Assembly (NCBI GenBank): GCA_900319865.1
Contig: ONQD01000007.1
Location: forward strand, 27,718 to 91,717
Length of the DNA stretch: 64,000 bases
Reading direction: 5' to 3'
From: an uncultured Bacteroidales bacterium
Lineage (GTDB): Bacteria; Bacteroidota; Bacteroidia; Bacteroidales; P3
The position numbers and the translations under genes were made by a program. The notes under the pieces are model-generated. The model made no database searches, was not told where the DNA came from, and saw only the letters and a program-made list of their open reading frames with translations. Of the stretch, positions 1 through 64,000 are shown one piece after another (within the stretch, counting starts at the first letter, position 1; every line of letters starts with the position of its first letter).

Positions 1-3000
1 CACACTATCACTGCGGTCATCAATGTTGCGGGCGACAGCGTCCCAACCAACGACACAATTGTCCGTACCGTCAACGTCCGTTTCTGCGGTGGTGAGTATC
101 TCGTCGGTTCCTGCCTCGGCAGCCAGTATCCCAACCTTACCACGCTCATGGATACCATCCAGCACTCCGGTGTGGCAGGTGCTGTCACTTTCCGTCTCTG
201 CGAAGAGGTGTTCAACGAACAGATTACTCTCGGTCCCATTGTGGGTACCAGTCCAACCAACACGGTTCGCTTCACCACCGAGGCCGGAGCTACCACCTAT
301 GCCAAGATTACCCACAATCCCACCAACGCCAGCAACTATGTCTTTGCCATCGAGGGTGCCTCCTATGTGACCTTCGACAGCCTCTACTTCTATGCTAACT
401 ATACTACTGGTACAGGCAACAGCATCTATGCCAACGTGCTCCGTATCGGTGGTTCTCAGCGCATCAACATTCATGATTGTGAAATACGCTCCAAGGCTTC
501 AACCGCCAGCAGCACCAACGCCAATGTTATCCTGCTTGGCGATGCCAACAGCTATATCACCATCAACAACTGTATCATCGATAGTGGTTACTATGGTGTG
601 CGTTCGCTCAACAACAATCTTAGCGACAATATCACCATTTCCAACAACAAAATCCTCCACTTCTGGTATCAGGGTATTCATCTGCGCAACACCGACACGG
701 TCTCCATCTCTCGCGATAGCATCGCTTCAGGTGTCGCTATTAATGCCAAACCCCTCACCGGTATCTATGTGGCCAATAGTATTCAAGCCAGCATCCAGCG
801 CAACTTCGTAACTCTTACCGACCAGCGCACGGGTGGTAAACGTGGTATTGTTGTCAGCAACTGCCGTGGCACCAATATCGACCGTGTCACCCTCTATAAT
901 AATATGATTACTGTCTATGGCACCGCTGCCGCCTCGCTTGTCTCCACTGGCATCTACATCGACTCGCTCTGTCGCAATGTCAATGTCTACTACAACACGG
1001 CAGCTGTCTATGCAGGTCCCACCCAGCCCAACACTATGGCTTTCTCCTGCCAGCGTTCGTCCAATATCCACGTACTCAACAATATCTTCGACAACCGCAG
1101 TCAGGGCTATGCCTACTATGTGGCCATCGATACCTGTATCGCCAGTTCCAACTTCAACGTCTACTACTCCAACGCTGTGCCTCATCCCACCACCGGTGCC
1201 CGCAAGTTCGCCAAGTGGGGAGCCAACGAACCTGTCTGCCTCGACAGCCTCCGTGCCATCAATGGTAAGGAGACCAACTCCATCGAGGAATATCCTTACT
1301 ATGTCTACTATCCCACCAACCTCAAGCTCAAACTTGCCCAGTTCTCCGACAAGGCACAGTATAATCCCGATGTCATCACCGACGTCTTTGGCATCACCCG
1401 TCCTCAGATTCCTACTCCCACCATCGGTGCTCACGAGTTCATCCGTTGTTCGCACGACGTCTCTGTCGCCGAGCTCCTCTCCCCGGTCATGCCTGCCATC
1501 ACCACGGGCAATAATCCCGAGGTACTCAACATCGAGACCGATTCAATCCTCGTTCATGTACGGTTCTATAATAATGGTGAGTCGCCTGAGACCAATGTTA
1601 CCTGGTCGGCCTATTTCGCCAATGTCTCACCTACCATCTCTTCCGAGGTACGCACCATCCGCAATATGCCTATTGGCCGTCTGATAGAGGACAGCGTCAA
1701 GGTACCTTCGCCTCTTGGCATCCTCGACACCCACTATATGGTTGTCGAATGCAATCTGTCTACCGCTTCGTCCGACTGCGACATGGTAAACAATTTCGAC
1801 ACAGCCCAGTTCTTCATCTATCCGGCCTACGACCTCCAGTTGGTCTCTGTGGCCGTCGACAGCACTGTGGACGAGAAACACTGCCGCATGTACCAGGTAC
1901 CTCTCCGCTACACCCTCAAGAATGCCGGTAAGAAAGACTTCCCGGGCGATTTCGCCTTCACTCTCGGCTACGACTACTATTGTCACCAGCCCTCCACTCA
2001 GAGCTTCCCCAACTTCCCCGGAAGCGACAATACCGATGTCCACACCTTCGGCTCGGGCAACGACCTGCCTGTCGGTACCAACCGCGATGTCCTGCTCTCC
2101 GTTCCCAACCAGCCCAACCTCTATCCCACCGGCTACATCGGAGATATCACCGTCCGTTTGCGTGGTTTCGTACATCATGAATTCGATGTCAAGTATCATA
2201 ACGACACCACCAACTATATCAACATCACTTCCAACCACACTCCCGAAATGCCCATCGCCCACGACACCATGGTCGACTATGGCACCTATGGCAATCTCTA
2301 TGCCACCCAGAACGCCAACCGCACTATCCGTTGGCATCGTGACACCACCAGTGGTAACTTCTTCTACAACGGCAACAACAACTACAACCGTTCCACTCAC
2401 TGGAGCGAAACACCGCAATATTTCCACGACTCTACCTACTACCTCGCCTGCCTCAGCACCCGCAACTGCACCAGCTACTATGCTCCCATCAACGTGGGCA
2501 TCAATCCTCCGCTCTACTACGATGTCTCTATCTCCGAAGTGCGTTCGCCTCGTGCCTCTGGCCGTGTCTATCTCGAGAAAGACACCGTCACCCTCCGCGT
2601 GGTCAACTATGGTAGTCAGGCCATCAGCAATATCCCCATTGCATTCAAATTCATGAACGCCAACGGCCGTGTCACCTATCTCGAAGTCCACGACACCGTC
2701 CGCACTACCATCCCTGGCCGTGTAGGCGACAATGTCAGCTACTACGACTTCACCTTCGATACTGCTCTGCTCCAGAACACCGCTTCGGCTCTCGTCCAGA
2801 CACAGTATACCCTCAACGCTTGGGTCTACCATCCCGACGACCAGCAGCGCGGCAACGACACTCTCCGACATATCCACAACTTCAAAGCCTTGCCCGAATC
2901 TGTCTACGACAACTTATTCACCGACAACAACTGGTATATCACCGCTACCGAAGGCTTCGATATTAAGCATGTCTCCTTCAACGAAATCGACAATCAAATG

Positions 3001-6000
3001 CCCGACATGATAGGCTACGACAATCTCTGGCTGGGCTCCTACAATGCTGCTCAGGCCGAGGTGCCTACCCTCTTTGTGCGTCGCGGCACGCAGGACACTA
3101 TCACCATCGAGGTGGCCAACAACCAGAATGAGATGGACTCCAGCACCGCTGCCAGCCTCTTTGTGGCCATCGACTACAACCGCGATGGTTTCTACGACTT
3201 CGTCAACGAGGAGAACATCAATCCCCAGCCCTCTCTCCTGGGCAAGGGTTATAAGGTGCGCAGCCGTCGCCCCATCAGCATTCCTTATACCGTACCTGAA
3301 TATGCTCACTATGGCTATCAGCGTATGATTGTTTGGGTCGAAGGCGACTCTACTGCCTTTATGGATTATCCCACAAATGCCACTCACGCCAACGGCCAGA
3401 TTCAGCAGTACCTCTTGTACGTGCAGGAGGATGTCGAACTCGACTCTGTTGATGCTGCCCTTACCCGTGTGGCCGCTCCGCGCAATCCTATTGTTACCGA
3501 GAACAACCACTATGTAACTGTCATGCTGGCCAACAAGGGCGCTACGCCTCTCACCAGCGCCACCATTGAATATGCCTTCAACGACAACTACCATCCTGCC
3601 CAGTCAGGCACCATCAATTGGACTGGTAACCTCGACCCGGGCAAGAGCGTTCCTGTCCGTCTCGACTCTATCGACTTCTATGAAGGCACCACCGACCTCC
3701 TTTGCACCGTGTCCGTGCCGGGCGATACTTTCCATACCGCCAACAATGAGCTTCATTATCGGTTCCACCGCTACTTTGTGGTCGAAGCCACTGTGGCCGA
3801 TAGCTTTGATGTGGGCATCAACAAGTGGTATGTGCCTGCAGGCTACAACAACTACACCCGCAACTATTTCGAGCGTGGCATCCCTGCCAAGTCTCACATC
3901 GTTTCGGCCTACTCTCAGCCCAATGCGCTCATCACCAGTACCACCGAGTCGGTGGTCACGGGTGTCCATGGCAACCGCAGTGTGGTCTACTCTCCCATCA
4001 TCAACATCCAGCAGATTAAAGTCGACACCATCAAGTTCCTTATCAGCAAGGATATGGCCGAGGGTGCCTTCATGTGGATGGAATATCTCAACTATGAAAA
4101 GAAATGGGTTCTTCTCGACCATCCCAGTGCTCGTTGGGGCGCAGAAGATAACCCCAGCTGGTACGACCAGCAGGAAGGCTGGACAGGCTCTACCAACAAC
4201 GGTGAGTATATCCCCGTCAGCATTCCCACCACTGGTACCAGCGGTAACTTCCCGCAACGCCTCCAGTTCCGTTTCATCTTCACCACGCCTGTCACCACCT
4301 CTTCTTCCGCCAGCTTCGGTGATGGTGCAGCCATCGACAATCTGGTCATTGGCCGTGCCCGTCGCGACTACGATGTGGGTGTTGTCGATATTACATATCC
4401 TGTCCACCCGCAATTTGGTCAGACCATCCATCCTCGTATCCTCATCCACAACTACGGTCTGAAGGCAGTTTCTGATATTCCCGTCAGCTATCGTCCTTAT
4501 GGCACCTACCTTGCTCGTGAGGCGGTATGTCCCGACACTGTCCCCATCGATGGCGATATCGAGTTCGAGTTCCCCGATCCTTTCATTATCACCAATGCCT
4601 TCCCCGATACTTTTGACATCACTGCCTTCACCCGCATGCAGCACGATATCTACTACGACAACGACTCAACCACCAAGACATTCACTCTTTCGCCCTTGCA
4701 GAACGACCTCCAGCTCTCCAGCATCGTGTCGCCTCTCAGAAGTGTAGTGGCTGGCGACAGCATGTACATCACGGTCCGTATGCGTAACTTCGGCCAGAAC
4801 GAAATCAACGCCATCGACATGGTCTACTCCTATAATGCTGGTACTCCCGTTCGCGAGCATGTCGAATTCAACACCTATCTGGGTCATCCGCTAGGCTCTG
4901 GCGAGTACTTCAACTATACCTTCCGCCACCGCGAACGCTCCACTATGGGTACCATGGAACTCACCACTTGGGGCGAATACGCACAGGATGTTTATCCATA
5001 CAACGACACTCTCTCCATGCTCATTTCCGGTGTCTCGGCCATTACCGATGTGGAAGTCGAAGGTGCCTTTGTGGATATCCGTTATACCGATCATGACCCC
5101 AACGACACATTGTATTGGCAAAATGTGGGTATTGCAGTCAAAAACATAGGTGCTCGTATGGTCAACAACTTCACCATTGGCTTTTGGTACGATAATGACA
5201 CCTCCAACCGTATGGAGCAAACATTCTACCGTGAAAACGGCCTTGCTTCTGGCGAACGTGCTGTTCATTACGTCACTAGGGCCGTTCGACAACGTTCCGC
5301 CCCATACGATTATATCACTTCCTATGTCTCTGTCCCCAACGATACTAATCAATCCAACGACACCTCCTTCACTATTCTGCCTCTCACCACCGAGTTAGGT
5401 ATTATCAAACTCCAGGTGGAAGAGAACAGGACCGACTCTTGCCGCATCCGTGCCGTTCTCACCAATACGGCCAACCTGCCCTACAACAACAACATCAATA
5501 TTGAGGCTGTCATCAATGGCAGTGACCCCATCAAGACCTCGCGTCCTCGTTACGACAGATATATCGAACCGGGTCAGACTATCCATCTCGATTTCATCAA
5601 TAATCAGGGCAACTACCGCAAGATTCCTAAGTCGCCCACCCGCACCTATCAAGGTACTGGCCTTCTGAGACCGCCTAGCCCCGACGCTAATCCCGCCAAC
5701 GATCAAACCACCATTATCGAAGTCGTCAACTACTTTGAGGATGTCCCCATGGTTCAGGACTTCAAGTTCGGTCTGGAGCAGAACTATCCCAACCCCTTCG
5801 ATGGTTCTACCCGTATCGAGTTTGTCATCCCGTCCAGTGGTCAGGTACGCTTCTTCGTCAACGATGTTGTGGGTCGTCAGGTCTACGAGAGCACTGGCCT
5901 CTATTCCGGAGGCCGCAACACCATCTCCTTCAACAAGGGCAACCTCTCCTCGGGTGTCTACTACTATGGCATTGAGTATAACGGTCAGCGCCGTTTGCGC

Positions 6001-6018
6001 AAGATGATTCTTAAATAG
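1..6018 (+). CDS. Giant T9SS-secreted surface protein (5' end outside window)
   Basis: The frame is open from base 1, so the N-terminus and signal peptide lie upstream; about 2005 codons are visible. The first ~350 residues are Asn-rich short repeats of the right-handed parallel beta-helix kind (NNKILHFWYQGIHLRN). They are followed by repeated Ig-like CARDB-type modules (DVSVAELLSP, VTLRVVNYGSQAISN, MYITVRMRNFGQNEIN) and a GEVED-like module (LFVAIDYNRDGFYDF). The last ~80 residues match the T9SS type A sorting domain (LEQNYPNPFDGSTRIEF, VNDVVGRQVYE, SGVYYYGI, MILK end). By family knowledge such proteins cross the outer membrane through the type IX machinery and are anchored on the surface or released. 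The ligand is unknown. Codons are strongly C-ending. The stop shares one base with the next gene's GTG. Confidence 0.85.
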   Translation, partial: HTITAVINVAGDSVPTNDTIVRTVNVRFCGGEYLVGSCLGSQYPNLTTLMDTIQHSGVAGAVTFRLCEEVFNEQITLGPIVGTSPTNTVRFTTEAGATTYAKITHNPTNASNYVFAIEGASYVTFDSLYFYANYTTGTGNSIYANVLRIGGSQRINIHDCEIRSKASTASSTNANVILLGDANSYITINNCIIDSGYYGVRSLNNNLSDNITISNNKILHFWYQGIHLRNTDTVSISRDSIASGVAINAKPLTGIYVANSIQASIQRNFVTLTDQRTGGKRGIVVSNCRGTNIDRVTLYNNMITVYGTAAASLVSTGIYIDSLCRNVNVYYNTAAVYAGPTQPNTMAFSCQRSSNIHVLNNIFDNRSQGYAYYVAIDTCIASSNFNVYYSNAVPHPTTGARKFAKWGANEPVCLDSLRAINGKETNSIEEYPYYVYYPTNLKLKLAQFSDKAQYNPDVITDVFGITRPQIPTPTIGAHEFIRCSHDVSVAELLSPVMPAITTGNNPEVLNIETDSILVHVRFYNNGESPETNVTWSAYFANVSPTISSEVRTIRNMPIGRLIEDSVKVPSPLGILDTHYMVVECNLSTASSDCDMVNNFDTAQFFIYPAYDLQLVSVAVDSTVDEKHCRMYQVPLRYTLKNAGKKDFPGDFAFTLGYDYYCHQPSTQSFPNFPGSDNTDVHTFGSGNDLPVGTNRDVLLSVPNQPNLYPTGYIGDITVRLRGFVHHEFDVKYHNDTTNYINITSNHTPEMPIAHDTMVDYGTYGNLYATQNANRTIRWHRDTTSGNFFYNGNNNYNRSTHWSETPQYFHDSTYYLACLSTRNCTSYYAPINVGINPPLYYDVSISEVRSPRASGRVYLEKDTVTLRVVNYGSQAISNIPIAFKFMNANGRVTYLEVHDTVRTTIPGRVGDNVSYYDFTFDTALLQNTASALVQTQYTLNAWVYHPDDQQRGNDTLRHIHNFKALPESVYDNLFTDNNWYITATEGFDIKHVSFNEIDNQMPDMIGYDNLWLGSYNAAQAEVPTLFVRRGTQDTITIEVANNQNEMDSSTAASLFVAIDYNRDGFYDFVNEENINPQPSLLGKGYKVRSRRPISIPYTVPEYAHYGYQRMIVWVEGDSTAFMDYPTNATHANGQIQQYLLYVQEDVELDSVDAALTRVAAPRNPIVTENNHYVTVMLANKGATPLTSATIEYAFNDNYHPAQSGTINWTGNLDPGKSVPVRLDSIDFYEGTTDLLCTVSVPGDTFHTANNELHYRFHRYFVVEATVADSFDVGINKWYVPAGYNNYTRNYFERGIPAKSHIVSAYSQPNALITSTTESVVTGVHGNRSVVYSPIINIQQIKVDTIKFLISKDMAEGAFMWMEYLNYEKKWVLLDHPSARWGAEDNPSWYDQQEGWTGSTNNGEYIPVSIPTTGTSGNFPQRLQFRFIFTTPVTTSSSASFGDGAAIDNLVIGRARRDYDVGVVDITYPVHPQFGQTIHPRILIHNYGLKAVSDIPVSYRPYGTYLAREAVCPDTVPIDGDIEFEFPDPFIITNAFPDTFDITAFTRMQHDIYYDNDSTTKTFTLSPLQNDLQLSSIVSPLRSVVAGDSMYITVRMRNFGQNEINAIDMVYSYNAGTPVREHVEFNTYLGHPLGSGEYFNYTFRHRERSTMGTMELTTWGEYAQDVYPYNDTLSMLISGVSAITDVEVEGAFVDIRYTDHDPNDTLYWQNVGIAVKNIGARMVNNFTIGFWYDNDTSNRMEQTFYRENGLASGERAVHYVTRAVRQRSAPYDYITSYVSVPNDTNQSNDTSFTILPLTTELGIIKLQVEENRTDSCRIRAVLTNTANLPYNNNINIEAVINGSDPIKTSRPRYDRYIEPGQTIHLDFINNQGNYRKIPKSPTRTYQGTGLLRPPSPDANPANDQTTIIEVVNYFEDVPMVQDFKFGLEQNYPNPFDGSTRIEFVIPSSGQVRFFVNDVVGRQVYESTGLYSGGRNTISFNKGNLSSGVYYYGIEYNGQRRLRKMILK

Positions 6019-7355
6019 TGCTTCAGCAATTCATAGCACATGTGGCTCAGCAGCACCTCTTCCCCACGGGGCAGCAGGTGCTGCTTGCTGTTAGCGGAGG
6101 TGTCGACTCTGTGGTCCTCTCCCATCTCATGCACCGTGCCCACTTCCCTTTCGCCATTGCCCACTGCAATTTCAACCTGCGTCCGGGCGACAGCGACCGC
6201 GACGAGCTTTTTGTCCGCAATCTGGCTCTCCAGTATGGGGTTCCCTTCCATGTGCAGCACTTTCAAACCCTCCACTACGCCCACACCCATAAGCTCAGCG
6301 TCGAGGATGCTGCCCGTCGTCTGCGCTACGACTGGTTCCTCACCCTCTGCCAAACCCATGGCTATCCAGCTCTCCTCACCGCCCACCACCGCGACGATTC
6401 CAACGAGACCTTCTTCCTCAACCTTCTCCGAGGCACTGGCCTCTCCGGTCTCCATGGCATCCTGCCGGTGCAGGCCCATGCGGTACGTCCCTTGCTTCCT
6501 TTTGGCCGCGACGACATCGAAGCCTATGCCTCCCGCCACCACCTCGACCATGTGGAAGACCTCACCAATGCCTCCCTCGACTACCGTCGCAACCAGGTGC
6601 GCCACCAACTGCTCCCACTCCTCCGTCAACTGCAGCCCGCTGCCGACCGCACCGTTTCCGCCACCATAGTCCACCTCCAGTCAGCCGAGCATCTCTATCA
6701 AGTCCTGCTCCAGCCGCTCACCAAACAGCTTCTTTCCTCCCTCCCCGATGGCACATACCGGCTCTCCCTCAACTTCGCCGACCTCTTGCCCGCCCTTGCC
6801 CAACCCAATCTGCGCTTCCAGCTGCTGTTCGAAATGCTTCACCCCTTGGGATTCAATTCCGCCACCGTCGCCACCATCTCCGCTGCATCCCGCTCCGGCA
6901 GCCGCTTCTATTCCCCCTCCCATTGCGCCATTCTCGATCGCGACGCTCTCCTCATCACTCCCCTCTCCGCTCCCCCTGCCTCCGAACTCCTGCCCCCAAT
7001 CCATCTTCAGTCTATCCCCATCTCCCACCTCACCCTCAATCCTCGCTCTCTGCCCCCCACCCAGGCCCTTTTCGATGCCGACACCGTCCGTCTGCCGCTC
7101 TCCCTGCGTCATTGGCGGCAGGGCGACCGTTTCCAACCTTTCGGCATGTCCCGTGGTTCCCAACTCCTCAGCGATTTCTTCTCCAACCATAAGTTCAGCC
7201 TGCTCGACAAGCAACGTCAGCTTCTTCTTGTCGACTCCACCGATGCCATCCTTTGGGTTGTGGGCCACCGCACGTCCCATCCCCACCGCATCTCTCCCGC
7301 CACCCGTTTCGCCCTTCTTGTTTCCCTTCTGCCTGTTCCTGCTCCGTCACTATAG
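6018..7355 (+). CDS. tilS: tRNA(Ile)-lysidine synthase TilS
   Basis: TilS ligates lysine to C34 of tRNA-Ile(CAU) with ATP, changing both codon reading and charging. The PP-loop motif SGGVDS is at residues 26-31, followed by AHCNFNLRPGDSDRDE and the ARRLRYDWF region typical of the family, then the C-terminal substrate-binding part (WRQGDRFQPFGM, SDFFSNHKFSLLDK). Length 445 aa is normal. The start is a GTG that overlaps the preceding TAG (TAGTG), suggesting translational coupling to the giant surface protein, although the two functions are unrelated. Codons are strikingly C-rich, like the upstream gene. Confidence 0.95.
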   Translation: MLQQFIAHVAQQHLFPTGQQVLLAVSGGVDSVVLSHLMHRAHFPFAIAHCNFNLRPGDSDRDELFVRNLALQYGVPFHVQHFQTLHYAHTHKLSVEDAARRLRYDWFLTLCQTHGYPALLTAHHRDDSNETFFLNLLRGTGLSGLHGILPVQAHAVRPLLPFGRDDIEAYASRHHLDHVEDLTNASLDYRRNQVRHQLLPLLRQLQPAADRTVSATIVHLQSAEHLYQVLLQPLTKQLLSSLPDGTYRLSLNFADLLPALAQPNLRFQLLFEMLHPLGFNSATVATISAASRSGSRFYSPSHCAILDRDALLITPLSAPPASELLPPIHLQSIPISHLTLNPRSLPPTQALFDADTVRLPLSLRHWRQGDRFQPFGMSRGSQLLSDFFSNHKFSLLDKQRQLLLVDSTDAILWVVGHRTSHPHRISPATRFALLVSLLPVPAPSL

Positions 7356-7491
7356 GCCCTCCTTGTCCGTGCAGCATCTATCCGCTCCGCCGCTTTAGCG
7401 ATGGTGCAATCCCTTTTTTCATAATCATCCTGGAGGCAACGTCAGCACATCAAGAGAGTATTCAAACGTCACAGCGGCTGCGTTGGGGCAA

Positions 7492-7703
7492 TAAATGTGG
7501 TTTCAGGCGTAACAGCGGCAGAGTGTGGGTTCCATTTGACCAGACAAACGTCACGGCGGCAGCGTCCCCTTTAGAAAGGGGTGCCACGACAGTGGCGGGG
7601 TATGTATCCCGCTGGCGGAGCCAGCACAAATTGCAAAAGTCTTTTAATTATATGGACTTTCTGCATTTGTTTTTACGATACATACCCCCGGCTTCGCCGT
7701 ACC
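7492..7703 (+). repeat. Dispersed repeat, copy A (inverted relative to copy B)
   Basis: It matches the reverse complement of 10492-10739. The best-conserved block contains GGGGTGCCACGACAGTGGCG, then GTATGTATCCCGCTGGCGGA, and ends ACGATACATACCCCC followed by GGCTTCGCCGTACC. Upstream lie several degenerate copies of a ~20-mer resembling AAACGTCACGGCGGCAGCGT (7463, 7507 and 7552 regions). Frames through it read like peptides but are not conserved as proteins between the copies. Confidence 0.75.
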
Positions 7704-7946
7704 TCTCTATACCCTTATCCTTTCCGCCCTCTACTTTCTGATTATTTTGAAACTATTCACAGAGTATAGTTTTCGTTTTATTTGCAAAATATATTTTAAT
7801 TATATGATGTAACATACCACAATATATGTATTTTATGACATTATTACTTATTTCTATAGATAATGATGTAAATATATCGAATATTAAATGATTATAATTT
7901 GTCTGCTAAAAAGACCATAAATAGAGTCTGAAAAGGGAAAAAGGTG

Positions 7947-7954
7947 TATTTTTG
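7947..7954 (+). promoter_or_regulatory. Promoter -7 element (TATTTTTG)
   Basis: Matches the Bacteroidota consensus TAnnTTTG. Transcription would begin near 7960 and give a ~150-nt leader before the 61-aa gene. Confidence 0.5.
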
Positions 7955-8111
7955 CAAACGAAAGAAGAAAAAGGTGAAATGAGGTAAGTGACAGACACAG
8001 TGTGCGAAGTAACGTTTGTACGCAGTGTCTTTAAGTGTAAAATAATCGATATTCACTTCATTTTTGATTCTTTTTCCCCAAATAAGAAGAACATAAAAGT
8101 AATAATTAAAG

Positions 8112-8297
8112 ATGAAAGATCTAAAAGAAAAACAGTACATGACTCCTACTGTGAAGGTGGTGAGTTTCAAAGTTGAGAATGGATTCGTTTCCATGGAAGT
8201 AAAAAGCCAGCAATCTCAAACATTAGAAGCGCAGGCTCCTGGTGATCAGTCTGGTCAAGCCGAAGGTATGTTCCGCAGAGAGTTAGGCGGAAATTAA
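8112..8297 (+). CDS. Small conserved-type peptide, unknown function (61 aa)
   Basis: A 61-aa polar product with no signal peptide. It has the pattern YMTPTVKVVSFKVENGFVS, which resembles short Bacteroidales proteins often found just upstream of cell-surface lipoprotein genes; that similarity is from memory, and their function is not known. It lies 61 nt upstream of the 577-aa lipoprotein gene and probably shares its transcript from the promoter at 7947. A leader or regulatory peptide role is only a guess. Confidence 0.6.
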   Translation: MKDLKEKQYMTPTVKVVSFKVENGFVSMEVKSQQSQTLEAQAPGDQSGQAEGMFRRELGGN

Positions 8298-8358
8298 TAT
8301 TCAGATGTTTGTCCAATCCATTATTTTGTAATACCAAAACAAAGCAAATATCGATAAA

Positions 8359-10092
8359 ATGAAAAATAGTAAAGTAATTGTAGCTGCTTTGGCAGCATGC
8401 ATGGTTCTTTTTGCTGGCTGCAAAAAAGAATCCAACGGGGTTGTCAATCTTGGCACTAAACTGGAACCTATAGGTGCCAATTCCAAAATATATCTTAACC
8501 CCAACGATGTGCCTCAGTTTTTCACTGATGGTGAGCAAATCAGAGTCAACAACGATGATAATCCTTACACCATCACTTCCAGTTATACGGTGACGGGTGT
8601 GCAAGCTGTTGAAGAGGGTGGTACTTACTATGCCATGTATCCAGCCAGTATCGTCACCGACGATGACGGTGTTCAGGCTTCCACCGCCATCAAACTTCCC
8701 CACCTCCAGACTTGGCAAACCGAGACCGTTGGTGACGTAGTCAAGCAGAAAATCAACCTGCCTTGTGCCGCTGCGCTCGCTGGCAATGGCGATGGCGTGT
8801 TGCGTTTCCGCAACCTTTGCTCGCTTATTGAAGTGGAGTGGACCAACCCTACCGACAATGCCCAGACCATCCGCAGCATTGAAGTTACTGCCGTGGATAG
8901 AGGTTTGTGGGGCGAAGGCACTGCAACCATCGATGGTGCCAACTCCAGAATCGACATCCCCTACAATGGTAAAAACAGCCGCGTGGTGCTCGAAATGCCC
9001 AATGGCATCGAGGTCGCCGCACATACCACCAGTCCTAAAATGTATGTCATCGTTCCTCCTTACACCTCTGGCACTCCTTTCACCGTCAAAATCCGCTTCA
9101 ATACTGGCAGCGACAACGTTGAAGTGAACTATTCTTCAATCAATATCGAGCGTAACAGCATCTATTTTATTACTAACTCCGGCACTCCCGAGGAAGACAC
9201 CGAAATCTCCGGCTACTATTCCATCTCCGACCATTGCAAAGTAGTCTTCTCCAAAGGCAATCTGCAGCATATCGGTGCCCTTAACACCTATGCTGACAAC
9301 AGCACTTGGCATTTTGCCGACAACCAATATGACTATTTCGGCCGTGGTAATATAGGTAATGGATGGAATGCGCTTACCGACAATGTAGACCTTTTCTGTT
9401 GGAGTGTTAGCAATGAAGATGCTGGTTATAATTCTTGGTTTACTCAAGGTACCAATTCCTATGGACTCCGTGCAGAAGAAGAGGCTGACGATTATTATTG
9501 GGAAGATCCTGAATTTTTGGACTGGGGAACCATGGAAATCGACGGTGACCCTGCCAACACATGGTTCACTATGACAAAGGCTGAGTGGGAATATTTGTTG
9601 AACTCTCGTCCTGGTGCTAGTGGCTTGCGTATCAATGTTAATATCACCAACATTCCCAATCATTCCACTGGTCAAACCACTATCCATGGTTGCCTTCTCT
9701 TCCCTGATGACTGGACCATTGATCGACTGCCTTCCGGCATTACTTTGACTGAAAATGTTTTGAACAGCCTTACCTATGAAGAATTCAGACGTATTGAGGC
9801 TGTCGGATGTGTGCTCCTGCCTGAAGCTGGCTATCGTGAAGTTGGAGGATTCAATAACAACTGGGTTGATGCAGTTACTTCCTATAATTTGGGACAATAT
9901 TGGACAGCCACTCCAGTTGCCGGTACAGAAGCTTATTATATGCAATATAATTATATTGCCAATAACTATGCGGCAAATAATACCACCGCTGACGGTGCGG
10001 TTTTTTATGGTAATTCTGTCCGTTTGGTCAAACCCGCTCCTGGCTATACCTACGCCAACTGCAACAGAACGGGTCCTTCCAGCAGCAAATAA
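8359..10092 (+). CDS. Lipoprotein with fimbrillin-like N-terminus and FISUMP-like C-terminal domain
   Basis: A lipoprotein signal peptide ends at Cys21 (VLFAGC). Residues ~25-275 show the beta-rich pattern of fimbrillin-like Bacteroidales lipoproteins (AMYPASIV, RFRNLCSLIEVEW, MYVIVPPYTSG). From ~285 onward the sequence follows a domain common in Bacteroidota surface proteins: VVFSKGNLQHIG, STWHFADNQYDYFG, TKAEWEYLLNSRPGA, GCLLFPDDW, AAGYRE-like EAGYREVGG, YWTATP, and SVRLVKPAP near the end. This domain has a C-type-lectin/formylglycine-enzyme-like look, so ligand binding is plausible but unproven. The gene sits between inverted copies of a dispersed repeat and ends at a strong terminator. 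Confidence 0.75.
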   Translation: MKNSKVIVAALAACMVLFAGCKKESNGVVNLGTKLEPIGANSKIYLNPNDVPQFFTDGEQIRVNNDDNPYTITSSYTVTGVQAVEEGGTYYAMYPASIVTDDDGVQASTAIKLPHLQTWQTETVGDVVKQKINLPCAAALAGNGDGVLRFRNLCSLIEVEWTNPTDNAQTIRSIEVTAVDRGLWGEGTATIDGANSRIDIPYNGKNSRVVLEMPNGIEVAAHTTSPKMYVIVPPYTSGTPFTVKIRFNTGSDNVEVNYSSINIERNSIYFITNSGTPEEDTEISGYYSISDHCKVVFSKGNLQHIGALNTYADNSTWHFADNQYDYFGRGNIGNGWNALTDNVDLFCWSVSNEDAGYNSWFTQGTNSYGLRAEEEADDYYWEDPEFLDWGTMEIDGDPANTWFTMTKAEWEYLLNSRPGASGLRINVNITNIPNHSTGQTTIHGCLLFPDDWTIDRLPSGITLTENVLNSLTYEEFRRIEAVGCVLLPEAGYREVGGFNNNWVDAVTSYNLGQYWTATPVAGTEAYYMQYNYIANNYAANNTTADGAVFYGNSVRLVKPAPGYTYANCNRTGPSSSK

Positions 10093-10139
10093 TCTGACGA
10101 CTTTTTTTTGTTTGATTTTATCATAGAACTGCGTTTCTG

Positions 10140-10168
10140 CGGGCGGTCTTTTTGGCCGCCCGTTTTTT
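10140..10168 (+). terminator. Rho-independent terminator
   Basis: CGGGCGGTC pairs with GGCCGCCCG (one G-T pair) around a TTTTT loop and is followed by TTTTTT. It lies 48 nt after the lipoprotein stop. Confidence 0.9.
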
Positions 10169-10491
10169 GTTCATTCCCATCCTTTCCTTCACCTCATCCA
10201 TTCTCGCCTCCCACACCTTGTCCATTTTCTACCCTCCGCCTTTTCCCTGTTTCTTTATTCTCGCTTCGCTTACTGTTCACCTCTTATTTACCTTATCATA
10301 AGTTCTTATTAACCTTTGGGTTTAAGAATTGATATAGATAGGGTTAGTTTGGAGTGAAAGGTAATCAAAGCTACAACGAAAGCAGAAACAGTCCGTTAGG
10401 TAATGATACTGTAACCGGACTAAAAGAATGACTGATTTGGATCCTGTAACTATGTCGAGCTGACTGCTGCTGCGAGTCCCCTCTTTAGATG

Positions 10492-10739
10492 GGTACGGCG
10501 AAGCCGGGGGGTATGTATCGTAAAACAAATACAGAAAGTCCTTATAAGCGGTAGTGATATTTGTGCTGGCTCCGCCAGCGGGATACATACCCCGCCACTG
10601 TCGTGGCACCCCTTTCAAAAGGGGACGCTGCCGCCGTGACGTTTGAAACCACACTTTTAGTCTCCACGCTGCCGCTGTGATGCTTGTCTGGCCAATTGTA
10701 TCCCTTACGCTGCCGCCGTGATGCTTGAAACCACATTTA
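10492..10739 (-). repeat. Dispersed repeat, copy B
   Basis: Reverse complement of copy A (7492-7703), with a long near-identical core (GGATACATACCCCGCCACTG, GTCGTGGCACCCCTTT). It also carries three spaced versions of the ~20-mer ACGCTGCCGCCGTGATGCTT. Together with copy A it brackets the 61-aa gene and the lipoprotein gene in inverted orientation. Confidence 0.75.
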
Positions 10740-10768
10740 GTGTGCCGGGTTTGGATTGAATGTAAGTT

Positions 10769-10943
10769 GGTTCTATTTATCTGCTAGTGTGTCGCGTCCC
10801 TATCGGGACGCATCATTTAGCTGCTGTTAATCACCGCACTGCACCATGAACGCCTTTGCTCCCGTACGGTCGCGACACCGTTCATGGCTTGTACGGTGTT
10901 ATTCATATCTCACCCCTTTGGGGTGATTGATGGAAGTCCTCTG
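10769..10943 (+). repeat. Dispersed structured repeat, copy C1
   Basis: About 175 nt, closely matching 47473-47646 in the same orientation. It contains three hairpins: GCGTCCC-TATC-GGGACGC; a longer one pairing CCATGAACG with CGTTCATGG-like sequence; and TCACCCC-TTT-GGGGTGA. It directly abuts repeat B. No protein-coding signal is seen. Confidence 0.75.
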
Positions 10944-11013
10944 TTTTTTATTGCGGTGCTACAATAAAAAAGGGAATGCGGCGTTATGGGTATTATTATT
11001 AAATACTACTGCT

Positions 11014-11814
11014 ATGAAAAGAACAATCATCAGTTTTTTGGCCGTTGCCGCTGTGGTGGCAGGTCTGGTGTCGTGTAAAGGTAATAGCGACACAAAGTAT
11101 AAGGTTGTGGTTGAGGATGTGAACAGCCTTGAAAATGGACGCATTTCCTGGAAGGCTGGCGAGCCCATAGTGATGTGGGACGACAGTATGGAGCCGGTGC
11201 AGATTGCCGTCAACGAACTGGGTGAAGACCGCAGTATGGCTCAGTTTACACTGAACGACTCGGTGGAGACTCAGGGTATATGCCGTTTTGTGCATCCTGC
11301 CAGCATGTATAAGGGCAACGGCGTGGTGGCCATTCCTACCAAGCAGAATGCCTGCATGAAAGTGACCGACCTGCCCAGCTATGCCGAAGTGGCCGGCGAC
11401 GGCACGGATGTGGCCTTCAAAGCCATGACGGGTGCCATTTGCCTGCATCTGTGCACCCACCAGAAAGTGAGTACCATTAAGTTCTCTACCGAGGATTCGC
11501 TGAACTATATGGCCGGCAACTTCACGGTGGACAATTATCCCTTCCCGGTGCTTACCGCCACGAATGGAGCAGAGAAGAGTGTGGTGCTGACCCAACTGGA
11601 CAAGATTGACTTCAGCAAGGGAAAGGATCTCTACCTTGTGTTGGCCCCCAACTGCTACAATAGCTTCAAGATTGAGCTGACGACCCCCGAGGGCAAGGTG
11701 TGCACTAAGAGCCTGAAGGACGGCAAGTATATGACCGTAGACCGCAATGTGGTTTCCACTATCAACTTGGGCTTGACTTCGGACAAAGATACCGAGGATT
11801 TAGTTTTTGAATAG
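11014..11814 (+). CDS. Lipoprotein, fimbrillin-like, unknown function
   Basis: The start at 11014 is chosen because it gives a proper lipoprotein signal peptide, MKRTIISF..., with lipobox LVSC at Cys21; an upstream in-frame ATG at 10927 would add a non-signal extension running into the repeat. The 266-aa product is beta-rich, with the pattern WKAGEPIVMWDD, CRFVHPASM, AMTGAICLHL, AGNFTVD, LYLVLAPNCYNSFKI, which recalls fimbrillin/Mfa-like lipoproteins exposed on the surface. The same outline appears in the N-terminal half of the 8359 lipoprotein. No binding partner can be inferred. Confidence 0.7.
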   Translation: MKRTIISFLAVAAVVAGLVSCKGNSDTKYKVVVEDVNSLENGRISWKAGEPIVMWDDSMEPVQIAVNELGEDRSMAQFTLNDSVETQGICRFVHPASMYKGNGVVAIPTKQNACMKVTDLPSYAEVAGDGTDVAFKAMTGAICLHLCTHQKVSTIKFSTEDSLNYMAGNFTVDNYPFPVLTATNGAEKSVVLTQLDKIDFSKGKDLYLVLAPNCYNSFKIELTTPEGKVCTKSLKDGKYMTVDRNVVSTINLGLTSDKDTEDLVFE

Positions 11815-11820
11815 ATTTTT

Positions 11821-11851
11821 TTTGGTAATTAAAAAAAAAGTCGTATCTTTG
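11821..11851 (+). promoter_or_regulatory. Promoter of tRNA-Gln
   Basis: -33 TTTG at 11821-11824 and -7 TATCTTTG at 11844-11851, separated by 19 nt, which is the ideal Bacteroidota spacing. Confidence 0.75.
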
Positions 11852-11952
11852 CAACCTCAAAGCAAGGGTCACAAGAGCGTGAATAATGATGTATAACATT
11901 GTTTTTTACTCGATTGCATGATTTTGCTACTTTATTAATAATGTCTGTGGAT

Positions 11953-12023
11953 TGTCCAATGGTGTAATGGCAGCACTCCAGATTTTGGTTCTGTCAGTCC
12001 AGGTTCGAGTCCTGGTTGGACAA
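11953..12023 (+). tRNA. tRNA-Gln (TTG)
   Basis: The acceptor arms TGTCCAA/TTGGACA pair perfectly, discriminator A at 12023. The anticodon loop TTTTGGT (11983-11989) presents TTG at 11985-11987, and the T arm is CCAGG-TTCGAGT-CCTGG. The anticodon stem CCAGA/TCTGT has one C-T mismatch at its base. No CCA is encoded. It is followed by a terminator. Confidence 0.93.
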
Positions 12024-12030
12024 CAAAAGG

Positions 12031-12060
12031 AATCCCGCACTGTAGAAGTGTGGGATTTTT
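12031..12060 (+). terminator. Terminator after tRNA-Gln
   Basis: AATCCCGCACT pairs with AGTGTGGGATT (one G-T pair) around GTAGA, followed by TTT. Confidence 0.8.
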
Positions 12061-12211
12061 CTTTCTGCCGGAGGCGGAGGGTGGCACAGGAGCGGCTGAG
12101 GTGAGCTGTGACTGCTTGGTTTGGACCATGAACGAGTGTGCCGGGGAGGGGCGCCACAGGCGGGCAGAAAGAATAAGGAGAAAGGAATGATGAGGATTGA
12201 CATTTTTTTTG

Positions 12212-12219
12212 TATATTTG
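12212..12219 (+). promoter_or_regulatory. lysS promoter -7 element (TATATTTG)
   Basis: TAnnTTTG match 58 nt upstream of the lysS start, preceded by a T-rich tract. Confidence 0.55.
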
Positions 12220-12277
12220 TAAACTGCATTGAAAGGTAGTAAGTAACGTAAATTATTTATAAATAATATATTGTAAC

Positions 12278-13996
12278 ATGGCCGAGTTGACCGAACAAGA
12301 ACAAATCCGTAGAAATTCGCTAAACGAATTGAAGAAACTGGGTATTAATCCTTATCCCGCAGCGTTGTATGAAGTGAATGCCAAGTCGAGCGAGATACTG
12401 GAGCAGTATCCGAAGGATAACACATTGTTTCAGAATATCAGTATAGCAGGTCGCATCATGAGCCGCCGCATTATGGGTGCCGCGTCGTTTGTGGAGCTGC
12501 AGGATGCGTATGGACGCATTCAGCTGTATTTGAAACGCGACGAGATTTGCCCGGGCGAGGACAAGACGATGTATAACACGGTGTTCAAGCGTTTGCTGGA
12601 CATAGGCGACATTATTGGAGTGACGGGATATGTGTTTGTGACCCAGATGGGCGAGACCTCCATACATGTGAAGAGCCTGACGGTGTTGAGCAAGAGTTTG
12701 CGCCCGTTGCCCATAGTGAAGGAGAAGGACGGTGTGGTATACGACGCATTCAGCGATCCCGAGCAGCGTTACCGCATGCGTTATGTGGACTTGATAGTGA
12801 ACCCCCATGTGCGCGAGACTTTTGTGAAACGGGCCAAGATAGTGAACACCATGCGCGAATATTTCAACGAGCAGGGCTATCTGGAGGTGGACACCCCGGT
12901 GTTGCAGAGCATTCCCGGCGGAGCAGCCGCAAGGCCTTTTATCACGCATCACAATGCATTGGATATAGACCTCTATCTGCGTATTGCCAACGAGCTGTAC
13001 CTGAAACGGCTGATAGTGGGCGGATATGCGGGCGTGTATGAGTTTAGCCGCAATTTCCGCAACGAGGGCATGGACCGCACCCACAACCCCGAGTTTACCT
13101 GCATGGAGATATATGTGGCCTATAAGGACTACAACTGGATGATGACGTTTGTGGAGACGATGCTGGAGCGTATAGCCATGACGCTGCACGGCACCACCAA
13201 GGTGGCCGTGTGGGGCAACGAGATAGACTTCAAGCCGCCGTTCCGCAGAGCTCCGATGTGCGAACTGATTAAGGAGCAGACGGGCTACGATGTGGAGGGG
13301 ATGGACGAGCAGCAGCTGCGCGACACCTGCAAGGCTCTGGGTATTGAGACCGACGAGACGATGGGCAAGGGCAAGCTGATAGACGCTATATTCGGCGAGA
13401 AGTGCGAGCATACCCTGATACAGCCTACCTTTGTGACCGATTATCCCATTGAGATGTCGCCGCTGTGCAAACGCCACCGCAACAACCCCAATCTGACCGA
13501 GCGTTTCGAGCTGTTTGTGAACGGCAAGGAGCTGGCCAACGCCTATAGCGAATTGAACGACCCGATAGACCAGCTGGGCCGTTTCCAGGAGCAACTGCGT
13601 TTGAGCGAGAAGGGCGACGACGAGGCCATGTTTATCGACATGGACTTTGTGCGTGCCTTGGAGTTCGGCATGCCTCCCACTTCGGGCATGGGCATAGGTA
13701 TAGACCGGCTGGTGATGATGATGACCGGCGAACAGAGCATTCAGGATGTGCTGCTGTTCCCGCAGATGAAGCCCGAGAAGAAAGCCGAAGTGACCTCGGA
13801 CGAGGAGTTTGTGAAGCATGGCGTGGCAGCCGAGTGGGTGCCCATGCTGCGCAAGGCCGGTATCAACACGCTGGCACAACTCAAAGAGGCTAACCCCAAC
13901 AAGCTGTATAACGACCTGAACGGCCTGAGGAAAAAGAACAAGCTGGACATTGCCCCAGTGCAGAAAGAGGCCGTGGAAAGCTGGATAGGCAAGTAA
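12278..13996 (+). CDS. lysS: Lysyl-tRNA synthetase, class II
   Basis: Charges tRNA-Lys with lysine in the cytoplasm. An N-terminal OB-fold anticodon-binding domain ([20 protein letters not shown]) is followed by the class II catalytic core with motif 2 ([14 protein letters not shown], near residue 261) and motif 3 ([13 protein letters not shown], near residue 470). The 572-aa length includes the extra C-terminal segment of about 60 residues ([28 protein letters not shown]) that I recall from Bacteroidota LysS. It heads a run of + genes (MBL hydrolase, ung) with short gaps. Confidence 0.97.
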
Positions 13997-14022
13997 TAAA
14001 GACTATAGGGGAGGAGTCCGTT

Positions 14023-14664
14023 ATGAAGGTGAAACAGTTTACGCTGAACCATTTCGGGACCAACTGCTTTGTGGTGTGGGACGAGGGCACGAAAGAGTGT
14101 GCCATAGTGGATCCGGCTGCCGAGACAAACTATGAGGAGGCAGAGGTGACACAGTTCATTGCCGAGCAGGGATTGACTCCGAAGATGATATTGCTTACCC
14201 ATGCCCATATAGACCATATAGCCGGATTGCGGGAGATGTGCAATCTGTACAAGTTGCCGGTGAGTATGCATCGCGACGGGTTCCCGCTGTTGCGGCAGGC
14301 CGAAGCCTATGGCGCGGTGATGGGATTCGATGTGACGAGCATGGATGACTTGCCCGTGAGCGAACTGCACGACAACGACGTGCTGGAGCTGGGGGCGGGT
14401 AGGCTGGAATGCCGCGCTGTGCCGGGACATTGCCCGGGCAGTATGGCCTTTGTGTTGCATGAGGAGAAGATGGTGATAACGGGCGATGCCCTGTTTCGGG
14501 GCAGCATAGGACGCACCGATTTGCCGGGAGGCGACTATGGCGTGTTGATGGACAAACTGAAGACCCGCATTATGACACTGCCCGACGAATATGAGGTGCT
14601 GCCCGGACACGGGGAACTCAGCACGATAGGGGAAGAGCACCTGTATAACGGTTTCCTGATATGA
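14023..14664 (+). CDS. MBL-fold hydrolase, glyoxalase II-like
   Basis: Contains the di-metal site motif [11 protein letters not shown] (from about residue 58), plus [26 protein letters not shown] and LPGHGE, the arrangement of the YcbL/GloB-like thiolesterase branch. Length 213 aa fits YcbL-type proteins. The true substrate (glutathione or other thioesters) cannot be told. Its stop overlaps the ung start by 4 nt (ATGA), so the two are translationally coupled. Start: ATG 26 nt after lysS. Confidence 0.88.
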
Positions 14665-15341
14665 TAAATCCCAAGATAGAACCCTCGTGGCTTGAGGTGT
14701 TGCGGCCGCAGTTTGAGGCTCCTTACTTTGCCCAGCTGAAAGAGTTTCTGGTGGCTGAACGGCAACAGTATGTGTGTTACCCGAAAGGGGGCGACATCTT
14801 TGCCGCTTTCGACCGCACGCCGTTCGACAAGGTGAAGGTGGTGATATTGGGACAAGACCCATACCACGAGCCCGGCCAGGCACATGGACTCTGTTTCTCG
14901 GTGCCGGCAGGGGTGGCGGTTCCGCCTTCGCTGGTGAATATCATCAAAGAGATAAACAGCGACTTGGGGACGCAGATACCGTTGACCAGTGGCAATTTGT
15001 CGGGTTGGGCGGATCAAGGGGTATTGCTTTTGAACGCCACGCTGACGGTGAGGGCGCATCAGGCTGGTTCGCACCAACGCCATGGGTGGGAACTCTTTAC
15101 CGATGCCGCCATACAGGCTTTGGCGCAGAAACGTAGCGGGATAGTGTTTCTTTTGTGGGGCAGTTTTGCCATAAGCAAGGCACAGTATATTGACCGAACG
15201 CGGCATTATGTGCTCACGGCCCCCCATCCCTCACCTTTATCGGCCTATAGGGGATTCTTCGGTTGCCGTCATTTCTCGCAGTGCAACGCGTTGCTGCAGC
15301 AGCAAGGATTGGCTCCGATAGACTGGACCCGGATAAGCTGA
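14661..15341 (+). CDS. ung: Uracil-DNA glycosylase, family 1
   Basis: Removes uracil from DNA as the first step of base excision repair. The water-activating motif [14 protein letters not shown] (near residue 63), the uracil-binding FSVP segment and the leucine-intercalation motif [13 protein letters not shown] are all present. At 226 aa it is full length. It ends an apparent lysS-MBL-ung run. Confidence 0.97.
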
Positions 15342-15374
15342 GCCGACTGGCAGATTGTATTGCTGAACAGATAG

Positions 15375-15410
15375 AAGAAGTCCCTCCGATGTTGGGGGGA
15401 CTTCTTTATT
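15375..15410. terminator. Bidirectional terminator between convergent ung and TonB receptor
   Basis: A 13-bp stem (AAGAAGTCCCTCC with GGGGGGACTTCTT, one G-T pair) lies between the two convergent stop codons. A/T-rich bases on both sides suit either direction. Confidence 0.8.
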
Positions 15411-15465
15411 CTGGGGAGGAGGGCTCCGGTTGGGAAGAGCCCGGGTATTGTTGATGCAGTATTAA

Positions 15466-17763
15466 TTAGAATCGGAAGGTGAGGCCGGCCGACCACATGA
15501 AGGGGAGCTGGTCGATACGGGTGAAGGTGAGACGGTCGAAATAGAAGATGTTGTTGCGGTTGTAAACATTGGTCACACTGGCGTTGACTTCAAGGATGGA
15601 GCGTTTGCCGATAGAGAATTTACGTTTGACACTGAGGTCGAGACGGTGGTAGTTGGGAAGGCGTCCGGCATAGTAGTCGCCGTAAACGACACCGTAGATG
15701 CCGTTGGTGCGGGTGAAGTCGGTGTTGATGCCATCTGCGAACGAGACATTTTCGTAGACGCCTTGGGTTTGAGTGAAGGGGAAGCCGCTGCCATAGCTCC
15801 AACGACCGCTGATTTCCCATTCATGGAGTTCGCCGAGGCGGATGGTGGTGAGCAGGTTGATGGTGTGGCGACGGTCGTAGTGGGGGTGATAGGTGAAAAC
15901 GCCGTTGTTGCGGTGTACCCAGCCCAGAGAATATGTGGCCCAGAGGTAGAGCCAGTCGATGTCGTAGCAGAAGCTCAAGTCCATGCCATAAGAGAAACCT
16001 GACTCCACAACATAGTTGGAGAGGTAGAATTCGGGCTTTTCGTAGGCGCCGCCGGGTTTGTAGGCTGCATCGTTCTCGTCGAACATCTTGTTGGAGTTGA
16101 GATTGAGCAGTTGGTTGAAGTTTTTGAAATAAAACTCCATGTTGGTGGTGAGGTGATTGGTGAAGTCGTATTCGGCACCCAGAACGACGTGCTGGGAGCG
16201 TTGGATGCAGGTGTTGGCGGTGTTGCTGCGGAACGAGTCGGGGAATACGTTGGCGTTGGCGTTAATGAAGCCGCTGAAGAGGTTGACGATGTCGTTGTCG
16301 GAGCGAGTGTCGATATAGTTCTGGCTATAGAGGCCGGCGGCCATTTTGAGGCGGAAAAGGTCGCTGATGTTATATTTGGCCGAGATGCGGGGCTCGGGGC
16401 TGGCGACACCGATGTCGTAGAAGATGAGGCGGAATCCCGGGTCGATGAGCCATTTGCCGGTGGCAATCTTGTAGGTGATGTATGCTGCAATCGATGTGGT
16501 TGAGACGGGAGAGAAATAGATGAGACGGTTGTATGAGTTGTGGTAGGAGAGATAGGTGGATGCCAGCTGCATGTCGAGACCGTATTTGAGCCTGTTGGAG
16601 CCCACGAAATTGGTGACATCGAGACCCATGTTGAAATTGTTGATGCTGCTGGAGTCTTCGAATTGGTTGGTCATCTTGATTTTGTAGTCGGAATAGGCCA
16701 AATGGCCTTCCAGTATGGAGCTGGAGCCGGTGACAATCATGAAATTGGTGCCGAGGCCGTAGTTTTGCCAATGGAAATTGGCGAGAGACTGATAGCCTAT
16801 CACCTGGTCGTCGAAACGGAAACCGAACAGGTTGACTTTGCTGCCAGAGCCAGAGTTGACCGACACTTTGCCGTAGAGGTCGAGGAAGTCGAAGGGGAGA
16901 CTCTGGTTATAGAGGAATTTGGATGAGCGTGAGAGGAAGGAGTTTTTGGCGGAGAGGAGGTAGGAAATGGTGAAAGGGCTTTCGGAAGTCTCTTTCTTGA
17001 TGGGACCCTCAAGCAGGATGTTGGCGCCAAAGGTGTTGAGACTGAGTTTTCCGCCGTGGCGTTTTTTGTTGCCGTCGCGTGTGTTGATGTCCATGACGGA
17101 GGAGATTCGACCGCCGTATTGAGCGCCATAACCGGCAGAATAGACGTCGGCGTTGAGGATGATGTCGGTTTCGAATATGGAGTAAAGACCGATGGAGTGG
17201 AAGGGGTTGTATACCGTCATTCCGTCAAGTAGGCAGAGGTTTTGAACCATAGAGCCGCCGCGGATGTAGAGTTGTCCGCCTTGGTCGCCGGTGGAGCTGA
17301 TGCCGGGGAGGATTTGTAGGTATTGTGCAAGGTCGGCGGTGCCGCCAATGGAGGGCATTTGCTGTATCTGGGTAGAAGTGATTTTCTCTACCGACACTTG
17401 GGTCTGTATTTTGCGCTCTTCAATGCGGTTGTCGGTCACTTTGACTTCGTCGAGCATCTTTTTGTCGGGTTTGAGCTTGATGTTGCGGACGATGGTTTGC
17501 TTCTTTTCGATGGTAATCTCTTCGGTGTACTCCTGATAGCCCACAAAGCGTACCCGGAGGGTGTAGGTGCCCTCGGGCATTTTGTTGATGAGGTAGAAGC
17601 CGTTGATGTCGGTGGCAACGCCATAGCGGGTTTTGTCAAGAACCACGTTGGCAAAGGGGATGGCCTCACCTGTTTCGTCGTCGGTGAGCACACCTTTGAC
17701 GGTTTGGGCTGAAAGGGGAAGGGCAAAGATCGCCAAAAGAAGTATGAATGAGAAACGTTTCAT
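15466..17763 (-). CDS. TonB-dependent outer-membrane receptor with carboxypeptidase-regulatory domain
   Basis: Signal peptide MKRFSFILLLAIFALPLSAQ; a CarboxypepD_reg-like domain at ~21-105 (VKGVLTDDETGEAIPFANV, GTYTLRVRFVGYQEY); a plug domain ~125-225 (QIQQMPSIGGTADLAQYLQI, LYIRGG); then a beta-barrel ending in the aromatic terminus GLTFRF. At 765 aa it is at the shorter end of the class, and no SusD partner is adjacent, so the substrate is unknown. It lies 22 nt downstream of holA on the same strand and may share its transcript. Confidence 0.93.
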   Translation of the reverse strand: MKRFSFILLLAIFALPLSAQTVKGVLTDDETGEAIPFANVVLDKTRYGVATDINGFYLINKMPEGTYTLRVRFVGYQEYTEEITIEKKQTIVRNIKLKPDKKMLDEVKVTDNRIEERKIQTQVSVEKITSTQIQQMPSIGGTADLAQYLQILPGISSTGDQGGQLYIRGGSMVQNLCLLDGMTVYNPFHSIGLYSIFETDIILNADVYSAGYGAQYGGRISSVMDINTRDGNKKRHGGKLSLNTFGANILLEGPIKKETSESPFTISYLLSAKNSFLSRSSKFLYNQSLPFDFLDLYGKVSVNSGSGSKVNLFGFRFDDQVIGYQSLANFHWQNYGLGTNFMIVTGSSSILEGHLAYSDYKIKMTNQFEDSSSINNFNMGLDVTNFVGSNRLKYGLDMQLASTYLSYHNSYNRLIYFSPVSTTSIAAYITYKIATGKWLIDPGFRLIFYDIGVASPEPRISAKYNISDLFRLKMAAGLYSQNYIDTRSDNDIVNLFSGFINANANVFPDSFRSNTANTCIQRSQHVVLGAEYDFTNHLTTNMEFYFKNFNQLLNLNSNKMFDENDAAYKPGGAYEKPEFYLSNYVVESGFSYGMDLSFCYDIDWLYLWATYSLGWVHRNNGVFTYHPHYDRRHTINLLTTIRLGELHEWEISGRWSYGSGFPFTQTQGVYENVSFADGINTDFTRTNGIYGVVYGDYYAGRLPNYHRLDLSVKRKFSIGKRSILEVNASVTNVYNRNNIFYFDRLTFTRIDQLPFMWSAGLTFRF

Positions 17764-17785
17764 GTATATGGGTGTATATGAATCA

Positions 17786-18793
17786 TTAATGAATAATCTT
17801 GAAAATGGTTTCCTTCAGTATCTCACCATCGGTGGTGGTGCCGGAATTGCGCACACCTTTGGAGCGGAGGTCGGCATCGTAGAGATAGCCGATGCAGCTG
17901 GCCAGTTTGCCAAGTGAGTAATTGCGTGCAGCGGCGGCGTAGGCATCGACAAAGTAGGGGGCTACGCCCATGGCTTTGCTGGCATCGCTTTTGTCGGTAA
18001 GCTGGTTGTATATCATTAGTTTGATGAAATAGTTGTAGAGGGAGGGCAGAATCATCTGTATGGGGTTGTCCTTGGGGTTGGCGGCAAAATAGTTGATGAT
18101 GCGGTTGCACTGCACCACATCCCTGCGGCCGATGGCACTTTGGAGTTCGAAGATGTTATAGTCTTTGCTGATACCGATGTTGCGTTCGATGACAAGCTCG
18201 TCGATAACATCGCCAGGGTTGAGAGAGATGAATACTTTGGAGAGTTCGTTGGCAATTTTGCCGAGGTCGTTGCCCAGATATTCGGCTATGAGAACGGAGC
18301 CTTTCTGGGTGATGGTGTGGCCGTGCTGGTTGACGAAGGTTCCAATCCAGTTGGGGAGTGCGTTGTCGTATACTTTGGCATGCTCGTAGACGCAGCCTTT
18401 GTTGTTGATGGCTTTGTATGCCTTGGAGCGTTTGTCGAGTTTCTTATGGCGGTAGCAAAAGACGAGGAGCGTTTGATGAAGAGGGTTGTCGAGGTAGTCG
18501 GCGAGAATGTCCCATTCCTTGGTCTCGATATTCTGGGCTTCTTTGACCAGGACCAGCCTTATGGGGTACATGACGGGAAATTGCTGTGCATAGGAGATGA
18601 CAGTGCGCATATCGACATCTTTGCCATAAAGGACAGATTGGTTGAAGTCGCGGAAATCCTTGTCGATGATATTGTTTTCGAAATAGTCGGACACTAGGTC
18701 AATATAGTAATTCTCTTCGCCTGTAATGAGATAAACAGGTTTATAGCGTGCTGCTTTCAGGTCTTCGAAAAGCTGTTTTTCAGATAAAGCCAT
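17786..18793 (-). CDS. holA: DNA polymerase III subunit delta
   Basis: Clamp-loader delta subunit. The 335-aa protein begins with the delta N-terminal pattern (KPVYLITGEENYYIDLVSDY), continues with PIRLVLVKEAQNIE and has the helical C-terminal region (GRRDVVQCNRIINYF, IQMILPSLYNYFIKLM). As usual for delta, the ATPase motifs are degenerate. Transcription probably starts from the minus-strand -7 element at 18820-18827 with a very short leader. Confidence 0.93.
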   Translation of the reverse strand: MALSEKQLFEDLKAARYKPVYLITGEENYYIDLVSDYFENNIIDKDFRDFNQSVLYGKDVDMRTVISYAQQFPVMYPIRLVLVKEAQNIETKEWDILADYLDNPLHQTLLVFCYRHKKLDKRSKAYKAINNKGCVYEHAKVYDNALPNWIGTFVNQHGHTITQKGSVLIAEYLGNDLGKIANELSKVFISLNPGDVIDELVIERNIGISKDYNIFELQSAIGRRDVVQCNRIINYFAANPKDNPIQMILPSLYNYFIKLMIYNQLTDKSDASKAMGVAPYFVDAYAAAARNYSLGKLASCIGYLYDADLRSKGVRNSGTTTDGEILKETIFKIIH

Positions 18794-18819
18794 AAAAAGT
18801 TACTATTAGTAATAAAATG

Positions 18820-18827
18820 CAAAGTTA
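18820..18827 (-). promoter_or_regulatory. holA promoter -7 element (TAACTTTG on minus strand)
   Basis: The reverse complement of CAAAGTTA matches TAnnTTTG, ~27 nt before the holA start. Confidence 0.55.
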
Positions 18828-19050
18828 CTATTTTTTTTCCACAAATCAGTCGAACGGGATGAAAAAAAAGGTTAAAAGAGAATGGAAGGGTGAAATTGGG
18901 CCTGTAATCGGGTGTATCTTGCGTGGGATAAATTCAATTTTAACATCATTTGCCCCCCACATTCATGCAGTTTGATACCAAAATAGGTGTATTTCGTCAC
19001 TTTTAATAATAGAACCGGAGATTTGGGTTTTCGGATTGGACAGAGAATTA

Positions 19051-19058
19051 TAATTTTG
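19051..19058 (+). promoter_or_regulatory. Promoter -7 element (TAATTTTG) of acyl-CoA ligase 1
   Basis: TAnnTTTG match 25 nt before the start codon at 19083. No well-spaced -33 TTTG is evident. Confidence 0.5.
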
Positions 19059-19082
19059 CACCAACAAAAAAAGTTAATAATT

Positions 19083-20855
19083 ATGAACGAGCCTCAAAGA
19101 CTATTTGACTTGTTGGACCGCAGAAAGGCCCTCAGTCCCGATAGACCCGTGCTAGCCAATAAGAAAGACGGCAAATGGGTGGAGCATACTATTGACGAGT
19201 ATATTGAGAAAGCTTCTTTGCTGAGTTACGCCCTGATGGAATTGGGCGTGCAGCGAGGCGAGAATGTGGCTTTGATTTCGACGGGTAGACCGGAGTGGAA
19301 CTATATTGACATGGGAGTGCAAATGATGGGGGCTGTGCTTGTGCCCATCTATCCTACAATCAGTATTAGCGAGTATCTGTATATTCTCAATCATTCGGAG
19401 GTGAGATATATCATCGTGGAAGGGGAGACCTTGTATAAAAAGATTTCTTCGATAAGGGACCAGATACACGCATTGGTGGATATTTATACCATCCAGCCAA
19501 TAGAGGGAGTGCATTCGATTGATGAATTGTACGCCTTGGGTGAGAGCCACAAGCAACCCGAGAAGCTGGCAGAAGTGAAAAACAGCATTTCGGGTACCGA
19601 TGTGGCGACAATGATTTACACCAGTGGATCGATGGGAACCCCCAAGGGCGTGATGCTTACGCATAGAGGGATTCTGATGAATGTGCAGGGAATCAAGGAT
19701 TCGCCCGGAAAGGATTGGACCCGTGCACTGAGCTGGATGCCCCTGTGCCATATATATGAGCGCATGATGAATTATCTTTATCAGTACCTGTGTATGGAGA
19801 TTTTTTATGCCGAAAGCATCGCCAAGGTGGCGGATAATGCCAAGGAGGTGAATCCCTATATGATGGCTGCTGTGCCCCGCTTTATCGAAAAGATGTACGA
19901 CAAGATATTCCGTAAAGGCGAGAAACTGACGGGGTTTAAGAAGAAAGTATTCGATTGGGCCTTGGATTTGGGTTTTGAATATGAACTGAATGAACACAAA
20001 CAGACAACCGTTTACAAGATGAAGCATGCCATTGCCAGCAAGCTGGTGTATGATGAGATACGGAAAGCTTTGGGCAATAACTTCCACATGTTGGTGTCGG
20101 GCGGAGCATCCATACAGCCCCGATTGACACGCTTTTTCAGTGCAGTGGGACTGGATTTGTATGAAGGCTATGGGTTGACCGAGTGTTCGCCGTTGGTGGC
20201 GGTGACCAACACCTATGCCAAGGAAGGCCGGAAAGTGGGCTCTGTGGGGTTTGTGTTGCCGGGAGTGGAGGTGCGTTTCGACCCTGATACCAAGGAGATA
20301 ATGTGTCGTGGCGATAATGTGATGAAAGGATACTATAAAGCCCCTGATTTGACAGCAGAGGCCATTGATGTGGACGGTTGGTTCCACACGGGCGATACGG
20401 GTTATTTGGATAATGGAGGGTATATGTTCCTTACCGGACGTACCAAAAACATGTTCAAGACCTCTATGGGCAAATTTGTCAATCCCGAAGTGATAGAGGA
20501 GCGTATCAAGGAATCGCCGTTTGTGCTTGACGCCATGGTGGTGGGAGAAGGGGAGAAATTTGCGGCTGCCATCATAGCACCTGATTTCGACATGTTGAAA
20601 GACTGGTGTGGTCGACATGATGTTTCGGCACAGACACGTGAGGAGATGGTGGCTGACAAAACAGTGTTGTCACGTTACCAGAAAGTTATAGACAAGTATA
20701 ACGCTAAGTTGGGCAACCATGAACAGGTGAAACGGTTCAAATTGGTGACTGAAACATGGAGCACGGAGAATCAGTTCCTTACGCCTACATTAAAGATAAA
20801 GCGCAAGAATCTGTACTCTTACTATCAGAAAGTGATAGCGGATCTGTTTGTTTAA
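19083..20855 (+). CDS. AMP-forming long-chain acyl-CoA ligase (paralogue 1)
   Basis: Adenylate-forming enzyme expected to activate a fatty acid with ATP and CoA. Motifs: IYTSGSMGTPKGVMLTH (ATP loop), LYEGYGLTECSPLVAV, GWFHTGDTGYLDNGGYMFLTGR and the C-terminal PTLKIKRKNL lysine region. The start at 19083 (MNEPQRLFDLLD) was chosen because it lines up with the second ligase in this window and lies after the promoter; an upstream in-frame ATG would lie above the -7 element. 590 aa. It converges on the NlpC/P60 gene with a 13-nt gap. Confidence 0.9.
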   Translation: MNEPQRLFDLLDRRKALSPDRPVLANKKDGKWVEHTIDEYIEKASLLSYALMELGVQRGENVALISTGRPEWNYIDMGVQMMGAVLVPIYPTISISEYLYILNHSEVRYIIVEGETLYKKISSIRDQIHALVDIYTIQPIEGVHSIDELYALGESHKQPEKLAEVKNSISGTDVATMIYTSGSMGTPKGVMLTHRGILMNVQGIKDSPGKDWTRALSWMPLCHIYERMMNYLYQYLCMEIFYAESIAKVADNAKEVNPYMMAAVPRFIEKMYDKIFRKGEKLTGFKKKVFDWALDLGFEYELNEHKQTTVYKMKHAIASKLVYDEIRKALGNNFHMLVSGGASIQPRLTRFFSAVGLDLYEGYGLTECSPLVAVTNTYAKEGRKVGSVGFVLPGVEVRFDPDTKEIMCRGDNVMKGYYKAPDLTAEAIDVDGWFHTGDTGYLDNGGYMFLTGRTKNMFKTSMGKFVNPEVIEERIKESPFVLDAMVVGEGEKFAAAIIAPDFDMLKDWCGRHDVSAQTREEMVADKTVLSRYQKVIDKYNAKLGNHEQVKRFKLVTETWSTENQFLTPTLKIKRKNLYSYYQKVIADLFV

Positions 20856-20868
20856 TTGGAATAGTGTT

Positions 20869-21477
20869 TTATTTGCCCATTCGACGTATGGAGTGGAGTC
20901 TATGAGTAAGGACTCCACTCTCATTGTTTATTATTCCTTGGGGAGTCAGGGTGTCAATGCGAACCTGACCGGAAGCGTGGATGATTCGGTTGTTGCCCAA
21001 GTACATTCCCACATGGATTATTCTACCTTCGTTGTTGGAGAAGAAACAGAGGTCGTCTTTGTGTGCTGAAGGGATGTCGGGGACGGGAGTTCCCTGGGTG
21101 GCCTGTTGTGAAGCATCGCGCAAAAGCATGATTCCACATTGGCGGAAGCATACTTGAGTGAGACCCGAGCAGTCGATGCCCATTACGGTACGACCACCCC
21201 AAAGGTACGGGGCTCCGAGGTAATTGCGGCTGGCCACATCGGATGGGCTGGTTTCGTGTCCGGTATCCATATTGGGTCCTTGAGTGGTGGGCTTCCATTG
21301 CTTGTTGTCCACCCAACCCTCATATCCATCCCAGTCGCATCGTATGAAAGACCACTTCTCCTCTTGTTGGAGAATCTGGAATGTGTCGCCTTCAAGCAAC
21401 TGATTCACCATTTCGGCGCGGTCGGAAGGATCCCGGCGCATGGCAACGGCAGAGAGAAAACAATAGGCACGTGTCAT
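20869..21477 (-). CDS. NlpC/P60 family cell-wall endopeptidase with SH3 domain
   Basis: Predicted peptidoglycan peptidase. An N-terminal SH3-like region (residues ~8-65, FSIRCDWDGYEGWV-like) precedes an NlpC/P60 domain with catalytic Cys in GIDCSGLTQ and His in HVGMYLGNNRIIHASG. At 202 aa it is typical of the short Bacteroidota dipeptidyl-peptidase VI-like type. No signal peptide is obvious, so an intracellular or recycling role is possible. It lies 34 nt downstream of the DUF4294 gene on the same strand. Its 3' end contains a 10-bp inverted repeat (20891-20920). Confidence 0.88.
   Translation of the reverse strand: MTRAYCFLSAVAMRRDPSDRAEMVNQLLEGDTFQILQQEEKWSFIRCDWDGYEGWVDNKQWKPTTQGPNMDTGHETSPSDVASRNYLGAPYLWGGRTVMGIDCSGLTQVCFRQCGIMLLRDASQQATQGTPVPDIPSAHKDDLCFFSNNEGRIIHVGMYLGNNRIIHASGQVRIDTLTPQGIINNESGVLTHRLHSIRRMGK
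20891..20920. terminator. Possible terminator hairpin inside the 3' end of the NlpC/P60 gene
   Basis: GAGTGGAGTC and GACTCCACTC form a perfect 10-bp stem with a 10-nt loop, 36 nt after the stop of the converging ligase gene. There is no clean T-tract, so the function is uncertain. Confidence 0.35.
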
Positions 21478-21511
21478 ATTTTTTTATTGCGGAAAGAGAA
21501 GGATGATAGAG

Positions 21512-22108
21512 TTAGAGTCGGCCGTATTCTACCGAAAGAACAATGCGTTCAATGAGGTTGTCCTCTTTGTTGTTTTTGGGGTCGTATTGAGCTTTGAGAT
21601 TATAGCCAAAAAGACGGGCAAATGTTTGGTAGAAACCGGCACGCAGTTTCCCGCGCAATTCGTCCACAAGGACATACGAAGTGCGTCCCGTTTCGCGGTC
21701 GATGAGTTTGAGCAATACCTTGCCTTGCGAGATGGTACAATCTTTCAGCTCGTCGCTGAAGTCGGCCAAAAGGTCTTTCTCGGCAGCTTTGATGGCCGCT
21801 TTGCGGTCTTTCTTGGATACTCCGGCGATGCGTCTTTCAAGCTCGTCCAGACGTTGTTTGCCTATCTTGGCATAGGGAAGCATCTTTTTTACATTGCGAA
21901 TTAGCTTCTGATTTTTCTTTATTTCGATGTCGGAAAGAAGAGACCCGGACGAAACCACCTTCACTTCGTGCAGTTGGTAGTAGGGAAGGGTGTCGCCTTC
22001 TACAATAATACCAAAACGAACCTTACGCTCGGCAGCAATTTGATTCTGTGCCGGTAAGGATGACATGCAAAGCATGATGAACGCCGTCAGGATGAAAAAT
22101 CTTTTCAT
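21512..22108 (-). CDS. DUF4294 family protein, exported
   Basis: 198 aa, starting at MKRFFILTAFIMLCMSS with a signal peptide ending near LPAQ. The body follows DUF4294 (RFGIIVEGDTLPYYQLHEV, KMLPYAKIGKQRLDEL, ISQGKVLLKLIDRETG, FYQTFARLFGYNLKAQYD), a periplasmic or envelope family of unknown function in Bacteroidota. An alternative ATG at 22120 adds only four residues. It is divergent from the PlsC gene; the two share a ~60-bp promoter interval. Confidence 0.85.
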   Translation of the reverse strand: MKRFFILTAFIMLCMSSLPAQNQIAAERKVRFGIIVEGDTLPYYQLHEVKVVSSGSLLSDIEIKKNQKLIRNVKKMLPYAKIGKQRLDELERRIAGVSKKDRKAAIKAAEKDLLADFSDELKDCTISQGKVLLKLIDRETGRTSYVLVDELRGKLRAGFYQTFARLFGYNLKAQYDPKNNKEDNLIERIVLSVEYGRL

Positions 22109-22159
22109 AATAGCCATCATATTTATCTGCAATAACTCAAAAGTGTCAAAAATATTTTG

Positions 22160-22167
22160 TATTTTTG
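22160..22167 (+). promoter_or_regulatory. Promoter -7 element (TATTTTTG) touching the PlsC start
   Basis: The TAnnTTTG match ends 4 nt before the ATG at 22172, so the mRNA would be leaderless or nearly so if that ATG is used. Confidence 0.6.
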
Positions 22168-22171
22168 CAGC

Positions 22172-23455
22172 ATGAAAAGTAAATTGACCGATTTTAACCT
22201 TTTTTATACTCTGTGCTTTCCAGTGGTGCAGTTTGCTACGCTGTGTCATTATCGCCGAATTGTTATCAAGGGAAAGGATAATATCCCCGATGACGAAAAG
22301 TATATTTTGGCCCCCTGTCACCAGAATGCCTTGATGGACCCATTGGTGGTTCTCTATATGGAAAACAAGCCTGTGGTGTTTCTCGCTCGGGCGGACATAT
22401 TCAAGAAGCCTCTTGCGCGTTTCTTACTCACATGGTTGCGTATCAGCCCGGTCTACCGTATCCGTGACGGTAGAGACCAACTGTCTAACAACGAGGCTAT
22501 CTTCAATACCGCACGTCAAGTTGTGGAAGAGGGTATGCCGTTGTGTCTTATGGCCGAGGGCACCCATAATGACAAGCACCAGTTACTGCCTTTGGTGAAA
22601 GGTATGTTCCGTATTGCCGGTGCTACACAGATGGAGTTGGGCGACAGCCCATTGTATATTGTTCCGGTTGGATTGGACTACGACGATTATGAACGCCCTT
22701 ATAGCAGTGTGATGGTGAATGTGGGTAAGCCCATTGATGTCCGAAACTTTATGGATGACTTCGAATCCAAAGAACCTGTGGCGTTGAATCGGATGCGCGA
22801 TGCGCTGACTACCGCTCTGAAGGCTCAAATCCATCATGTGGATTCAGTGGAGCATTATAACGATGAATATGCCTATTGCCATGCCAAAACACAAGAGGTA
22901 TTGCGGCAGTCGAAAAAACGCAATACGGCATGGAACCGATTTCAGGCACGGCAACAGGTGAGCCGCCAGGTGGCCTCTATGTCAGAACCTGAGAGGGAAG
23001 CGTGCTATCTTGAAGGGGCACGATTTGCAGAAGAGTGTTCTCGCAAGGGTGTGCCTTTGTGGTATGCTTCAAAATGTAGTTCCACTTCACGTATGTCATG
23101 GGCTATTCGGACGATGCTCATGTTGATTGTGCTGTTGCTGGCGGTGGTGTTGTGTTGGGAGATGTTGCCCTTCTGGCTCTTGAGCAATCCTATTGTCTAT
23201 CTCCCCACCCATCTTATAGCCAAAGCCAAGGTGAAGGATCCCCAGTTCCGTAGTTCAATCAATTATGCAATACGGCTTGGCCTGACATTGGTCTATAGTA
23301 TTGTGTTGTTTGTAGTTTTCTGCATCTCCCGTGGTTTCTTCTGGGCATTGGGTATAATCTTGTTGGGAATGTTTAGCGCATGGCTCACCCCCAAAGTGTT
23401 TGTTCTGCTCCGCGATGCCTGGTATGGCTTCAAGCTAACCAGCAAATCCAAATAG
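22172..23455 (+). CDS. PlsC-family phospholipid acyltransferase, membrane protein
   Basis: Expected to acylate a lysophospholipid or glycerol phosphate. The acyltransferase domain in the first ~230 residues has the catalytic H...D as HQNALMD (H50, D56), the SPVYRIRDGRD block and EGTHND. Two or more hydrophobic segments follow near the C-terminus (MLIVLLLAVVLCWEM and VYSIVLFVVFCIS with ALGIILLGMFSAW). MKSKL at 22172 is preferred over the ATG at 22157, which lies upstream of the promoter element. The two acyl-CoA ligases in this window could supply acyl donors (inference). Confidence 0.85.
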   Translation: MKSKLTDFNLFYTLCFPVVQFATLCHYRRIVIKGKDNIPDDEKYILAPCHQNALMDPLVVLYMENKPVVFLARADIFKKPLARFLLTWLRISPVYRIRDGRDQLSNNEAIFNTARQVVEEGMPLCLMAEGTHNDKHQLLPLVKGMFRIAGATQMELGDSPLYIVPVGLDYDDYERPYSSVMVNVGKPIDVRNFMDDFESKEPVALNRMRDALTTALKAQIHHVDSVEHYNDEYAYCHAKTQEVLRQSKKRNTAWNRFQARQQVSRQVASMSEPEREACYLEGARFAEECSRKGVPLWYASKCSSTSRMSWAIRTMLMLIVLLLAVVLCWEMLPFWLLSNPIVYLPTHLIAKAKVKDPQFRSSINYAIRLGLTLVYSIVLFVVFCISRGFFWALGIILLGMFSAWLTPKVFVLLRDAWYGFKLTSKSK

Positions 23456-23458
23456 AAA

Positions 23459-23483
23459 AGGGAGCCCTCGCGGACTCCCTCGT
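23459..23483. terminator. Weak terminator between convergent genes
   Basis: AGGGAG and CTCCCT flank CCCTCGCGGA between two convergent stop codons, with AAAA on the left side for the minus direction. Confidence 0.4.
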
Positions 23484-23509
23484 CTTATGGGCAGTATAAA
23501 GCACTAACA

Positions 23510-24043
23510 CTATCGTTTCAGGAATTTGCTGAGCGACTTACAGCCTTCTGCCGTAACGGCAGTGACTGGTGTGATGGGATGGAATTCGTGAGGCACATAT
23601 TCCTCCAGCTGTACCAATGCAAATCTCTCGTCCACACTCATGTAAATGTGTAGCAGTGTGCCGGTGCTATTCTCGGCAGCGATGTTCTCGAACGCCTCCC
23701 AGTGGCCCGATGCGATACTGTCGCGGCATGTCTGCCTGTTATCTGCGTTGATATAGCGTCTGTATCGTTTCATCTTTGCACCGGTGGGTTTATAGATAAA
23801 ATGACTGCTTTTCGAGGTTACGTTGAAGATAACAATAAACAATCCTGCTAAAGCAGCAATGGAACCGGCGGTCAATATTGTCATCTGGATAATATCGCTC
23901 ATGGCGGCATGCAATCCAAGAGGGATTAGTATTATTCCCCCCGCTAGCAACAAGATGCCCGAGAAAGGGGTACTGCGACGCTTTTCAATATTGTTGTCGT
24001 TGTTTAGTAGCAGATAGTCCTCTATTTTGGTGTATTCTTCCAT
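23510..24043 (-). CDS. Two-TM membrane protein, unknown function
   Basis: 177 aa from ATG 24043 (MEEYTKIEDYLLLNN). This start is preferred because longer in-frame versions run through unrelated upstream sequence. Two adjacent hydrophobic segments at ~30-75 (GILLLAGGIILIPLGLHA, LTAGSIAALAGLFIVIF) are followed by a soluble domain (RRYINADNRQTCRDSIASG, LHIYMSVDERFALVQLEEYV). I do not recognise the family. The layout resembles the next gene upstream: two TM helices near the N-terminus and a soluble tail with a repeated SGxxxAxE pattern. The two are probably one unit. Confidence 0.65.
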   Translation of the reverse strand: MEEYTKIEDYLLLNNDNNIEKRRSTPFSGILLLAGGIILIPLGLHAAMSDIIQMTILTAGSIAALAGLFIVIFNVTSKSSHFIYKPTGAKMKRYRRYINADNRQTCRDSIASGHWEAFENIAAENSTGTLLHIYMSVDERFALVQLEEYVPHEFHPITPVTAVTAEGCKSLSKFLKR

Positions 24044-24090
24044 AATGTTTTCAGTATTAAAGTTGATTGATTTATTCGTTATATATGCGT

Positions 24091-24603
24091 TTATTGTTCT
24101 TGTTGATTGACATTGCTGGTTGACGAGGCAAAAACGTCTGTTAGCGGAACCTCTTTGTCGTGAGCCATAGAGAGCAGCTGGGCGTATTGTTTTCTGTCCA
24201 GCGAGTCGTGGTAGCGTATCAGAATCAAATCCGGGTTGGCTATCCGTTTGCATTGTTCAAGTGCCGAGAAGTCTCCCGACTCAAGTGCCGCGGTTATCTT
24301 TTGTTTCATCGAGAGGGAATAGTAGTCAACAGTCCTGTCCATAAACTGTTTGACTTCTGTCGAATAGGCACCACGGCAGTCGCCGAAAAGGTAATAGCAA
24401 ACGACAATCAACAGGCATAGTATGCCTGCTGACGCCATGATGATTAATAATGATGATAATCCGCTGGACTGAATGTCAACAGCAAGGAGCAAAGCGGAAC
24501 AGACCACGCCCACAGCAGCGCCAATCCAATACCATTTGCTCAGTGGCCGCAGCCGTTTTGCTATATGTGGCTGTGAAAATATGGCTTTATCTATATGAGT
24601 CAT
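24091..24603 (-). CDS. Two-TM membrane protein, unknown function
   Basis: 170 aa from ATG 24603 (MTHIDKAIFSQPHIAKRL); an ATG at 24633 would add ten residues. Hydrophobic segments WYWIGAAVGVVCSALLLA and LLIIMASAGILCLLIVV are followed by a charged cytoplasmic or periplasmic tail (MKQKITAALESGDFSALEQC). Not recognised. It is 47 nt upstream of the other two-TM gene on the same strand; both tails contain an alanine/serine-glycine-acid motif (SGDFSALEQ, SGHWEAFEN), which suggests they are distant paralogues. Confidence 0.6.
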   Translation of the reverse strand: MTHIDKAIFSQPHIAKRLRPLSKWYWIGAAVGVVCSALLLAVDIQSSGLSSLLIIMASAGILCLLIVVCYYLFGDCRGAYSTEVKQFMDRTVDYYSLSMKQKITAALESGDFSALEQCKRIANPDLILIRYHDSLDRKQYAQLLSMAHDKEVPLTDVFASSTSNVNQQEQ

Positions 24604-24811
24604 AAAATAATTATTCTTGATTAATGTTTCCATTGCCCCCCATGCTTCAATGTCTGTGCCATGTTGTGGCATCGTGTACTGCACCAAACCCCTTGCCGCA
24701 CACCACAAAGGTGTGCATGGCAGCATGCAACATACTCAGAACGAAGCCGTGCGGAGCTGTTTTCTTTTATTCCGGTTGGGTCAACCGTAAATCAGAGAGG
24801 TGGGAAACAAA

Positions 24812-25162
24812 TCAGAGTCTCAACCTATAGAGGTAATACACGTAGTAATCGCTTGCCCTGTGGGGTAGCGGATTGCCACGTTGGGCCGGTGTGGAATGTG
24901 CCGGTCCTTTGGCTGGGGTAGTGCCCCAGCAATGTGGTGAATGATTGAAACTGACAGGAGACTCGGTTTCGGCGGAACTCTCTGAAGTGTTGGCCAGGAG
25001 GTCTTCCATACCCAGGTCTTCCCACGATGGGATATTGATGTCAGTTTGCCCCAATACCTGTTCGCTGGACTGCTCACCAGGGTTCGCATGGTTGTAGAAT
25101 GGTGCAACCTTTGGTGTGCATGTAATTAATAACGCTAACAGTATAAGTATTTTACTTGTCAT
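24812..25162 (-). CDS. Small lipoprotein, unknown function
   Basis: 116 aa from ATG 25162 with a lipoprotein signal peptide, MTSKILILLALLITC (Cys15). The mature part is polar and low in recognisable motifs (SWEDLGMEDLLANTSESSAE). A minus-strand -7 element lies 22-29 nt upstream (25184-25191). It could be a fast-evolving surface lipoprotein; no function is proposed. Confidence 0.55.
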   Translation of the reverse strand: MTSKILILLALLITCTPKVAPFYNHANPGEQSSEQVLGQTDINIPSWEDLGMEDLLANTSESSAETESPVSFNHSPHCWGTTPAKGPAHSTPAQRGNPLPHRASDYYVYYLYRLRL

Positions 25163-25183
25163 GAGGCTTTGGCAAATGTGTTG

Positions 25184-25191
25184 CAAAGATA
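25184..25191 (-). promoter_or_regulatory. Promoter -7 element (TATCTTTG on minus strand)
   Basis: The reverse complement of CAAAGATA fits TAnnTTTG, just upstream of the small lipoprotein start. Confidence 0.6.
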
Positions 25192-25331
25192 CCCATTTTT
25201 GCGCAAAGGCAATAATGAAAAAGTGTTAATCCCAATTTGTCAACTACCGCATTTCCCCAATTCTCAAAATAGAAATAGTAATGGTAGAAGGACCATTTGT
25301 TTTATCTGTAATAACGGTGCGCCCCAACGGT

Positions 25332-25988
25332 TTATTCCGGGATGGAGAACATGGCGTAATGCATGGGGTGGAAGTGCTTCACCTCAATGCTTTTGAGCAG
25401 TTGCAGTGCTCCGCGCATCATCTCCTGCCCCAGTCTGGGGTCCACAGGGAACATGGCATGGGTGAGTTTTGGGTAATTTTTTTTGATGTCGCGCACAATC
25501 GACAGGAAGAGTTTTTCCATCTGGTCCTGTGTTACTTTCACCCTGTCAGCCCCTTCGTCGGTGGGTTCGGGGAACTGCCAGTTGTTGCAGTCTCCGGCAT
25601 GAAACAGTGTGGTGCCGTCGTGCAACTCGGTAACGGTGCTCACCCCCACATCTGTCGAATGATAGGAGGTGAGAATGAAATGGGGTGTCTCCACTCGCTC
25701 GCCGAACCGCAGCACAGCCAACGGCAGCTCCTTGTCAATTCTGCGGCGTCTCACAGTGTCGTATGAGGGCAGTATGTGCCACTTTGCATTCTGTTCACAC
25801 CATGCCGGGATATCGGGATTGTAGTGGTCCTCGTGGAAGTGCGAGATGATGAAATATACGTCTTTGTCGCGATATTTCTCCAACAATGTCCCCAGCAGGC
25901 CGTTGCGGTCCTTCCAATAGTCATATACTATCAAGAAATCCGTCTCCTCAAGGGCGAAGCAGCTATGATATATGTAGTGGAGTTGCAT
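25332..25988 (-). CDS. MBL-fold metallo-hydrolase
   Basis: 218 aa with the metallo-beta-lactamase motif SHFHEDHY (residues ~49-56), a HAGDCNNW motif and a terminal HFHPMHY segment that may supply further metal ligands. The short form and FHEDH spacing resemble the UlaG-like/YtnP-like branch; the substrate cannot be predicted. It lies 6 nt downstream of the 134-aa unknown gene and is probably co-transcribed. Confidence 0.8.
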   Translation of the reverse strand: MQLHYIYHSCFALEETDFLIVYDYWKDRNGLLGTLLEKYRDKDVYFIISHFHEDHYNPDIPAWCEQNAKWHILPSYDTVRRRRIDKELPLAVLRFGERVETPHFILTSYHSTDVGVSTVTELHDGTTLFHAGDCNNWQFPEPTDEGADRVKVTQDQMEKLFLSIVRDIKKNYPKLTHAMFPVDPRLGQEMMRGALQLLKSIEVKHFHPMHYAMFSIPE

Positions 25989-25994
25989 GGAGGG

Positions 25995-26399
25995 TTAAAG
26001 CGACTTGGGAGTGAAGTCTATTTTTATTGACATCTCGTCGAAATGAATGTCATCCAGGTTGATGTGGTCGAACACCTGCGACAGTTGTGGACTTTTGCCC
26101 AGTGAAAGACGCATTTGGTTGCCGTCCAGCAGTTCCAGTATCTCGGCTCCCGGCTGGTTCTGGAATTGACTGAAAGCGGTACGCATCATGAATTCTATTG
26201 CTTTGCCGCCGCTATACGACAGCAGTATGTCGCTGCCCATGATTTGCTCTACATTGATGTCCAGACCCACCGACCCCATCAGCGGCACAGGGTAGGAGAT
26301 GCGAAGTGTGTGTGGCCCGCCATAGGCGAGGGGTAGTTCTTTGCCGGTTTTCTTGTGGATTAGTTCTTTTACTTCCGAAAAGGATAGATTGAATTGCAT
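25995..26399 (-). CDS. Conserved-type hypothetical protein (134 aa)
   Basis: Start ATG 26399 (MQFNLSFSEVKELIHKKTG). It is a soluble protein with no signal peptide or TM segment; the rest alternates strand-like and amphipathic stretches (YPVPLMGSVGLDINVEQIMG, LDDIHFDEMSIKIDF). Not recognised. It pairs with the MBL hydrolase (6-nt gap), so a shared role is likely. It is divergent from the DRTGG gene. Confidence 0.6.
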   Translation of the reverse strand: MQFNLSFSEVKELIHKKTGKELPLAYGGPHTLRISYPVPLMGSVGLDINVEQIMGSDILLSYSGGKAIEFMMRTAFSQFQNQPGAEILELLDGNQMRLSLGKSPQLSQVFDHINLDDIHFDEMSIKIDFTPKSL

Positions 26400-26457
26400 T
26401 GTCTGAAGTATTTTATTCTTTTTTCTTTCAAATAACGCATATATGGAAAAAAAATTG

Positions 26458-26465
26458 TATCTTTG
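26458..26465 (+). promoter_or_regulatory. Promoter -7 element (TATCTTTG)
   Basis: TAnnTTTG match 26 nt before the DRTGG-domain gene. Confidence 0.65.
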
Positions 26466-26491
26466 CAAATCGAAAATAACATAATTATATT

Positions 26492-26824
26492 ATGAAAGTT
26501 AAAGATCTTGTAGAGAAACTCGACCTCAAGGTGCTGTCCGGTGCCGGTGGGTTAGACCGCGAAATAGAAGGATGCTATGTGTCTGATTTGCTCAGCGATG
26601 TGATGGGCAATGCCGAAATGGGCAATGTCTGGGTCACCTTGCAGGTGCATAAGAATGTGATGGCTATCGCCTCTCTTAAAGAGCTGGCATGCGTTATCCT
26701 GGTCAAAGGGCAGACTGCTGCCGAAGATACTCTCGAGCAGAGCAACGAGGAGAATATTCCTTTCCTCAGCACTACTATGGAGACCTTCGAAACTGCCGGC
26801 AAGATATACGAGCTGTTGAAATAA
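26492..26824 (+). CDS. DRTGG domain protein
   Basis: A 110-aa protein made essentially of one DRTGG domain (VKDLVEKLDLKVLSGAGGLD, GCYVSDLLSDVMGNAEMGNV, ENIPFLSTTMETFETAGKIY). Stand-alone DRTGG proteins are known next to anti-sigma-like kinases, PHP proteins and [FeFe]-hydrogenase genes in anaerobes. Here only the PHP gene follows, 107 nt downstream. A ligand-sensing role is an inference from the family. Confidence 0.85.
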   Translation: MKVKDLVEKLDLKVLSGAGGLDREIEGCYVSDLLSDVMGNAEMGNVWVTLQVHKNVMAIASLKELACVILVKGQTAAEDTLEQSNEENIPFLSTTMETFETAGKIYELLK

Positions 26825-26931
26825 GTCCAGTCCCAGTCCGGACGCTGTCAGCATCGATACTTCGCGGTTGACGAATCCTCGTGTCTGACGGTGGTGTGGA
26901 GTGTTGTGTTCCATTCTGAAAAGAAAGAGTC

Positions 26932-27702
26932 ATGTTAACCCCGTTCAAAGCCGACTTGCATATCCATACGGTTTTGTCGCCCTGTGGCGATTTGGAGATG
27001 AGCCCTTCTGCCATTGTCGACAGGGCATTGGCTCGCGGGCTTGACATGATTGCCATTTCCGACCACAACACCACCCGTCAGGTGAAGGTCACCCAGCGTA
27101 TCGGCCGAGAGAAAGGCCTTTTCGTATTGGGCGGGGTTGAGGTTACCTCCCAGGAAGAGGCCCACTGCCTTTCCTTTTTTGAGAACGATGAGCAACTGGA
27201 TGCCTTCCAGTCGTTTCTGGACCAACATCTGCCCCCTATCCCCAACGATGAAGACCGTTTCGGCTATCAGCTCATTGTGGACGAGAACGATGAGATTGTA
27301 GGCGAGGAGGAATACCATCTGCTCAACGCCATCGATGTGGACATCGACGGCATCTACGAGGAGGTGCACCGCATTGGCGGCCTTTTTATTCCGGCGCATA
27401 TCAACAAGGGCACCACGTCCCTCACCAGCCAGCTGGGTTTCGTCCCCCCCGACCTAAAGGCCGACGGGTTGGAAATAAACAAGTTCACCACCAAAGAGGA
27501 GATACTCAGGAAGTTCGCTTATCTGAAACGCTTCAACTTTATAACCGACAGCGATGCCCATTTCATCGACAACGTGGGCGATGTCTACAATGTTATCTAC
27601 ATGGAACACCGCACCTTTGCCGAGTTCCGCATGGCACTCAAAGGTGAGGAGGGCCGCTATATCGACACCATGGCCTTCCGTTCCGCCCCGCTGCCTCGTT
27701 GA
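26932..27702 (+). CDS. PHP-domain metal-dependent phosphoesterase
   Basis: 256 aa. Metal-binding motifs of the PHP fold are visible: DLHIHTVLSPCGD at the N-terminus, AISDHN near residue 41, GVEVTS, PAHIN and a terminal DSDAH. Family members hydrolyse phosphoesters; the substrate is unknown. It forms a pair with the DRTGG gene as in hydrogenase-associated clusters, but no kinase or hydrogenase gene is visible here. Confidence 0.9.
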   Translation: MLTPFKADLHIHTVLSPCGDLEMSPSAIVDRALARGLDMIAISDHNTTRQVKVTQRIGREKGLFVLGGVEVTSQEEAHCLSFFENDEQLDAFQSFLDQHLPPIPNDEDRFGYQLIVDENDEIVGEEEYHLLNAIDVDIDGIYEEVHRIGGLFIPAHINKGTTSLTSQLGFVPPDLKADGLEINKFTTKEEILRKFAYLKRFNFITDSDAHFIDNVGDVYNVIYMEHRTFAEFRMALKGEEGRYIDTMAFRSAPLPR

Positions 27703-28342
27703 GGTATTAGTGGTTTAGCACCCCCGATATTCATATTTCATTGCAAGCCAGTCCTTGGTGATGCCCGATACAATCCAGACAATGGTCCATTAAGCTATTG
27801 TTCCAATAATGGCTATTATCAAAAATAGCATAAGACTACTATCATTTTATCTTCTTTCCCCTTTTCGATAGGTTATAGTTTGGATTTCATCGCAAATCCA
27901 AATTGATCCAGCTTTATTTCGGCTTCGCTACATGTTCACCATTAATTAACCCCTTAGTAAGCTTTAGTTCACCTTGGTGGTGAAGAAGGAATCGGAATGT
28001 GGTGGGGTAGTGCTTAACGGAAAGCGAAGGTTGAACGAACACCAGTATGGCAGGATACTGAAGTAAAATTAAGGAAGATATGTTCAATATCGAAGGTGGT
28101 GGGGAGCTTGTTGGGCGACAGGAGGATGGGACGGAGGATGGTTGTGGTGGGGGGATAGATGGGGGTTGGTGGCGGTTGCGAGTGATTCTGTTTGATTGTT
28201 CGTAGTTGATGTGTAGCGATGTGGTTCTGCAAGGTGGCTGGGGGCGGCGGTTGGTGGATTGGGTGTCGCAGCTTTATATTGTTGGAAATAAATGATGTTG
28301 AGAGTGGTTGCTATCAGGAATGTGTGTGTGGCCGAGGGGTGG
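27703..28342. other. 640-nt region without a supported gene
   Basis: A perfect 9-bp inverted repeat TTTGGATTT/AAATCCAAA (27879-27902) sits in AT-rich DNA. 28080-28270 is strongly G-rich on the + strand. Open frames here are short and low-complexity. Nothing else is seen. Confidence 0.5.
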
Positions 28343-28816
28343 TTATTCGTTGTGGTAGGGTTCGCCTTTGAGGATAGTGAAGGCGCGGTATAGCTGTTCC
28401 ACAAAGATGAGGCGTACCATTTGGTGGTTGAAGGTCATGGGCGAAAGGGATATCTTGTCGTGTGCCAAGCGGTGTATTTCGGGCGCAAAGCCGAAGGCTC
28501 CGCCAACCACAAATACCAGTGTCCGCACACCGGAGTTCATCTGTTTCTGAATGTATTGGGCAAAGCCCACCGATGTGGGGCTCTGGCCGTGTTCGTCGAG
28601 CAGGATGATTCTGTCGGCCCCCTCCAGGCGTTTCTGCAGCAGTGCTGCCTCGCGTTGCTTTATCAACTCGGGTGTGGCGCCCTTTTGGTCTTTCAGAGCG
28701 GGGATTACCTCTATCTGGAAGTTGACGTAATGTTTCAGTCGGTTGACGTAGGTGTCGATGCCTTCCTGCAGGTAGGGGGTGTCGGTTTTGGATATTACTA
28801 ATAGCTTGATGTTCAT
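28343..28816 (-). CDS. rlmH: 23S rRNA (pseudouridine1915-N3)-methyltransferase RlmH
   Basis: 157-aa SPOUT methyltransferase acting on Psi1915 of 23S rRNA. Hallmarks: the SAM-knot segments ILLDEHGQSPTSVGFA and LVFVVGGAFGFAPEI, ISLSPMTFNHQMVRLIFVEQ and the C-terminal PYHNE. Length and ends agree with the family. It is 14 nt downstream of the methyltransferase gene on the same strand. Confidence 0.97.
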   Translation of the reverse strand: MNIKLLVISKTDTPYLQEGIDTYVNRLKHYVNFQIEVIPALKDQKGATPELIKQREAALLQKRLEGADRIILLDEHGQSPTSVGFAQYIQKQMNSGVRTLVFVVGGAFGFAPEIHRLAHDKISLSPMTFNHQMVRLIFVEQLYRAFTILKGEPYHNE

Positions 28817-28830
28817 GGTGTGGCGAGTGA

Positions 28831-29784
28831 CTATTGCATATTTATGAAAAGGGTGATGTAGGGCGCAACCGCACGGAAGGCCTTGAGGCGTGTGAGTGGA
28901 TTGATAAGTCGGGCGAGCAGGCCTTTGAGGTTTTTGCGGGTGGCGTTGTATTGTCCACCTGTCACTTGCAGGCTGGCGTGGTGGGTGTTCAGTAGCCGTT
29001 GGTATTCTTCGATGGGCAGTATCCGTTCTGTCCAGCTTCCGGTTTCGGGGTCACATGTGTTGTATGGGTCGTTTACGGTGAATGGCTTTTGTTGCTCCAC
29101 GGCTTTCAGGGTGTCTGCAATGGTCATTCCCCGCGTGTTCTCGGCCCAATAGTTTAGGGTCTCGTTGTCCATTGCCGGGTAGTGCTGGGCTATGGCGGTG
29201 CGGCGTATCTCGCGGAATCCCTTTACCTGGTCGTGCCCCAGCTCGTCGTGCAACATGATGCGGTGCAGCCTTTTTACTACCAGTGGGTTGTAGGGCGTTG
29301 ACCCGGTGGTGAATATCATTTCCAACCGGGGGTTGATGGCAAAGAGGTCGCTGAAAAAGGTGTCCAGACGGTAGATGTGTTCGATTACATCCATCCCCAT
29401 CAGAATGTTGGGCGTGGTGTGGTGTTCGAGGCACCATTGCTGCAATGTCTTGGCATCGCCCACCACTATGGCATCAGGCCCGAATCCCACCTCCTTGCTG
29501 AGGCATGCAACGGTTTCGGCGGCCTTGGGGTTGTAGTCAACGTATATCACAGTGCCTATGCCTTTCTGCTTGGCTGTGATGCTGAGAAAGCCGTGCCCGC
29601 CGCCATAGTCCACCAATATGATTTTGGAGGGGTCGTTGCCGTGGCGGCTTATCACTTTGTCTAGCAATCTGTTGTATATCGATAGATAATAGCCCAGATG
29701 GGGAAGCATACGCAGGATGTAGTCCCTGCTGTAGGTGCTGATTGGCAGTGCGCTGTAGTCCAGCTGTTGCAGCTTGTTGAGCAT
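28831..29784 (-). CDS. SAM-dependent methyltransferase, class I
   Basis: 317 aa from ATG 29784, which shares its A with the TAA of the upstream gene (TAATG); an ATG three codons earlier is also possible. SAM motif I is VDYGGGHGF (residues ~58-66), followed by YVDYNPKAAE and the MGMDVIEHIYRLD acidic segment, so a Rossmann methyltransferase is clear. The substrate is unknown; the FemAB-like neighbour suggests cell-surface or small-molecule modification (inference). Confidence 0.8.
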   Translation of the reverse strand: MLNKLQQLDYSALPISTYSRDYILRMLPHLGYYLSIYNRLLDKVISRHGNDPSKIILVDYGGGHGFLSITAKQKGIGTVIYVDYNPKAAETVACLSKEVGFGPDAIVVGDAKTLQQWCLEHHTTPNILMGMDVIEHIYRLDTFFSDLFAINPRLEMIFTTGSTPYNPLVVKRLHRIMLHDELGHDQVKGFREIRRTAIAQHYPAMDNETLNYWAENTRGMTIADTLKAVEQQKPFTVNDPYNTCDPETGSWTERILPIEEYQRLLNTHHASLQVTGGQYNATRKNLKGLLARLINPLTRLKAFRAVAPYITLFINMQ

Positions 29785-30710
29785 TATATCCATCGGCTTA
29801 ATAGTTTTCCGATAGCGGGGTGGCACCATCGTGTTAATTGATAGTAGGTGGTGGGCTTGGCACCATAGAGGCTGTAGGAGAAGGCGATGCCGGGGTCCAT
29901 GCTGCCTTCGAAGTCGAAGCTGCGGGTGCGTGTGGAGAGCTTTTGGATAATGAGCCAGAAGAGCAGGGCGGAGGCTCCGTTGGCGTGGTGGGTGGGATGC
30001 AGGGCCGAGAGCAGAGCGTAGGCACAACGGTTGTCGAATGCCACAAAACGGGCGGCATGCAGTTCGCCGTTCCCGTCGCGCACACCCAGCAGGATGCCCT
30101 GTCCACGCTCCAAAGCAGTGGCGATTACTTTTATCATGAATTCCTGTCCCAGCAGGTCTTTCTGCCCACGCGACTGCCAGTATTGGGTGTGGAATGAGGC
30201 GAACTGTTCGGGCGTGAGATTCTCGTCGGGCGTAAGTGTCTTTTCGCAACGGCGTATCTGGCGTTGGCGTCGGCTTTTGTCGAAGGCGTTGAATACGGCT
30301 TGAGTATCCGAAATGTCCTCGATGCGGTATGTGCGTCGAGCCTGTGCGGAGAACCCTTCCCAGCCATCGAGGTCGGTCACGGTGGGGGCGAAGTTTTGTT
30401 GGAACAGGGTTAGACCCATCTCCCGCAGCGCAGCGGCCAGTTGTCGGGAGGCATCGCGGCGGTCGGAGCAGGGGCTGTACCACGGCCCGTTATATTGCGT
30501 CAGTTGCGGTTGGATGATATATTTCAGCCCCATCTTGCGTCCTATGAGGTAGGGCAGGGCGGCAGTGATGTTGCCTTGTGTGTCGTGGGCCAATAGCACA
30601 TCCCATTGCTTCGCCTGGCACACGGTGTCCATCCACCAATATTGCAGAAACAGAGGAATGGCGCATCCCTCTGTCTCGCATAAATGTTTATATGTCTCTT
30701 TGTTGTTCAT
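29784..30710 (-). CDS. FemAB/GNAT-like acyltransferase
   Basis: 308 aa from ATG 30710 (MNNKETYKHLCE); an ATG at 30725 adds five residues. The double-GNAT FemAB-like pattern is visible: PLFLQYWWMDTVC, ALPYLIGRKMGLKYIIQP, LLGVRDGNGELHAARFVAFD, ANGASALLFWLIIQ and DFEGSMDPGIAFSYSLYGAK. Members transfer amino-acyl or acyl groups in the cell envelope, but the substrate cannot be read here. Translationally coupled to the methyltransferase gene downstream. Confidence 0.75.
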   Translation of the reverse strand: MNNKETYKHLCETEGCAIPLFLQYWWMDTVCQAKQWDVLLAHDTQGNITAALPYLIGRKMGLKYIIQPQLTQYNGPWYSPCSDRRDASRQLAAALREMGLTLFQQNFAPTVTDLDGWEGFSAQARRTYRIEDISDTQAVFNAFDKSRRQRQIRRCEKTLTPDENLTPEQFASFHTQYWQSRGQKDLLGQEFMIKVIATALERGQGILLGVRDGNGELHAARFVAFDNRCAYALLSALHPTHHANGASALLFWLIIQKLSTRTRSFDFEGSMDPGIAFSYSLYGAKPTTYYQLTRWCHPAIGKLLSRWI

Positions 30711-30748
30711 GGAGTTTGTTCCCACGAACCCGCTACCGGGGCGTCCGG

Positions 30749-31822
30749 TTACTGCATCACCACGGTGACACGGTTGTTGGCCAAGCGGCCGCTATAGGTG
30801 TTGTTGTCGCCTACGGGGTCGTCCTCACCTTTGTAGAGCACCTCGATGCGGTGTTCCTCAACGCCGCGCAGCATCAAAGCTTTCTTAATCTCAACGGCAC
30901 GCTGGCGGGAAAGGCCGGTGTTATAGGTCTCTGTGCCCACGTTATCGCAGTATCCGGTAAGCAATACCTCAAGACCTTTTTCCTGCTTCATGTAGGCGGC
31001 AATCTCGTCCAGTTCGGGGATGTACGACTCCTGGATGGTGGCATCGTTGGGGAAGAATTTGATTTCGGGGAAACTCTTGGCATTCTGCGCAGCGCTGGGC
31101 AGCAGGTCTACTTTCTTCGAGCTGAAGTCCACAATGAGGCCCACACGTATCAGCTCGTTGGTGGGTTGCTCCTCGGTATAGTAGGCTTCGTCTTTCCAAT
31201 AGCGCCAGTCAATCTCGGCCACTTTGTAGCTCACCTTGTTCTTCATCTGTTTCTCGATGAGGATATCGCGGAAGTAGTCGAGCGAAATCAGGGCTTCCAT
31301 CTGGGCTTCGGCAATCAGCTCGTCGCGACGGTCCTGGTCGGTTACCGAGGGGTTGATGGCGAAGATGGCACAGATATGCATGGGGATACGGGCGGCACTG
31401 GTGAGGTAGTCCATCACTGGGTCGAAATTACCCCAGTTGCGGTCTTTGTCGCGCTGCCATTTCAGGGGGCGGAAATTGTTGTAGTTGTAATCCACATAGT
31501 AGAAGGTCTTGCCGTCGAAGGCAGTGAATTTCCACACGGTGTCGTATGCCGATTCGCGCACTTTGTGTTTGCCGTTGACATCGATGATGGGCTCAGCCTT
31601 CTTCGACTTCTTGCTTGTTTCGGGCATAGTGACCTGTTCATACAATCCTCCCGTGGTGGGGTGCCAGCTGGTGTCGGTCTTGTTTCCCAGCCACATCCGT
31701 TTGTTGGCGCCTTCTTTCACTATCTCAGTGGTGGGCTTTTTCTTGCGGTATTGGGCTTGCACATTGGCTGTGGGGATCAGCATCAATGCGGCCAGTACGA
31801 TGATGAGTGTATGTTTCTTCAT
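30749..31822 (-). CDS. OmpA-family outer-membrane protein
   Basis: 357 aa from ATG 31822 with signal peptide MKKHTLIIVLAALMLIPTAN ending at VQAQ. The N-terminal ~240 residues are of an unrecognised type with several WK/Y-rich segments (TVWKFTAFDGKTFYYVDYN). The C-terminus (~255-357) is an OmpA/MotB peptidoglycan-binding domain (LLTGYCDNVGTETYNTGLSR, RAVEIKKALMLRGVEEHRI, NNRVTV). It is likely periplasmic and wall-linked. The N-terminal half could be related to gliding/T9SS-associated proteins such as GldN, but I am not confident of this. ftsE lies upstream on the same strand (38-nt gap). Confidence 0.85.
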   Translation of the reverse strand: MKKHTLIIVLAALMLIPTANVQAQYRKKKPTTEIVKEGANKRMWLGNKTDTSWHPTTGGLYEQVTMPETSKKSKKAEPIIDVNGKHKVRESAYDTVWKFTAFDGKTFYYVDYNYNNFRPLKWQRDKDRNWGNFDPVMDYLTSAARIPMHICAIFAINPSVTDQDRRDELIAEAQMEALISLDYFRDILIEKQMKNKVSYKVAEIDWRYWKDEAYYTEEQPTNELIRVGLIVDFSSKKVDLLPSAAQNAKSFPEIKFFPNDATIQESYIPELDEIAAYMKQEKGLEVLLTGYCDNVGTETYNTGLSRQRAVEIKKALMLRGVEEHRIEVLYKGEDDPVGDNNTYSGRLANNRVTVVMQ

Positions 31823-31860
31823 TGATTTATTATTTTCGGTATAACGTAACAATTATTTTT

Positions 31861-32535
31861 TTATTGTGGCTCGACCAGAGAACCGTCTTCACACACCAGC
31901 AGTCGCGACTGGTATTTGTTTATCATCATGAAGTCGTGGGTGGATATTACCATGGTGGTGCCGGTCTGTTTGTTGATATTCACAAGCAGTTCCATGATGT
32001 CCGACGAGGTGGCGGGGTCAAGGTTCCCTGTGGGTTCGTCGGCCAATATCAGGTCGGGGTTGTTGATAAGGGCACGGGCTATACCTACACGCTGTTGCTC
32101 GCCCTCCGAGAGTTTGAATATGGAGGATTGTGCCTTGTCCTCTATCCCCACGGCTTTCAGGGTCTTGGTAATCTGTTCGTCCATATCTTTCCGTTCCCAT
32201 CCGGTGGCCTTCAGCACGAATGCCAGATTCTCGTACACATTGCGGTCTCTCAGCAGCCGGAAATTCTGAAACACGATGCCTATGCGGCGGCGGAACATGG
32301 GTTTTTGCCTCCGCTTGAGATGCATGAGGTCGTATCCGCACACGGTGGCCTCGGTACCGGACCCTATTTCGCGGTCGGCATAGAGGGTGCGCAGCATAGA
32401 TGTCTTGCCCGCTCCGCTTTTGCCAATCAGATAGACAAACTCTCCGGGATTGACCAGGAGGTTGACGTTTGTCAGTATAGGGCCGTCGGCGTGGCAGATG
32501 GTAACGTCTTTTAGCGATATGATTGGGTTGTCCAT
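31861..32535 (-). CDS. ftsE: FtsE-like ABC transporter ATP-binding protein
   Basis: 224-aa ABC ATPase with Walker A GKSGAGKT, Q-loop FQNFRLL, signature LSEGEQQR, Walker B DLILADEPTG and the switch STHDF. The IVFQNFRLLRDRNVYENLAF context and TTMVISTHD are typical of FtsE, which with FtsX controls periplasmic wall hydrolases at division. No ftsX is adjacent, which is common in Bacteroidota. A minus-strand -7 element lies at 32556-32563. Confidence 0.85.
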   Translation of the reverse strand: MDNPIISLKDVTICHADGPILTNVNLLVNPGEFVYLIGKSGAGKTSMLRTLYADREIGSGTEATVCGYDLMHLKRRQKPMFRRRIGIVFQNFRLLRDRNVYENLAFVLKATGWERKDMDEQITKTLKAVGIEDKAQSSIFKLSEGEQQRVGIARALINNPDLILADEPTGNLDPATSSDIMELLVNINKQTGTTMVISTHDFMMINKYQSRLLVCEDGSLVEPQ

Positions 32536-32555
32536 GGTGACTAATTTTCAAATTG

Positions 32556-32563
32556 CAAAAGTA
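32556..32563 (-). promoter_or_regulatory. ftsE promoter -7 element (TACTTTTG on minus strand)
   Basis: The reverse complement of CAAAAGTA, 20 nt before the ftsE start. Confidence 0.6.
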
Positions 32564-32720
32564 CTACTTTTTTTCTATATAAAAAGTGATTGCATGTATT
32601 TTTTTTAACGAATGGGTGTTTACATTCCCCGGACGGGGACTTTTCCCCTTGCCGGTAGGGTGTGAGGTGTACGGCTTCCGCTACTTATGGATAAGGGGCA
32701 AACCGCTTCGATATCAGGTG

Positions 32721-34142
32721 CTACCGTTTCCAGAATGCCGGCAGGAACAGTATCAGCAAAGTCATGCACTCCAGCCGTCCCATAAGCATAAGGAGTGTGC
32801 ATATCAGTTTTGCCAAAGGAGTGAATGCGGCATAGCAGCCAAAGCCGCCTGTCGACCCCAGCCCGGGGCCGTAACCTGTGATGCAGGCTATGGAGGCACC
32901 GAACGATTCGGTGGCATTGATTCCGCACAGCATGAGGAGCAGCAGGCTGGTCACGATGGTGACCATGAACACCATAAAGGTCACTACCACGTTGGTGGCA
33001 ATATCGGCCGATACCGGCTTGCGGTTCAGCCTCACGGGGTTGACCGAGTGGGGGTGAAGCCTGTCGCGCAGTATTTTGCGCACATGCCTGAACAGTATCA
33101 GCACACGCATGGCTTTCAATCCTCCGGTGGTAGAGCCGGCCATGCCTCCGCACAGCGACAGAATGACAAAAAGGAAAGTCACGGGCACCCACCATTGCGA
33201 CGTGTCGGCAGCCAGCGAGCCTGTGGTGGTAAGCACACTGATGGTCTGTACTATGCCGCAGCGTATGGAGTCTTCCCATCCGTATTGCATGGTGGTTTTC
33301 AGAGCCAGCACCACAAAGACGGTCGACACAGTGTAAATGCCCAGATAGCATAGTAGCTGCTCTGTCTTGTGGCGCAGTTTATCCCAACGGAAGGTGAAAA
33401 AGTTGTATAGCAAGGCAAAGTTCACTCCACTCATCAGCATGGCACCCGCCACTACATATTGTTGCTTCGGGGTGAGCCCCGAAAGGCTGTCGTTGTAGAT
33501 TGAGAATCCGCCCGACGAGATGTTGGTGAAGGTGATGTTTACAGCGTCCCACACTTGCATGCCGCATTTGTGAAGTACGTAAACGAATATCATCGTGAGA
33601 AGTATATACACGCCCAGTGTCTGCCGCATGGTGGAGCCTACCGATGTGGTCAGTTTCCCCGTGTTGTCGGCACCCGAAGCCTCGGCGGTATAGAGGCTGT
33701 ATTTGTTGATGCCCATGGAAGGCACCAAAGCCAGCACCATCAACACGATGCCGAATCCGCCAAACCATTGGGTCATACTTCGCCACAATAGTATCGACGC
33801 TGGCAGCCACTCCACAGATGCAAACACCGTGGCGCCGGTCGAGGTGATGCCCGACATCGATTCGAACAGCGCGTCGGCAAAGTGGGTGAGTGTGCCAGTG
33901 GTCAGGAACGGCAAGGTGCCGAACAGAGCCAGCACCACCCATATCAGCACCACCAGCAGGTAGGCCTTGCGGCGGTTGGCCAGAGTGCGGTATTTGTGGT
34001 ATCGCACCAGCATCAGCAACCCCAGGTTGAAAGGGAAGAGACCGGACACCAGTATCTGTGGCCAGGTGCTGTCCTGGAAATGCAAAGCAGGTATCAGGCA
34101 ACTCAGTATCAGAATGCCTTCCACCATCATTGTGATGCCCAA
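32721..34142 (-). CDS. trkH: TrkH-type potassium uptake channel (paralogue 2)
   Basis: A hydrophobic 473-aa polytopic protein with the four P-loop-like repeats of the TrkH/KtrB family (ESMSGITSTGATV, FTNISSGGFSIY, VLTTTGSLAADTS, ITGYGPGLGSTGGFG) and GGMAGSTTGGLKAMR. The start is uncertain: 34142 is a TTG. In-frame codons back to an ATT at 34184 would restore an N-terminus (NDIKYILRFLG) that aligns with the sister protein, with a stop just beyond. It lies directly downstream of the first trkH and of trkA on the same strand. Confidence 0.92.
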   Translation of the reverse strand: MGITMMVEGILILSCLIPALHFQDSTWPQILVSGLFPFNLGLLMLVRYHKYRTLANRRKAYLLVVLIWVVLALFGTLPFLTTGTLTHFADALFESMSGITSTGATVFASVEWLPASILLWRSMTQWFGGFGIVLMVLALVPSMGINKYSLYTAEASGADNTGKLTTSVGSTMRQTLGVYILLTMIFVYVLHKCGMQVWDAVNITFTNISSGGFSIYNDSLSGLTPKQQYVVAGAMLMSGVNFALLYNFFTFRWDKLRHKTEQLLCYLGIYTVSTVFVVLALKTTMQYGWEDSIRCGIVQTISVLTTTGSLAADTSQWWVPVTFLFVILSLCGGMAGSTTGGLKAMRVLILFRHVRKILRDRLHPHSVNPVRLNRKPVSADIATNVVVTFMVFMVTIVTSLLLLMLCGINATESFGASIACITGYGPGLGSTGGFGCYAAFTPLAKLICTLLMLMGRLECMTLLILFLPAFWKR

Positions 34143-34198
34143 AAACCGTAGTATGTACTTTATGTCGTTGATGTCGGTATGAATGTTTTAATTGTTGT

Positions 34199-35704
34199 TT
34201 ATCTCCTTCTCCAATAGGCGGGCGAGAACACGGCTATCAATGCAAATAGTTCCAGCCTCCCGGCAACCATCAGCACGGTGAGTGTCCATTTGGCCAGATG
34301 GGGCAGTTCGGCATAGTTTAGGCTAGCCCCCAGGGAGTTGATTATGTTCGACGGCCCGAGGTTACTGATGTTGGCTGCCGCCATGCATGTGGCATCGGGA
34401 ATGGAGCATCCGCATAGAGTCAGCACAAAGGCTCCACCGATGATGAACACGATGTACAGGAACACATAGGCAAATATCTTGTTGATATAGTCGTTTTCCA
34501 CTACCTCGTTGTTTATCTTTACCTTGAACACGGCGTTCGGGTGCAGCATCCGTGTGCAGTAGTTGCTTAGGTATTTGCTCAGTACCATCAGTCGGCGCAG
34601 TTTGATGCCGCCGCCCGTCGAGCCGGCGCATGCCCCGGTCACTATCAGAAGGAATGTCACCACACTCACCAAAAACGACCAATGTTCGGGCCTGGGCACA
34701 TTGAATCCGCAGGTGCTCATGGTCGATGCCATGTGGAATATGCTGTATAGTATTGACTCCTCAGTGCTGTTGCCGTTGTATTTGAAAGCAATAACTCCTA
34801 CTCCCACCGCCACAAGAAACACCAGCAGATATGCCCGCAACTCCTCATCGTGGCCCAGATGCTTCCATTTCAGTGTGAAGAAACGGTACAGAAACGCCAC
34901 ATTGATTCCGCTCAGCAGCATAAATACGGTCACCACTATCAAACTGCCGTTGTTCAGTGTGGCCAGCCCGACGCTGTGGGTGGTGAAACCGCCGGTCGAG
35001 ACAGTGCTGCAAGCCAGGCACAGTGCATCCACAGCCGGAGTGCCGTTCACCAAAAGCAGCACCCCCATCAGTGCTGTCAGGAATCCATAGATGTACCACA
35101 TCCTTGCCACATTCTTCGACATGCGCGGGTGCAGCTTACGTTGCTGGGTACCCGAAAATTCGGCCTCATACAGATGTACCGAACCTTGGGTCAGCTTCCG
35201 CAATATGGCCAGCACCATCAGCATCAATCCCAGCCCCCCGACCCATTGGGTCAAGGCGCGGTAGCTGAGCAGGCTCAGTGGCAGCTGCTCAGGCTTCACC
35301 AGCACCGACGAGCCGGTAGTGGTGAAACCGCTGAACGACTCAAACACTGCGTCGGTGAACGAGTCTATCCCGCCTGTAAAGATGTAGGGCAGGGTGCCGA
35401 ACAGTGGCACCACCAGCCATATAAGCACTGTGATACAATAACTCTCGTTTTCTTTCAGCTCGTAGGTGGCATTGCGGCCCAGTATGTTCCGCATCAGTAG
35501 CCCCACCATCAGCATCAGCAGCGCCGAAATCACCAGTGCAAACTGAGCCCCGTCCTTGTAGTACAGCGACACCGCCAATGGCAACATCATGCTTGCTGCC
35601 ATATATATCAGCAGTATGCCCGTCACCCTCACTATCAGTTTCAGGTTGAACGGGCGCAAACCCAGCAGTTTGCCGCTTCTGTTTCGGGAACTCGTCTTTG
35701 CCAC
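34199..35704 (-). CDS. trkH: TrkH-type potassium uptake channel (paralogue 1)
   Basis: 501-aa integral membrane protein with TrkH selectivity-filter repeats (FESFSGFTTTGSSV, CSTVSTGGFTTHS, HMASTMSTCGFNV, ISNLGPSNIINS) and GACAGSTGGGIKLRRLM. Start is GTG at 35704, 24 nt after trkA. It imports K+ with the TrkA peripheral subunit. Having a second, clearly different TrkH in tandem under one TrkA is less usual. Confidence 0.95.
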   Translation of the reverse strand: MAKTSSRNRSGKLLGLRPFNLKLIVRVTGILLIYMAASMMLPLAVSLYYKDGAQFALVISALLMLMVGLLMRNILGRNATYELKENESYCITVLIWLVVPLFGTLPYIFTGGIDSFTDAVFESFSGFTTTGSSVLVKPEQLPLSLLSYRALTQWVGGLGLMLMVLAILRKLTQGSVHLYEAEFSGTQQRKLHPRMSKNVARMWYIYGFLTALMGVLLLVNGTPAVDALCLACSTVSTGGFTTHSVGLATLNNGSLIVVTVFMLLSGINVAFLYRFFTLKWKHLGHDEELRAYLLVFLVAVGVGVIAFKYNGNSTEESILYSIFHMASTMSTCGFNVPRPEHWSFLVSVVTFLLIVTGACAGSTGGGIKLRRLMVLSKYLSNYCTRMLHPNAVFKVKINNEVVENDYINKIFAYVFLYIVFIIGGAFVLTLCGCSIPDATCMAAANISNLGPSNIINSLGASLNYAELPHLAKWTLTVLMVAGRLELFALIAVFSPAYWRRR

Positions 35705-35728
35705 CTCTCTACGTATACGCTATGCCGT

Positions 35729-37069
35729 TTAGTCAAATAGTTTGGCCACTTGTTCCACCACCTTGGGCAGTGCGAACACCACCACCTTGTCCTTGGCCAT
35801 GATTTGGGTGTCGCGGGTGGGGAAAATAGTCTCGTTTCCTCTGATGATGCCGCCAATCGTGGCCCCTTTGGGTAGTCCCAGCTCCCTGATTGAGTGGCGG
35901 GTGGCCGGTGCCCGTTTGCCAACGTTCAGCTCTATCAGTTCGGCGTTGGTTCCGCTGAGCCACTTACTGCTCACAGCGTCGCCGCGCACCATGAATCGGG
36001 CAATATAGCTTGCGGTAATCAGTTTCTTGTTGATGATGGTGTCTATGCCGATGTCTTGCGACAGGCTTATGAATCCAGTGTTCTCCACCAGTGCTATGGT
36101 GCGTCCCACACCCAGTTTCTTGGCATGCAGGCAGGTCAATATATTGGTCTCCGACGAGTCGGTCACGGCAATAAAGGCATCGGTGTTCTGCAGGCCTTCC
36201 TCTTTCAGCAGCTCTATGTCGGTGGCGTCTCCGTTTATTATCAGTGTCTTGTTCAGCAGTCCGGCCACCTCCTCGCACCGCGCCTTCGACTCTTCGAACA
36301 GGGTGATGTCAATGCGGTCCTCCAGGGTAGATGCGGCATAGCGTCCCACACGTCCTGCCCCTACAATCATGGCTTTCTTCACTGCCACGTCGTGCTTGCC
36401 CGACACCTGTTTAATCGACTCCAGCTGGTTGGGGCGGCTTATCAAGTAGGCAAGGTCGCCCTGCTGGAATACCAAATCGGCGTGGGGAATGATGGTTTCT
36501 CCGTTTCTCAGTATGGCTACCACGCGCACCTGCAGGGTGTTGTATGTCTGCACCATCTCTTGCACGCTGTGCCCCACCACGGGCGAATCTTTTTCCAGCC
36601 GTATCAGATACATTGTGAGCAGTCCTCCCGAGAAGTCGAAAAACTCTGTAGCCACCGAATTGTTCAGCAGATTGGTTATCTCCTTGGCGGCAATACGTTC
36701 CGGGCATACCATCTCGTCCACCCCCAGCTCGCGGAACATGTCGCGATGCTTGGGGCTGAGCAGTTCGGCATTGGTGATGCGGGCCACGGTTCGCTTGGCT
36801 TTCAGTCTTTTGGCCAGCACACAGCTCATCAGGTTCAGGCTCTCTTCGTGCAGCACCGCCAGAAACAGGTCGCAGTCGTCCACATTCGCCTCCGTCAGCA
36901 CCCTCGGCGAGGTCGACGAACCGGCAATGGTCAGCAAGTCCGACTCTTTCTCCAGCCGTTTCAGACGTTCCTGGTCCGGGTCAACCACCGTGATGTTGTG
37001 GTTCAAATCGGTCAACGATTTTGCAAGGTAAAAGCCCACCTCGCCGTCGCCTGCAATGATAATGTTCAT
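35729..37069 (-). CDS. trkA: Trk system potassium uptake protein TrkA
   Basis: 446 aa, two RCK modules. The first Rossmann NAD-binding motif is IIIAGDGEVGFYLAKSL at the N-terminus and the second is AMIVGAGRVGRYAAST near residue 233; each is followed by a TrkA_C domain (one ends AYLISRP, the other KVVVFALPKVVEQ). It is the cytoplasmic nucleotide-sensing gate for the TrkH channels encoded immediately downstream. First gene of the operon, with a minus-strand -7 element at 37096-37103. Confidence 0.96.
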   Translation of the reverse strand: MNIIIAGDGEVGFYLAKSLTDLNHNITVVDPDQERLKRLEKESDLLTIAGSSTSPRVLTEANVDDCDLFLAVLHEESLNLMSCVLAKRLKAKRTVARITNAELLSPKHRDMFRELGVDEMVCPERIAAKEITNLLNNSVATEFFDFSGGLLTMYLIRLEKDSPVVGHSVQEMVQTYNTLQVRVVAILRNGETIIPHADLVFQQGDLAYLISRPNQLESIKQVSGKHDVAVKKAMIVGAGRVGRYAASTLEDRIDITLFEESKARCEEVAGLLNKTLIINGDATDIELLKEEGLQNTDAFIAVTDSSETNILTCLHAKKLGVGRTIALVENTGFISLSQDIGIDTIINKKLITASYIARFMVRGDAVSSKWLSGTNAELIELNVGKRAPATRHSIRELGLPKGATIGGIIRGNETIFPTRDTQIMAKDKVVVFALPKVVEQVAKLFD

Positions 37070-37095
37070 ACAATCCTAATTCTTAAAAACGGGTG

Positions 37096-37103
37096 CAAAA
37101 ATA
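37096..37103 (-). promoter_or_regulatory. trkA promoter -7 element (TATTTTTG on minus strand)
   Basis: The reverse complement of CAAAAATA, 27 nt from the trkA start. It is divergent from, and 33 nt away from, the + promoter at 37136. Confidence 0.6.
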
Positions 37104-37135
37104 CAAAAAAAGCATGATATGTTCATTTTTTTTTG

Positions 37136-37143
37136 TACTTTTG
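37136..37143 (+). promoter_or_regulatory. Promoter -7 element (TACTTTTG) of acyl-CoA ligase 2
   Basis: TAnnTTTG match about 100 nt upstream of the ligase start; the ~95-nt leader holds nothing obvious. Confidence 0.6.
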
Positions 37144-37245
37144 CATTTTCAACAAGTGTCATAATGTCCGCCAACCAAGCATTGTTGAGCATTTTACCGG
37201 CTATGTTTCAAGGCAGATATATGATAGCGTTTAAAACATTTAATA

Positions 37246-39117
37246 ATGGAAATAACACGTACCTTCGACCTCCTCGAACATCTTGTTAACGAGTATCCCG
37301 ACAAGAAAGATATTCTGGCATCAAAGGAGAAAGGTGAATGGGTCCGCTACAGCACCCACGATTATTATAAGTATTGTCATTACATGGCCTATGGCCTGTT
37401 GGAAATCGGTCTCCAGCCCGGCGACCGTGTCATCACCATCTCCAACAACTGTCCCGAGTGGAACTTCATCGATATGGCGCTGGCCATGACCGGCATCATC
37501 CATGTCCCTGTCTATCCAACGCTCAGTCCCGACAACTATCTGCACATTTTCACCCACAGCGGCGCCCGTTTTGTGCTTGTCAGCAACAACATTCTGCTCC
37601 GCCGCATCCGGCCCGCCCTCGAGAAAATGGAGAACCCGCCTGTGGTCTATACCCTGGCCCCTGTCGAAGGCGAGCACCGCACACTCGAAATCCTCAAGGC
37701 CGGCATCGCTTCCCGCGAGAAATACAGCCCCATTGTCGAGCAACTCAAAGAGAATATCAAACCCGACGATTGGACCACCCTCATCTACACTTCTGGCACC
37801 ACCGGTATGCCCAAGGGGGTCATGCTTTCCCATCGCAACCTCTGCAGCAACTTCCTGGCCCACGCCAAGGTCAACCCCATGACCAGCCAGTGCCGCGTGC
37901 TCAGCTTCCTTCCGCTCAACCACATGTACGAGCGCAGCATGAACTATCACTTCCAGTACAAGGGCTGCAGCATCTATTATGCCGAGAATATGGGCACCAT
38001 CCAGCAAAACCTGGCCGAAATCCACGCCCACGGCTTCTGCGCTGTGCCTCGTGTGCTCGAAATGGTATACGACAAACTCTATGCCGCAGGCAAGGACTTC
38101 CGCGGTCTCAAGAAGAAAATATACACCCGCGCCTTCAAACATGGCGCCCGCTACGACTATACCCTCCTCAAGAAAGTGTCGCTGGGCTACCAGCTCTCGC
38201 AGTATTTTTATGAGCGTATGGTCTACCGCCACTGGCGCGAGCGTCTCGGCGGCAACCGCCTCATTGTCATCACCGGCTCCTCCAGTATCCAGCCCCGCAT
38301 CATCCGCACCTTTGCCGCTGCCGGCATCAATATCTACGAAGGCTATGGCCTCTCCGAAACCTCGCCCGTCATTGCGGTGAACAACCCCGTGGAGGGCTAT
38401 GTGAAGATAGGTACCGTAGGCCCCGTGCTCAGCGGTGTGGAAGTCTCCTTTGCCGACGACGGCGAAATCCTCACCCGCGGACCCCACGTCATGTTGGGCT
38501 ACTACAAGGATCCCGAATACACCGCCCAGGTCATCGATTCCGACGGCTGGTTCCATACCGGCGATGTGGGTGAATTTGTGAGCGGACTCACTGGCCCTCG
38601 CTATCTGCGCATCACCGACCGCAAGAAAGACATCTTCAAACTCTCCGCAGGCAAATACATCGCCCCGCAGCTGCTCGAAAACAAACTCCGCGAGTCCGAG
38701 TATATCGAGCAGGCTATGGTGGTGGGCGAAAACGAAAAGAGTGTGGCAGTCATCATCTCGCCCAACTTCAACACCCTCCACTACTGGGCACTCAAATACC
38801 ACATGCACTACCGCGACAACGAGAAACTGCTGGCTATGCCCGAAACCAAGGAGAAGTACAAGAAGGTTATCGACGAAATCAACCGCGATTTCGCCGCCCA
38901 CGAGCAAATCAAGAGCTTCCGCCTCGTGGCCGACGAGTGGACCTCGGCCAACGGCTTGCTCTCCCCCACACTCAAAATCAAGCGCAACATTCTTATGGAG
39001 AAATACAAGGGCCTTATTGCCGAAATCTACGGCCACACCCAGCCCGCCTCCAACTCCATCCTCTCTGCCTTCCGCAGCGTGGAATTGCCCAACTTCGGTT
39101 TCAGTCGGAAGAAATAA
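37246..39117 (+). CDS. AMP-forming long-chain acyl-CoA ligase (paralogue 2)
   Basis: 623 aa. It has the same architecture as the ligase at 19083: IYTSGTTGMPKGVMLSHRN, INIYEGYGLSETSPVIAV, GWFHTGDVGEF, ITDRKKDIFKLSAGKYIAPQ and the C-terminal SPTLKIKRNIL lysine motif. Expected to activate a fatty acid to acyl-CoA via acyl-AMP. The two copies are clearly diverged, and they use opposite codon styles (C-ending here, G/T-richer at 19 kb). Confidence 0.9.
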   Translation: MEITRTFDLLEHLVNEYPDKKDILASKEKGEWVRYSTHDYYKYCHYMAYGLLEIGLQPGDRVITISNNCPEWNFIDMALAMTGIIHVPVYPTLSPDNYLHIFTHSGARFVLVSNNILLRRIRPALEKMENPPVVYTLAPVEGEHRTLEILKAGIASREKYSPIVEQLKENIKPDDWTTLIYTSGTTGMPKGVMLSHRNLCSNFLAHAKVNPMTSQCRVLSFLPLNHMYERSMNYHFQYKGCSIYYAENMGTIQQNLAEIHAHGFCAVPRVLEMVYDKLYAAGKDFRGLKKKIYTRAFKHGARYDYTLLKKVSLGYQLSQYFYERMVYRHWRERLGGNRLIVITGSSSIQPRIIRTFAAAGINIYEGYGLSETSPVIAVNNPVEGYVKIGTVGPVLSGVEVSFADDGEILTRGPHVMLGYYKDPEYTAQVIDSDGWFHTGDVGEFVSGLTGPRYLRITDRKKDIFKLSAGKYIAPQLLENKLRESEYIEQAMVVGENEKSVAVIISPNFNTLHYWALKYHMHYRDNEKLLAMPETKEKYKKVIDEINRDFAAHEQIKSFRLVADEWTSANGLLSPTLKIKRNILMEKYKGLIAEIYGHTQPASNSILSAFRSVELPNFGFSRKK

Positions 39118-39160
39118 CACACCTACGGTGTCGCCCTGCCTCGGGGCATCACCGCTCGCC

Positions 39161-39201
39161 AATCCTGCCCCCTGGCCTCTTACGGAGGCAGGATTTCTTT
39201 T
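39161..39201 (+). terminator. Rho-independent terminator after acyl-CoA ligase 2
   Basis: AATCCTGCC (39161-39169) pairs with GGCAGGATT (39188-39196), followed by TCTTTTT. An inner GCCTC/GAGGC pairing is also possible. Confidence 0.75.
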
Positions 39202-39332
39202 TGCCCCATCCTCCCCGCTGTTCCTCCATTTGCCCATCCGCGTCAGCATGCCGCTCCCTTCCAAGCGGCATTGTATTATTCCTTTTACCCTCCCCTGCAG
39301 CTACTCCCACCAACATTTATTGCCACAATTAT

Positions 39333-39363
39333 TTTGACAAATCAATATTTTTCAATATCTTTG
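39333..39363 (+). promoter_or_regulatory. Promoter of the glycosyltransferase gene
   Basis: -33 TTTG with TTG at 39334-39336 and -7 TATCTTTG at 39356-39363, spaced 19 nt. Confidence 0.7.
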
Positions 39364-39499
39364 CAATCGGTATCTGCCGTTGAGCCGTTGTGTGGTGAGT
39401 GTTGTAAGTTGCTGTAAACATTGTGTTTGGCAACCATTTGCAAAGGTGGCGGCTCTATGGCGATAGCGGTAGTCGATTGTTTTGAAAAATAGTATATAT

Positions 39500-40468
39500 A
39501 TGTTCAATACACCTATATTGCTCATTAATTTCAACCGGCCTGGCTTCACGGCCGAGGTTCTGCGTGTGGTGATGCAGCAGTCGCCTGCCCATCTGTATGT
39601 GTTTCAGGATGGAGCACGCCAAGGCCGCGACGACGACCCCGGGAAGTTGGCCGAGGTGAGGCAGGTGGTGCAGCAAATGACCCAAGGCACCCCCACTCAG
39701 GTCCACACCTTCTATTCCGACCACAATCTGGGCTGCGGTCCCGGCCCGGCGGCTGCCCTGTCGTGGTATTTCTCCCAAGTGGAGCAGGGCATTGTGCTCG
39801 AGGACGATGCCGTGCCTCATCCCGATTTCTTCGGCTATGCCGAGCAGCTGCTCAACCGCTACCGCGACGACGCCGAGGTGATGGCCATCGGCAGCATGAA
39901 TGTCGACAAGCAGCGGTGGGGCGACGGCAGCTACTATTTCTCTATGATGAACCGCAACCTCTGCGCCTGGGCTTCCTGGCGTCGGGCTTGGCAGCACTTC
40001 GACATACGGCTGTTCAACACCTCGCGCCGCGACCTCTCGCAGGCCTTGCGCCGTTATGGATGCGATGTGCTGGAACGCGAGTACTGGTGCGACCGCCTCG
40101 ACGAGGTGCACCGCGACGGTGTGGGCGGCACCAGCTGGGACATGCAGTTCTTCATGTCCATCTGGCTGCAGCACGGCAAAGGAATTATCCCCAACGTGAA
40201 CCTCTCAAGCAATATCGGCACTGTGGTCGACGCCACCCACCCCTCGGGCAAGGGCAATATCATCGACAACGTGCCAACCCACCCCATCTTGCCTTTGGTG
40301 CACCCATCCTCCACCCAGGTGGTGCGCGAGGCCGACAGGCAGTTCCACTACCTGTATTTCGAGCGCGCCAAGCGCAATTGGTCTAAAGGCAAGATATGCT
40401 ACCATTTGATTAATAAGAAACTGAAAAAACTTATAGGACATAGTGGACCATGGCGCGTAAGAAAATGA
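39500..40468 (+). CDS. Glycosyltransferase (nucleotide-diphospho-sugar transferase fold)
   Basis: 322 aa from ATG 39500 ([17 protein letters not shown]). The GT-A pattern is visible: an N-terminal [10 protein letters not shown] strand, a DGAR-like segment, [17 protein letters not shown] and the acidic metal site [14 protein letters not shown]. The C-terminal part ([25 protein letters not shown]) is typical of Bacteroidota hypothetical glycosyltransferases. It probably builds a surface glycan together with the acyltransferase whose start overlaps its end. The acceptor sugar is unknown. Confidence 0.75.
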
Positions 40469-41112
40469 AATACATCGTGCAGCGGCTTCTGGGCCGTTGG
40501 CTCGACCGTCCGGCCATCCTGCCGGGCAAAACCACAGGCTACTCGCTGGTGCGCAGCGAGCGGTCCAACTGCAAACTGGATAGCCACACCCGTGTGTATG
40601 CCCCCTATCAGCTCCACGACGTGCACTTGGGCCAATACTCATACATCGCGCCCAACGCCCGCCTCTCCAATGCTGAGATAGGCAAGTTCTGCAGCATCGG
40701 TCCCAACTTCTGTTGCGGTCTGGGTCTGCATCCCACCAACGGCATCTCCACCGCCCCCATGTTCTACTCCACCGCGCGGCAAAACGGAACCACGCTGTGC
40801 AGCCAGTCCCAGTATCAGGAAACCAAACGCACCCATGTGGGCAACGATGTCTTTATCGGGGCCAATGTCACCGTGCTGGACGGTGTGACCATCGGCGACG
40901 GTGCTGTGGTCGGTGCCGGTGCGGTGGTCACTCGCGACATCCCCTCCTATGCCGTTGCCGTGGGCGTGCCGGCCAAAGTGGTGAAATACCGCTTCGATGC
41001 AGCCACCGTCCAGCGCCTGCTTGCCAAGCGGTGGTGGGACTCCCCCGAGGCCGACCTCGCCAAAGTCCAACGCCATTTCTGGGACGTGGAAGCTTTCCTC
41101 ACCCAAGATTGA
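40450..41112 (+). CDS. Hexapeptide-repeat (LbH) acyltransferase
   Basis: 220 aa. Left-handed beta-helix repeats ([56 protein letters not shown]) and the closing [11 protein letters not shown] mark a trimeric O-acyltransferase of the xenobiotic/virginiamycin acetyltransferase type. In a glycan locus it would acetylate a sugar. The ATG at 40450 overlaps the glycosyltransferase by 19 nt; an ATG at 40465 would give a classic ATGA overlap. Co-translation with the glycosyltransferase is likely. Confidence 0.85.
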
Positions 41113-41452
41113 CATCCCCCTGCTCCGGCAGGACTCGTGCATTGTCCCAATGGCAATGTGCCCCCTTGCGTTGCCCGATGCTCCTGCAATGCAACTGTGG
41201 CAGGCATTCCGGCTGCTTTTCTTCCCTCTGCGCCAAAGGCAAGACATCGCCCTTAAATAATAGCGTAACGTGGTTATATTCAGGTAGAAATATCAATTTT
41301 GCCCCTGTTTTTTGTCTTTGCATGTGCGATTCAGTCCCCAAAATCCCCTTCCATGCACCCTTTTATGAGTGGAACAGGCAAGGGCAGCCCCCTCCCGTGA
41401 CAAAAAAAATCCTATTATGAATCAGCCTATTGTGAGAATTGTGAAAAAATAT
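41113..41452. other. Intergenic region before the tRNA-Val pair
   Basis: About 340 nt with no supported gene. It is C-rich near the acyltransferase end, then mixed. No hairpin with a T-tract was found. Confidence 0.45.
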
Positions 41453-41484
41453 TTTGTCGGAATGAAAAAAAGTTTGTACTTTTG
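41453..41484 (+). promoter_or_regulatory. Promoter of the tRNA-Val pair
   Basis: -33 TTTG 41453-41456 and -7 TACTTTTG 41477-41484 (20-nt spacing). The stretch GAATGAAAAAAAGTTTGTA (41460-41478) recurs exactly at the integrase promoter (41882-41900). Confidence 0.75.
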
Positions 41485-41518
41485 CAACCGCTTTTCGAGA
41501 GTGAAGAGTGCCAACAAT

Positions 41519-41593
41519 GATCTGTTAGCTCAGTTGGTTTAGAGCGCTTGCTTGACAGGCAAGAGGTCAACAGTTCAAATCTGTTACAGATCA
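41519..41593 (+). tRNA. tRNA-Val (GAC)
   Basis: Acceptor GATCTGT/ACAGATC, discriminator A. Anticodon stem CTTGC/GCAAG around TTGACAG gives anticodon GAC. T arm AACAG-TTCAAAT-CTGTT. 75 nt, no encoded CCA. Confidence 0.95.
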
Positions 41594-41604
41594 CAAGGCA
41601 AAAG

Positions 41605-41630
41605 GCGAAGAAACACTGCTTCGCTTTTTT
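41605..41630 (+). terminator. Terminator-like hairpin between the two tRNA-Val genes
   Basis: GCGAAG pairs with CTTCGC around AAACACTG and is followed by TTTTTT. Confidence 0.7.
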
Positions 41631-41657
41631 GCAATCACAAACATCGACGCGAGTCAC

Positions 41658-41732
41658 GGTCTGTTAGCTCAGTTGGTTTAGAGCGCTTCCTTCACACGGA
41701 AGAGGTCGACAGTTCGAATCTGCCACAGACCA
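41658..41732 (+). tRNA. tRNA-Val (CAC), integration target of the mobile element
   Basis: Acceptor GGTCTGT/ACAGACC, discriminator A. Anticodon stem CTTCC/GGAAG around TTCACAC gives CAC. The T stem GACAG/CTGCC has one A-C mismatch (41709 with 41723). The last 14 nt (from 41719) belong to the 43-bp att core and are repeated at 47391-47404, so the gene is kept intact by the element. Confidence 0.93.
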
Positions 41733-41761
41733 CACAGAAGCCCCAATCAAGGGGCTTTTTT
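41719..41761 (+). repeat. attL (43-bp core)
   Basis: Begins TCTGCCACAGACCA (the tRNA-Val 3' end) and ends with the hairpin AAGCCCC/GGGGCTT plus T-tract. Exact copy at 47391-47433. The match stops at the next base on both sides. Confidence 0.93.
41738..41761 (+). terminator. Terminator of tRNA-Val(CAC), inside attL
   Basis: AAGCCCC-AATCAA-GGGGCTT followed by TTTT. Confidence 0.85.
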
Positions 41762-41850
41762 AATGCCATAAAGTGTTGATTTTCATTGCTAATATACTGA
41801 AATACAGCCGTTGCGGTTTTGGGTGTTATTTTACCTTGTTTTGATGTTAT

Positions 41851-41883
41851 AAGGTACATTTTTGTTACCCGTTTGTTACTCGA
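41851..41883 (+). repeat. Integrase arm-type site, left copy
   Basis: A 33-bp sequence that recurs at 47300-47332 with 31 of 33 identical positions. It contains a doubled TTTGTTAC motif (TTTGTTACCCG then TTTGTTACTCGA). The second TTTG can serve as -33 element of the integrase promoter. Confidence 0.7.
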
Positions 41884-41906
41884 ATGAAAAAAAGTTTGTA
41901 TCTTTG
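41872..41906 (+). promoter_or_regulatory. Integrase promoter
   Basis: -7 TATCTTTG at 41899-41906; TTTG at 41872-41875 lies inside the arm-type repeat (23-nt spacing). Suggests autoregulation by integrase binding (inference). Confidence 0.65.
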
Positions 41907-41937
41907 CAATCGGAAACAAAATTAAATCTTATCGAGT

Positions 41938-43110
41938 ATGCCGAGAAAAAAAGTTGCCAGCAAGGCGAAAGAAACGGTACGTTTGAGAGAAAAAAGACTG
42001 TCAAACGGGAATGTGTCGTTGTACCTGGACTATTACAAAGACGGGCAAAGGGAGTATGAATTTTTGAAACTCTATCTAATACCTGAAAAAACACCCTTTG
42101 ACAAGCTGCATAACTTGGAGGTGCTGAACGCTGCAAACGCTATCAAAGCAGAGCGTACACGGGCAATCATAGCCGAAGAGGCGGGATTAAAGCGTGTTTG
42201 GCAGTCGAAAATCTTGTTGTCGGATTGGATGATGCATTGTGCCGAACAGGCAGAGCAGAGAGCCAGCACAGCAGCCAACCGCCACACGTGGGGGCGAACG
42301 ATTGAGAACACTGCCGACCTGTTGAGGCAATACGCTGGTGAGCGTGTGAGAGTGTCGGACGTGGACACCGAATTTTGCAAGGGCTTTATAGAGTATTTGC
42401 GTACGGGTTACGTTATCGGGCGTAATGTGCAGAACACGGGGCAGCATTTAGCAGCCAGCACGGCACAAAAGCGTTACCAATGTTTGAGGTTTGCCTTGTC
42501 CGAGGCTGTGAGGGAGGGCGTAATAAACAAAAACCCGTGTGATATGTTGGCAGATGCGGACAAAATCAAAGTACCCGAAAGCACACGGGCGTATCTTACT
42601 ATTGATGAATTGAAGTTGTTAGAGAACACCCCGACAGCCAGCGAGGAAACAAGACGGGCGTACCTCTTTATGTGTTATTGCGGTTTGCGTATATCGGACG
42701 TTAAGGCGTTGCGGTGGGCTGACATAAACCAGCAGGGCGAACAATGGACTATCACCATACGACAGCAGAAAACGCAAACACCCCTCTATTTGCCCCTATC
42801 AAGCAAGGCACGGGAGTTTCTACCGCAGCAGGGAGAAAACCCCGTCAGCGGGCTTGTATTTGCCGACATACCGACAGAACCAGCAATGAACCGCACGTTG
42901 AAAGCGTGGGCAGAACGGGCAGGAATAAGCAAGAATTTGACACTACACACAGCCCGCCACACATACGCCACAACCCTATTGACAAAAGGGGCAGACCTCT
43001 ACACCGTTAGTAAGCTGTTGGGACATTCCGAGGTTGCCACCACACAGATTTATGCAAAGATAGTGGATAAAAAGAAAGTGGATGCAGTGAACCTGTTGAA
43101 TGAGCTTTGA
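41938..43110 (+). CDS. int: Tyrosine recombinase / integrase
   Basis: 390 aa. N-terminal arm-type DNA-binding region (LREKRLSNGNVSLYLDYY), a SAM-like core-binding domain (~85-200), and the catalytic domain with Arg251 (CGLRISD), H337-R340-H341 (HTARHTYAT), the LLGHSEVATTQIY box and nucleophile Tyr372. All catalytic residues are present, so it should be active. It lies 205 nt inside attL and reads inward; its target is the tRNA-Val(CAC) 3' end. Confidence 0.95.
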   Translation: MPRKKVASKAKETVRLREKRLSNGNVSLYLDYYKDGQREYEFLKLYLIPEKTPFDKLHNLEVLNAANAIKAERTRAIIAEEAGLKRVWQSKILLSDWMMHCAEQAEQRASTAANRHTWGRTIENTADLLRQYAGERVRVSDVDTEFCKGFIEYLRTGYVIGRNVQNTGQHLAASTAQKRYQCLRFALSEAVREGVINKNPCDMLADADKIKVPESTRAYLTIDELKLLENTPTASEETRRAYLFMCYCGLRISDVKALRWADINQQGEQWTITIRQQKTQTPLYLPLSSKAREFLPQQGENPVSGLVFADIPTEPAMNRTLKAWAERAGISKNLTLHTARHTYATTLLTKGADLYTVSKLLGHSEVATTQIYAKIVDKKKVDAVNLLNEL

Positions 43111-43135
43111 ATTAATAACTAAAAAAAATAGAGAT

Positions 43136-43375
43136 ATGGCAGATTATTGCAACCTTAAAGGCAAGACACCGTTTGACTTTTTCCCTGATGATGTAGTGAT
43201 GGAACATTGTAGCGATAGAGGTCTTTGGTCTAAACAAGACCTTTTAGAGAGATTTAGCAAAGGACACTCTCAAAAGGTTATCTATAGTATCGCAATGGAG
43301 CAAGGGAATAAAGAACTTGCTAACGCAGTTAAAGACCAATATCCGGAACTATTTATTTGCTGTATTAGACAATAA
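43136..43375 (+). CDS. Unknown small element protein (79 aa)
   Basis: Starts at ATG 43136 (MADYCNLKGKTPFDFFPDDV), 25 nt after the integrase stop. Acidic-basic mixed, no TM or signal. LWSKQDLLERFSKGHSQKVI could be a helical DNA-binding segment. Not recognised. Probably in the integrase transcript. Confidence 0.55.
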   Translation: MADYCNLKGKTPFDFFPDDVVMEHCSDRGLWSKQDLLERFSKGHSQKVIYSIAMEQGNKELANAVKDQYPELFICCIRQ

Positions 43376-43395
43376 CAGATAAACAATATTATGAT

Positions 43396-43986
43396 ATGGA
43401 ACTGAGTGAACTATTTGCAAATCCGCAAAAGTATGTGTTTGAGTACGAGGCAAGGAAAATAATAGAGAAAATGGACGCACAGGAACGAATTGACCTGTAC
43501 ACAAAAATAAGTGAGGAAGCGGTTGCTTGTATGGTTGTGAATGAAACCCCAGACTATTGGAAAGACCGTTTTGCAGCAATATTGAGCGAATACGTTGATG
43601 TTTGCGCGTTATATGGTATTGATAAAGGCGAGGTAAAAGAGACACAGAAAGGCGTGGAGAAACAGCGGAACACCGTGTTTGCAATACCTCAATACCTGAA
43701 AATAGACCTAATGGAAAAGATATTGAAAGCATTGGAGAGAACGGAGGGGTATGACGGTAAGCCCGTAATAGATAGAAGTTGCACCCCGTGGGTTGTATCT
43801 TCAATGCCAGATTGGGGACACGTAGCAAAAACTATTTGTCGTAAAACGGGGTTAAGAGTGTTTTGGGATGATTGGGGAAAAATGATTGGCAAGGATAAAG
43901 AAAGTCTAAAAAAAGCATATTACAAAAGCGACAAAGAGACAAAAAGTAAAAAAAGAATAGAAAGTGTAATTAACTCTATAATATAG
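43396..43986 (+). CDS. Unknown element protein (196 aa)
   Basis: MELSELFANPQKYVFEYEAR..., a soluble protein with acidic N-terminal half and very basic Lys/Ser-rich C-terminus (YYKSDKETKSKKRIESVI). A central VFAIPQYLKIDLMEKILKAL and SSMPDWGHVAKTICRKTGLR stand out. No family is recognised. It follows the 79-aa gene by 20 nt and ends before a strong terminator, so int and both small genes look like one operon. A cargo or regulatory role is possible. Confidence 0.6.
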   Translation: MELSELFANPQKYVFEYEARKIIEKMDAQERIDLYTKISEEAVACMVVNETPDYWKDRFAAILSEYVDVCALYGIDKGEVKETQKGVEKQRNTVFAIPQYLKIDLMEKILKALERTEGYDGKPVIDRSCTPWVVSSMPDWGHVAKTICRKTGLRVFWDDWGKMIGKDKESLKKAYYKSDKETKSKKRIESVINSII

Positions 43987-44017
43987 TATTTGCAGCGATA
44001 ATATACCCCGATATACC

Positions 44018-44047
44018 CCCGACTATACCCCCGTATAGTCGGGTTTT
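44018..44047 (+). terminator. Terminator of the int operon
   Basis: CCCGACTATAC pairs perfectly with GTATAGTCGGG (11 bp) around CCCC and is followed by TTTT. Confidence 0.88.
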
Positions 44048-44064
44048 ATGTTTGTTTTTGTTTG

Positions 44065-44072
44065 TACCTTTG
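44065..44072 (+). promoter_or_regulatory. Promoter -7 element (TACCTTTG) of the rep operon
   Basis: TAnnTTTG match directly after the int-operon terminator; ~110-nt leader to the HTH gene. Confidence 0.6.
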
Positions 44073-44188
44073 CCACGTCATTTCAAACGAAAATGTGAGT
44101 TGTCAGCACATTGGAGAGAATGACACGGACGGGGGCGCGTTGAGCCTGACACCTCAGACAGTCCCCACAATTTAAACCCTCAAAAACA

Positions 44189-44515
44189 ATGTCAGCAGAA
44201 AAGACTATCGAGCAAAGATTAGGACGGATTGAGCAATTAATTATATTATCCATGTTTGCGGCAAAAGAAGCCCTAACAATGGATGAGGCGGCAGCGTATA
44301 CGGGTCTGTCAAAATCATACCTTTACAGGCTGGTATGCAAAAAGCGAATACCCTACTATAAGAGTGCCGGAGGTAAACAGAACTATTTCGCAAAATCGGA
44401 ATTAACGGGATGGCTGTTAAAACACCGAGTTTCAACGGTGGAAGAAGCACAGGAGAGGGCAGCAGCCTATTGTGTCAGCAACCCCAAGAACGGACGGAAA
44501 GGGGGTGCAAGATGA
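44189..44515 (+). CDS. Excisionase-like helix-turn-helix protein
   Basis: 108 aa with a MerR/excisionase-type HTH (LTMDEAAAYTGLSKSYLYRL, KRIPYYKSAGGKQNYFAKSE, ELTGWLLKHR). This is the usual small DNA-binding protein of Bacteroidota integrative elements, which directs excision or regulates rep. First gene of the second operon. Its stop overlaps the next start (ATGA). Confidence 0.85.
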   Translation: MSAEKTIEQRLGRIEQLIILSMFAAKEALTMDEAAAYTGLSKSYLYRLVCKKRIPYYKSAGGKQNYFAKSELTGWLLKHRVSTVEEAQERAAAYCVSNPKNGRKGGAR

Positions 44516-44967
44516 ATTGCAGCAAAACACCGATAGCAAAGCCCAGCAACCCCGCAGCATACGCACAGAGGGCAGTATATAGGCTTATGAGAAACGGGGA
44601 TTGGTACACGTCAAGGCAGATTGCGGTGAGGGCAGCAGTAACAGACCCTAACGCAACAATACGCACTATGAAAAAGAACGGTTACACGTTTGATGAGAAA
44701 GTTGAGTACAACAGCCACAAGAAAAGCTATAAGTTGTGGCGGTTGATAATGCCCGACCAGCAGCCAAAGAACGAGGGACAAGAGGAAAGCACGGCAGAAC
44801 CGCAGCCACCAGCAGCAGGGAAAGAGTGTATACAAAAAATGTATACGCAGCGTATACAAAAAATGTATACACCAACGGAGGTTACTGACACTTTCCCTAA
44901 ATATAATGAACGTACGCACACAGGCGCACCCAATAATAACAGAGGGGAGGTTGATAATGATGTTTGA
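44512..44967 (+). CDS. Unknown element protein with possible winged-helix N-terminus (151 aa)
   Basis: The N-terminal 75 residues resemble a winged helix (YRLMRNGDWYTSRQIAVRAA, TIRTMKKNGYTFDEKVEYNS, KKSYKLWRLI). The C-terminal half is Gln/Pro/Glu-rich and disordered. That tail contains a doubled peptide, IQKMYT, because the DNA encodes two tandem 19-bp palindromes (44828-44870). It overlaps the rep start by 11 nt. A role in replication control is an inference from the palindromes and position. Confidence 0.65.
   Translation: MNCSKTPIAKPSNPAAYAQRAVYRLMRNGDWYTSRQIAVRAAVTDPNATIRTMKKNGYTFDEKVEYNSHKKSYKLWRLIMPDQQPKNEGQEESTAEPQPPAAGKECIQKMYTQRIQKMYTPTEVTDTFPKYNERTHTGAPNNNRGEVDNDV
44828..44870. repeat. 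Tandem 19-bp palindromes upstream of rep
   Basis: GTATACAAAAAATGTATAC occurs twice (44828-44846, 44852-44870) separated by GCAGC. Each is an inverted repeat GTATACA/TGTATAC with a five-A centre. Lies ~90 nt before the rep start, inside the preceding coding region. Confidence 0.85.
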
Positions 44968-45874
44968 CACCCTCAATATTGAAGTTTCAAAACATGTGTG
45001 TGGTGAGCCTTTGGGCGTGTCGCGCTACATTGACGTTGAGAAGTCGGGACGTTATGAGAGGAACGGTGGGGCGTATATTGTGGGGAGGTTGGATAATTAC
45101 AGAGTGTACGCAGAAGAAAATCGAGTAACGCTGTCGGGGAGTGTGGCGAAGTTGGTACAGGGCGAGAACGTGAGCAGCCCCAGCCGTGAACAAGTGCAGG
45201 AGGGCGTGTTGAGGTTGTCGGATGCGCTGCATATAAACGTGGGTGCAGGGAGAGTAATAAGAGTGGACGTTGCCAGCACATTGAACGTAGAGAATGAGCC
45301 AGCCGGGTATTTAGGGCAGCTGGAGAGCCTTAGAAATGCGACACGGGCAGAGGTTGGGACATGGTCGGTGTACTTTGCCGAAAAAGAAAGAGGCAGAACG
45401 TTGTGTTTCTATGACAAGAGGGCAGAGGTGACGGCACGAAACGGAACGATACCGCGTGAGTGGGCGTGTTTCCCCAATCTGTTGCGGTATGAGATGCGTT
45501 GCCGTGGGGACATTCGGGGATGTGTCGGGACGTGTCGCGTTGATGAACTGACACAATTGCAGCCGTGGAGAAAACTTGTGTGTTTGTGGGCCGAAGAATA
45601 CGGGAGTATCGTAAAACCGACTGAGGAGAGGATAAGAACAGCCAGCACCCCAAGGGCAGCGATATTGGCGATATTTGCCGACCTGTTGCGGTATGCACCA
45701 GAGGGATATATTAACGAAGTGTGCCAGCTGGTGAAAGCGGGCGGTAAAATGTCGAGGTTTGAGCGTTACCGGTTGCGTAAAGAGTTGCGTAAAATCGTGG
45801 ACGGTTGCGGTGAGCTGTTAGTTGATGAACTAACACAAAAGATTGAGCAAGTAAGATCGTTGCAATGTGCTTGA
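44957..45874 (+). CDS. rep: Phage/plasmid replication initiator, gpII/X family
   Basis: 305 aa from MMFDTLNIEV. The pattern matches the filamentous-phage-type gene II/X replication proteins: VTLSGSVAKLVQGENV, LRLSDALHINVGAGRVIRVD, RTLCFYDKRAEV, LLRYEMRCRGDIR and YGSIVKP. Such proteins nick one strand at a double-strand origin and start rolling-circle replication. It suggests that the excised circle replicates. The start overlaps the previous gene; tandem palindromes lie just upstream. Confidence 0.8.
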   Translation: MMFDTLNIEVSKHVCGEPLGVSRYIDVEKSGRYERNGGAYIVGRLDNYRVYAEENRVTLSGSVAKLVQGENVSSPSREQVQEGVLRLSDALHINVGAGRVIRVDVASTLNVENEPAGYLGQLESLRNATRAEVGTWSVYFAEKERGRTLCFYDKRAEVTARNGTIPREWACFPNLLRYEMRCRGDIRGCVGTCRVDELTQLQPWRKLVCLWAEEYGSIVKPTEERIRTASTPRAAILAIFADLLRYAPEGYINEVCQLVKAGGKMSRFERYRLRKELRKIVDGCGELLVDELTQKIEQVRSLQCA

Positions 45875-45895
45875 AAAAAACAAAGATTTACAAAA

Positions 45896-46099
45896 ATGAG
45901 TATACCGAGAAAAGAATGCAAGTATATAAAAGGCAGGTATATGAATACCTTAGAGTGTGCCAATTGTAGGTATAACCGTGTTGTCGATATTCGGGAGTTG
46001 GCAAGAGGTAACAGAACGGGGCGTTTCACCGCTGGAACAGAATGTTTGAAAGGGTGCAAACTGTTTTGGACGAAAGGAGGCAGCAATGCCAAAAGGTAA
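45896..46099 (+). CDS. Small cysteine-rich protein (67 aa)
   Basis: Cysteines in CK, LECANC and TECLKGC arrangements suggest a small zinc-binding module. Basic and soluble. Overlaps the next gene by 14 nt. Not recognised; a role in DNA or protein binding is plausible. Confidence 0.6.
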   Translation: MSIPRKECKYIKGRYMNTLECANCRYNRVVDIRELARGNRTGRFTAGTECLKGCKLFWTKGGSNAKR

Positions 46100-46415
46100 G
46101 ACCAACAACCCCAATGGCAGACCAAAGGGAACACCCAACAGGATAACGCAGGATGTGCGGGCGTGGCTATCGGCAGTGATTGACAGCAACCGCAAGCAAA
46201 TGGAGAGGGATTTGAAAACCCTAGAACCGAAAGACCGATTACAGATGTTGGAAAAGCTGATGCAATACGTTATTCCCAAACAGCAGACGGTACGAGCAGA
46301 TGTTGAGATTGACACACCTAATCTTAACGAGCGTACACTTGAAGAGGTGGAAGCGTCAATATCAAGGTATGAAGAAATGCGGCGTTTGGCGTTTGATGAT
46401 GATTGTGGGAAATAG
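46086..46415 (+). CDS. Small element protein, DUF5681-like (109 aa)
   Basis: Begins MPKGKTNNPNGRPKGTPNRI, the start of a small protein type common in Bacteroidota phages and mobile elements, followed by a helical segment (ERDLKTLEPKDRLQMLEKLM, QYVIPKQQ) and an acidic end. The opening resembles DUF5681 and the DNA-binding start of some terminase small subunits. The function is unknown. Confidence 0.7.
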   Translation: MPKGKTNNPNGRPKGTPNRITQDVRAWLSAVIDSNRKQMERDLKTLEPKDRLQMLEKLMQYVIPKQQTVRADVEIDTPNLNERTLEEVEASISRYEEMRRLAFDDDCGK

Positions 46416-46463
46416 TTGGAAAGTGATTATACTATAATCATACATAACTGATAATCAATCATA

Positions 46464-46486
46464 TTTGTTGCTTGTTTGTTGCTTGA
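46464..46486 (+). repeat. Third, degenerate arm-type site
   Basis: TTTGTTGCTTG followed by TTTGTTGCTTGA matches 41861-41883 at 18 of 23 positions; all differences are transitions. Confidence 0.5.
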
Positions 46487-46755
46487 ATTATTACACATTC
46501 ACATAATGAGCTGATATGTGCGAAGTTGCATAAATACTCTACTTTCCAATACAGAAAGACAGACAGATTTGCACCCAAAAAATGTGTGTTGTGGGGTTAT
46601 GTAATAACCCCAGCGAAAATGTGTGTAATTGGTGTTACAATGGTATTTTTTTTCCGGCCACCAAACACACATTTTTCTTTTTATTGAGGTTTGGCAATTT
46701 ATTTTTTCATTGAGCTGATGCACAGGCAATGAAATGATGAGCCAACGGGCAAAAG

Positions 46756-46772
46756 TGATTATAATATAATCA
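46756..46772. repeat. 17-bp palindrome, second copy
   Basis: TGATTATA-A-TATAATCA. The first copy, with C at the centre, is at 46424-46440; the preceding AAG is also shared. Confidence 0.75.
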
Positions 46773-46823
46773 TAATATATTAATATTCAATATGTTGTAT
46801 TTGTTTAATTCAAAAATAATGTG

Positions 46824-46831
46824 TACTTTTG
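46824..46831 (+). promoter_or_regulatory. Promoter -7 element (TACTTTTG)
   Basis: TAnnTTTG match 29 nt before the 116-aa gene. Confidence 0.6.
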
Positions 46832-46860
46832 CACCGTCAAATTTCAAATACACAAATACA

Positions 46861-47211
46861 ATGGAAAATAAAACTACATTTCAGACTATCACCGTTTGTG
46901 ACGGTGGAAAGATGTTAAAGAGTGAACCGGTTGAATGTTGCGGGCTGACAGAGTATTGGATGGTTGCACAATTCCGAGGTGCATTGCTTTCTATGATGGA
47001 GCATTACACCGCAGACCTGATGGAAGAGGGTTGCACAGTTGCCGCAGCGAGGGATGTTTATTGCGCCTTTGAGGTGTTGGAAAATGTAACCCAATACCAA
47101 CAAGACTATTTGAAAAGGCGTGTTGAAACGTTGGAGGCAGCGTTGGGCCTGGTGCATAATGGAGATATAGACCAATACGCAACAGAAACCAATGAGGGCA
47201 ATAGAGAGTAA
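46861..47211 (+). CDS. Unknown element protein (116 aa)
   Basis: Starts at ATG 46861 (MENKTTFQTITVCDGGKMLK) after its own promoter. An upstream in-frame ATG would precede the promoter element. Acidic soluble protein with a long helical C-terminal part (FRGALLSMMEHYTADLMEEG, QQDYLKRRVETLEAALGLV). Not recognised. As the only separately transcribed gene at the right end, it is a candidate accessory or cargo gene. Confidence 0.65.
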   Translation: MENKTTFQTITVCDGGKMLKSEPVECCGLTEYWMVAQFRGALLSMMEHYTADLMEEGCTVAAARDVYCAFEVLENVTQYQQDYLKRRVETLEAALGLVHNGDIDQYATETNEGNRE

Positions 47212-47251
47212 AAAACAGCACCCAAAAGGCGTTATTAAGAAAAAATGCGTA

Positions 47252-47259
47252 TCTTTGCA
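47252..47259 (+). promoter_or_regulatory. Rightward promoter -7 element (TATCTTTG) near attR
   Basis: A TAnnTTTG match with no gene between it and attR. In an excised circle it would read across the joined att site towards int. Confidence 0.5.
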
Positions 47260-47299
47260 CCGTTTTTGAGAGTTGAAAACAGCAGCCCGAAAGCCTATA

Positions 47300-47332
47300 A
47301 AGGTACAATTTTGTTTCCCGTTTGTTACTCGA
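47300..47332 (+). repeat. Integrase arm-type site, right copy
   Basis: 31 of 33 positions identical to 41851-41883, same orientation, 58 nt before attR. Confidence 0.7.
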
Positions 47333-47390
47333 TAAGTTTTTCAAAGGCTGCAAACACTGAAACACAATAAATTGTAACGGTGTTAAGTGG

Positions 47391-47433
47391 TCTGCCACAG
47401 ACCACACAGAAGCCCCAATCAAGGGGCTTTTTT
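47391..47433 (+). repeat. attR (43-bp core)
   Basis: Exact copy of 41719-41761, including 14 nt of tRNA-Val 3' end and the terminator hairpin. No tRNA body precedes it. Confidence 0.93.
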
Positions 47434-47472
47434 TTATTCCATCTCGGTCTATAGGATTAGTGACTGCTGGCG

Positions 47473-47646
47473 GGTTCTATTAATCTGCTTGTGTGTCGCG
47501 TCCCTGTCGGGACGCATCAGTATCTGTTGATAATCACCGCACTGCGCCATGAACGATGTTGCTCTCGTTCGGTCGCGACACCGTTCATGGCTTGTACGGT
47601 GTTATTCATATCTCACCCCTTCGGGGTGGTTTATAGAAGTCCTCTG
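47473..47646 (+). repeat. Dispersed structured repeat, copy C2
   Basis: High similarity to 10769-10943: same three hairpins (GCGTCCC-TGTC-GGGACGC, the GTTCATGG arm, CACCCC-TTC-GGGGTG). Just downstream, CCGCTGCCGCCGTGCTGCTT (47670-47689) also resembles the 20-mers of repeats A and B. Lies 40 nt outside attR. Confidence 0.75.
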
Positions 47647-47714
47647 CTCTCTTTTGCCGCGACTATTGTGCCGCTGCCGCCGTGCTGCTTGTATCTACAT
47701 TCAGTATGAATATG

Positions 47715-47987
47715 TTATCGTGCAATCTTCACAAGGTTTGTCCCAAGTGCTTCTGAAATCAGTGCTATGGTTCTACAGGTGAAGTTGTGGTTTCCTCCAA
47801 GCCATTTTGTAACCTCGCTCGGTCGGTGTCCTGTCATCTTTGCCAATTGGCTCTTGGTGATCCCCTTTTGCTTCATCACGGCATCAATCCTGGCAGCAAT
47901 CCCGTCTGTCAGTGCCGTAGTTGCTCTGTCGAGGGGCGTAATCTTCGCCAACTCCTCTTTCAATATGTCATCATATATCTCAATCAT
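47715..47987 (-). CDS. HTH transcriptional regulator, HigA/XRE-like orphan antitoxin
   Basis: 90 aa with an XRE helix-turn-helix at ~40-65 (GITKSQLAKMTGHRPSEVTK, WLGGNHNFTCRTIALI) ending EALGTNLVKIA. The form matches HigA-type antitoxins, but no toxin-sized gene lies on either side: repeat C2 is downstream, and the next gene upstream on the same strand is a 278-aa protein of another type. It is likely a stranded antitoxin or a solo regulator. Confidence 0.75.
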   Translation of the reverse strand: MIEIYDDILKEELAKITPLDRATTALTDGIAARIDAVMKQKGITKSQLAKMTGHRPSEVTKWLGGNHNFTCRTIALISEALGTNLVKIAR

Positions 47988-48041
47988 AGGTCAAAAAATG
48001 CTTGTTCTATTCCGGTTATTACTGTCTGTTCAATTGTAATT

Positions 48042-48878
48042 TCAGTTGCCGTTGGGCATGAGGTAGGGGCTTGGGGTGAGGCCGCCGTAACTCTTGGCGG
48101 CGCGTTCCTGGGCTTGGTCGGTGATATACTGCTCGTAGAGGCGGCAGCGGGTCACCACACGTTGGCTCGACGCGTTGTCGCCATCCATCCGCACCAAGGC
48201 CCAACCCATAGTGTCGTCGCCCAGCGTGTCGCCCACCAGGGCCAGCCGCCCGTCCTCATCCATCAGCTCGATACCGGCAAAGGGCTCGCGGTCGCGGCAG
48301 TTCTCGATGTCCAGCATCTCCACCCGCACGGCCACACGTGGGACCGCCTCGGGGTCCGACTCCGGCATCCGCTGCCGCAGCCGGAAAAGGCACAGGCGCT
48401 CGCTCTTTTTCAGCTCGGCCCGTGGGCCGAACAGCAACGACGGTATAGACCTTGCCCCTGCCGACAGGCGTAGCGACGTCAGCAGTGCGGGACGCCCTTC
48501 CACCTGCCCCAGCCTACACTCGATGTCGGGCAGCATGCCGTCGCTCACCGGCATCCCCGGCATCAGCAGCGAGGCACCCTTCAGCCGTTCGTCCTTGGTC
48601 AGATACACCACCGGCAGTTTGCGCATCAGCGTGCAGAACCGCCCGTAGCTGCTCTTGCCCCCGTGCAGCACCGGCTCGGTGGCAGCCCGCAACGCCTTCC
48701 ACAGCGCGGTGCAGTTTGCCATCCGCTGGCGTGCCTCAAACTGCCTGGACGTGCGGCGGTGGGGTTGCTGGCTGGTGGAGGAACGCATCACGGTGGTTCC
48801 TTTTCTTTGGTAGAAGGTCACACCTTCCACCTTCATTGTCCCGTGGGGTACAATCAATTTGTTTTTCAGTACAGACAT
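48042..48878 (-). CDS. Conserved-type Bacteroidales hypothetical protein (278 aa)
   Basis: Start ATG 48878 (MSVLKNKLIVPHGTMKVEGV). The N-terminal VTFYQRKGTTVMRSSTSQQP pattern, followed by SRQFEARQRMANCTALWKAL, is one I recall from a family of Bacteroidales proteins found in several copies per genome. The C-terminal half is beta-rich with acidic patches (GIELMDEDGRLALVGDT). No signal peptide. The function is unknown. A minus-strand promoter at 49118-49125 would give a ~230-nt leader. Confidence 0.65.
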   Translation of the reverse strand: MSVLKNKLIVPHGTMKVEGVTFYQRKGTTVMRSSTSQQPHRRTSRQFEARQRMANCTALWKALRAATEPVLHGGKSSYGRFCTLMRKLPVVYLTKDERLKGASLLMPGMPVSDGMLPDIECRLGQVEGRPALLTSLRLSAGARSIPSLLFGPRAELKKSERLCLFRLRQRMPESDPEAVPRVAVRVEMLDIENCRDREPFAGIELMDEDGRLALVGDTLGDDTMGWALVRMDGDNASSQRVVTRCRLYEQYITDQAQERAAKSYGGLTPSPYLMPNGN

Positions 48879-49117
48879 ATTTGCTTTTTGTTTTGTTAAT
48901 AGTTTTTCTTTTTTCCATTTGGGTTGAACCCACAATCCCTTGCACCCGAATCCGCACCCCGTCGAGGATTCGCTCATCGTTCGCTATTTCAACGGTATTT
49001 CAATGCTATTTCGACGCTTTTAGAGCGTAGAAGTAATGTTGAAATAATGTTGACGAAGCATCTAAGAGTATAACATATAGCGAATTGAGGTCGAAAGTAC
49101 GGCTTAGGTTCAAGGGG

Positions 49118-49125
49118 CAAAGATA
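49118..49125 (-). promoter_or_regulatory. Minus-strand promoter -7 element (TATCTTTG)
   Basis: The reverse complement of CAAAGATA; drives the 278-aa hypothetical gene. Confidence 0.55.
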
Positions 49126-49307
49126 CAACTTTTTTATATGACAAGCCTGTTAGCCGTACAAACCCTAAGGAAAAGTAATATTTCTACACAGAAAACAACC
49201 AACAATCATCAAGAATCCTCCCCGGATTGGATTACGGTAAAGTTATGAAAATATGTGTGATTGATTATAATTTTTCGTGTGCCTGTGTGTATGTCGGAGA
49301 TTTTGTG

Positions 49308-49315
49308 TAAATTTG
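49308..49315 (+). promoter_or_regulatory. R-M operon promoter -7 element (TAAATTTG)
   Basis: TAnnTTTG match; the transcript would start near 49320 and include the whole folded leader before the methyltransferase start. Confidence 0.6.
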
Positions 49316-49404
49316 CACCGTAATTATTAACGAAAAAAGACATTATATCGAAGCAAAAGAATAGAAATAAATACATAATATAGAAGCGTTTTTGCTTTTC
49401 TTTA

Positions 49405-49512
49405 TACGTGGAAATCGCCAAATTTCAAATGCATTACAAAAGGAAAGGAAACGCTCACGGGTATCCGTGGGCTTTCTTGTTTGTAATGCAGGCTTTGGCG
49501 AGCCTCCACGTA
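49405..49512 (+). ncRNA. Long folded leader RNA upstream of the R-M operon
   Basis: Three nested helices on one axis: TACGTGGA/TCCACGTA (49405-49412 with 49505-49512), TCGCCAAA/TTTGGCGA (49415-49422 with 49494-49501) and TGCATTACAAA/TTTGTAATGCA (49430-49440 with 49480-49490). A capping hairpin CACGG-GTAT-CCGTG sits at 49456-49469. That is 27 perfect base pairs plus the cap. It ends 32 nt before the ATG. Could be a regulatory leader or a separate small RNA; no known class is recognised. Confidence 0.7.
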
Positions 49513-49544
49513 GACATTAAAGTTTCACGGATAACTTTTTGTAT

Positions 49545-51497
49545 ATGGATAATTTGAATCTGTTTCATGAATTAGAAGCCATTCTCAGAATGAACTCGAG
49601 GTATTGTATGGAAGACGGTACCCTCATAAAAAACAAAATAGTAGAAGATGCTTTAAGCCTAGAACCGGAATTGCTTAAATATATTCTATCGCATGAAGGT
49701 CTGAAAAAGAATTTTTTCTGCGAGGTGAATGGGGTGATGGTGTTTGACAAAGTGAAGTTCCAGCATTTTGTGATGAACAAATCTTTCCTTCCAGATAGTT
49801 ATACGTCATACAAGAATAAAATAGGTCTGACAACGGATGATGGTAGTTTCATTAGCGAAAGTCGCCATGTGGTTCTCGCATGGCCTTATAAGGACTGTAT
49901 ACTCGAAGGCGGACAAACAAAAGAGGAAGCAAAACGGGACGAAATATTTTGGAGCGAGACTTTGGCCCCGGACGAAATCAATAGACTGACAGAACCCAAA
50001 GCGTTTGCGGGATTCAAACGTTATGATAAAGATGGAGAACATGATGTTGAGCACCTGCTTCCTACTGACAACCTAATCATAAAAGGGAACAATTTGTTGG
50101 CTCTATATTCGCTGCGAAAGATGTATACAAATAAGATAAAACTGATTTATATCGACCCACCATATAATACAGGTAACGATGGTTTCGGATATAACGATAA
50201 TTTTAATCACTCATCTTGGTTGTCATTTATGCGCACCAGGCTTATGGTAGCCAGAGATTTGTTGAGTAGCGATGGTCTTATTTTTATTTCAATTGATACT
50301 AGTAGGAATAATGCAAATGGTGTGGTCGGAAGCCCAGAAATGCCATATTTACACATCATATTAGACGAAATATTTGGTCGTAAAAATTTTATTGGACATT
50401 TGCACTGGAAGAAAAAGAAACAACCTTCATTTCTTTCAAAAATTGCTGGTGTAATGGAATCAGTCTTAATCTATGCAAAAGATGAAAGTAACATTGGAAA
50501 ACTGCAGATGGGGCAAACAACGGATACCACAAAACGAATAGATAATGCAGATAATCCGTATTCTGAAAGAACAATTACAAAAGGTATCCGGTTTATGGGA
50601 GAGCCAAATTTTGTCATAAAGAAAGGAAAGTATCAGAACAAAACGATGACTACGGAGTTTCTACAGGATGTGGTAGTGAAAGATGGAAGAACCCAAAATG
50701 ATTTTAAAGCCATAGCTCGATATAGAACTAGCCAGTCTGAGATTAATAAATTTTGCTTACAAGATTTAATGTATATAACTGCAAATTGTTCATTTCGAAG
50801 ATTTAAGACTGAGGATGAAATGGACGCTGGCAAGACTATAACAGATCTTCTTTTAGATTGGGGTCAGAATCAGGATGCTACAGAAGAACTAAGGAAATTA
50901 TTTGAAATTACCAATGACGAAAAGGCTTTTGATAATCCAAAACCAGAACTATTGATGTCTAATATTATTTTAGTAGCAACAGAAAAAGGAGACATCGTAC
51001 TGGACTATCATCTAGGTAGTGGAACGACTGCTGCTGTTGCACATAAGTTAGAACGTCAGTACATAGGAGTTGAGCAGATGGATTATATAAATACACTTGA
51101 TATACCTCGGTTACAGAAGGTTATTGAAGGAGAACAGGGAGGAATTTCAAAGTCTGCCAATTGGCAGGGAGGTGGTTCTTTTGTTTACTGCGAATTAGCC
51201 AAAGCCAACCAGCAATTCGTAGATGAGATAAATAAAGCAAAAAGTCATAAGGCTTTGGTTGCAATCTGGCAAAAAATGCAATCAACAGGATATCTTAACT
51301 ACAAGATAAATGTATCAACTTTTGAAGAAAATGCTAAGGATTTTGAGTCATTAAGCTTTGATAATCAAAAGCGTTTTTTAATAGAATGTCTCGACAAAAA
51401 TATGCTGTATATCCCTGTCAGTGATATGGAGAGTGAAGAGTATGCTGTTAGTGAGGAGGACAAACGTCTGACAAAGGAGTTTTATAAAAAGAATTAG
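49545..51497 (+). CDS. Type III-like R-M system, adenine-specific DNA methyltransferase (Mod)
   Basis: 650 aa from ATG 49545. Catalytic motif IV DPPYNTGNDGF (~204) comes before the SAM-binding motif I, DYHLGSGTTAAVAHKL (~486), with the target-recognition region between: the beta-class order of type III Mod and related enzymes. It methylates adenine at the cognate site and in type III systems also gives the Res complex its specificity. An N-terminal ~130-residue helical part precedes the core. AT-rich codons unlike the neighbours suggest transfer. The Res-like gene follows after 5 nt. Confidence 0.9.
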   Translation: MDNLNLFHELEAILRMNSRYCMEDGTLIKNKIVEDALSLEPELLKYILSHEGLKKNFFCEVNGVMVFDKVKFQHFVMNKSFLPDSYTSYKNKIGLTTDDGSFISESRHVVLAWPYKDCILEGGQTKEEAKRDEIFWSETLAPDEINRLTEPKAFAGFKRYDKDGEHDVEHLLPTDNLIIKGNNLLALYSLRKMYTNKIKLIYIDPPYNTGNDGFGYNDNFNHSSWLSFMRTRLMVARDLLSSDGLIFISIDTSRNNANGVVGSPEMPYLHIILDEIFGRKNFIGHLHWKKKKQPSFLSKIAGVMESVLIYAKDESNIGKLQMGQTTDTTKRIDNADNPYSERTITKGIRFMGEPNFVIKKGKYQNKTMTTEFLQDVVVKDGRTQNDFKAIARYRTSQSEINKFCLQDLMYITANCSFRRFKTEDEMDAGKTITDLLLDWGQNQDATEELRKLFEITNDEKAFDNPKPELLMSNIILVATEKGDIVLDYHLGSGTTAAVAHKLERQYIGVEQMDYINTLDIPRLQKVIEGEQGGISKSANWQGGGSFVYCELAKANQQFVDEINKAKSHKALVAIWQKMQSTGYLNYKINVSTFEENAKDFESLSFDNQKRFLIECLDKNMLYIPVSDMESEEYAVSEEDKRLTKEFYKKN

Positions 51498-51502
51498 ACA
51501 CC

Positions 51503-54500
51503 ATGGCCAATCTTCAGGAGAAACTCGAAAGCGAATTTGGACGGCGCTATATCTCGCAACTTGAATTGCCTGATTATTTTGATACCTGCTTAAGCCCTTC
51601 ACGAAAATTGCGTCCATATCAGGAAGAGTGTTTCCGCTACTTCTTGACATACATGAATCCAGAGAATGACTTCGATGGCAAGTTAGAACGTCCCCATCTT
51701 CTGTTCCATATGGCAACAGGATCAGGCAAAACCTTAATTATGGCTGGAGCCATACTATATCTATATGAACAAGGGTATAGGAATTTCCTATTCTTTGTTG
51801 ATAGTACCAATATCGTAGAGAAGACCAAAGACAACTTTCTAAACGCATCATCTTCAAAATACTTATTTGCACCACAGATAAATATCAATAGTAAGCGAGT
51901 TGACGTTCAAAAGGTAGACAACTTCCAAGGAACATCAACAGATTGTATTAATCTTTGTCTGTGTACCATTCAAGGCTTGCACTCGGATTTGAATTCAGAG
52001 AAGGAAAATGCTGTTACCTATGGTGACTTTGTTGACCAACCTGTGGTGCTTATTTCTGATGAGGCTCATCACATGAATGCTGCAACACGAAGAAGGGAGA
52101 CATCATCAGACGATGACCAACACACTAAAGACTGGGAGTCGACTGTAATGCGTATCTTCAATAAAGACAATGGTAATTTACCCAATGTATTACTTGAATT
52201 TACTGCTACAGCCGACCTTGCTGACCCTGCAATTGCTCAGAAGTATGAAAATAAAGTTATTTTCGATTATCCGCTGAAGAAATTCCGAGAGGACTTATAT
52301 TCTAAGGATGTTGAAGTGTTGGAAAGCGACTTGGAACCTCTTGACATGGCCTTGCAGGCAATGATACTTAGTCAGTATAAACGTAAGCTCTTTGCAGAAA
52401 TCAAGCAGAACATTAAGCCAGTAGTGTTGTTTAAGTCGAAGACAATTCTTGCTAATAATAAAATCTTTACAGATTTTATTTCGGTACTTACTATACTGGA
52501 TGAGTCTGGTATAGATAACATACGTAAACGTGCAAAGGATGACCTGCTTGCTGCATTCTGCTATTTTGATGAACATGGAATTACCACAAGCAATCTTATT
52601 CTTGAACTGCGTGAGGACTTTGCAGAAGAACGTCTTTTGTTAGTGGACGGTAATAACATCTCGCCAGAGAAGCAGAAGTTGTTGAATTCACTTGAGGAAA
52701 CCGGCAATGACATTCGTGCTATTTTTGCTGTAGACATGCTTAACGAGGGTTGGGATGTGCTTAATCTCTATGACATCGTACGCTTGTATAATACTCGTGA
52801 TGCTGCCAATAACAGAGTCGGCAAGACTACAATACAGGAGGCGCAGCTTATTGGTCGAGGTGCCAGGTATATGCCTTTCAAAGACCCTGCAAATCCGACA
52901 TTGGAACCAGATAGACGAAAATATGATGGTGATGCAGGAAATCCCCTGAGGGTAATAGAAAAGCTGCATTACCATAGTGCATACAATCCTCGCTATATAC
53001 AGGAACTAAAGACCGCTCTTAGGGAAAACGGCATAATTCCTGACTCAAGAATACAACTAGACTTGTTCTTGAAACCAAATTTTAAAGATAGCCGTTTATA
53101 CAAAAAAGGCGTTGTGCTGCTGAATAAACGTATTTCACAAGCTGAAGCAGAAGATGATGGTACTATAGGAAAGGATATTATTAACAAGACATTCAATGTC
53201 TCGCTACATACAGGACAAATGCGTACGAACCAAGTCTTTACTGACAGTGGGGCTGAAGGGGCAATAACGAGTAAAGTCCTGTCTATACGGTTTAAGGAAA
53301 TAGAATCATATGTTATAAGGGCAGCATTGAATAGTTTTGTTTCATTCAATTACGATGCATTGAAAAAGCTCTACCCACATCTGAAATCGATAAGAGAGTT
53401 TGTGAAAAGTGATGATTATTTGGCAAACCTTAATATTAAGGTGATTGGAACAAAGACATCCATTTCTGATTATTCTCAAATTGATAAGCTACAAATTGCC
53501 AAATCTGTTTTGATGGAATTAGAACCAATACTGATAAATAGAGGTAAAACATATAGAGGTACTAAGGTGTTCACTCCATATCAGTTCAAAGACAAGTTCC
53601 GAGATACCATCAAGTTGAATGTTACTATCACCCCAAATGGCAACAAGGAGTTTGGAATATCTATGAGAACTCCAAGAAATTCTAAATATGCACTTGACCT
53701 CATGAATGTGAATTGGTATGCATATAACGATAATTACGGTACTTCTGAGGAGAAAGCACTCGTGAAGTATATTGAAGGAATAATGCCAAAACTAGAAGAA
53801 AAGTATGATGAGATATATCTAGTTCGAAATGAGAAAGACATCTGTATCTATGATTTTGACGATGGACGTAAGTTTGAACCAGACTTCATTCTTTTCTTGC
53901 GAATAAAAGGAGGGGGAGACAGATACGACAACTTGCAACTCTTTATCGAACCCAAGGGTGATGGGCTGCTCAAACAAGACAAGTGGAAAAATGATCTATT
54001 GAAGAAAATCAAAGCGATGGCTGAAGTCACATGGTGTTCTCAAACCGAAAAGTTTCATGTTTGGGGAATACCGTTCTTCAACGAGTCTTCGAATAGGGAG
54101 TTTGATACTGTGATGAAGGATGATGTGTTGGGGTTTGTTTCTAATCAGTCTACATATAACATATTGTCTTTATCGGAGATAAAGGAAGAGGATAAATTTA
54201 AGCTTTATTTGCCTTTATATAGTTTGCGAGCTGCATGTGGATATTTTGGAGATGGCGAAATGGTTGAACCTATTGGATGGATTCGAGTGGAGGAGCATGG
54301 CCGATTGAATGAGGATATGTTTGTGGCTCAAGCTAAAGGTAACTCTATGGAACCCCAAATTAGTGATGGAGATTACTGTGTTTTTACAAAGTATCAAGGT
54401 GGTTCAAGAGAAGGAGATATCGTTTTGTGCCAACATCGCAGTTTTTTTGATGTGGATAACGGAGGCTCGTATTCCATAAAAAAATATTTTCGTGACAAAC

Positions 54501-54685
54501 ATGTAGATGAGAATGGCCTCCAAATAGGCACAAAAGTAACGCTATCACCTTTAAACAAAGATTATAATCCAATAGTCATAGATGCAGACAATGGTAACGT
54601 AGATGATTTTAAGATAGTGGCCATTTTTAAAAGTGTAGTATGGTCACATGCAAATGCAAAAGAGAAGACCGACAATAAAGAATGA
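51503..54685 (+). CDS. Type III-like restriction subunit (helicase + PD-(D/E)XK) fused to an S24/LexA-like peptidase domain
   Basis: 1060 aa. SF2 helicase motifs: ATGSGKT (71-77), DEAH (186-189), FTATA (233-237), QLIGRGAR (448-455). A PD-(D/E)XK nuclease follows: EPDFILF (Asp794) and FIEPKGD (Glu816, Lys818). The C-terminal ~170 residues are an S24 peptidase domain: a LexA-like cleavage region LYSLRAACGYFGDG (around 907-917), catalytic Ser948 in AKGNSMEPQISDGDY and a Lys at 993/994 (SYSIKKYFR). Known Res subunits end after the nuclease; the S24 part suggests control by autoproteolysis, as in LexA, but this is inference. Cleavage there would separate the last ~150 residues. Confidence 0.88.
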   Translation: MANLQEKLESEFGRRYISQLELPDYFDTCLSPSRKLRPYQEECFRYFLTYMNPENDFDGKLERPHLLFHMATGSGKTLIMAGAILYLYEQGYRNFLFFVDSTNIVEKTKDNFLNASSSKYLFAPQININSKRVDVQKVDNFQGTSTDCINLCLCTIQGLHSDLNSEKENAVTYGDFVDQPVVLISDEAHHMNAATRRRETSSDDDQHTKDWESTVMRIFNKDNGNLPNVLLEFTATADLADPAIAQKYENKVIFDYPLKKFREDLYSKDVEVLESDLEPLDMALQAMILSQYKRKLFAEIKQNIKPVVLFKSKTILANNKIFTDFISVLTILDESGIDNIRKRAKDDLLAAFCYFDEHGITTSNLILELREDFAEERLLLVDGNNISPEKQKLLNSLEETGNDIRAIFAVDMLNEGWDVLNLYDIVRLYNTRDAANNRVGKTTIQEAQLIGRGARYMPFKDPANPTLEPDRRKYDGDAGNPLRVIEKLHYHSAYNPRYIQELKTALRENGIIPDSRIQLDLFLKPNFKDSRLYKKGVVLLNKRISQAEAEDDGTIGKDIINKTFNVSLHTGQMRTNQVFTDSGAEGAITSKVLSIRFKEIESYVIRAALNSFVSFNYDALKKLYPHLKSIREFVKSDDYLANLNIKVIGTKTSISDYSQIDKLQIAKSVLMELEPILINRGKTYRGTKVFTPYQFKDKFRDTIKLNVTITPNGNKEFGISMRTPRNSKYALDLMNVNWYAYNDNYGTSEEKALVKYIEGIMPKLEEKYDEIYLVRNEKDICIYDFDDGRKFEPDFILFLRIKGGGDRYDNLQLFIEPKGDGLLKQDKWKNDLLKKIKAMAEVTWCSQTEKFHVWGIPFFNESSNREFDTVMKDDVLGFVSNQSTYNILSLSEIKEEDKFKLYLPLYSLRAACGYFGDGEMVEPIGWIRVEEHGRLNEDMFVAQAKGNSMEPQISDGDYCVFTKYQGGSREGDIVLCQHRSFFDVDNGGSYSIKKYFRDKHVDENGLQIGTKVTLSPLNKDYNPIVIDADNGNVDDFKIVAIFKSVVWSHANAKEKTDNKE

Positions 54686-54920
54686 CAGTTAATTCTTTGG
54701 CATTCACTGCTATTTTCCATTGAAATGACTAGAGGATAATAATGGTACGGATGTCCTGAGAGTGGGCTGATGAAGAGGGTGTGTCGGTCTTATTTGTCGC
54801 AATTAATGTTGAGTTTTTCGAATGGCTTTCTTGCGACATGTATACTGTGCTTTTCTTCACAGTACATCAGTCGCAGGGGAGCATCATTGGGTTCTTGGAC
54901 ACGGGGAAGCCTTAAAATAA

Positions 54921-54989
54921 TTGCCAATTGGCACAATGAAAAATTGCCAACTGCCATAATGAAAAACTACCAACTGGCACAATGAAATA
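54921..54989 (+). repeat. Three tandem 23-bp repeats upstream of the DUF4143 ATPase gene
   Basis: Units start at 54921, 54944 and 54967, and follow TTGCCAACTGGCACAATGAA with few changes. They end 10 nt before the -33 element of the ATPase promoter, so an operator role is plausible. Confidence 0.75.
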
Positions 54990-54999
54990 ATAAAAAATA

Positions 55000-55029
55000 T
55001 TTGTATATCAAAAAAATATCGTATTTTTG
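55000..55029 (+). promoter_or_regulatory. Promoter of the DUF4143 ATPase gene
   Basis: -33 TTTG 55000-55003 and -7 TATTTTTG 55022-55029, 18-nt spacing. Confidence 0.7.
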
Positions 55030-55054
55030 CATTGTGAATTATTGATGCAAAAAT

Positions 55055-56338
55055 ATGGATAATATTGACGACTATAGAGATAGGGTTGCAGACCAATTGT
55101 TGCAAGATCAATTGGAGGCTGCAGGAGTGGTGTTGGTGCAGGGTGCAAAGTGGTGCGGAAAGACGACAACGGCAGTCCATGCAGCAAAGAGTGTGCTCTA
55201 TATGGATGACCCTCGTCAGTTGCAAAACAACTTGCGACTTGCCGAGACCAATCCTTCGGTATTGTTAGAAGGTCCGGCACCAAGGGTGATAGATGAGTGG
55301 CAGTTGGCTCCTCAGTTGTGGGACGCGGCACGCTTTGAAGTGAGTCGGCGTGGGGCGTTGGGTATGCTTATTTTCACGGGTTCGGCTGTGCCTCCCGACA
55401 TGAGTAAGATAACGCATACCGGAACAGGGCGTTTTGCATGGCTCACCATGCGTCCGATGAGTTTGTGGGAGTCGGGCGAATCGAATGGGATGTTGTCGCT
55501 TGAGTCGTTGTTTGAGGGGGTGGCACAGGATGTTGCGGCAGCCGAGATGGATGTGGAGCGTATGGCATATCTTGTATGCCGAGGAGGATGGCCACAAACT
55601 TTGAAAATGAAAGACAGGGCCTCGTTGTTGCAGGCACGGAACTATGTGGATGCTGTATGCAATAGCGATATTACCCGTGTCGACGGAGTGGGGCGCAATC
55701 CTGCGCTGGCACACCTTTTGATGCGTTCATACTCACGTCATCAGGGTGGGCAGGTGCCCGTGAGCACGATAGTGGCCGACCTTAAGGAGAATTATAACAC
55801 AGAGGTTTCGGAGGCGACGGTGGCATCTTATATCAATGCGTTGAAAAAGATATTTGTGGTGGAAGATATGCCTGCATGGAGCCCCAACCTGCGGTCTAAG
55901 ACGGCTATAAGGACTAGCGACACACGATATTTTGTAGACTCGTCGATTGCGGCAGCATCGTTGGGCATCGGTCCCAAAGACCTGTTGGCAGACTTCAACA
56001 CATACGGGTTGCTTTTTGAGACCTTGGCGGTTAGGGACTTGCGAGTCTATGCCGAGGCGTTGGATGGGCATGTGAGCCATTATCGTGACCGTAACGGTTT
56101 GGAATGCGATGCTGTGGTGCATCTGCGCAATGGCAAATATGGGCTTGTAGAGGTGAAAATTGGAGGAGACACGCTGATAGAGGAAGGTGTAAAGAACCTG
56201 AAGAACCTGTCGCAGAAGATTGACACCGACCGGATGAACGAGCCGTCGTTTATGATTGTTCTTACTGCCATTGGCGACTATGCGTTCCGCCGCAGTGATG
56301 GTGTGTGGATTGTTCCCATTGCTGCATTGAAGCATTGA
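55055..56338 (+). CDS. AAA-family ATP-binding protein with DUF4143
   Basis: 427 aa. Walker A GAKWCGKTT (30-38), Walker B-like RVIDEWQLAP (~76), a LIFTGSAVP sensor segment, and the C-terminal DUF4143 with its nuclease-like end (LLFETLAVRDLRVYAEAL, YRDRNGLECDAVVHLRNGKY, LVEVKIGG). The D...EVK pattern is PD-(D/E)XK-like. These proteins are widespread and often stand alone; function not established. In a defence-rich region it could be accessory to restriction (inference). A tandem repeat precedes its promoter. Confidence 0.88.
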   Translation: MDNIDDYRDRVADQLLQDQLEAAGVVLVQGAKWCGKTTTAVHAAKSVLYMDDPRQLQNNLRLAETNPSVLLEGPAPRVIDEWQLAPQLWDAARFEVSRRGALGMLIFTGSAVPPDMSKITHTGTGRFAWLTMRPMSLWESGESNGMLSLESLFEGVAQDVAAAEMDVERMAYLVCRGGWPQTLKMKDRASLLQARNYVDAVCNSDITRVDGVGRNPALAHLLMRSYSRHQGGQVPVSTIVADLKENYNTEVSEATVASYINALKKIFVVEDMPAWSPNLRSKTAIRTSDTRYFVDSSIAAASLGIGPKDLLADFNTYGLLFETLAVRDLRVYAEALDGHVSHYRDRNGLECDAVVHLRNGKYGLVEVKIGGDTLIEEGVKNLKNLSQKIDTDRMNEPSFMIVLTAIGDYAFRRSDGVWIVPIAALKH

Positions 56339-56411
56339 AGCAACTGGCGTTTTTGGAACAAAAATAGGGCAAAGTATAAGACGTTTTAGAACAAATAATT
56401 GATGAGGCATA

Positions 56412-57590
56412 ATGGAAACCAAGGATAACAGCTTTGTATCAGACTTAAAGACCATTGTCGGGTCGGCAAGAGAATACAGTTACCGTGCGGCCAACACAAT
56501 GCAGGTGGTCAGCAACTGGCTTATTGGATGGCGCATCGTGGAACAGGAGCAGCACGGTAAACAACGTGCCGAATATGGCAAGCAAATTATCAAGCAGGCA
56601 TCAGAGGCTTTGACTGCCGAGTATGGGAAAGGGTACTCTGTGGCATCGTTGAAAAGCTATCGCAAGTTTTATATAGAATTCAGCGACCTGCAAATTCAGC
56701 GAGCAATGCCTGTCGAATTTCAAGGTACGATTCTTCGCTTGGAGAAAAATATCCTCCTGGCAAGAAATGAAACGTCCGAAAAAGGGCAGGCATTGTCTGC
56801 CTTTTTGGGAAAGAACGATGAATTGCAAAAAGGGCAGGCATTGTCTGCCCTATTGACGTGGTCTCATTATGAACGTCTTATGCGTGTTGCGGACAAGGAT
56901 GCCCGTATGTGGTATATGCAGGAGGCTGCGTCGCAACAATGGGACTACCGCACCCTGAAGCGCAATATCGACACTCAATATTACTACCGGCTGATGCAGA
57001 CACCAACAGCCCACAAGCCAGAGGTGGAGCAAGAAATGGTAGAAAAAACAGCAGTCTACCAGCAAGAGAAATCGGCATTTGTCAAGAATCCGATGCTTAT
57101 TGAGTTTCTAGGACTGAACCAAGATGCCGCTTTCACCGAAAGCAAATTGGAGGAGACAATCATAAACCATTTGCAGAAATTCCTTATCGAGATGGGCAAG
57201 GGTTATGCTTTTGTGGCTCGTCAACAACACATACACACACAAGACGATGACTACTACATCGACTTGGTATTTTACAACTATCTGCTGAAATGTTTTGTGC
57301 TGATTGACTTAAAGACAACGAAGATAAGCTATCAAGACGTGGGGCAGATGGAAATGTATCTTAAACTGTACGACACCTACAAACGACCCGAAGGCGACAA
57401 TCCTTCTATTGGAATTATACTTTGTTCCGAGACCAACGCAGATGTGGCGCGGTTCTCTACACTGGCGAGCAATCCACAGATGTATGCCGCCAAATACTTG
57501 ACCTATATGCCCACACAGGAGGAGCTGCGCCGCGAGATAGAGATGCAAAAAGAGCTTTTTGAACAAAAGATGCAAGAGGAAGGGGAATGA
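56412..57590 (+). CDS. YhcG-type PD-(D/E)XK nuclease (DUF1016 family)
   Basis: 392 aa. N-terminal YhcG helical domain (TMQVVSNWLIGWRIVEQEQH, YGKGYSVASLKSYRKFYIEF) and a C-terminal PDDEXK nuclease domain (DDDYYIDLVFYN, CFVLIDLKTTKI, VGQMEMYLKLYD). YhcG genes often sit inside type I R-M operons. In the middle, a 16-residue unit beginning KGQALSA is repeated in frame (see findings). The stop overlaps by 4 nt (ATGA) with the start of an hsdS-like remnant. Confidence 0.88.
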   Translation: METKDNSFVSDLKTIVGSAREYSYRAANTMQVVSNWLIGWRIVEQEQHGKQRAEYGKQIIKQASEALTAEYGKGYSVASLKSYRKFYIEFSDLQIQRAMPVEFQGTILRLEKNILLARNETSEKGQALSAFLGKNDELQKGQALSALLTWSHYERLMRVADKDARMWYMQEAASQQWDYRTLKRNIDTQYYYRLMQTPTAHKPEVEQEMVEKTAVYQQEKSAFVKNPMLIEFLGLNQDAAFTESKLEETIINHLQKFLIEMGKGYAFVARQQHIHTQDDDYYIDLVFYNYLLKCFVLIDLKTTKISYQDVGQMEMYLKLYDTYKRPEGDNPSIGIILCSETNADVARFSTLASNPQMYAAKYLTYMPTQEELRREIEMQKELFEQKMQEEGE

Positions 57591-57673
57591 GTAGGGCAAT
57601 GAAAGATAGCGGAATACCATGGATTGGAGAGATGCTGAAGGAAAACGGTTTCCAATCAAATTATTTTGTGTAA
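57587..57673 (+). pseudogene. Remnant of a type I restriction specificity gene (hsdS N-terminus)
   Basis: A 28-codon frame starts with ATG overlapping the YhcG stop and contains MKDSGIPWIGEM, the signature opening of many HsdS proteins (MKDSG.WIGEIP). After ENGFQ the similarity ends and a TAA follows. It overlaps the promoter of the next gene. Truncated and surely not a functional specificity subunit. Confidence 0.65.
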
Positions 57674-57678
57674 ATTTG
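57671..57678 (+). promoter_or_regulatory. Promoter -7 element (TAAATTTG) of the DUF5103 gene
   Basis: TAnnTTTG match 18 nt before the ATG; its first three bases are the stop codon of the hsdS remnant. Confidence 0.55.
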
Positions 57679-57696
57679 CATGTTATAAATTGACTT

Positions 57697-58974
57697 ATGA
57701 ATAGGCATATATTATTATTGTTCATGGCATTGTGTGCGATAGCGGTGAGCTGTTGCGAGGGTGTGTATGCGCAGGTGGTGACTGATTCGAACTGGAGGGA
57801 GGATGTGAAGACGGTGACTTTGTATAAGAATGGAGTGGAAGGGGAGCGTCCGGTGCTGGTGTTGGGAAGCGAGGACCGGTTGCTGCTGCGCTTCGATGTG
57901 CTGGGTGCCGAAGTGGAGGGTTACCGCTACAAGATACAGCATTGCGACAGCCGCTGGCAGGTGGACGAGTTGGAGCCTTATGAGTATATGAACGGTTTCG
58001 AGGAGGGGCCGATAAACAACTATAACAGTTCGTTCACCACGCTGACCGATTATGTGAATTATTATGAGTATATCCCGTCACAGTATAGCCAATTTCTGAT
58101 TTCTGGCAATTATGTGGTGACGGTGACGCGGCAGGACGAGCCGGACAGTGTGCTGCTGACGAGGCGTTTTTGTGTGGTTGAGGGGTCGCTGAAAGCGGAT
58201 GTATCGGTGGGTGTGCCGTACGACAATGTGTCGATATTCGAGCGGCGTGAAGTGGATGTGGCACTGAAGGAGAACCGTGATTATAGGGGGAGTATGCTGC
58301 CGCCGACGCTGAACCCGGCTTATTTCCGCGTGGTGGTGCAGCAGAACGGCCGGACGGACAATATGCGGGAGCTGCCTTTCGGGGGGTATGAGTCGGGAGT
58401 GCTGTGCTACAGGTACAAGAACGAGAATGTGTTTGAGGGCGGGAACACTTTCCGCTATTTCGACATAAGCAATATACGCACGGCGATGTATAATGTGGTG
58501 CAGATAGAGGAATATGGCGGGGAGTGGTATGCGATGTTGCGGCCGCTGGAGGACCGGTCGGGGAAGAGCTTTATTACCGAGCAGACGCTGAACGGCGGGA
58601 TGAAGGTGAATGTGTGGGACCGAACCAACAAGCAGACCGAGGCGGACTATGTGTATGTGAACTTTATGTTGCCGATGCGGAGCCCGTTTATGAACGGCAG
58701 TGTGCATGTGGTGGGAGAATTGACGCAGTGGAAACTGGACGAGGGGAGCCGTATGGAGTATGACCCGGAGATGCAGGCCTACAGGCTGCGGCTGTTGTTG
58801 AAGCAGGGGTATTATGCCTACCAGCTGCTGTTTGTGCCTACGGGCGAGAGCCGCGGACTGACCGAGACCCTGGAGGGCAACCACTACGAGATGCCGAACG
58901 ACTACAGGGTGTATGTGTACTACCGCGGACTGAACGACCGATACGACCGCCTGGTTGCCTATGGCAAGAACTGA
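57697..58974 (+). CDS. Type IX secretion system plug protein (DUF5103)
   Basis: 425 aa with signal peptide MNRHILLLFMALCAIAVS ending at VYAQ. DUF5103 hallmarks: YRYKIQHCDSRWQVDELEPY, EYMNGFEEGPINNYNSSF, TDYVNYYEYIP, LPFGGYESGVLCYRYKN and a carbohydrate-binding-like C-terminus (GSVHVVGELTQWKLDE). Structural work on the T9SS translocon identified this family as the plug closing the periplasmic side of the SprA channel. The downstream gene encodes a T9SS client. Confidence 0.85.
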   Translation: MNRHILLLFMALCAIAVSCCEGVYAQVVTDSNWREDVKTVTLYKNGVEGERPVLVLGSEDRLLLRFDVLGAEVEGYRYKIQHCDSRWQVDELEPYEYMNGFEEGPINNYNSSFTTLTDYVNYYEYIPSQYSQFLISGNYVVTVTRQDEPDSVLLTRRFCVVEGSLKADVSVGVPYDNVSIFERREVDVALKENRDYRGSMLPPTLNPAYFRVVVQQNGRTDNMRELPFGGYESGVLCYRYKNENVFEGGNTFRYFDISNIRTAMYNVVQIEEYGGEWYAMLRPLEDRSGKSFITEQTLNGGMKVNVWDRTNKQTEADYVYVNFMLPMRSPFMNGSVHVVGELTQWKLDEGSRMEYDPEMQAYRLRLLLKQGYYAYQLLFVPTGESRGLTETLEGNHYEMPNDYRVYVYYRGLNDRYDRLVAYGKN

Positions 58975-59026
58975 CCGAGGGCGGTGGCGGACATGATGAA
59001 AGAATAGAGAATAAGATATTAAGGAG

Positions 59027-62000
59027 ATGAAAAGAATAGTTTTGATAACGGTTTTGTTGCTGCTGGCCGCCGTGGTGAAAGGCGGGCCGGTGAAGAATAT
59101 GCCCACCCGGGTGGTGCAGCCGTCGGGCGACACGCTGGAGTGTCTGGTTACGGGCGATGAGTTTTACCACCGGATGCATGACGCAGCGGGGTACACCATA
59201 GTGCAGGATGCTGAAACGGGATGGTATGTGTATGCCCGGAAGGCGGAAGGCAACCTGTGGCCCACGGCGTGGGTGCCCGGAAGGGATAACCCTGCGCTGG
59301 CGGGACTGACACCCGGATTGATGCCGGACAAGAGTGTGCTGAGAGCGCGGAGGAAAGCCTGGGAGGTGCCGGCGGAAATGGTGCCTGCTGGGGCAAAAAC
59401 ATCGGGCAGGAACCACGGAGTGCTGAACAATGTGGTGGTGTTTATACGTTTCAGTGACGAGACAGTGTGCACCAACAGCCCGATGAGTGCGATAGACTCG
59501 ATGTTTAACGACAGTGTGGAGGCAAGGGTTTCGATGTTCAACTACTTCTGGCATACGAGCTACCGTAAGCTGAGGGTGAAGACGCATTTCTTTCCCGCAC
59601 CGACGGGGAGCACGGTGGTGTCGTTTCAGGACAGCCTGCCGCGCAACTATTACAGGCCTTACAGTTCGACCAACCCCATAGGATATTCGGGCGACACGCA
59701 GCGGAGGAATAGGGAATTCTCGCTTTTGGAGCGTGCGATAAACTGGCTGGATGCCACCAACGCGGTGCCTGCCGGGCTGAATCTGGATATGGACAACGAC
59801 GGGCTGGTGGACAATATCTGCTTTGTGTTGAGCGGGACCTATACAGGCTGGGGTGACTTGCTGTGGCCCCACAAATGGGCAATATACGACAGGTCGGTGT
59901 ATCTGGCAGGCAAGCAGGTGTATGTGTTCAACCTGCAGCTGGCAGGGTCGGGGCAGCACTATTTCGGGGTGAGCACGCTGTGCCACGAGATGACCCACAC
60001 GTTGGGGTGCCCAGACTTGTACCACTACGATAACTACAGCACCGTGTCGCCGGCGGGTACGTGGGACCTGATGTGTGCTAACCAGACCGACCCCCAGCAG
60101 TCGAACTCGCTGTTCAAGTATAAATACCTGAACTGGTTTGACAGCATACCGGAATTGAGGGATTCGGGAACATACACCATGCAATCGCTGGCCACGGGGC
60201 CCAACCATGCATACAAGATAAAGTCGTCGAAGCGCCACCAGTGGTATATACTGGAATACCGGAACACGACCGACACCTTCGACCGTTCGCTGCCCAACAG
60301 GGGGTTGCTGGTGTGGAGATATAATGATGCCTCGGTTGCAGACAACGCTGATTTCGATTTCGACACAGTGCCGCACGAGTTGTGGCTGTTCCGTCCGGGC
60401 AGCAGTGTGGACACGGTGGATGGGAATGTGGCGGCTGCGGCATTCGGAGTGTCGGGACGCAACAGTTTCGGGACGTGGACCAATCCGCACACCTACCTGT
60501 GTGACGGCACGGCGGACAGCTCGTTCAGCCTAACGAATATACAGATAAGCAGCGACCGCAGTACGGTGAGTTTCCAGTTCACTCCCCACGGCGTAGGGCC
60601 GTGCGGCACAGTGAGCACTTTCCCGCTGGAGGAGACCTTTGAGGACGGCACCGAGGGCTGCTGGAATTTTGTGAGCATGGATCCTGCCAACGACGGCCAG
60701 TGCGGAGTGAGGAGTACGCCCGCAGCCCACAACGGTATTTACCATTTTGCATTCAGTAGCTATAACGGGGCTTCGGACTACAACCAGTACCTGATATCGC
60801 CGCGACTGCAGGCTTCGAGTGCGTTGCACTTGATATTCTATTACGAGCGGTCGTATGTGGGAACGGAGCAGCTGAAAGTGAAATACAGTACCACTACGGA
60901 CGATTTGGCAGCGTTTGGACAAACGCTGACCACGCTGAATGTGACTACGGACGGGTGGCAGCGGTGTGACGTGATGGTGCCTGCGGGAGCGAGATACGTG
61001 GCTCTGAACTATTGTTCGAACTATCAGTACGACCTGTATGTTGACGACATCATGCTGCGCGACACGCTGGACCCCAATGACACCATAGTGCGCGACACGA
61101 CGTTTGTGTATGTGCACGACACGATAGCACGGGTTATATACGACACGGTGTTGCATGTGGTGACCGACACGGTGCGAAGGGTGATATGGGACACGGTATA
61201 CAGATATATGCACGACACAGTGGAACAGGCCGAGGTGTATTGGGTGGACAGTGTGGTGTATGACACTGTGGTGGTGGATGCTGAGGTGTTTGAGATAAGT
61301 GTGGGTTCGAACAACCAGCGACAAGGAAGGGCGTCGGGTAGCGGGCGTTTCAGGAAGAACACGGTGGTGGAGATAGCGGCACTGGCCAATGCGGGATATA
61401 GGTTTGTGCAATGGATGGACGGCAGCAGCGAGAATCCACGGCGGGTTACCATGAGTAGCGACTTGTTGTTTACGGCGTATTTTGCCGAGGACACCGACCC
61501 GGGAGCCGGGAGCAGCAAGCGGTTGATAGAGATACATGATACGATAGTGGTGCGGGATACGGTATGGGAAGATGAGCACGTAACGGTGATGGTGACCCGA
61601 AGAGACACCGTGTGGGCAGAGCAGCATGAGACGGTGTATGTGGAGATGCACGACACGGTGTATGTGACAGTGGAAGGATATGATACGGTATACAACATAG
61701 TACACGAATTGGTGGAATGGGACACCACGCGATGCTTTGAGGTGGTGTTGCATTCGAACGACGAGAGCATGGGAGTGGCGGCAGGCAACGGCTGTTTTGA
61801 AATAGGGACAGCGGTAGAGCTGGGGGCTGTGGCCAAGCCGGGATACCACTTTGTGAGGTGGACAGACGGGGTGGTGCAAAATCCCAGAACGATAGTTGTT
61901 ACAGGGGATGTGACACTGGTGGCCGAGTTTGCACCGGGTGCCTCGGCGGGAGTGGAGACACCACAGGAACGCGAGTACAGAATTTATGCCCAGGAGGGCT

Positions 62001-62182
62001 GCATAGTGGTGGAGCAAGCGGGAGCGGAAGGCGTGGAGGTGTTTGACGTGATGGGTCGCCAAGTGTGGACCAATAGGGGGACGGTGCGAGATGCCGCGGT
62101 GTGCAGAACACCCCGGATGAGAAGGGGCGTTTATCTGGTGAGAGTGGGGAAGGGAAACGCCCGGAAAGTGAGTGTGTTTTAG
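59027..62182 (+). CDS. M6-family metalloprotease with DTV-repeat stalks and T9SS sorting domain
   Basis: 1051 aa. Signal peptide MKRIVLITVLLLLAAVVKGG. M6 (immune-inhibitor-A-like) peptidase domain with zinc motif HEMTH (320-324) and the conserved GTWDLMCA segment. A MAM/jelly-roll-like region follows (~530-675). Then come two modules, each a stalk of repeated DTV units (~678-755 and ~835-901) followed by a divergent InlB B-repeat-like domain (GYRFVQWMDGSSENPRRV; GYHFVRWTDGVVQNPRTI). The end (VFDVMGRQVW, RRGVYLVRV, KVSVF) is a T9SS type A domain. Secreted or surface protease. Confidence 0.88.
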   Translation: MKRIVLITVLLLLAAVVKGGPVKNMPTRVVQPSGDTLECLVTGDEFYHRMHDAAGYTIVQDAETGWYVYARKAEGNLWPTAWVPGRDNPALAGLTPGLMPDKSVLRARRKAWEVPAEMVPAGAKTSGRNHGVLNNVVVFIRFSDETVCTNSPMSAIDSMFNDSVEARVSMFNYFWHTSYRKLRVKTHFFPAPTGSTVVSFQDSLPRNYYRPYSSTNPIGYSGDTQRRNREFSLLERAINWLDATNAVPAGLNLDMDNDGLVDNICFVLSGTYTGWGDLLWPHKWAIYDRSVYLAGKQVYVFNLQLAGSGQHYFGVSTLCHEMTHTLGCPDLYHYDNYSTVSPAGTWDLMCANQTDPQQSNSLFKYKYLNWFDSIPELRDSGTYTMQSLATGPNHAYKIKSSKRHQWYILEYRNTTDTFDRSLPNRGLLVWRYNDASVADNADFDFDTVPHELWLFRPGSSVDTVDGNVAAAAFGVSGRNSFGTWTNPHTYLCDGTADSSFSLTNIQISSDRSTVSFQFTPHGVGPCGTVSTFPLEETFEDGTEGCWNFVSMDPANDGQCGVRSTPAAHNGIYHFAFSSYNGASDYNQYLISPRLQASSALHLIFYYERSYVGTEQLKVKYSTTTDDLAAFGQTLTTLNVTTDGWQRCDVMVPAGARYVALNYCSNYQYDLYVDDIMLRDTLDPNDTIVRDTTFVYVHDTIARVIYDTVLHVVTDTVRRVIWDTVYRYMHDTVEQAEVYWVDSVVYDTVVVDAEVFEISVGSNNQRQGRASGSGRFRKNTVVEIAALANAGYRFVQWMDGSSENPRRVTMSSDLLFTAYFAEDTDPGAGSSKRLIEIHDTIVVRDTVWEDEHVTVMVTRRDTVWAEQHETVYVEMHDTVYVTVEGYDTVYNIVHELVEWDTTRCFEVVLHSNDESMGVAAGNGCFEIGTAVELGAVAKPGYHFVRWTDGVVQNPRTIVVTGDVTLVAEFAPGASAGVETPQEREYRIYAQEGCIVVEQAGAEGVEVFDVMGRQVWTNRGTVRDAAVCRTPRMRRGVYLVRVGKGNARKVSVF

Positions 62183-62230
62183 GATAGAAAGAGATTGATA
62201 TAGAATAATATAATAGAATTACAAAGAGAA

Positions 62231-63568
62231 ATGTCGAATATTTATATAGAAACATACGGCTGCCAGATGAATTTTGCGGACAGCGAGATTGTGGCCTCCC
62301 TTTTGCAAAAAGAGGGTGACCAGATGGTGGGCGAAATAGAGCAGGCCGACTATGTGCTGATAAACACTTGTGCCATACGCGACAATGCGGAGCAGCGGAT
62401 ACGCAAACGGTTGCGCGAACTGCGTGCCGTGCAGCAACGCCACCCGCAGCTGCGGATAGGGATACTGGGATGCATGGCCGAAAGGCTGCAGAGCCAGCTG
62501 ATGGTGGAGGAGGAGAATGTGAGTTTTGTGGTGGGTCCCGACTCCTATAGGCGGTTGCCAGAGATAATGCGCAAGGTGAGAGAAATGGGGGTGAAAGAGG
62601 CGGCCACTGAACTGAGCACCAGCGAGACGTATGCCGACATAGAACCGGTGCGGCTGGCATCGAATGGAATATCGGCCTACATATCTATCATGAGAGGTTG
62701 CCAGAACTATTGTGCCTACTGTGTGGTTCCCTACACCCGAGGCCGTGAACGAAGCCGTGACCCGGAGACAATAGTGGCAGAGGCCAGAAGCCTGTTTGAG
62801 CAGGGATATAAAGAGGTTACCCTGCTGGGACAGAATGTGAACTCGTACCGATTTGTGGTAGAGAACGCCAGCGGAGAGAAGGAGACAGTGGATTTTCCAG
62901 ACCTGATGCGCAGGGTGGCGGAGATAGACCCGCTGTTGCGTGTGAGGTTTGCCACATCGCACCCGAAGGACTTGAGCGACAAGTTGCTGGAGGTGATGGC
63001 AAAATATGACAATATATGCAAGTGCATCCACCTGCCGGTGCAAAGCGGAAGCGACCGGATGCTGAAACTGATGAACAGGCACTATGACTCGGCGTGGTAT
63101 CTGGACCGCATTACGGCAATAAGGCGTTATATGCCCGACTGCTCTATCACAACAGACGTGATAGCGGGATTTTGCACTGAGACGGAAGAGGAACACCAGA
63201 TGACATTGGAGATGTTTAGGAAGGTGCGGTATGACTATGCCTATATGTTCAAGTTCTCGATGCGCCCCAACACCTATGCCGAGAAACATCTGCAGGACGA
63301 TGTGCCCGATGCGGAGAAAACACGGCGGCTGGAGGAGATAATAGCTTTGCAGGGGCAGCTGGCCTTGGAGAATAACCGCAAGGAAATAGGCAAGACATTC
63401 GAGGTGCTGGTGGAGGGTGAATCGCACAGAAGCAAAGAACAGCTGTTTGGACGCAACAGCCAGAACAAGGTGATAGTGTTTGACCGAAAGGACGTGGTGC
63501 CCGGACAATATGTGAAAGTGAAAGTGACCGACTGCACGGCGGCGACGCTGAAAGGAGAACTGGTGTAG
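62231..63568 (+). CDS. miaB: tRNA-2-methylthio-N6-dimethylallyladenosine synthase MiaB
   Basis: 445-aa radical SAM methylthiotransferase acting on A37 of tRNAs that read UNN codons. The N-terminal UPF0004 domain has three cluster cysteines (ETYGCQMN, NTCAIRD, GILGCMAER). The radical SAM motif is CQNYCAYCVVPYTRGRERSR; a C-terminal TRAM domain is present (EVLVEGESHR, KVIVFDRKDVVPGQYVKVKV). Full length; complete residues. Confidence 0.97.
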   Translation: MSNIYIETYGCQMNFADSEIVASLLQKEGDQMVGEIEQADYVLINTCAIRDNAEQRIRKRLRELRAVQQRHPQLRIGILGCMAERLQSQLMVEEENVSFVVGPDSYRRLPEIMRKVREMGVKEAATELSTSETYADIEPVRLASNGISAYISIMRGCQNYCAYCVVPYTRGRERSRDPETIVAEARSLFEQGYKEVTLLGQNVNSYRFVVENASGEKETVDFPDLMRRVAEIDPLLRVRFATSHPKDLSDKLLEVMAKYDNICKCIHLPVQSGSDRMLKLMNRHYDSAWYLDRITAIRRYMPDCSITTDVIAGFCTETEEEHQMTLEMFRKVRYDYAYMFKFSMRPNTYAEKHLQDDVPDAEKTRRLEEIIALQGQLALENNRKEIGKTFEVLVEGESHRSKEQLFGRNSQNKVIVFDRKDVVPGQYVKVKVTDCTAATLKGELV

Positions 63569-63679
63569 GCAGAGGGCAGAGAGTGATATGAGAGGATGCG
63601 ATAACTGGCCAGTAGGGCTTCGCAACCGAAGTACAAAAATAGTAGACAATAAAAAGAATCTAATTCCGTTATTGAAGAT

Positions 63680-64000
63680 ATGAAAAAAGAATTCTTTGAG
63701 AAACACCCCCTTGTCAAGCATTTACTGTATATGCTGGGAGTGTCGGTAGTGATAGTGGTATTGGCATTTCTGCTGATAAAAGTGATAGCCCGACAGGGCA
63801 AGGAATATGAGTTGCCCGATATATACGGCGAGTCGCTGCAAGAGCTGGAGTCGCACAATCCGCTGCATTTCAAATATGTGGTGATAGACTCGGTGTATCA
63901 TGCGGATAAGGAAGGCGGCTTGGTGGTGCAGCAAGACCCCAAGGCTGGAACAATGGTGAAGACCCATCGCAAGATATATGTGACGGTGACCACCTATGCG
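63680..64000 (+). CDS. PASTA-domain membrane protein (3' end outside window)
   Basis: 107 codons visible, open to the last base. A short cytoplasmic start (MKKEFFEKHPLVKHLLYML) leads into a TM helix (VSVVIVVLAFLLIKVIA) and an extracytoplasmic PASTA-like domain (YELPDIYGESLQELE, VVQQDPKAGTMVKTHRKIYV). Bacteroidota carry such PASTA proteins without a kinase domain; their role at the cell wall is not defined. It is about 110 nt after miaB. Confidence 0.8.
   Translation, partial: MKKEFFEKHPLVKHLLYMLGVSVVIVVLAFLLIKVIARQGKEYELPDIYGESLQELESHNPLHFKYVVIDSVYHADKEGGLVVQQDPKAGTMVKTHRKIYVTVTTYA

Follow-up and report, generated by a model that had tools for sequence, protein, structure and literature searches.

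A LexA-like S24 peptidase domain at the C-terminus of a type III restriction subunit, with kin on unrelated nuclease-motors: a possible DNA-damage switch

The type III locus and its fused subunit

The window analysed here, a stretch of 64,000 nucleotides from an uncultured Bacteroidales bacterium, contains a type III mod gene followed, on the same (+) strand and after a gap of five bases, by a res gene that also encodes a peptidase domain of family S24. The features of the pair are the following:

49539..51497, + strand, mod, type III DNA methyltransferase subunit (Pfam N6_N4_Mtase 2.4e-42 and TypeIII_RM_meth 1.2e-21; PADLOC MTase_III 3e-181); the ORF as listed starts with TTG, with an in-frame ATG at 49545
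51503..54685, + strand, res-S24 fusion of 1060 aa, uninterrupted ORF (PADLOC REase_III 1.6e-125, residues 19-875)
51605..52213, + strand, ResIII motor domain, residues 35-237, with ATGSGKT and DEAH (Pfam PF04851, 4.6e-28, and motifs)
53882..53956, + strand, PD-(D/E)XK nuclease residues Asp794, Glu816 and Lys818 (nuclease label from motif reading)
54143..54157, + strand, low-confidence linker, residues 881-885 (pLDDT below 50 in the full-length model)
54236..54241, + strand, predicted scissile bond Cys912-Gly913 (A-[A/C]-G kept in 30/30 fused modules)
54305..54616, + strand, Peptidase_S24 domain, residues 935-1038 (Pfam PF00717, 4.7e-8; LexA/CI/UmuD fold)
54344..54346, + strand, predicted nucleophile Ser948 (alignment and motif positions)
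54479..54481, + strand, predicted general base Lys993 (lysine invariant in alignments)

The first-pass annotation had described a helicase, a nuclease and an S24 domain in a single frame, and 51503-54685 (+) is indeed open for 1060 aa, with each motif at the residues it had given: ATGSGKT at 71-77, DEAH at 186-189 and QLIGRGAR at 448-455 in the motor, Asp794, Glu816 and Lys818 in the nuclease, and AACG at 910-913, Ser948 within GNSMEP (946-951) and Lys993/994 in the S24 part. The three nuclease residues are each at least 90% conserved among 39 Res rows. The protein is a type III Res by its SF2 motor motifs, its PD-(D/E)XK residues and the adjoining type III mod; enzymes of this type are further marked by ATP-dependent cleavage that requires two unmodified sites in inverse orientation. 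Past residue 875 the frame extends for 185 more residues, and this extension has the traits of an S24 peptidase: a Pfam match above cut-off (33.2 bits against 23.3), the fold, the Ser-Lys dyad and an Ala/Cys-Gly bond. Pfam gives ResIII, DEAD and S24 only, with no helix-turn-helix (a LexA trait) ahead of the S24 domain. Nor is the protein short and free-armed at its N-terminus as UmuD is, the scissile site being preceded by 912 residues. With the whole protein as query, phmmer gave no match among PDB sequences at E <=1.

G+C is 35-41% around the mod-res pair (49-55 kb) and varies between 38% and 60% among the flanking 1-kb blocks (36-49 kb on one side, 55-64 kb on the other). An integrated element of 5.7 kb lies at a tRNA-Val gene, its right end ~2 kb before the pair; downstream of the pair come an AAA_14/DUF4143 gene and then a YhcG-like nuclease gene, both of which match PADLOC candidate-system models. 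The source genome encodes RecA. Its assembly, rated 92% complete, has just one further S24 match, a UmuD-like protein; a LexA carrying a DNA-binding head was not found.

Predicted fold and conservation of the cleavage apparatus

Using AlphaFold2 on residues 866-1060 together with nine relatives, we obtained a model with a mean pLDDT of 74.4 and a pTM of 0.73. All 26 PDB entries that this model matches at E <=0.001 are LexA, lambda CI or UmuD, the best being T. maritima LexA (3k2z, 1.9e-5), and they include LexA and UmuD bound to RecA. A profile built from 19 modules and searched against PDB sequences gave three matches at E <=0.01, again with LexA and UmuD among them. The comparison with LexA and UmuD that the first-pass annotation had proposed thus found an S24 fold, in keeping with its description of the domain as complete-looking and LexA-like. 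The full-length model has a pLDDT of 80.9 and, at a pTM of 0.58, gives no readable sign of the S24 domain docking on Res.

We tabulated 30 fused modules (10 on type III subunits, 8 on GIY-YIG-Schlafen proteins, 5 on type IV enzymes, 5 on other Schlafen proteins, 1 on an HsdR and 1 from Halomonas; the motifs of L124-L127 were read from translations). In all 30, A-[A/C]-G stands 35-44 residues ahead of the GxSM serine, and 45-48 residues past that serine there is a lysine, so that the Ser/Lys dyad, the loss of which in homologues would have spoken against the earlier proposal, is kept throughout. GKSM and GHSM forms of the serine motif were read in translations. This conservation rules out a decayed, non-catalytic S24 domain. 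The lysine had been given as Lys993/994, with Lys994 named for the conservation check; Lys993 is the one that is invariant in the alignments, and it is taken as catalytic.

The site and the dyad persist at low overall similarity, since the 20 modules aligned to that of the window are 26-42% identical to it (the nearest found, L125, reaches 49%). Cys912 and Ser948 are 36 residues apart, a spacing shared by the three rows compared (one LexA, two UmuD), whereas the spacing between Ser and Lys is 45 against 37-39 in these rows. The scissile position is Cys in all ten type III modules. After cleavage the window's protein would end in ...AAC, others in ...VAA, ...IAA or ...AAA, and 15/30 modules would expose a LexA-like ...AA end. 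Cys-Gly is likewise the bond of L130, a stand-alone LexA-like protein from the same order.

A purely structural role, in which the domain is a dimerisation or partner-binding tail and any cleavage is inconsequential, would find some backing in LexA, the S24 C-terminal domains of which dimerise (PMC10584840, in the part available), and in a near relative, L010, whose tail at this place is unrelated and matches no Pfam family. We consider it very unlikely, as it does not account for Ser, Lys and A-[A/C]-G being kept in 30/30 modules.

Distribution among type III relatives

Scanning genome contigs for Res gave 125 relatives, of which the best 80 were analysed. Nine of these 80 carry the S24 domain (L003-L008, L011, L030 and L036), while 67 lack it and stop no more than 37 residues beyond the end of the alignment, near residue 875. 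Four loci stand outside both counts: L009, in which the contig ends inside the S24 domain, L010, with its other tail, and L042 and L047, in which the frame or the contig stops before the C-terminus. A Mod match was found in the loci of 76 of the best 80 (of 125) relatives and of 8/9 S24-bearing ones, the exception being L036, which starts inside res.

The search for homologues with the same fusion had a divided outcome, nine further type III fusions on one side and 67 unfused proteins on the other, and the latter indicate that the Res body as such needs no S24 domain. The presence of the architecture in nine other type III loci, in other genomes and on other engines rules out chance, a frameshift or a chimeric assembly as its origin.

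In a tree made quickly from 39 Res bodies, all ten rows that bear S24 fall in one starred set of 12, together with L010 and the unfused L012; the S24 label requires three changes on this tree, at least two of them forced by starred branches. A smaller starred set, of four rows, joins the window's Res with L010, L003 and L005. L010 is 77% identical to the window's Res in the best segment, with an unrelated tail where S24 would be; this tail matched no Pfam family and gave two weak matches of 24%, within long ORFs, in 2/247 genomes.

Related modules on other nuclease-motors

Whole-genome searches covered Bacteroidota. The S24 domain of the window matched 12/296 genomes, its own included, in every case inside an open frame of 724-1217 aa; in two of the 12 (L086 and L090) the match crosses one TAA. 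A profile search within the same order gave 13 matches in 12/344 genomes. Nine, including the window's own, are strong and lie in frames of 660-1161 aa; the others are one fragment (L115/L128) and three weak matches in stand-alone proteins of 219-273 aa (L116-L118), and these were left out of the fusion counts.

Eleven carriers were typed by Pfam (the window, L095, L096, L099, L100, L102, L103, L105, L120, L121 and L126), and they comprise type III, HsdR, PLD-helicase-DUF3427 and two Schlafen-group-3 kinds. Nine of the ten other than the window's pass the Pfam S24 cut-off, L121 falling just below it (23.2 against 23.3). L096 is a type I HsdR by PADLOC REase_I (1.1e-37) and by NCBIfam hsdR (1.1e-58, below that model's cut-off), with hsdM and hsdS read by eye as its neighbours. 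L102, L103, L105 and L121 are PLD-helicase-DUF3427 enzymes, that is, SauUSI-like type IV; the two of this kind run through PADLOC match a type IV methyl-directed enzyme. L095, L099, L100 and L120 combine GIY-YIG with a Schlafen-group-3 helicase, and L126 is a Schlafen-group-3 helicase with a different N-terminus; the N-terminus of L123-L127 was read by eye as PD-(D/E)XK-like. The helicase part of two Schlafen-type carriers has weak PADLOC matches to AbiO and Nhi. L097, L098, L101, L104, L122-L125, L127 and the Halomonas copy were assigned an engine type by length and resemblance only.

A viral source of the module was considered and rejected: the window's S24 domain has no relative in viral_contigs, phages gave a single weak match, a CI-like repressor, and in plasmids one fusion-like match was found, in Halomonas, with the upstream helicase part in another frame. 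A second query against plasmids gave two repressor matches besides. This Halomonas copy is the only fused module that we saw outside Bacteroidota, the range of the whole-genome searches.

Trees of the modules differ from that of the Res bodies. With the long-branched L129 left out, the 30 fused modules split from three outgroup rows (99/98). The module of the window groups with Schlafen, HsdR and type IV modules (100/99 in one module tree, 100/98 without L129), and those of L003, L005 and L008 are not adjacent to it. In the first of these two module trees, starred branches force at least two changes. A single group of the window, L003 and L005 modules, as the Res-body tree suggests and as would put the window's module beside those of its closest type III kin, was rejected (p-AU 0.0012; the group was named after the module tree had been seen). 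One group of all ten type III modules, as a single origin would give, was not rejected (p-AU 0.099, tree without L129). Because the module tree does not match the Res bodies, and because L010 has a different tail, the C-terminal slot of these proteins looks exchangeable.

A possible RecA-triggered off-switch

Intact S24 modules respond to RecA filaments, and the well-studied members are inactive until then. Self-cleavage triggered by RecA, and switching restriction, is a natural inference from this family and plausible by analogy. DNA damage would give rise to RecA-ssDNA filaments that stimulate the S24 domain of Res-S24, which would then cut its own Cys912-Gly913 bond, as LexA and UmuD do. 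The cut would separate the 912-residue Res from the 148-residue S24 domain (105.2 and 16.7 kDa), and restriction would be off while the chromosome is repaired, a form of restriction alleviation. We infer the cleavage, the RecA trigger and the off direction, and we hold this reading tentatively, as one that may well be true or may not. The S24 fold, the kinship to sequences of RecA-bound LexA and UmuD, and a RecA in the genome support such a switch. The retention of site and dyad in 30/30 modules, of which the 20 aligned are 26-42% identical to the window's, on unrelated ATP-driven nuclease-motors, also argues for it, and the very recurrence of the module on such motors makes the switch interpretation more plausible. 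Against a switch stand the 67 of the best 80 (of 125) relatives that do without the domain and the Ser-Lys spacing of 45. For the suggestion that nicks made by restriction itself act as the trigger we found no specific support.

Fragment 1-912 is a complete Res as in the unfused relatives, so the cut alone should not break the enzyme. An off-switch therefore needs either the loss of a function of the tethered domain or the destruction of the fragment, and an on-switch needs an inhibitory tail. The tethered S24 domain could be required for a productive complex and be lost on cutting; otherwise, the new carboxyl end (...AAC) could flag the motor for an ATP-dependent protease, in the way that LexA, once cut, is passed to ClpXP.

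Cleavage activates UmuD, and an on-switch may be pictured in the same manner: S24 would keep Res inactive or in the wrong oligomer, and a RecA-stimulated cut would free the active enzyme, as in UmuD to UmuD', so that a nuclease would be armed by damage or by phage replication intermediates. The completeness of fragment 1-912 suits this alternative, as does the Cys-Gly bond, which is of the UmuD type (PMC8565304, in the part available). However, the stand-alone LexA-like L130 has Cys-Gly too, so the bond type is no pointer to activation, and docking of S24 in the active site is not readable from the full-length model (pTM 0.58). We consider an on-switch rather unlikely, and of the two directions off is the more likely. 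A repaired chromosome has unmodified sites, and there ClpXP acts on HsdR and so shuts type I restriction down (PMC11109961, PMC12707154, in the parts available); cleavage of LexA uncovers ClpX signals and the cleaved protein goes to ClpXP (PMC10584840, likewise in part), and half of the modules (15/30) would expose ...AA. The window's own end, ...AAC rather than ...AA, with Cys in 10/10 type III modules, counts against the off-switch; as L130 also has Cys at the scissile place, the rules of degradation may differ locally. Also against it, plasmid-induced alleviation of type I restriction in E. coli works in a lexA1 mutant (PMC11109961, in the part available), which makes the known pathway independent of SOS induction.

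Self-cleavage might also be independent of RecA, occurring on folding, on Mod binding or on stalling of the motor, as a maturation step or as the response to another signal. The LexA-like protein IrvR is reported as an exception to the RecA rule (PMC7101444, in the part available), and every identified carrier is a motor, so the trigger could conceivably be a conformational change in cis. The inactivity of the well-studied S24 members until RecA filaments act speaks against this, and no partner or signal domain is visible beside the module; we regard it as distinctly unlikely.

Comparison with known systems and implications

Res-S24 shares with type III Res subunits the motor, the PD-(D/E)XK residues, the adjoining mod and the REase_III match over 19-875, and differs by the C-terminal S24 domain that most of the analysed relatives lack. 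With LexA, UmuD and phage CI it shares the fold, an A/C-G bond 36 residues ahead of the Ser and the Ser-Lys dyad; in those proteins the S24 domain adjoins a head that binds DNA or a short free arm, whereas here it is tethered to a nuclease-motor and has the longer Ser-Lys spacing. The likeness to the ClpXP alleviation of EcoKI would lie in a proteolytic control of a restriction motor linked to DNA damage, but in the accessible descriptions ClpXP acts on HsdR with no SOS induction needed (lexA1), and here the protease domain is within the enzyme. In the part of PMC3874153 available, SauUSI has PLD, NTPase and DUF3427 parts only; the SauUSI-like carriers found here (L102-L105 and L121, L104 by length and resemblance only) add an S24 tail. 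These carriers, the type I HsdR (L096) and the Schlafen-group-3 helicases (L095, L097-L101, L120 and L122-L127, several by resemblance only) all have kin of the window's S24 module at the C-terminus of an unrelated engine.

We found no description of an S24 fusion to a restriction or Schlafen-type engine among the openly licensed papers that our searches listed. Automated domain databases may list such architectures. The term 'S24' is absent from the available portions of the main texts of PMC12707154, PMC3874153, PMC5512222, PMC7159879 and PMC12839542.

The presence of S24 kin on several unrelated DNA-cutting motors raises the possibility that such defences are switched by DNA damage. It is possible, if doubtful, that this S24 subfamily is a portable RecA-responsive switch, exchanged among unrelated nuclease-motors (type I HsdR, type III Res, SauUSI-like type IV, and GIY-YIG and other Schlafen-group-3 helicases) and tying anti-phage nucleases to SOS without transcription. 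Restraint of restriction during chromosome repair has been described for type I enzymes, by way of ClpXP on HsdR; through a built-in protease, if true, nucleases of types I, III and IV and of the Schlafen kind would be coupled directly to the RecA filament, and the SOS response and anti-phage defence would be joined at the protein level. The S24 module could then also serve to build DNA-damage-responsive nucleases.

Genomic surroundings of the mod-res pair

The type III restriction-modification genes mod and res lie, by window coordinates, outside a 5.7-kb stretch that is bounded by two copies of a 43-bp direct repeat corresponding to the 3' end of tRNA-Val (cac) together with its terminator. 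This stretch, which carries three of the genes listed below, is a mobile element that has integrated and retains its two attachment sites. Just 3' of res, an AAA_14/DUF4143 ATPase gene is followed by a YhcG-like gene, and this pair (55055-57590) matched the PADLOC candidate models PDC-S01 and PDC-S02.

41719-41761 and 47391-47433: copies of the 43-bp repeat
41938-43110: tyrosine integrase gene
44189-44515: HTH_17 gene
44906-45874: G2P-like replication gene
55055-56338: AAA_14/DUF4143 ATPase gene
56412-57590: YhcG-like PD-(D/E)XK (DUF1016) gene

Tails and S24 carriers in other genomes

L010, a locus among the best 80 of 125 Res relatives, encodes a Res that is 77% identical to that of the window over the best segment. 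Its tail (L010:8680-9198), unrelated to S24, occupies the place expected for the S24 domain on a type III Res; a Pfam scan of this tail returned no match, and the search of 247 genomes gave weak matches (24%) within two long ORFs (L133 and L134).

A type I HsdR with an S24 tail was found at L096, flanked by ORFs that were read by eye as putative hsdM, hsdS and ATPase genes. Two S24 fusions of different kinds occur together in genome G326; the enzyme type of the second (L122) is assigned from its length and resemblance.

L096:4036-7584 (-): type I HsdR with S24 tail
L121:1835-5317 (-): PLD-helicase-DUF3427 enzyme with S24, G326
L122:3118-5307 (-): putative GIY-YIG-Schlafen helicase with S24, G326

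Stand-alone S24 proteins

The S24 search of the window organism's own genome, whose assembly is rated 92% complete, matched only the fusion of Res with S24 and a UmuD-like protein (L001, contig C55), and no LexA-type S24 gene was seen. At L130, from a genome of the same order, a LexA-like gene lies close to a UmuD-like gene, and the LexA-like protein has a Cys-Gly bond instead of Ala-Gly.

L130:2924-3553 (-): LexA-like protein
L130:4248-4703 (+): UmuD-like protein
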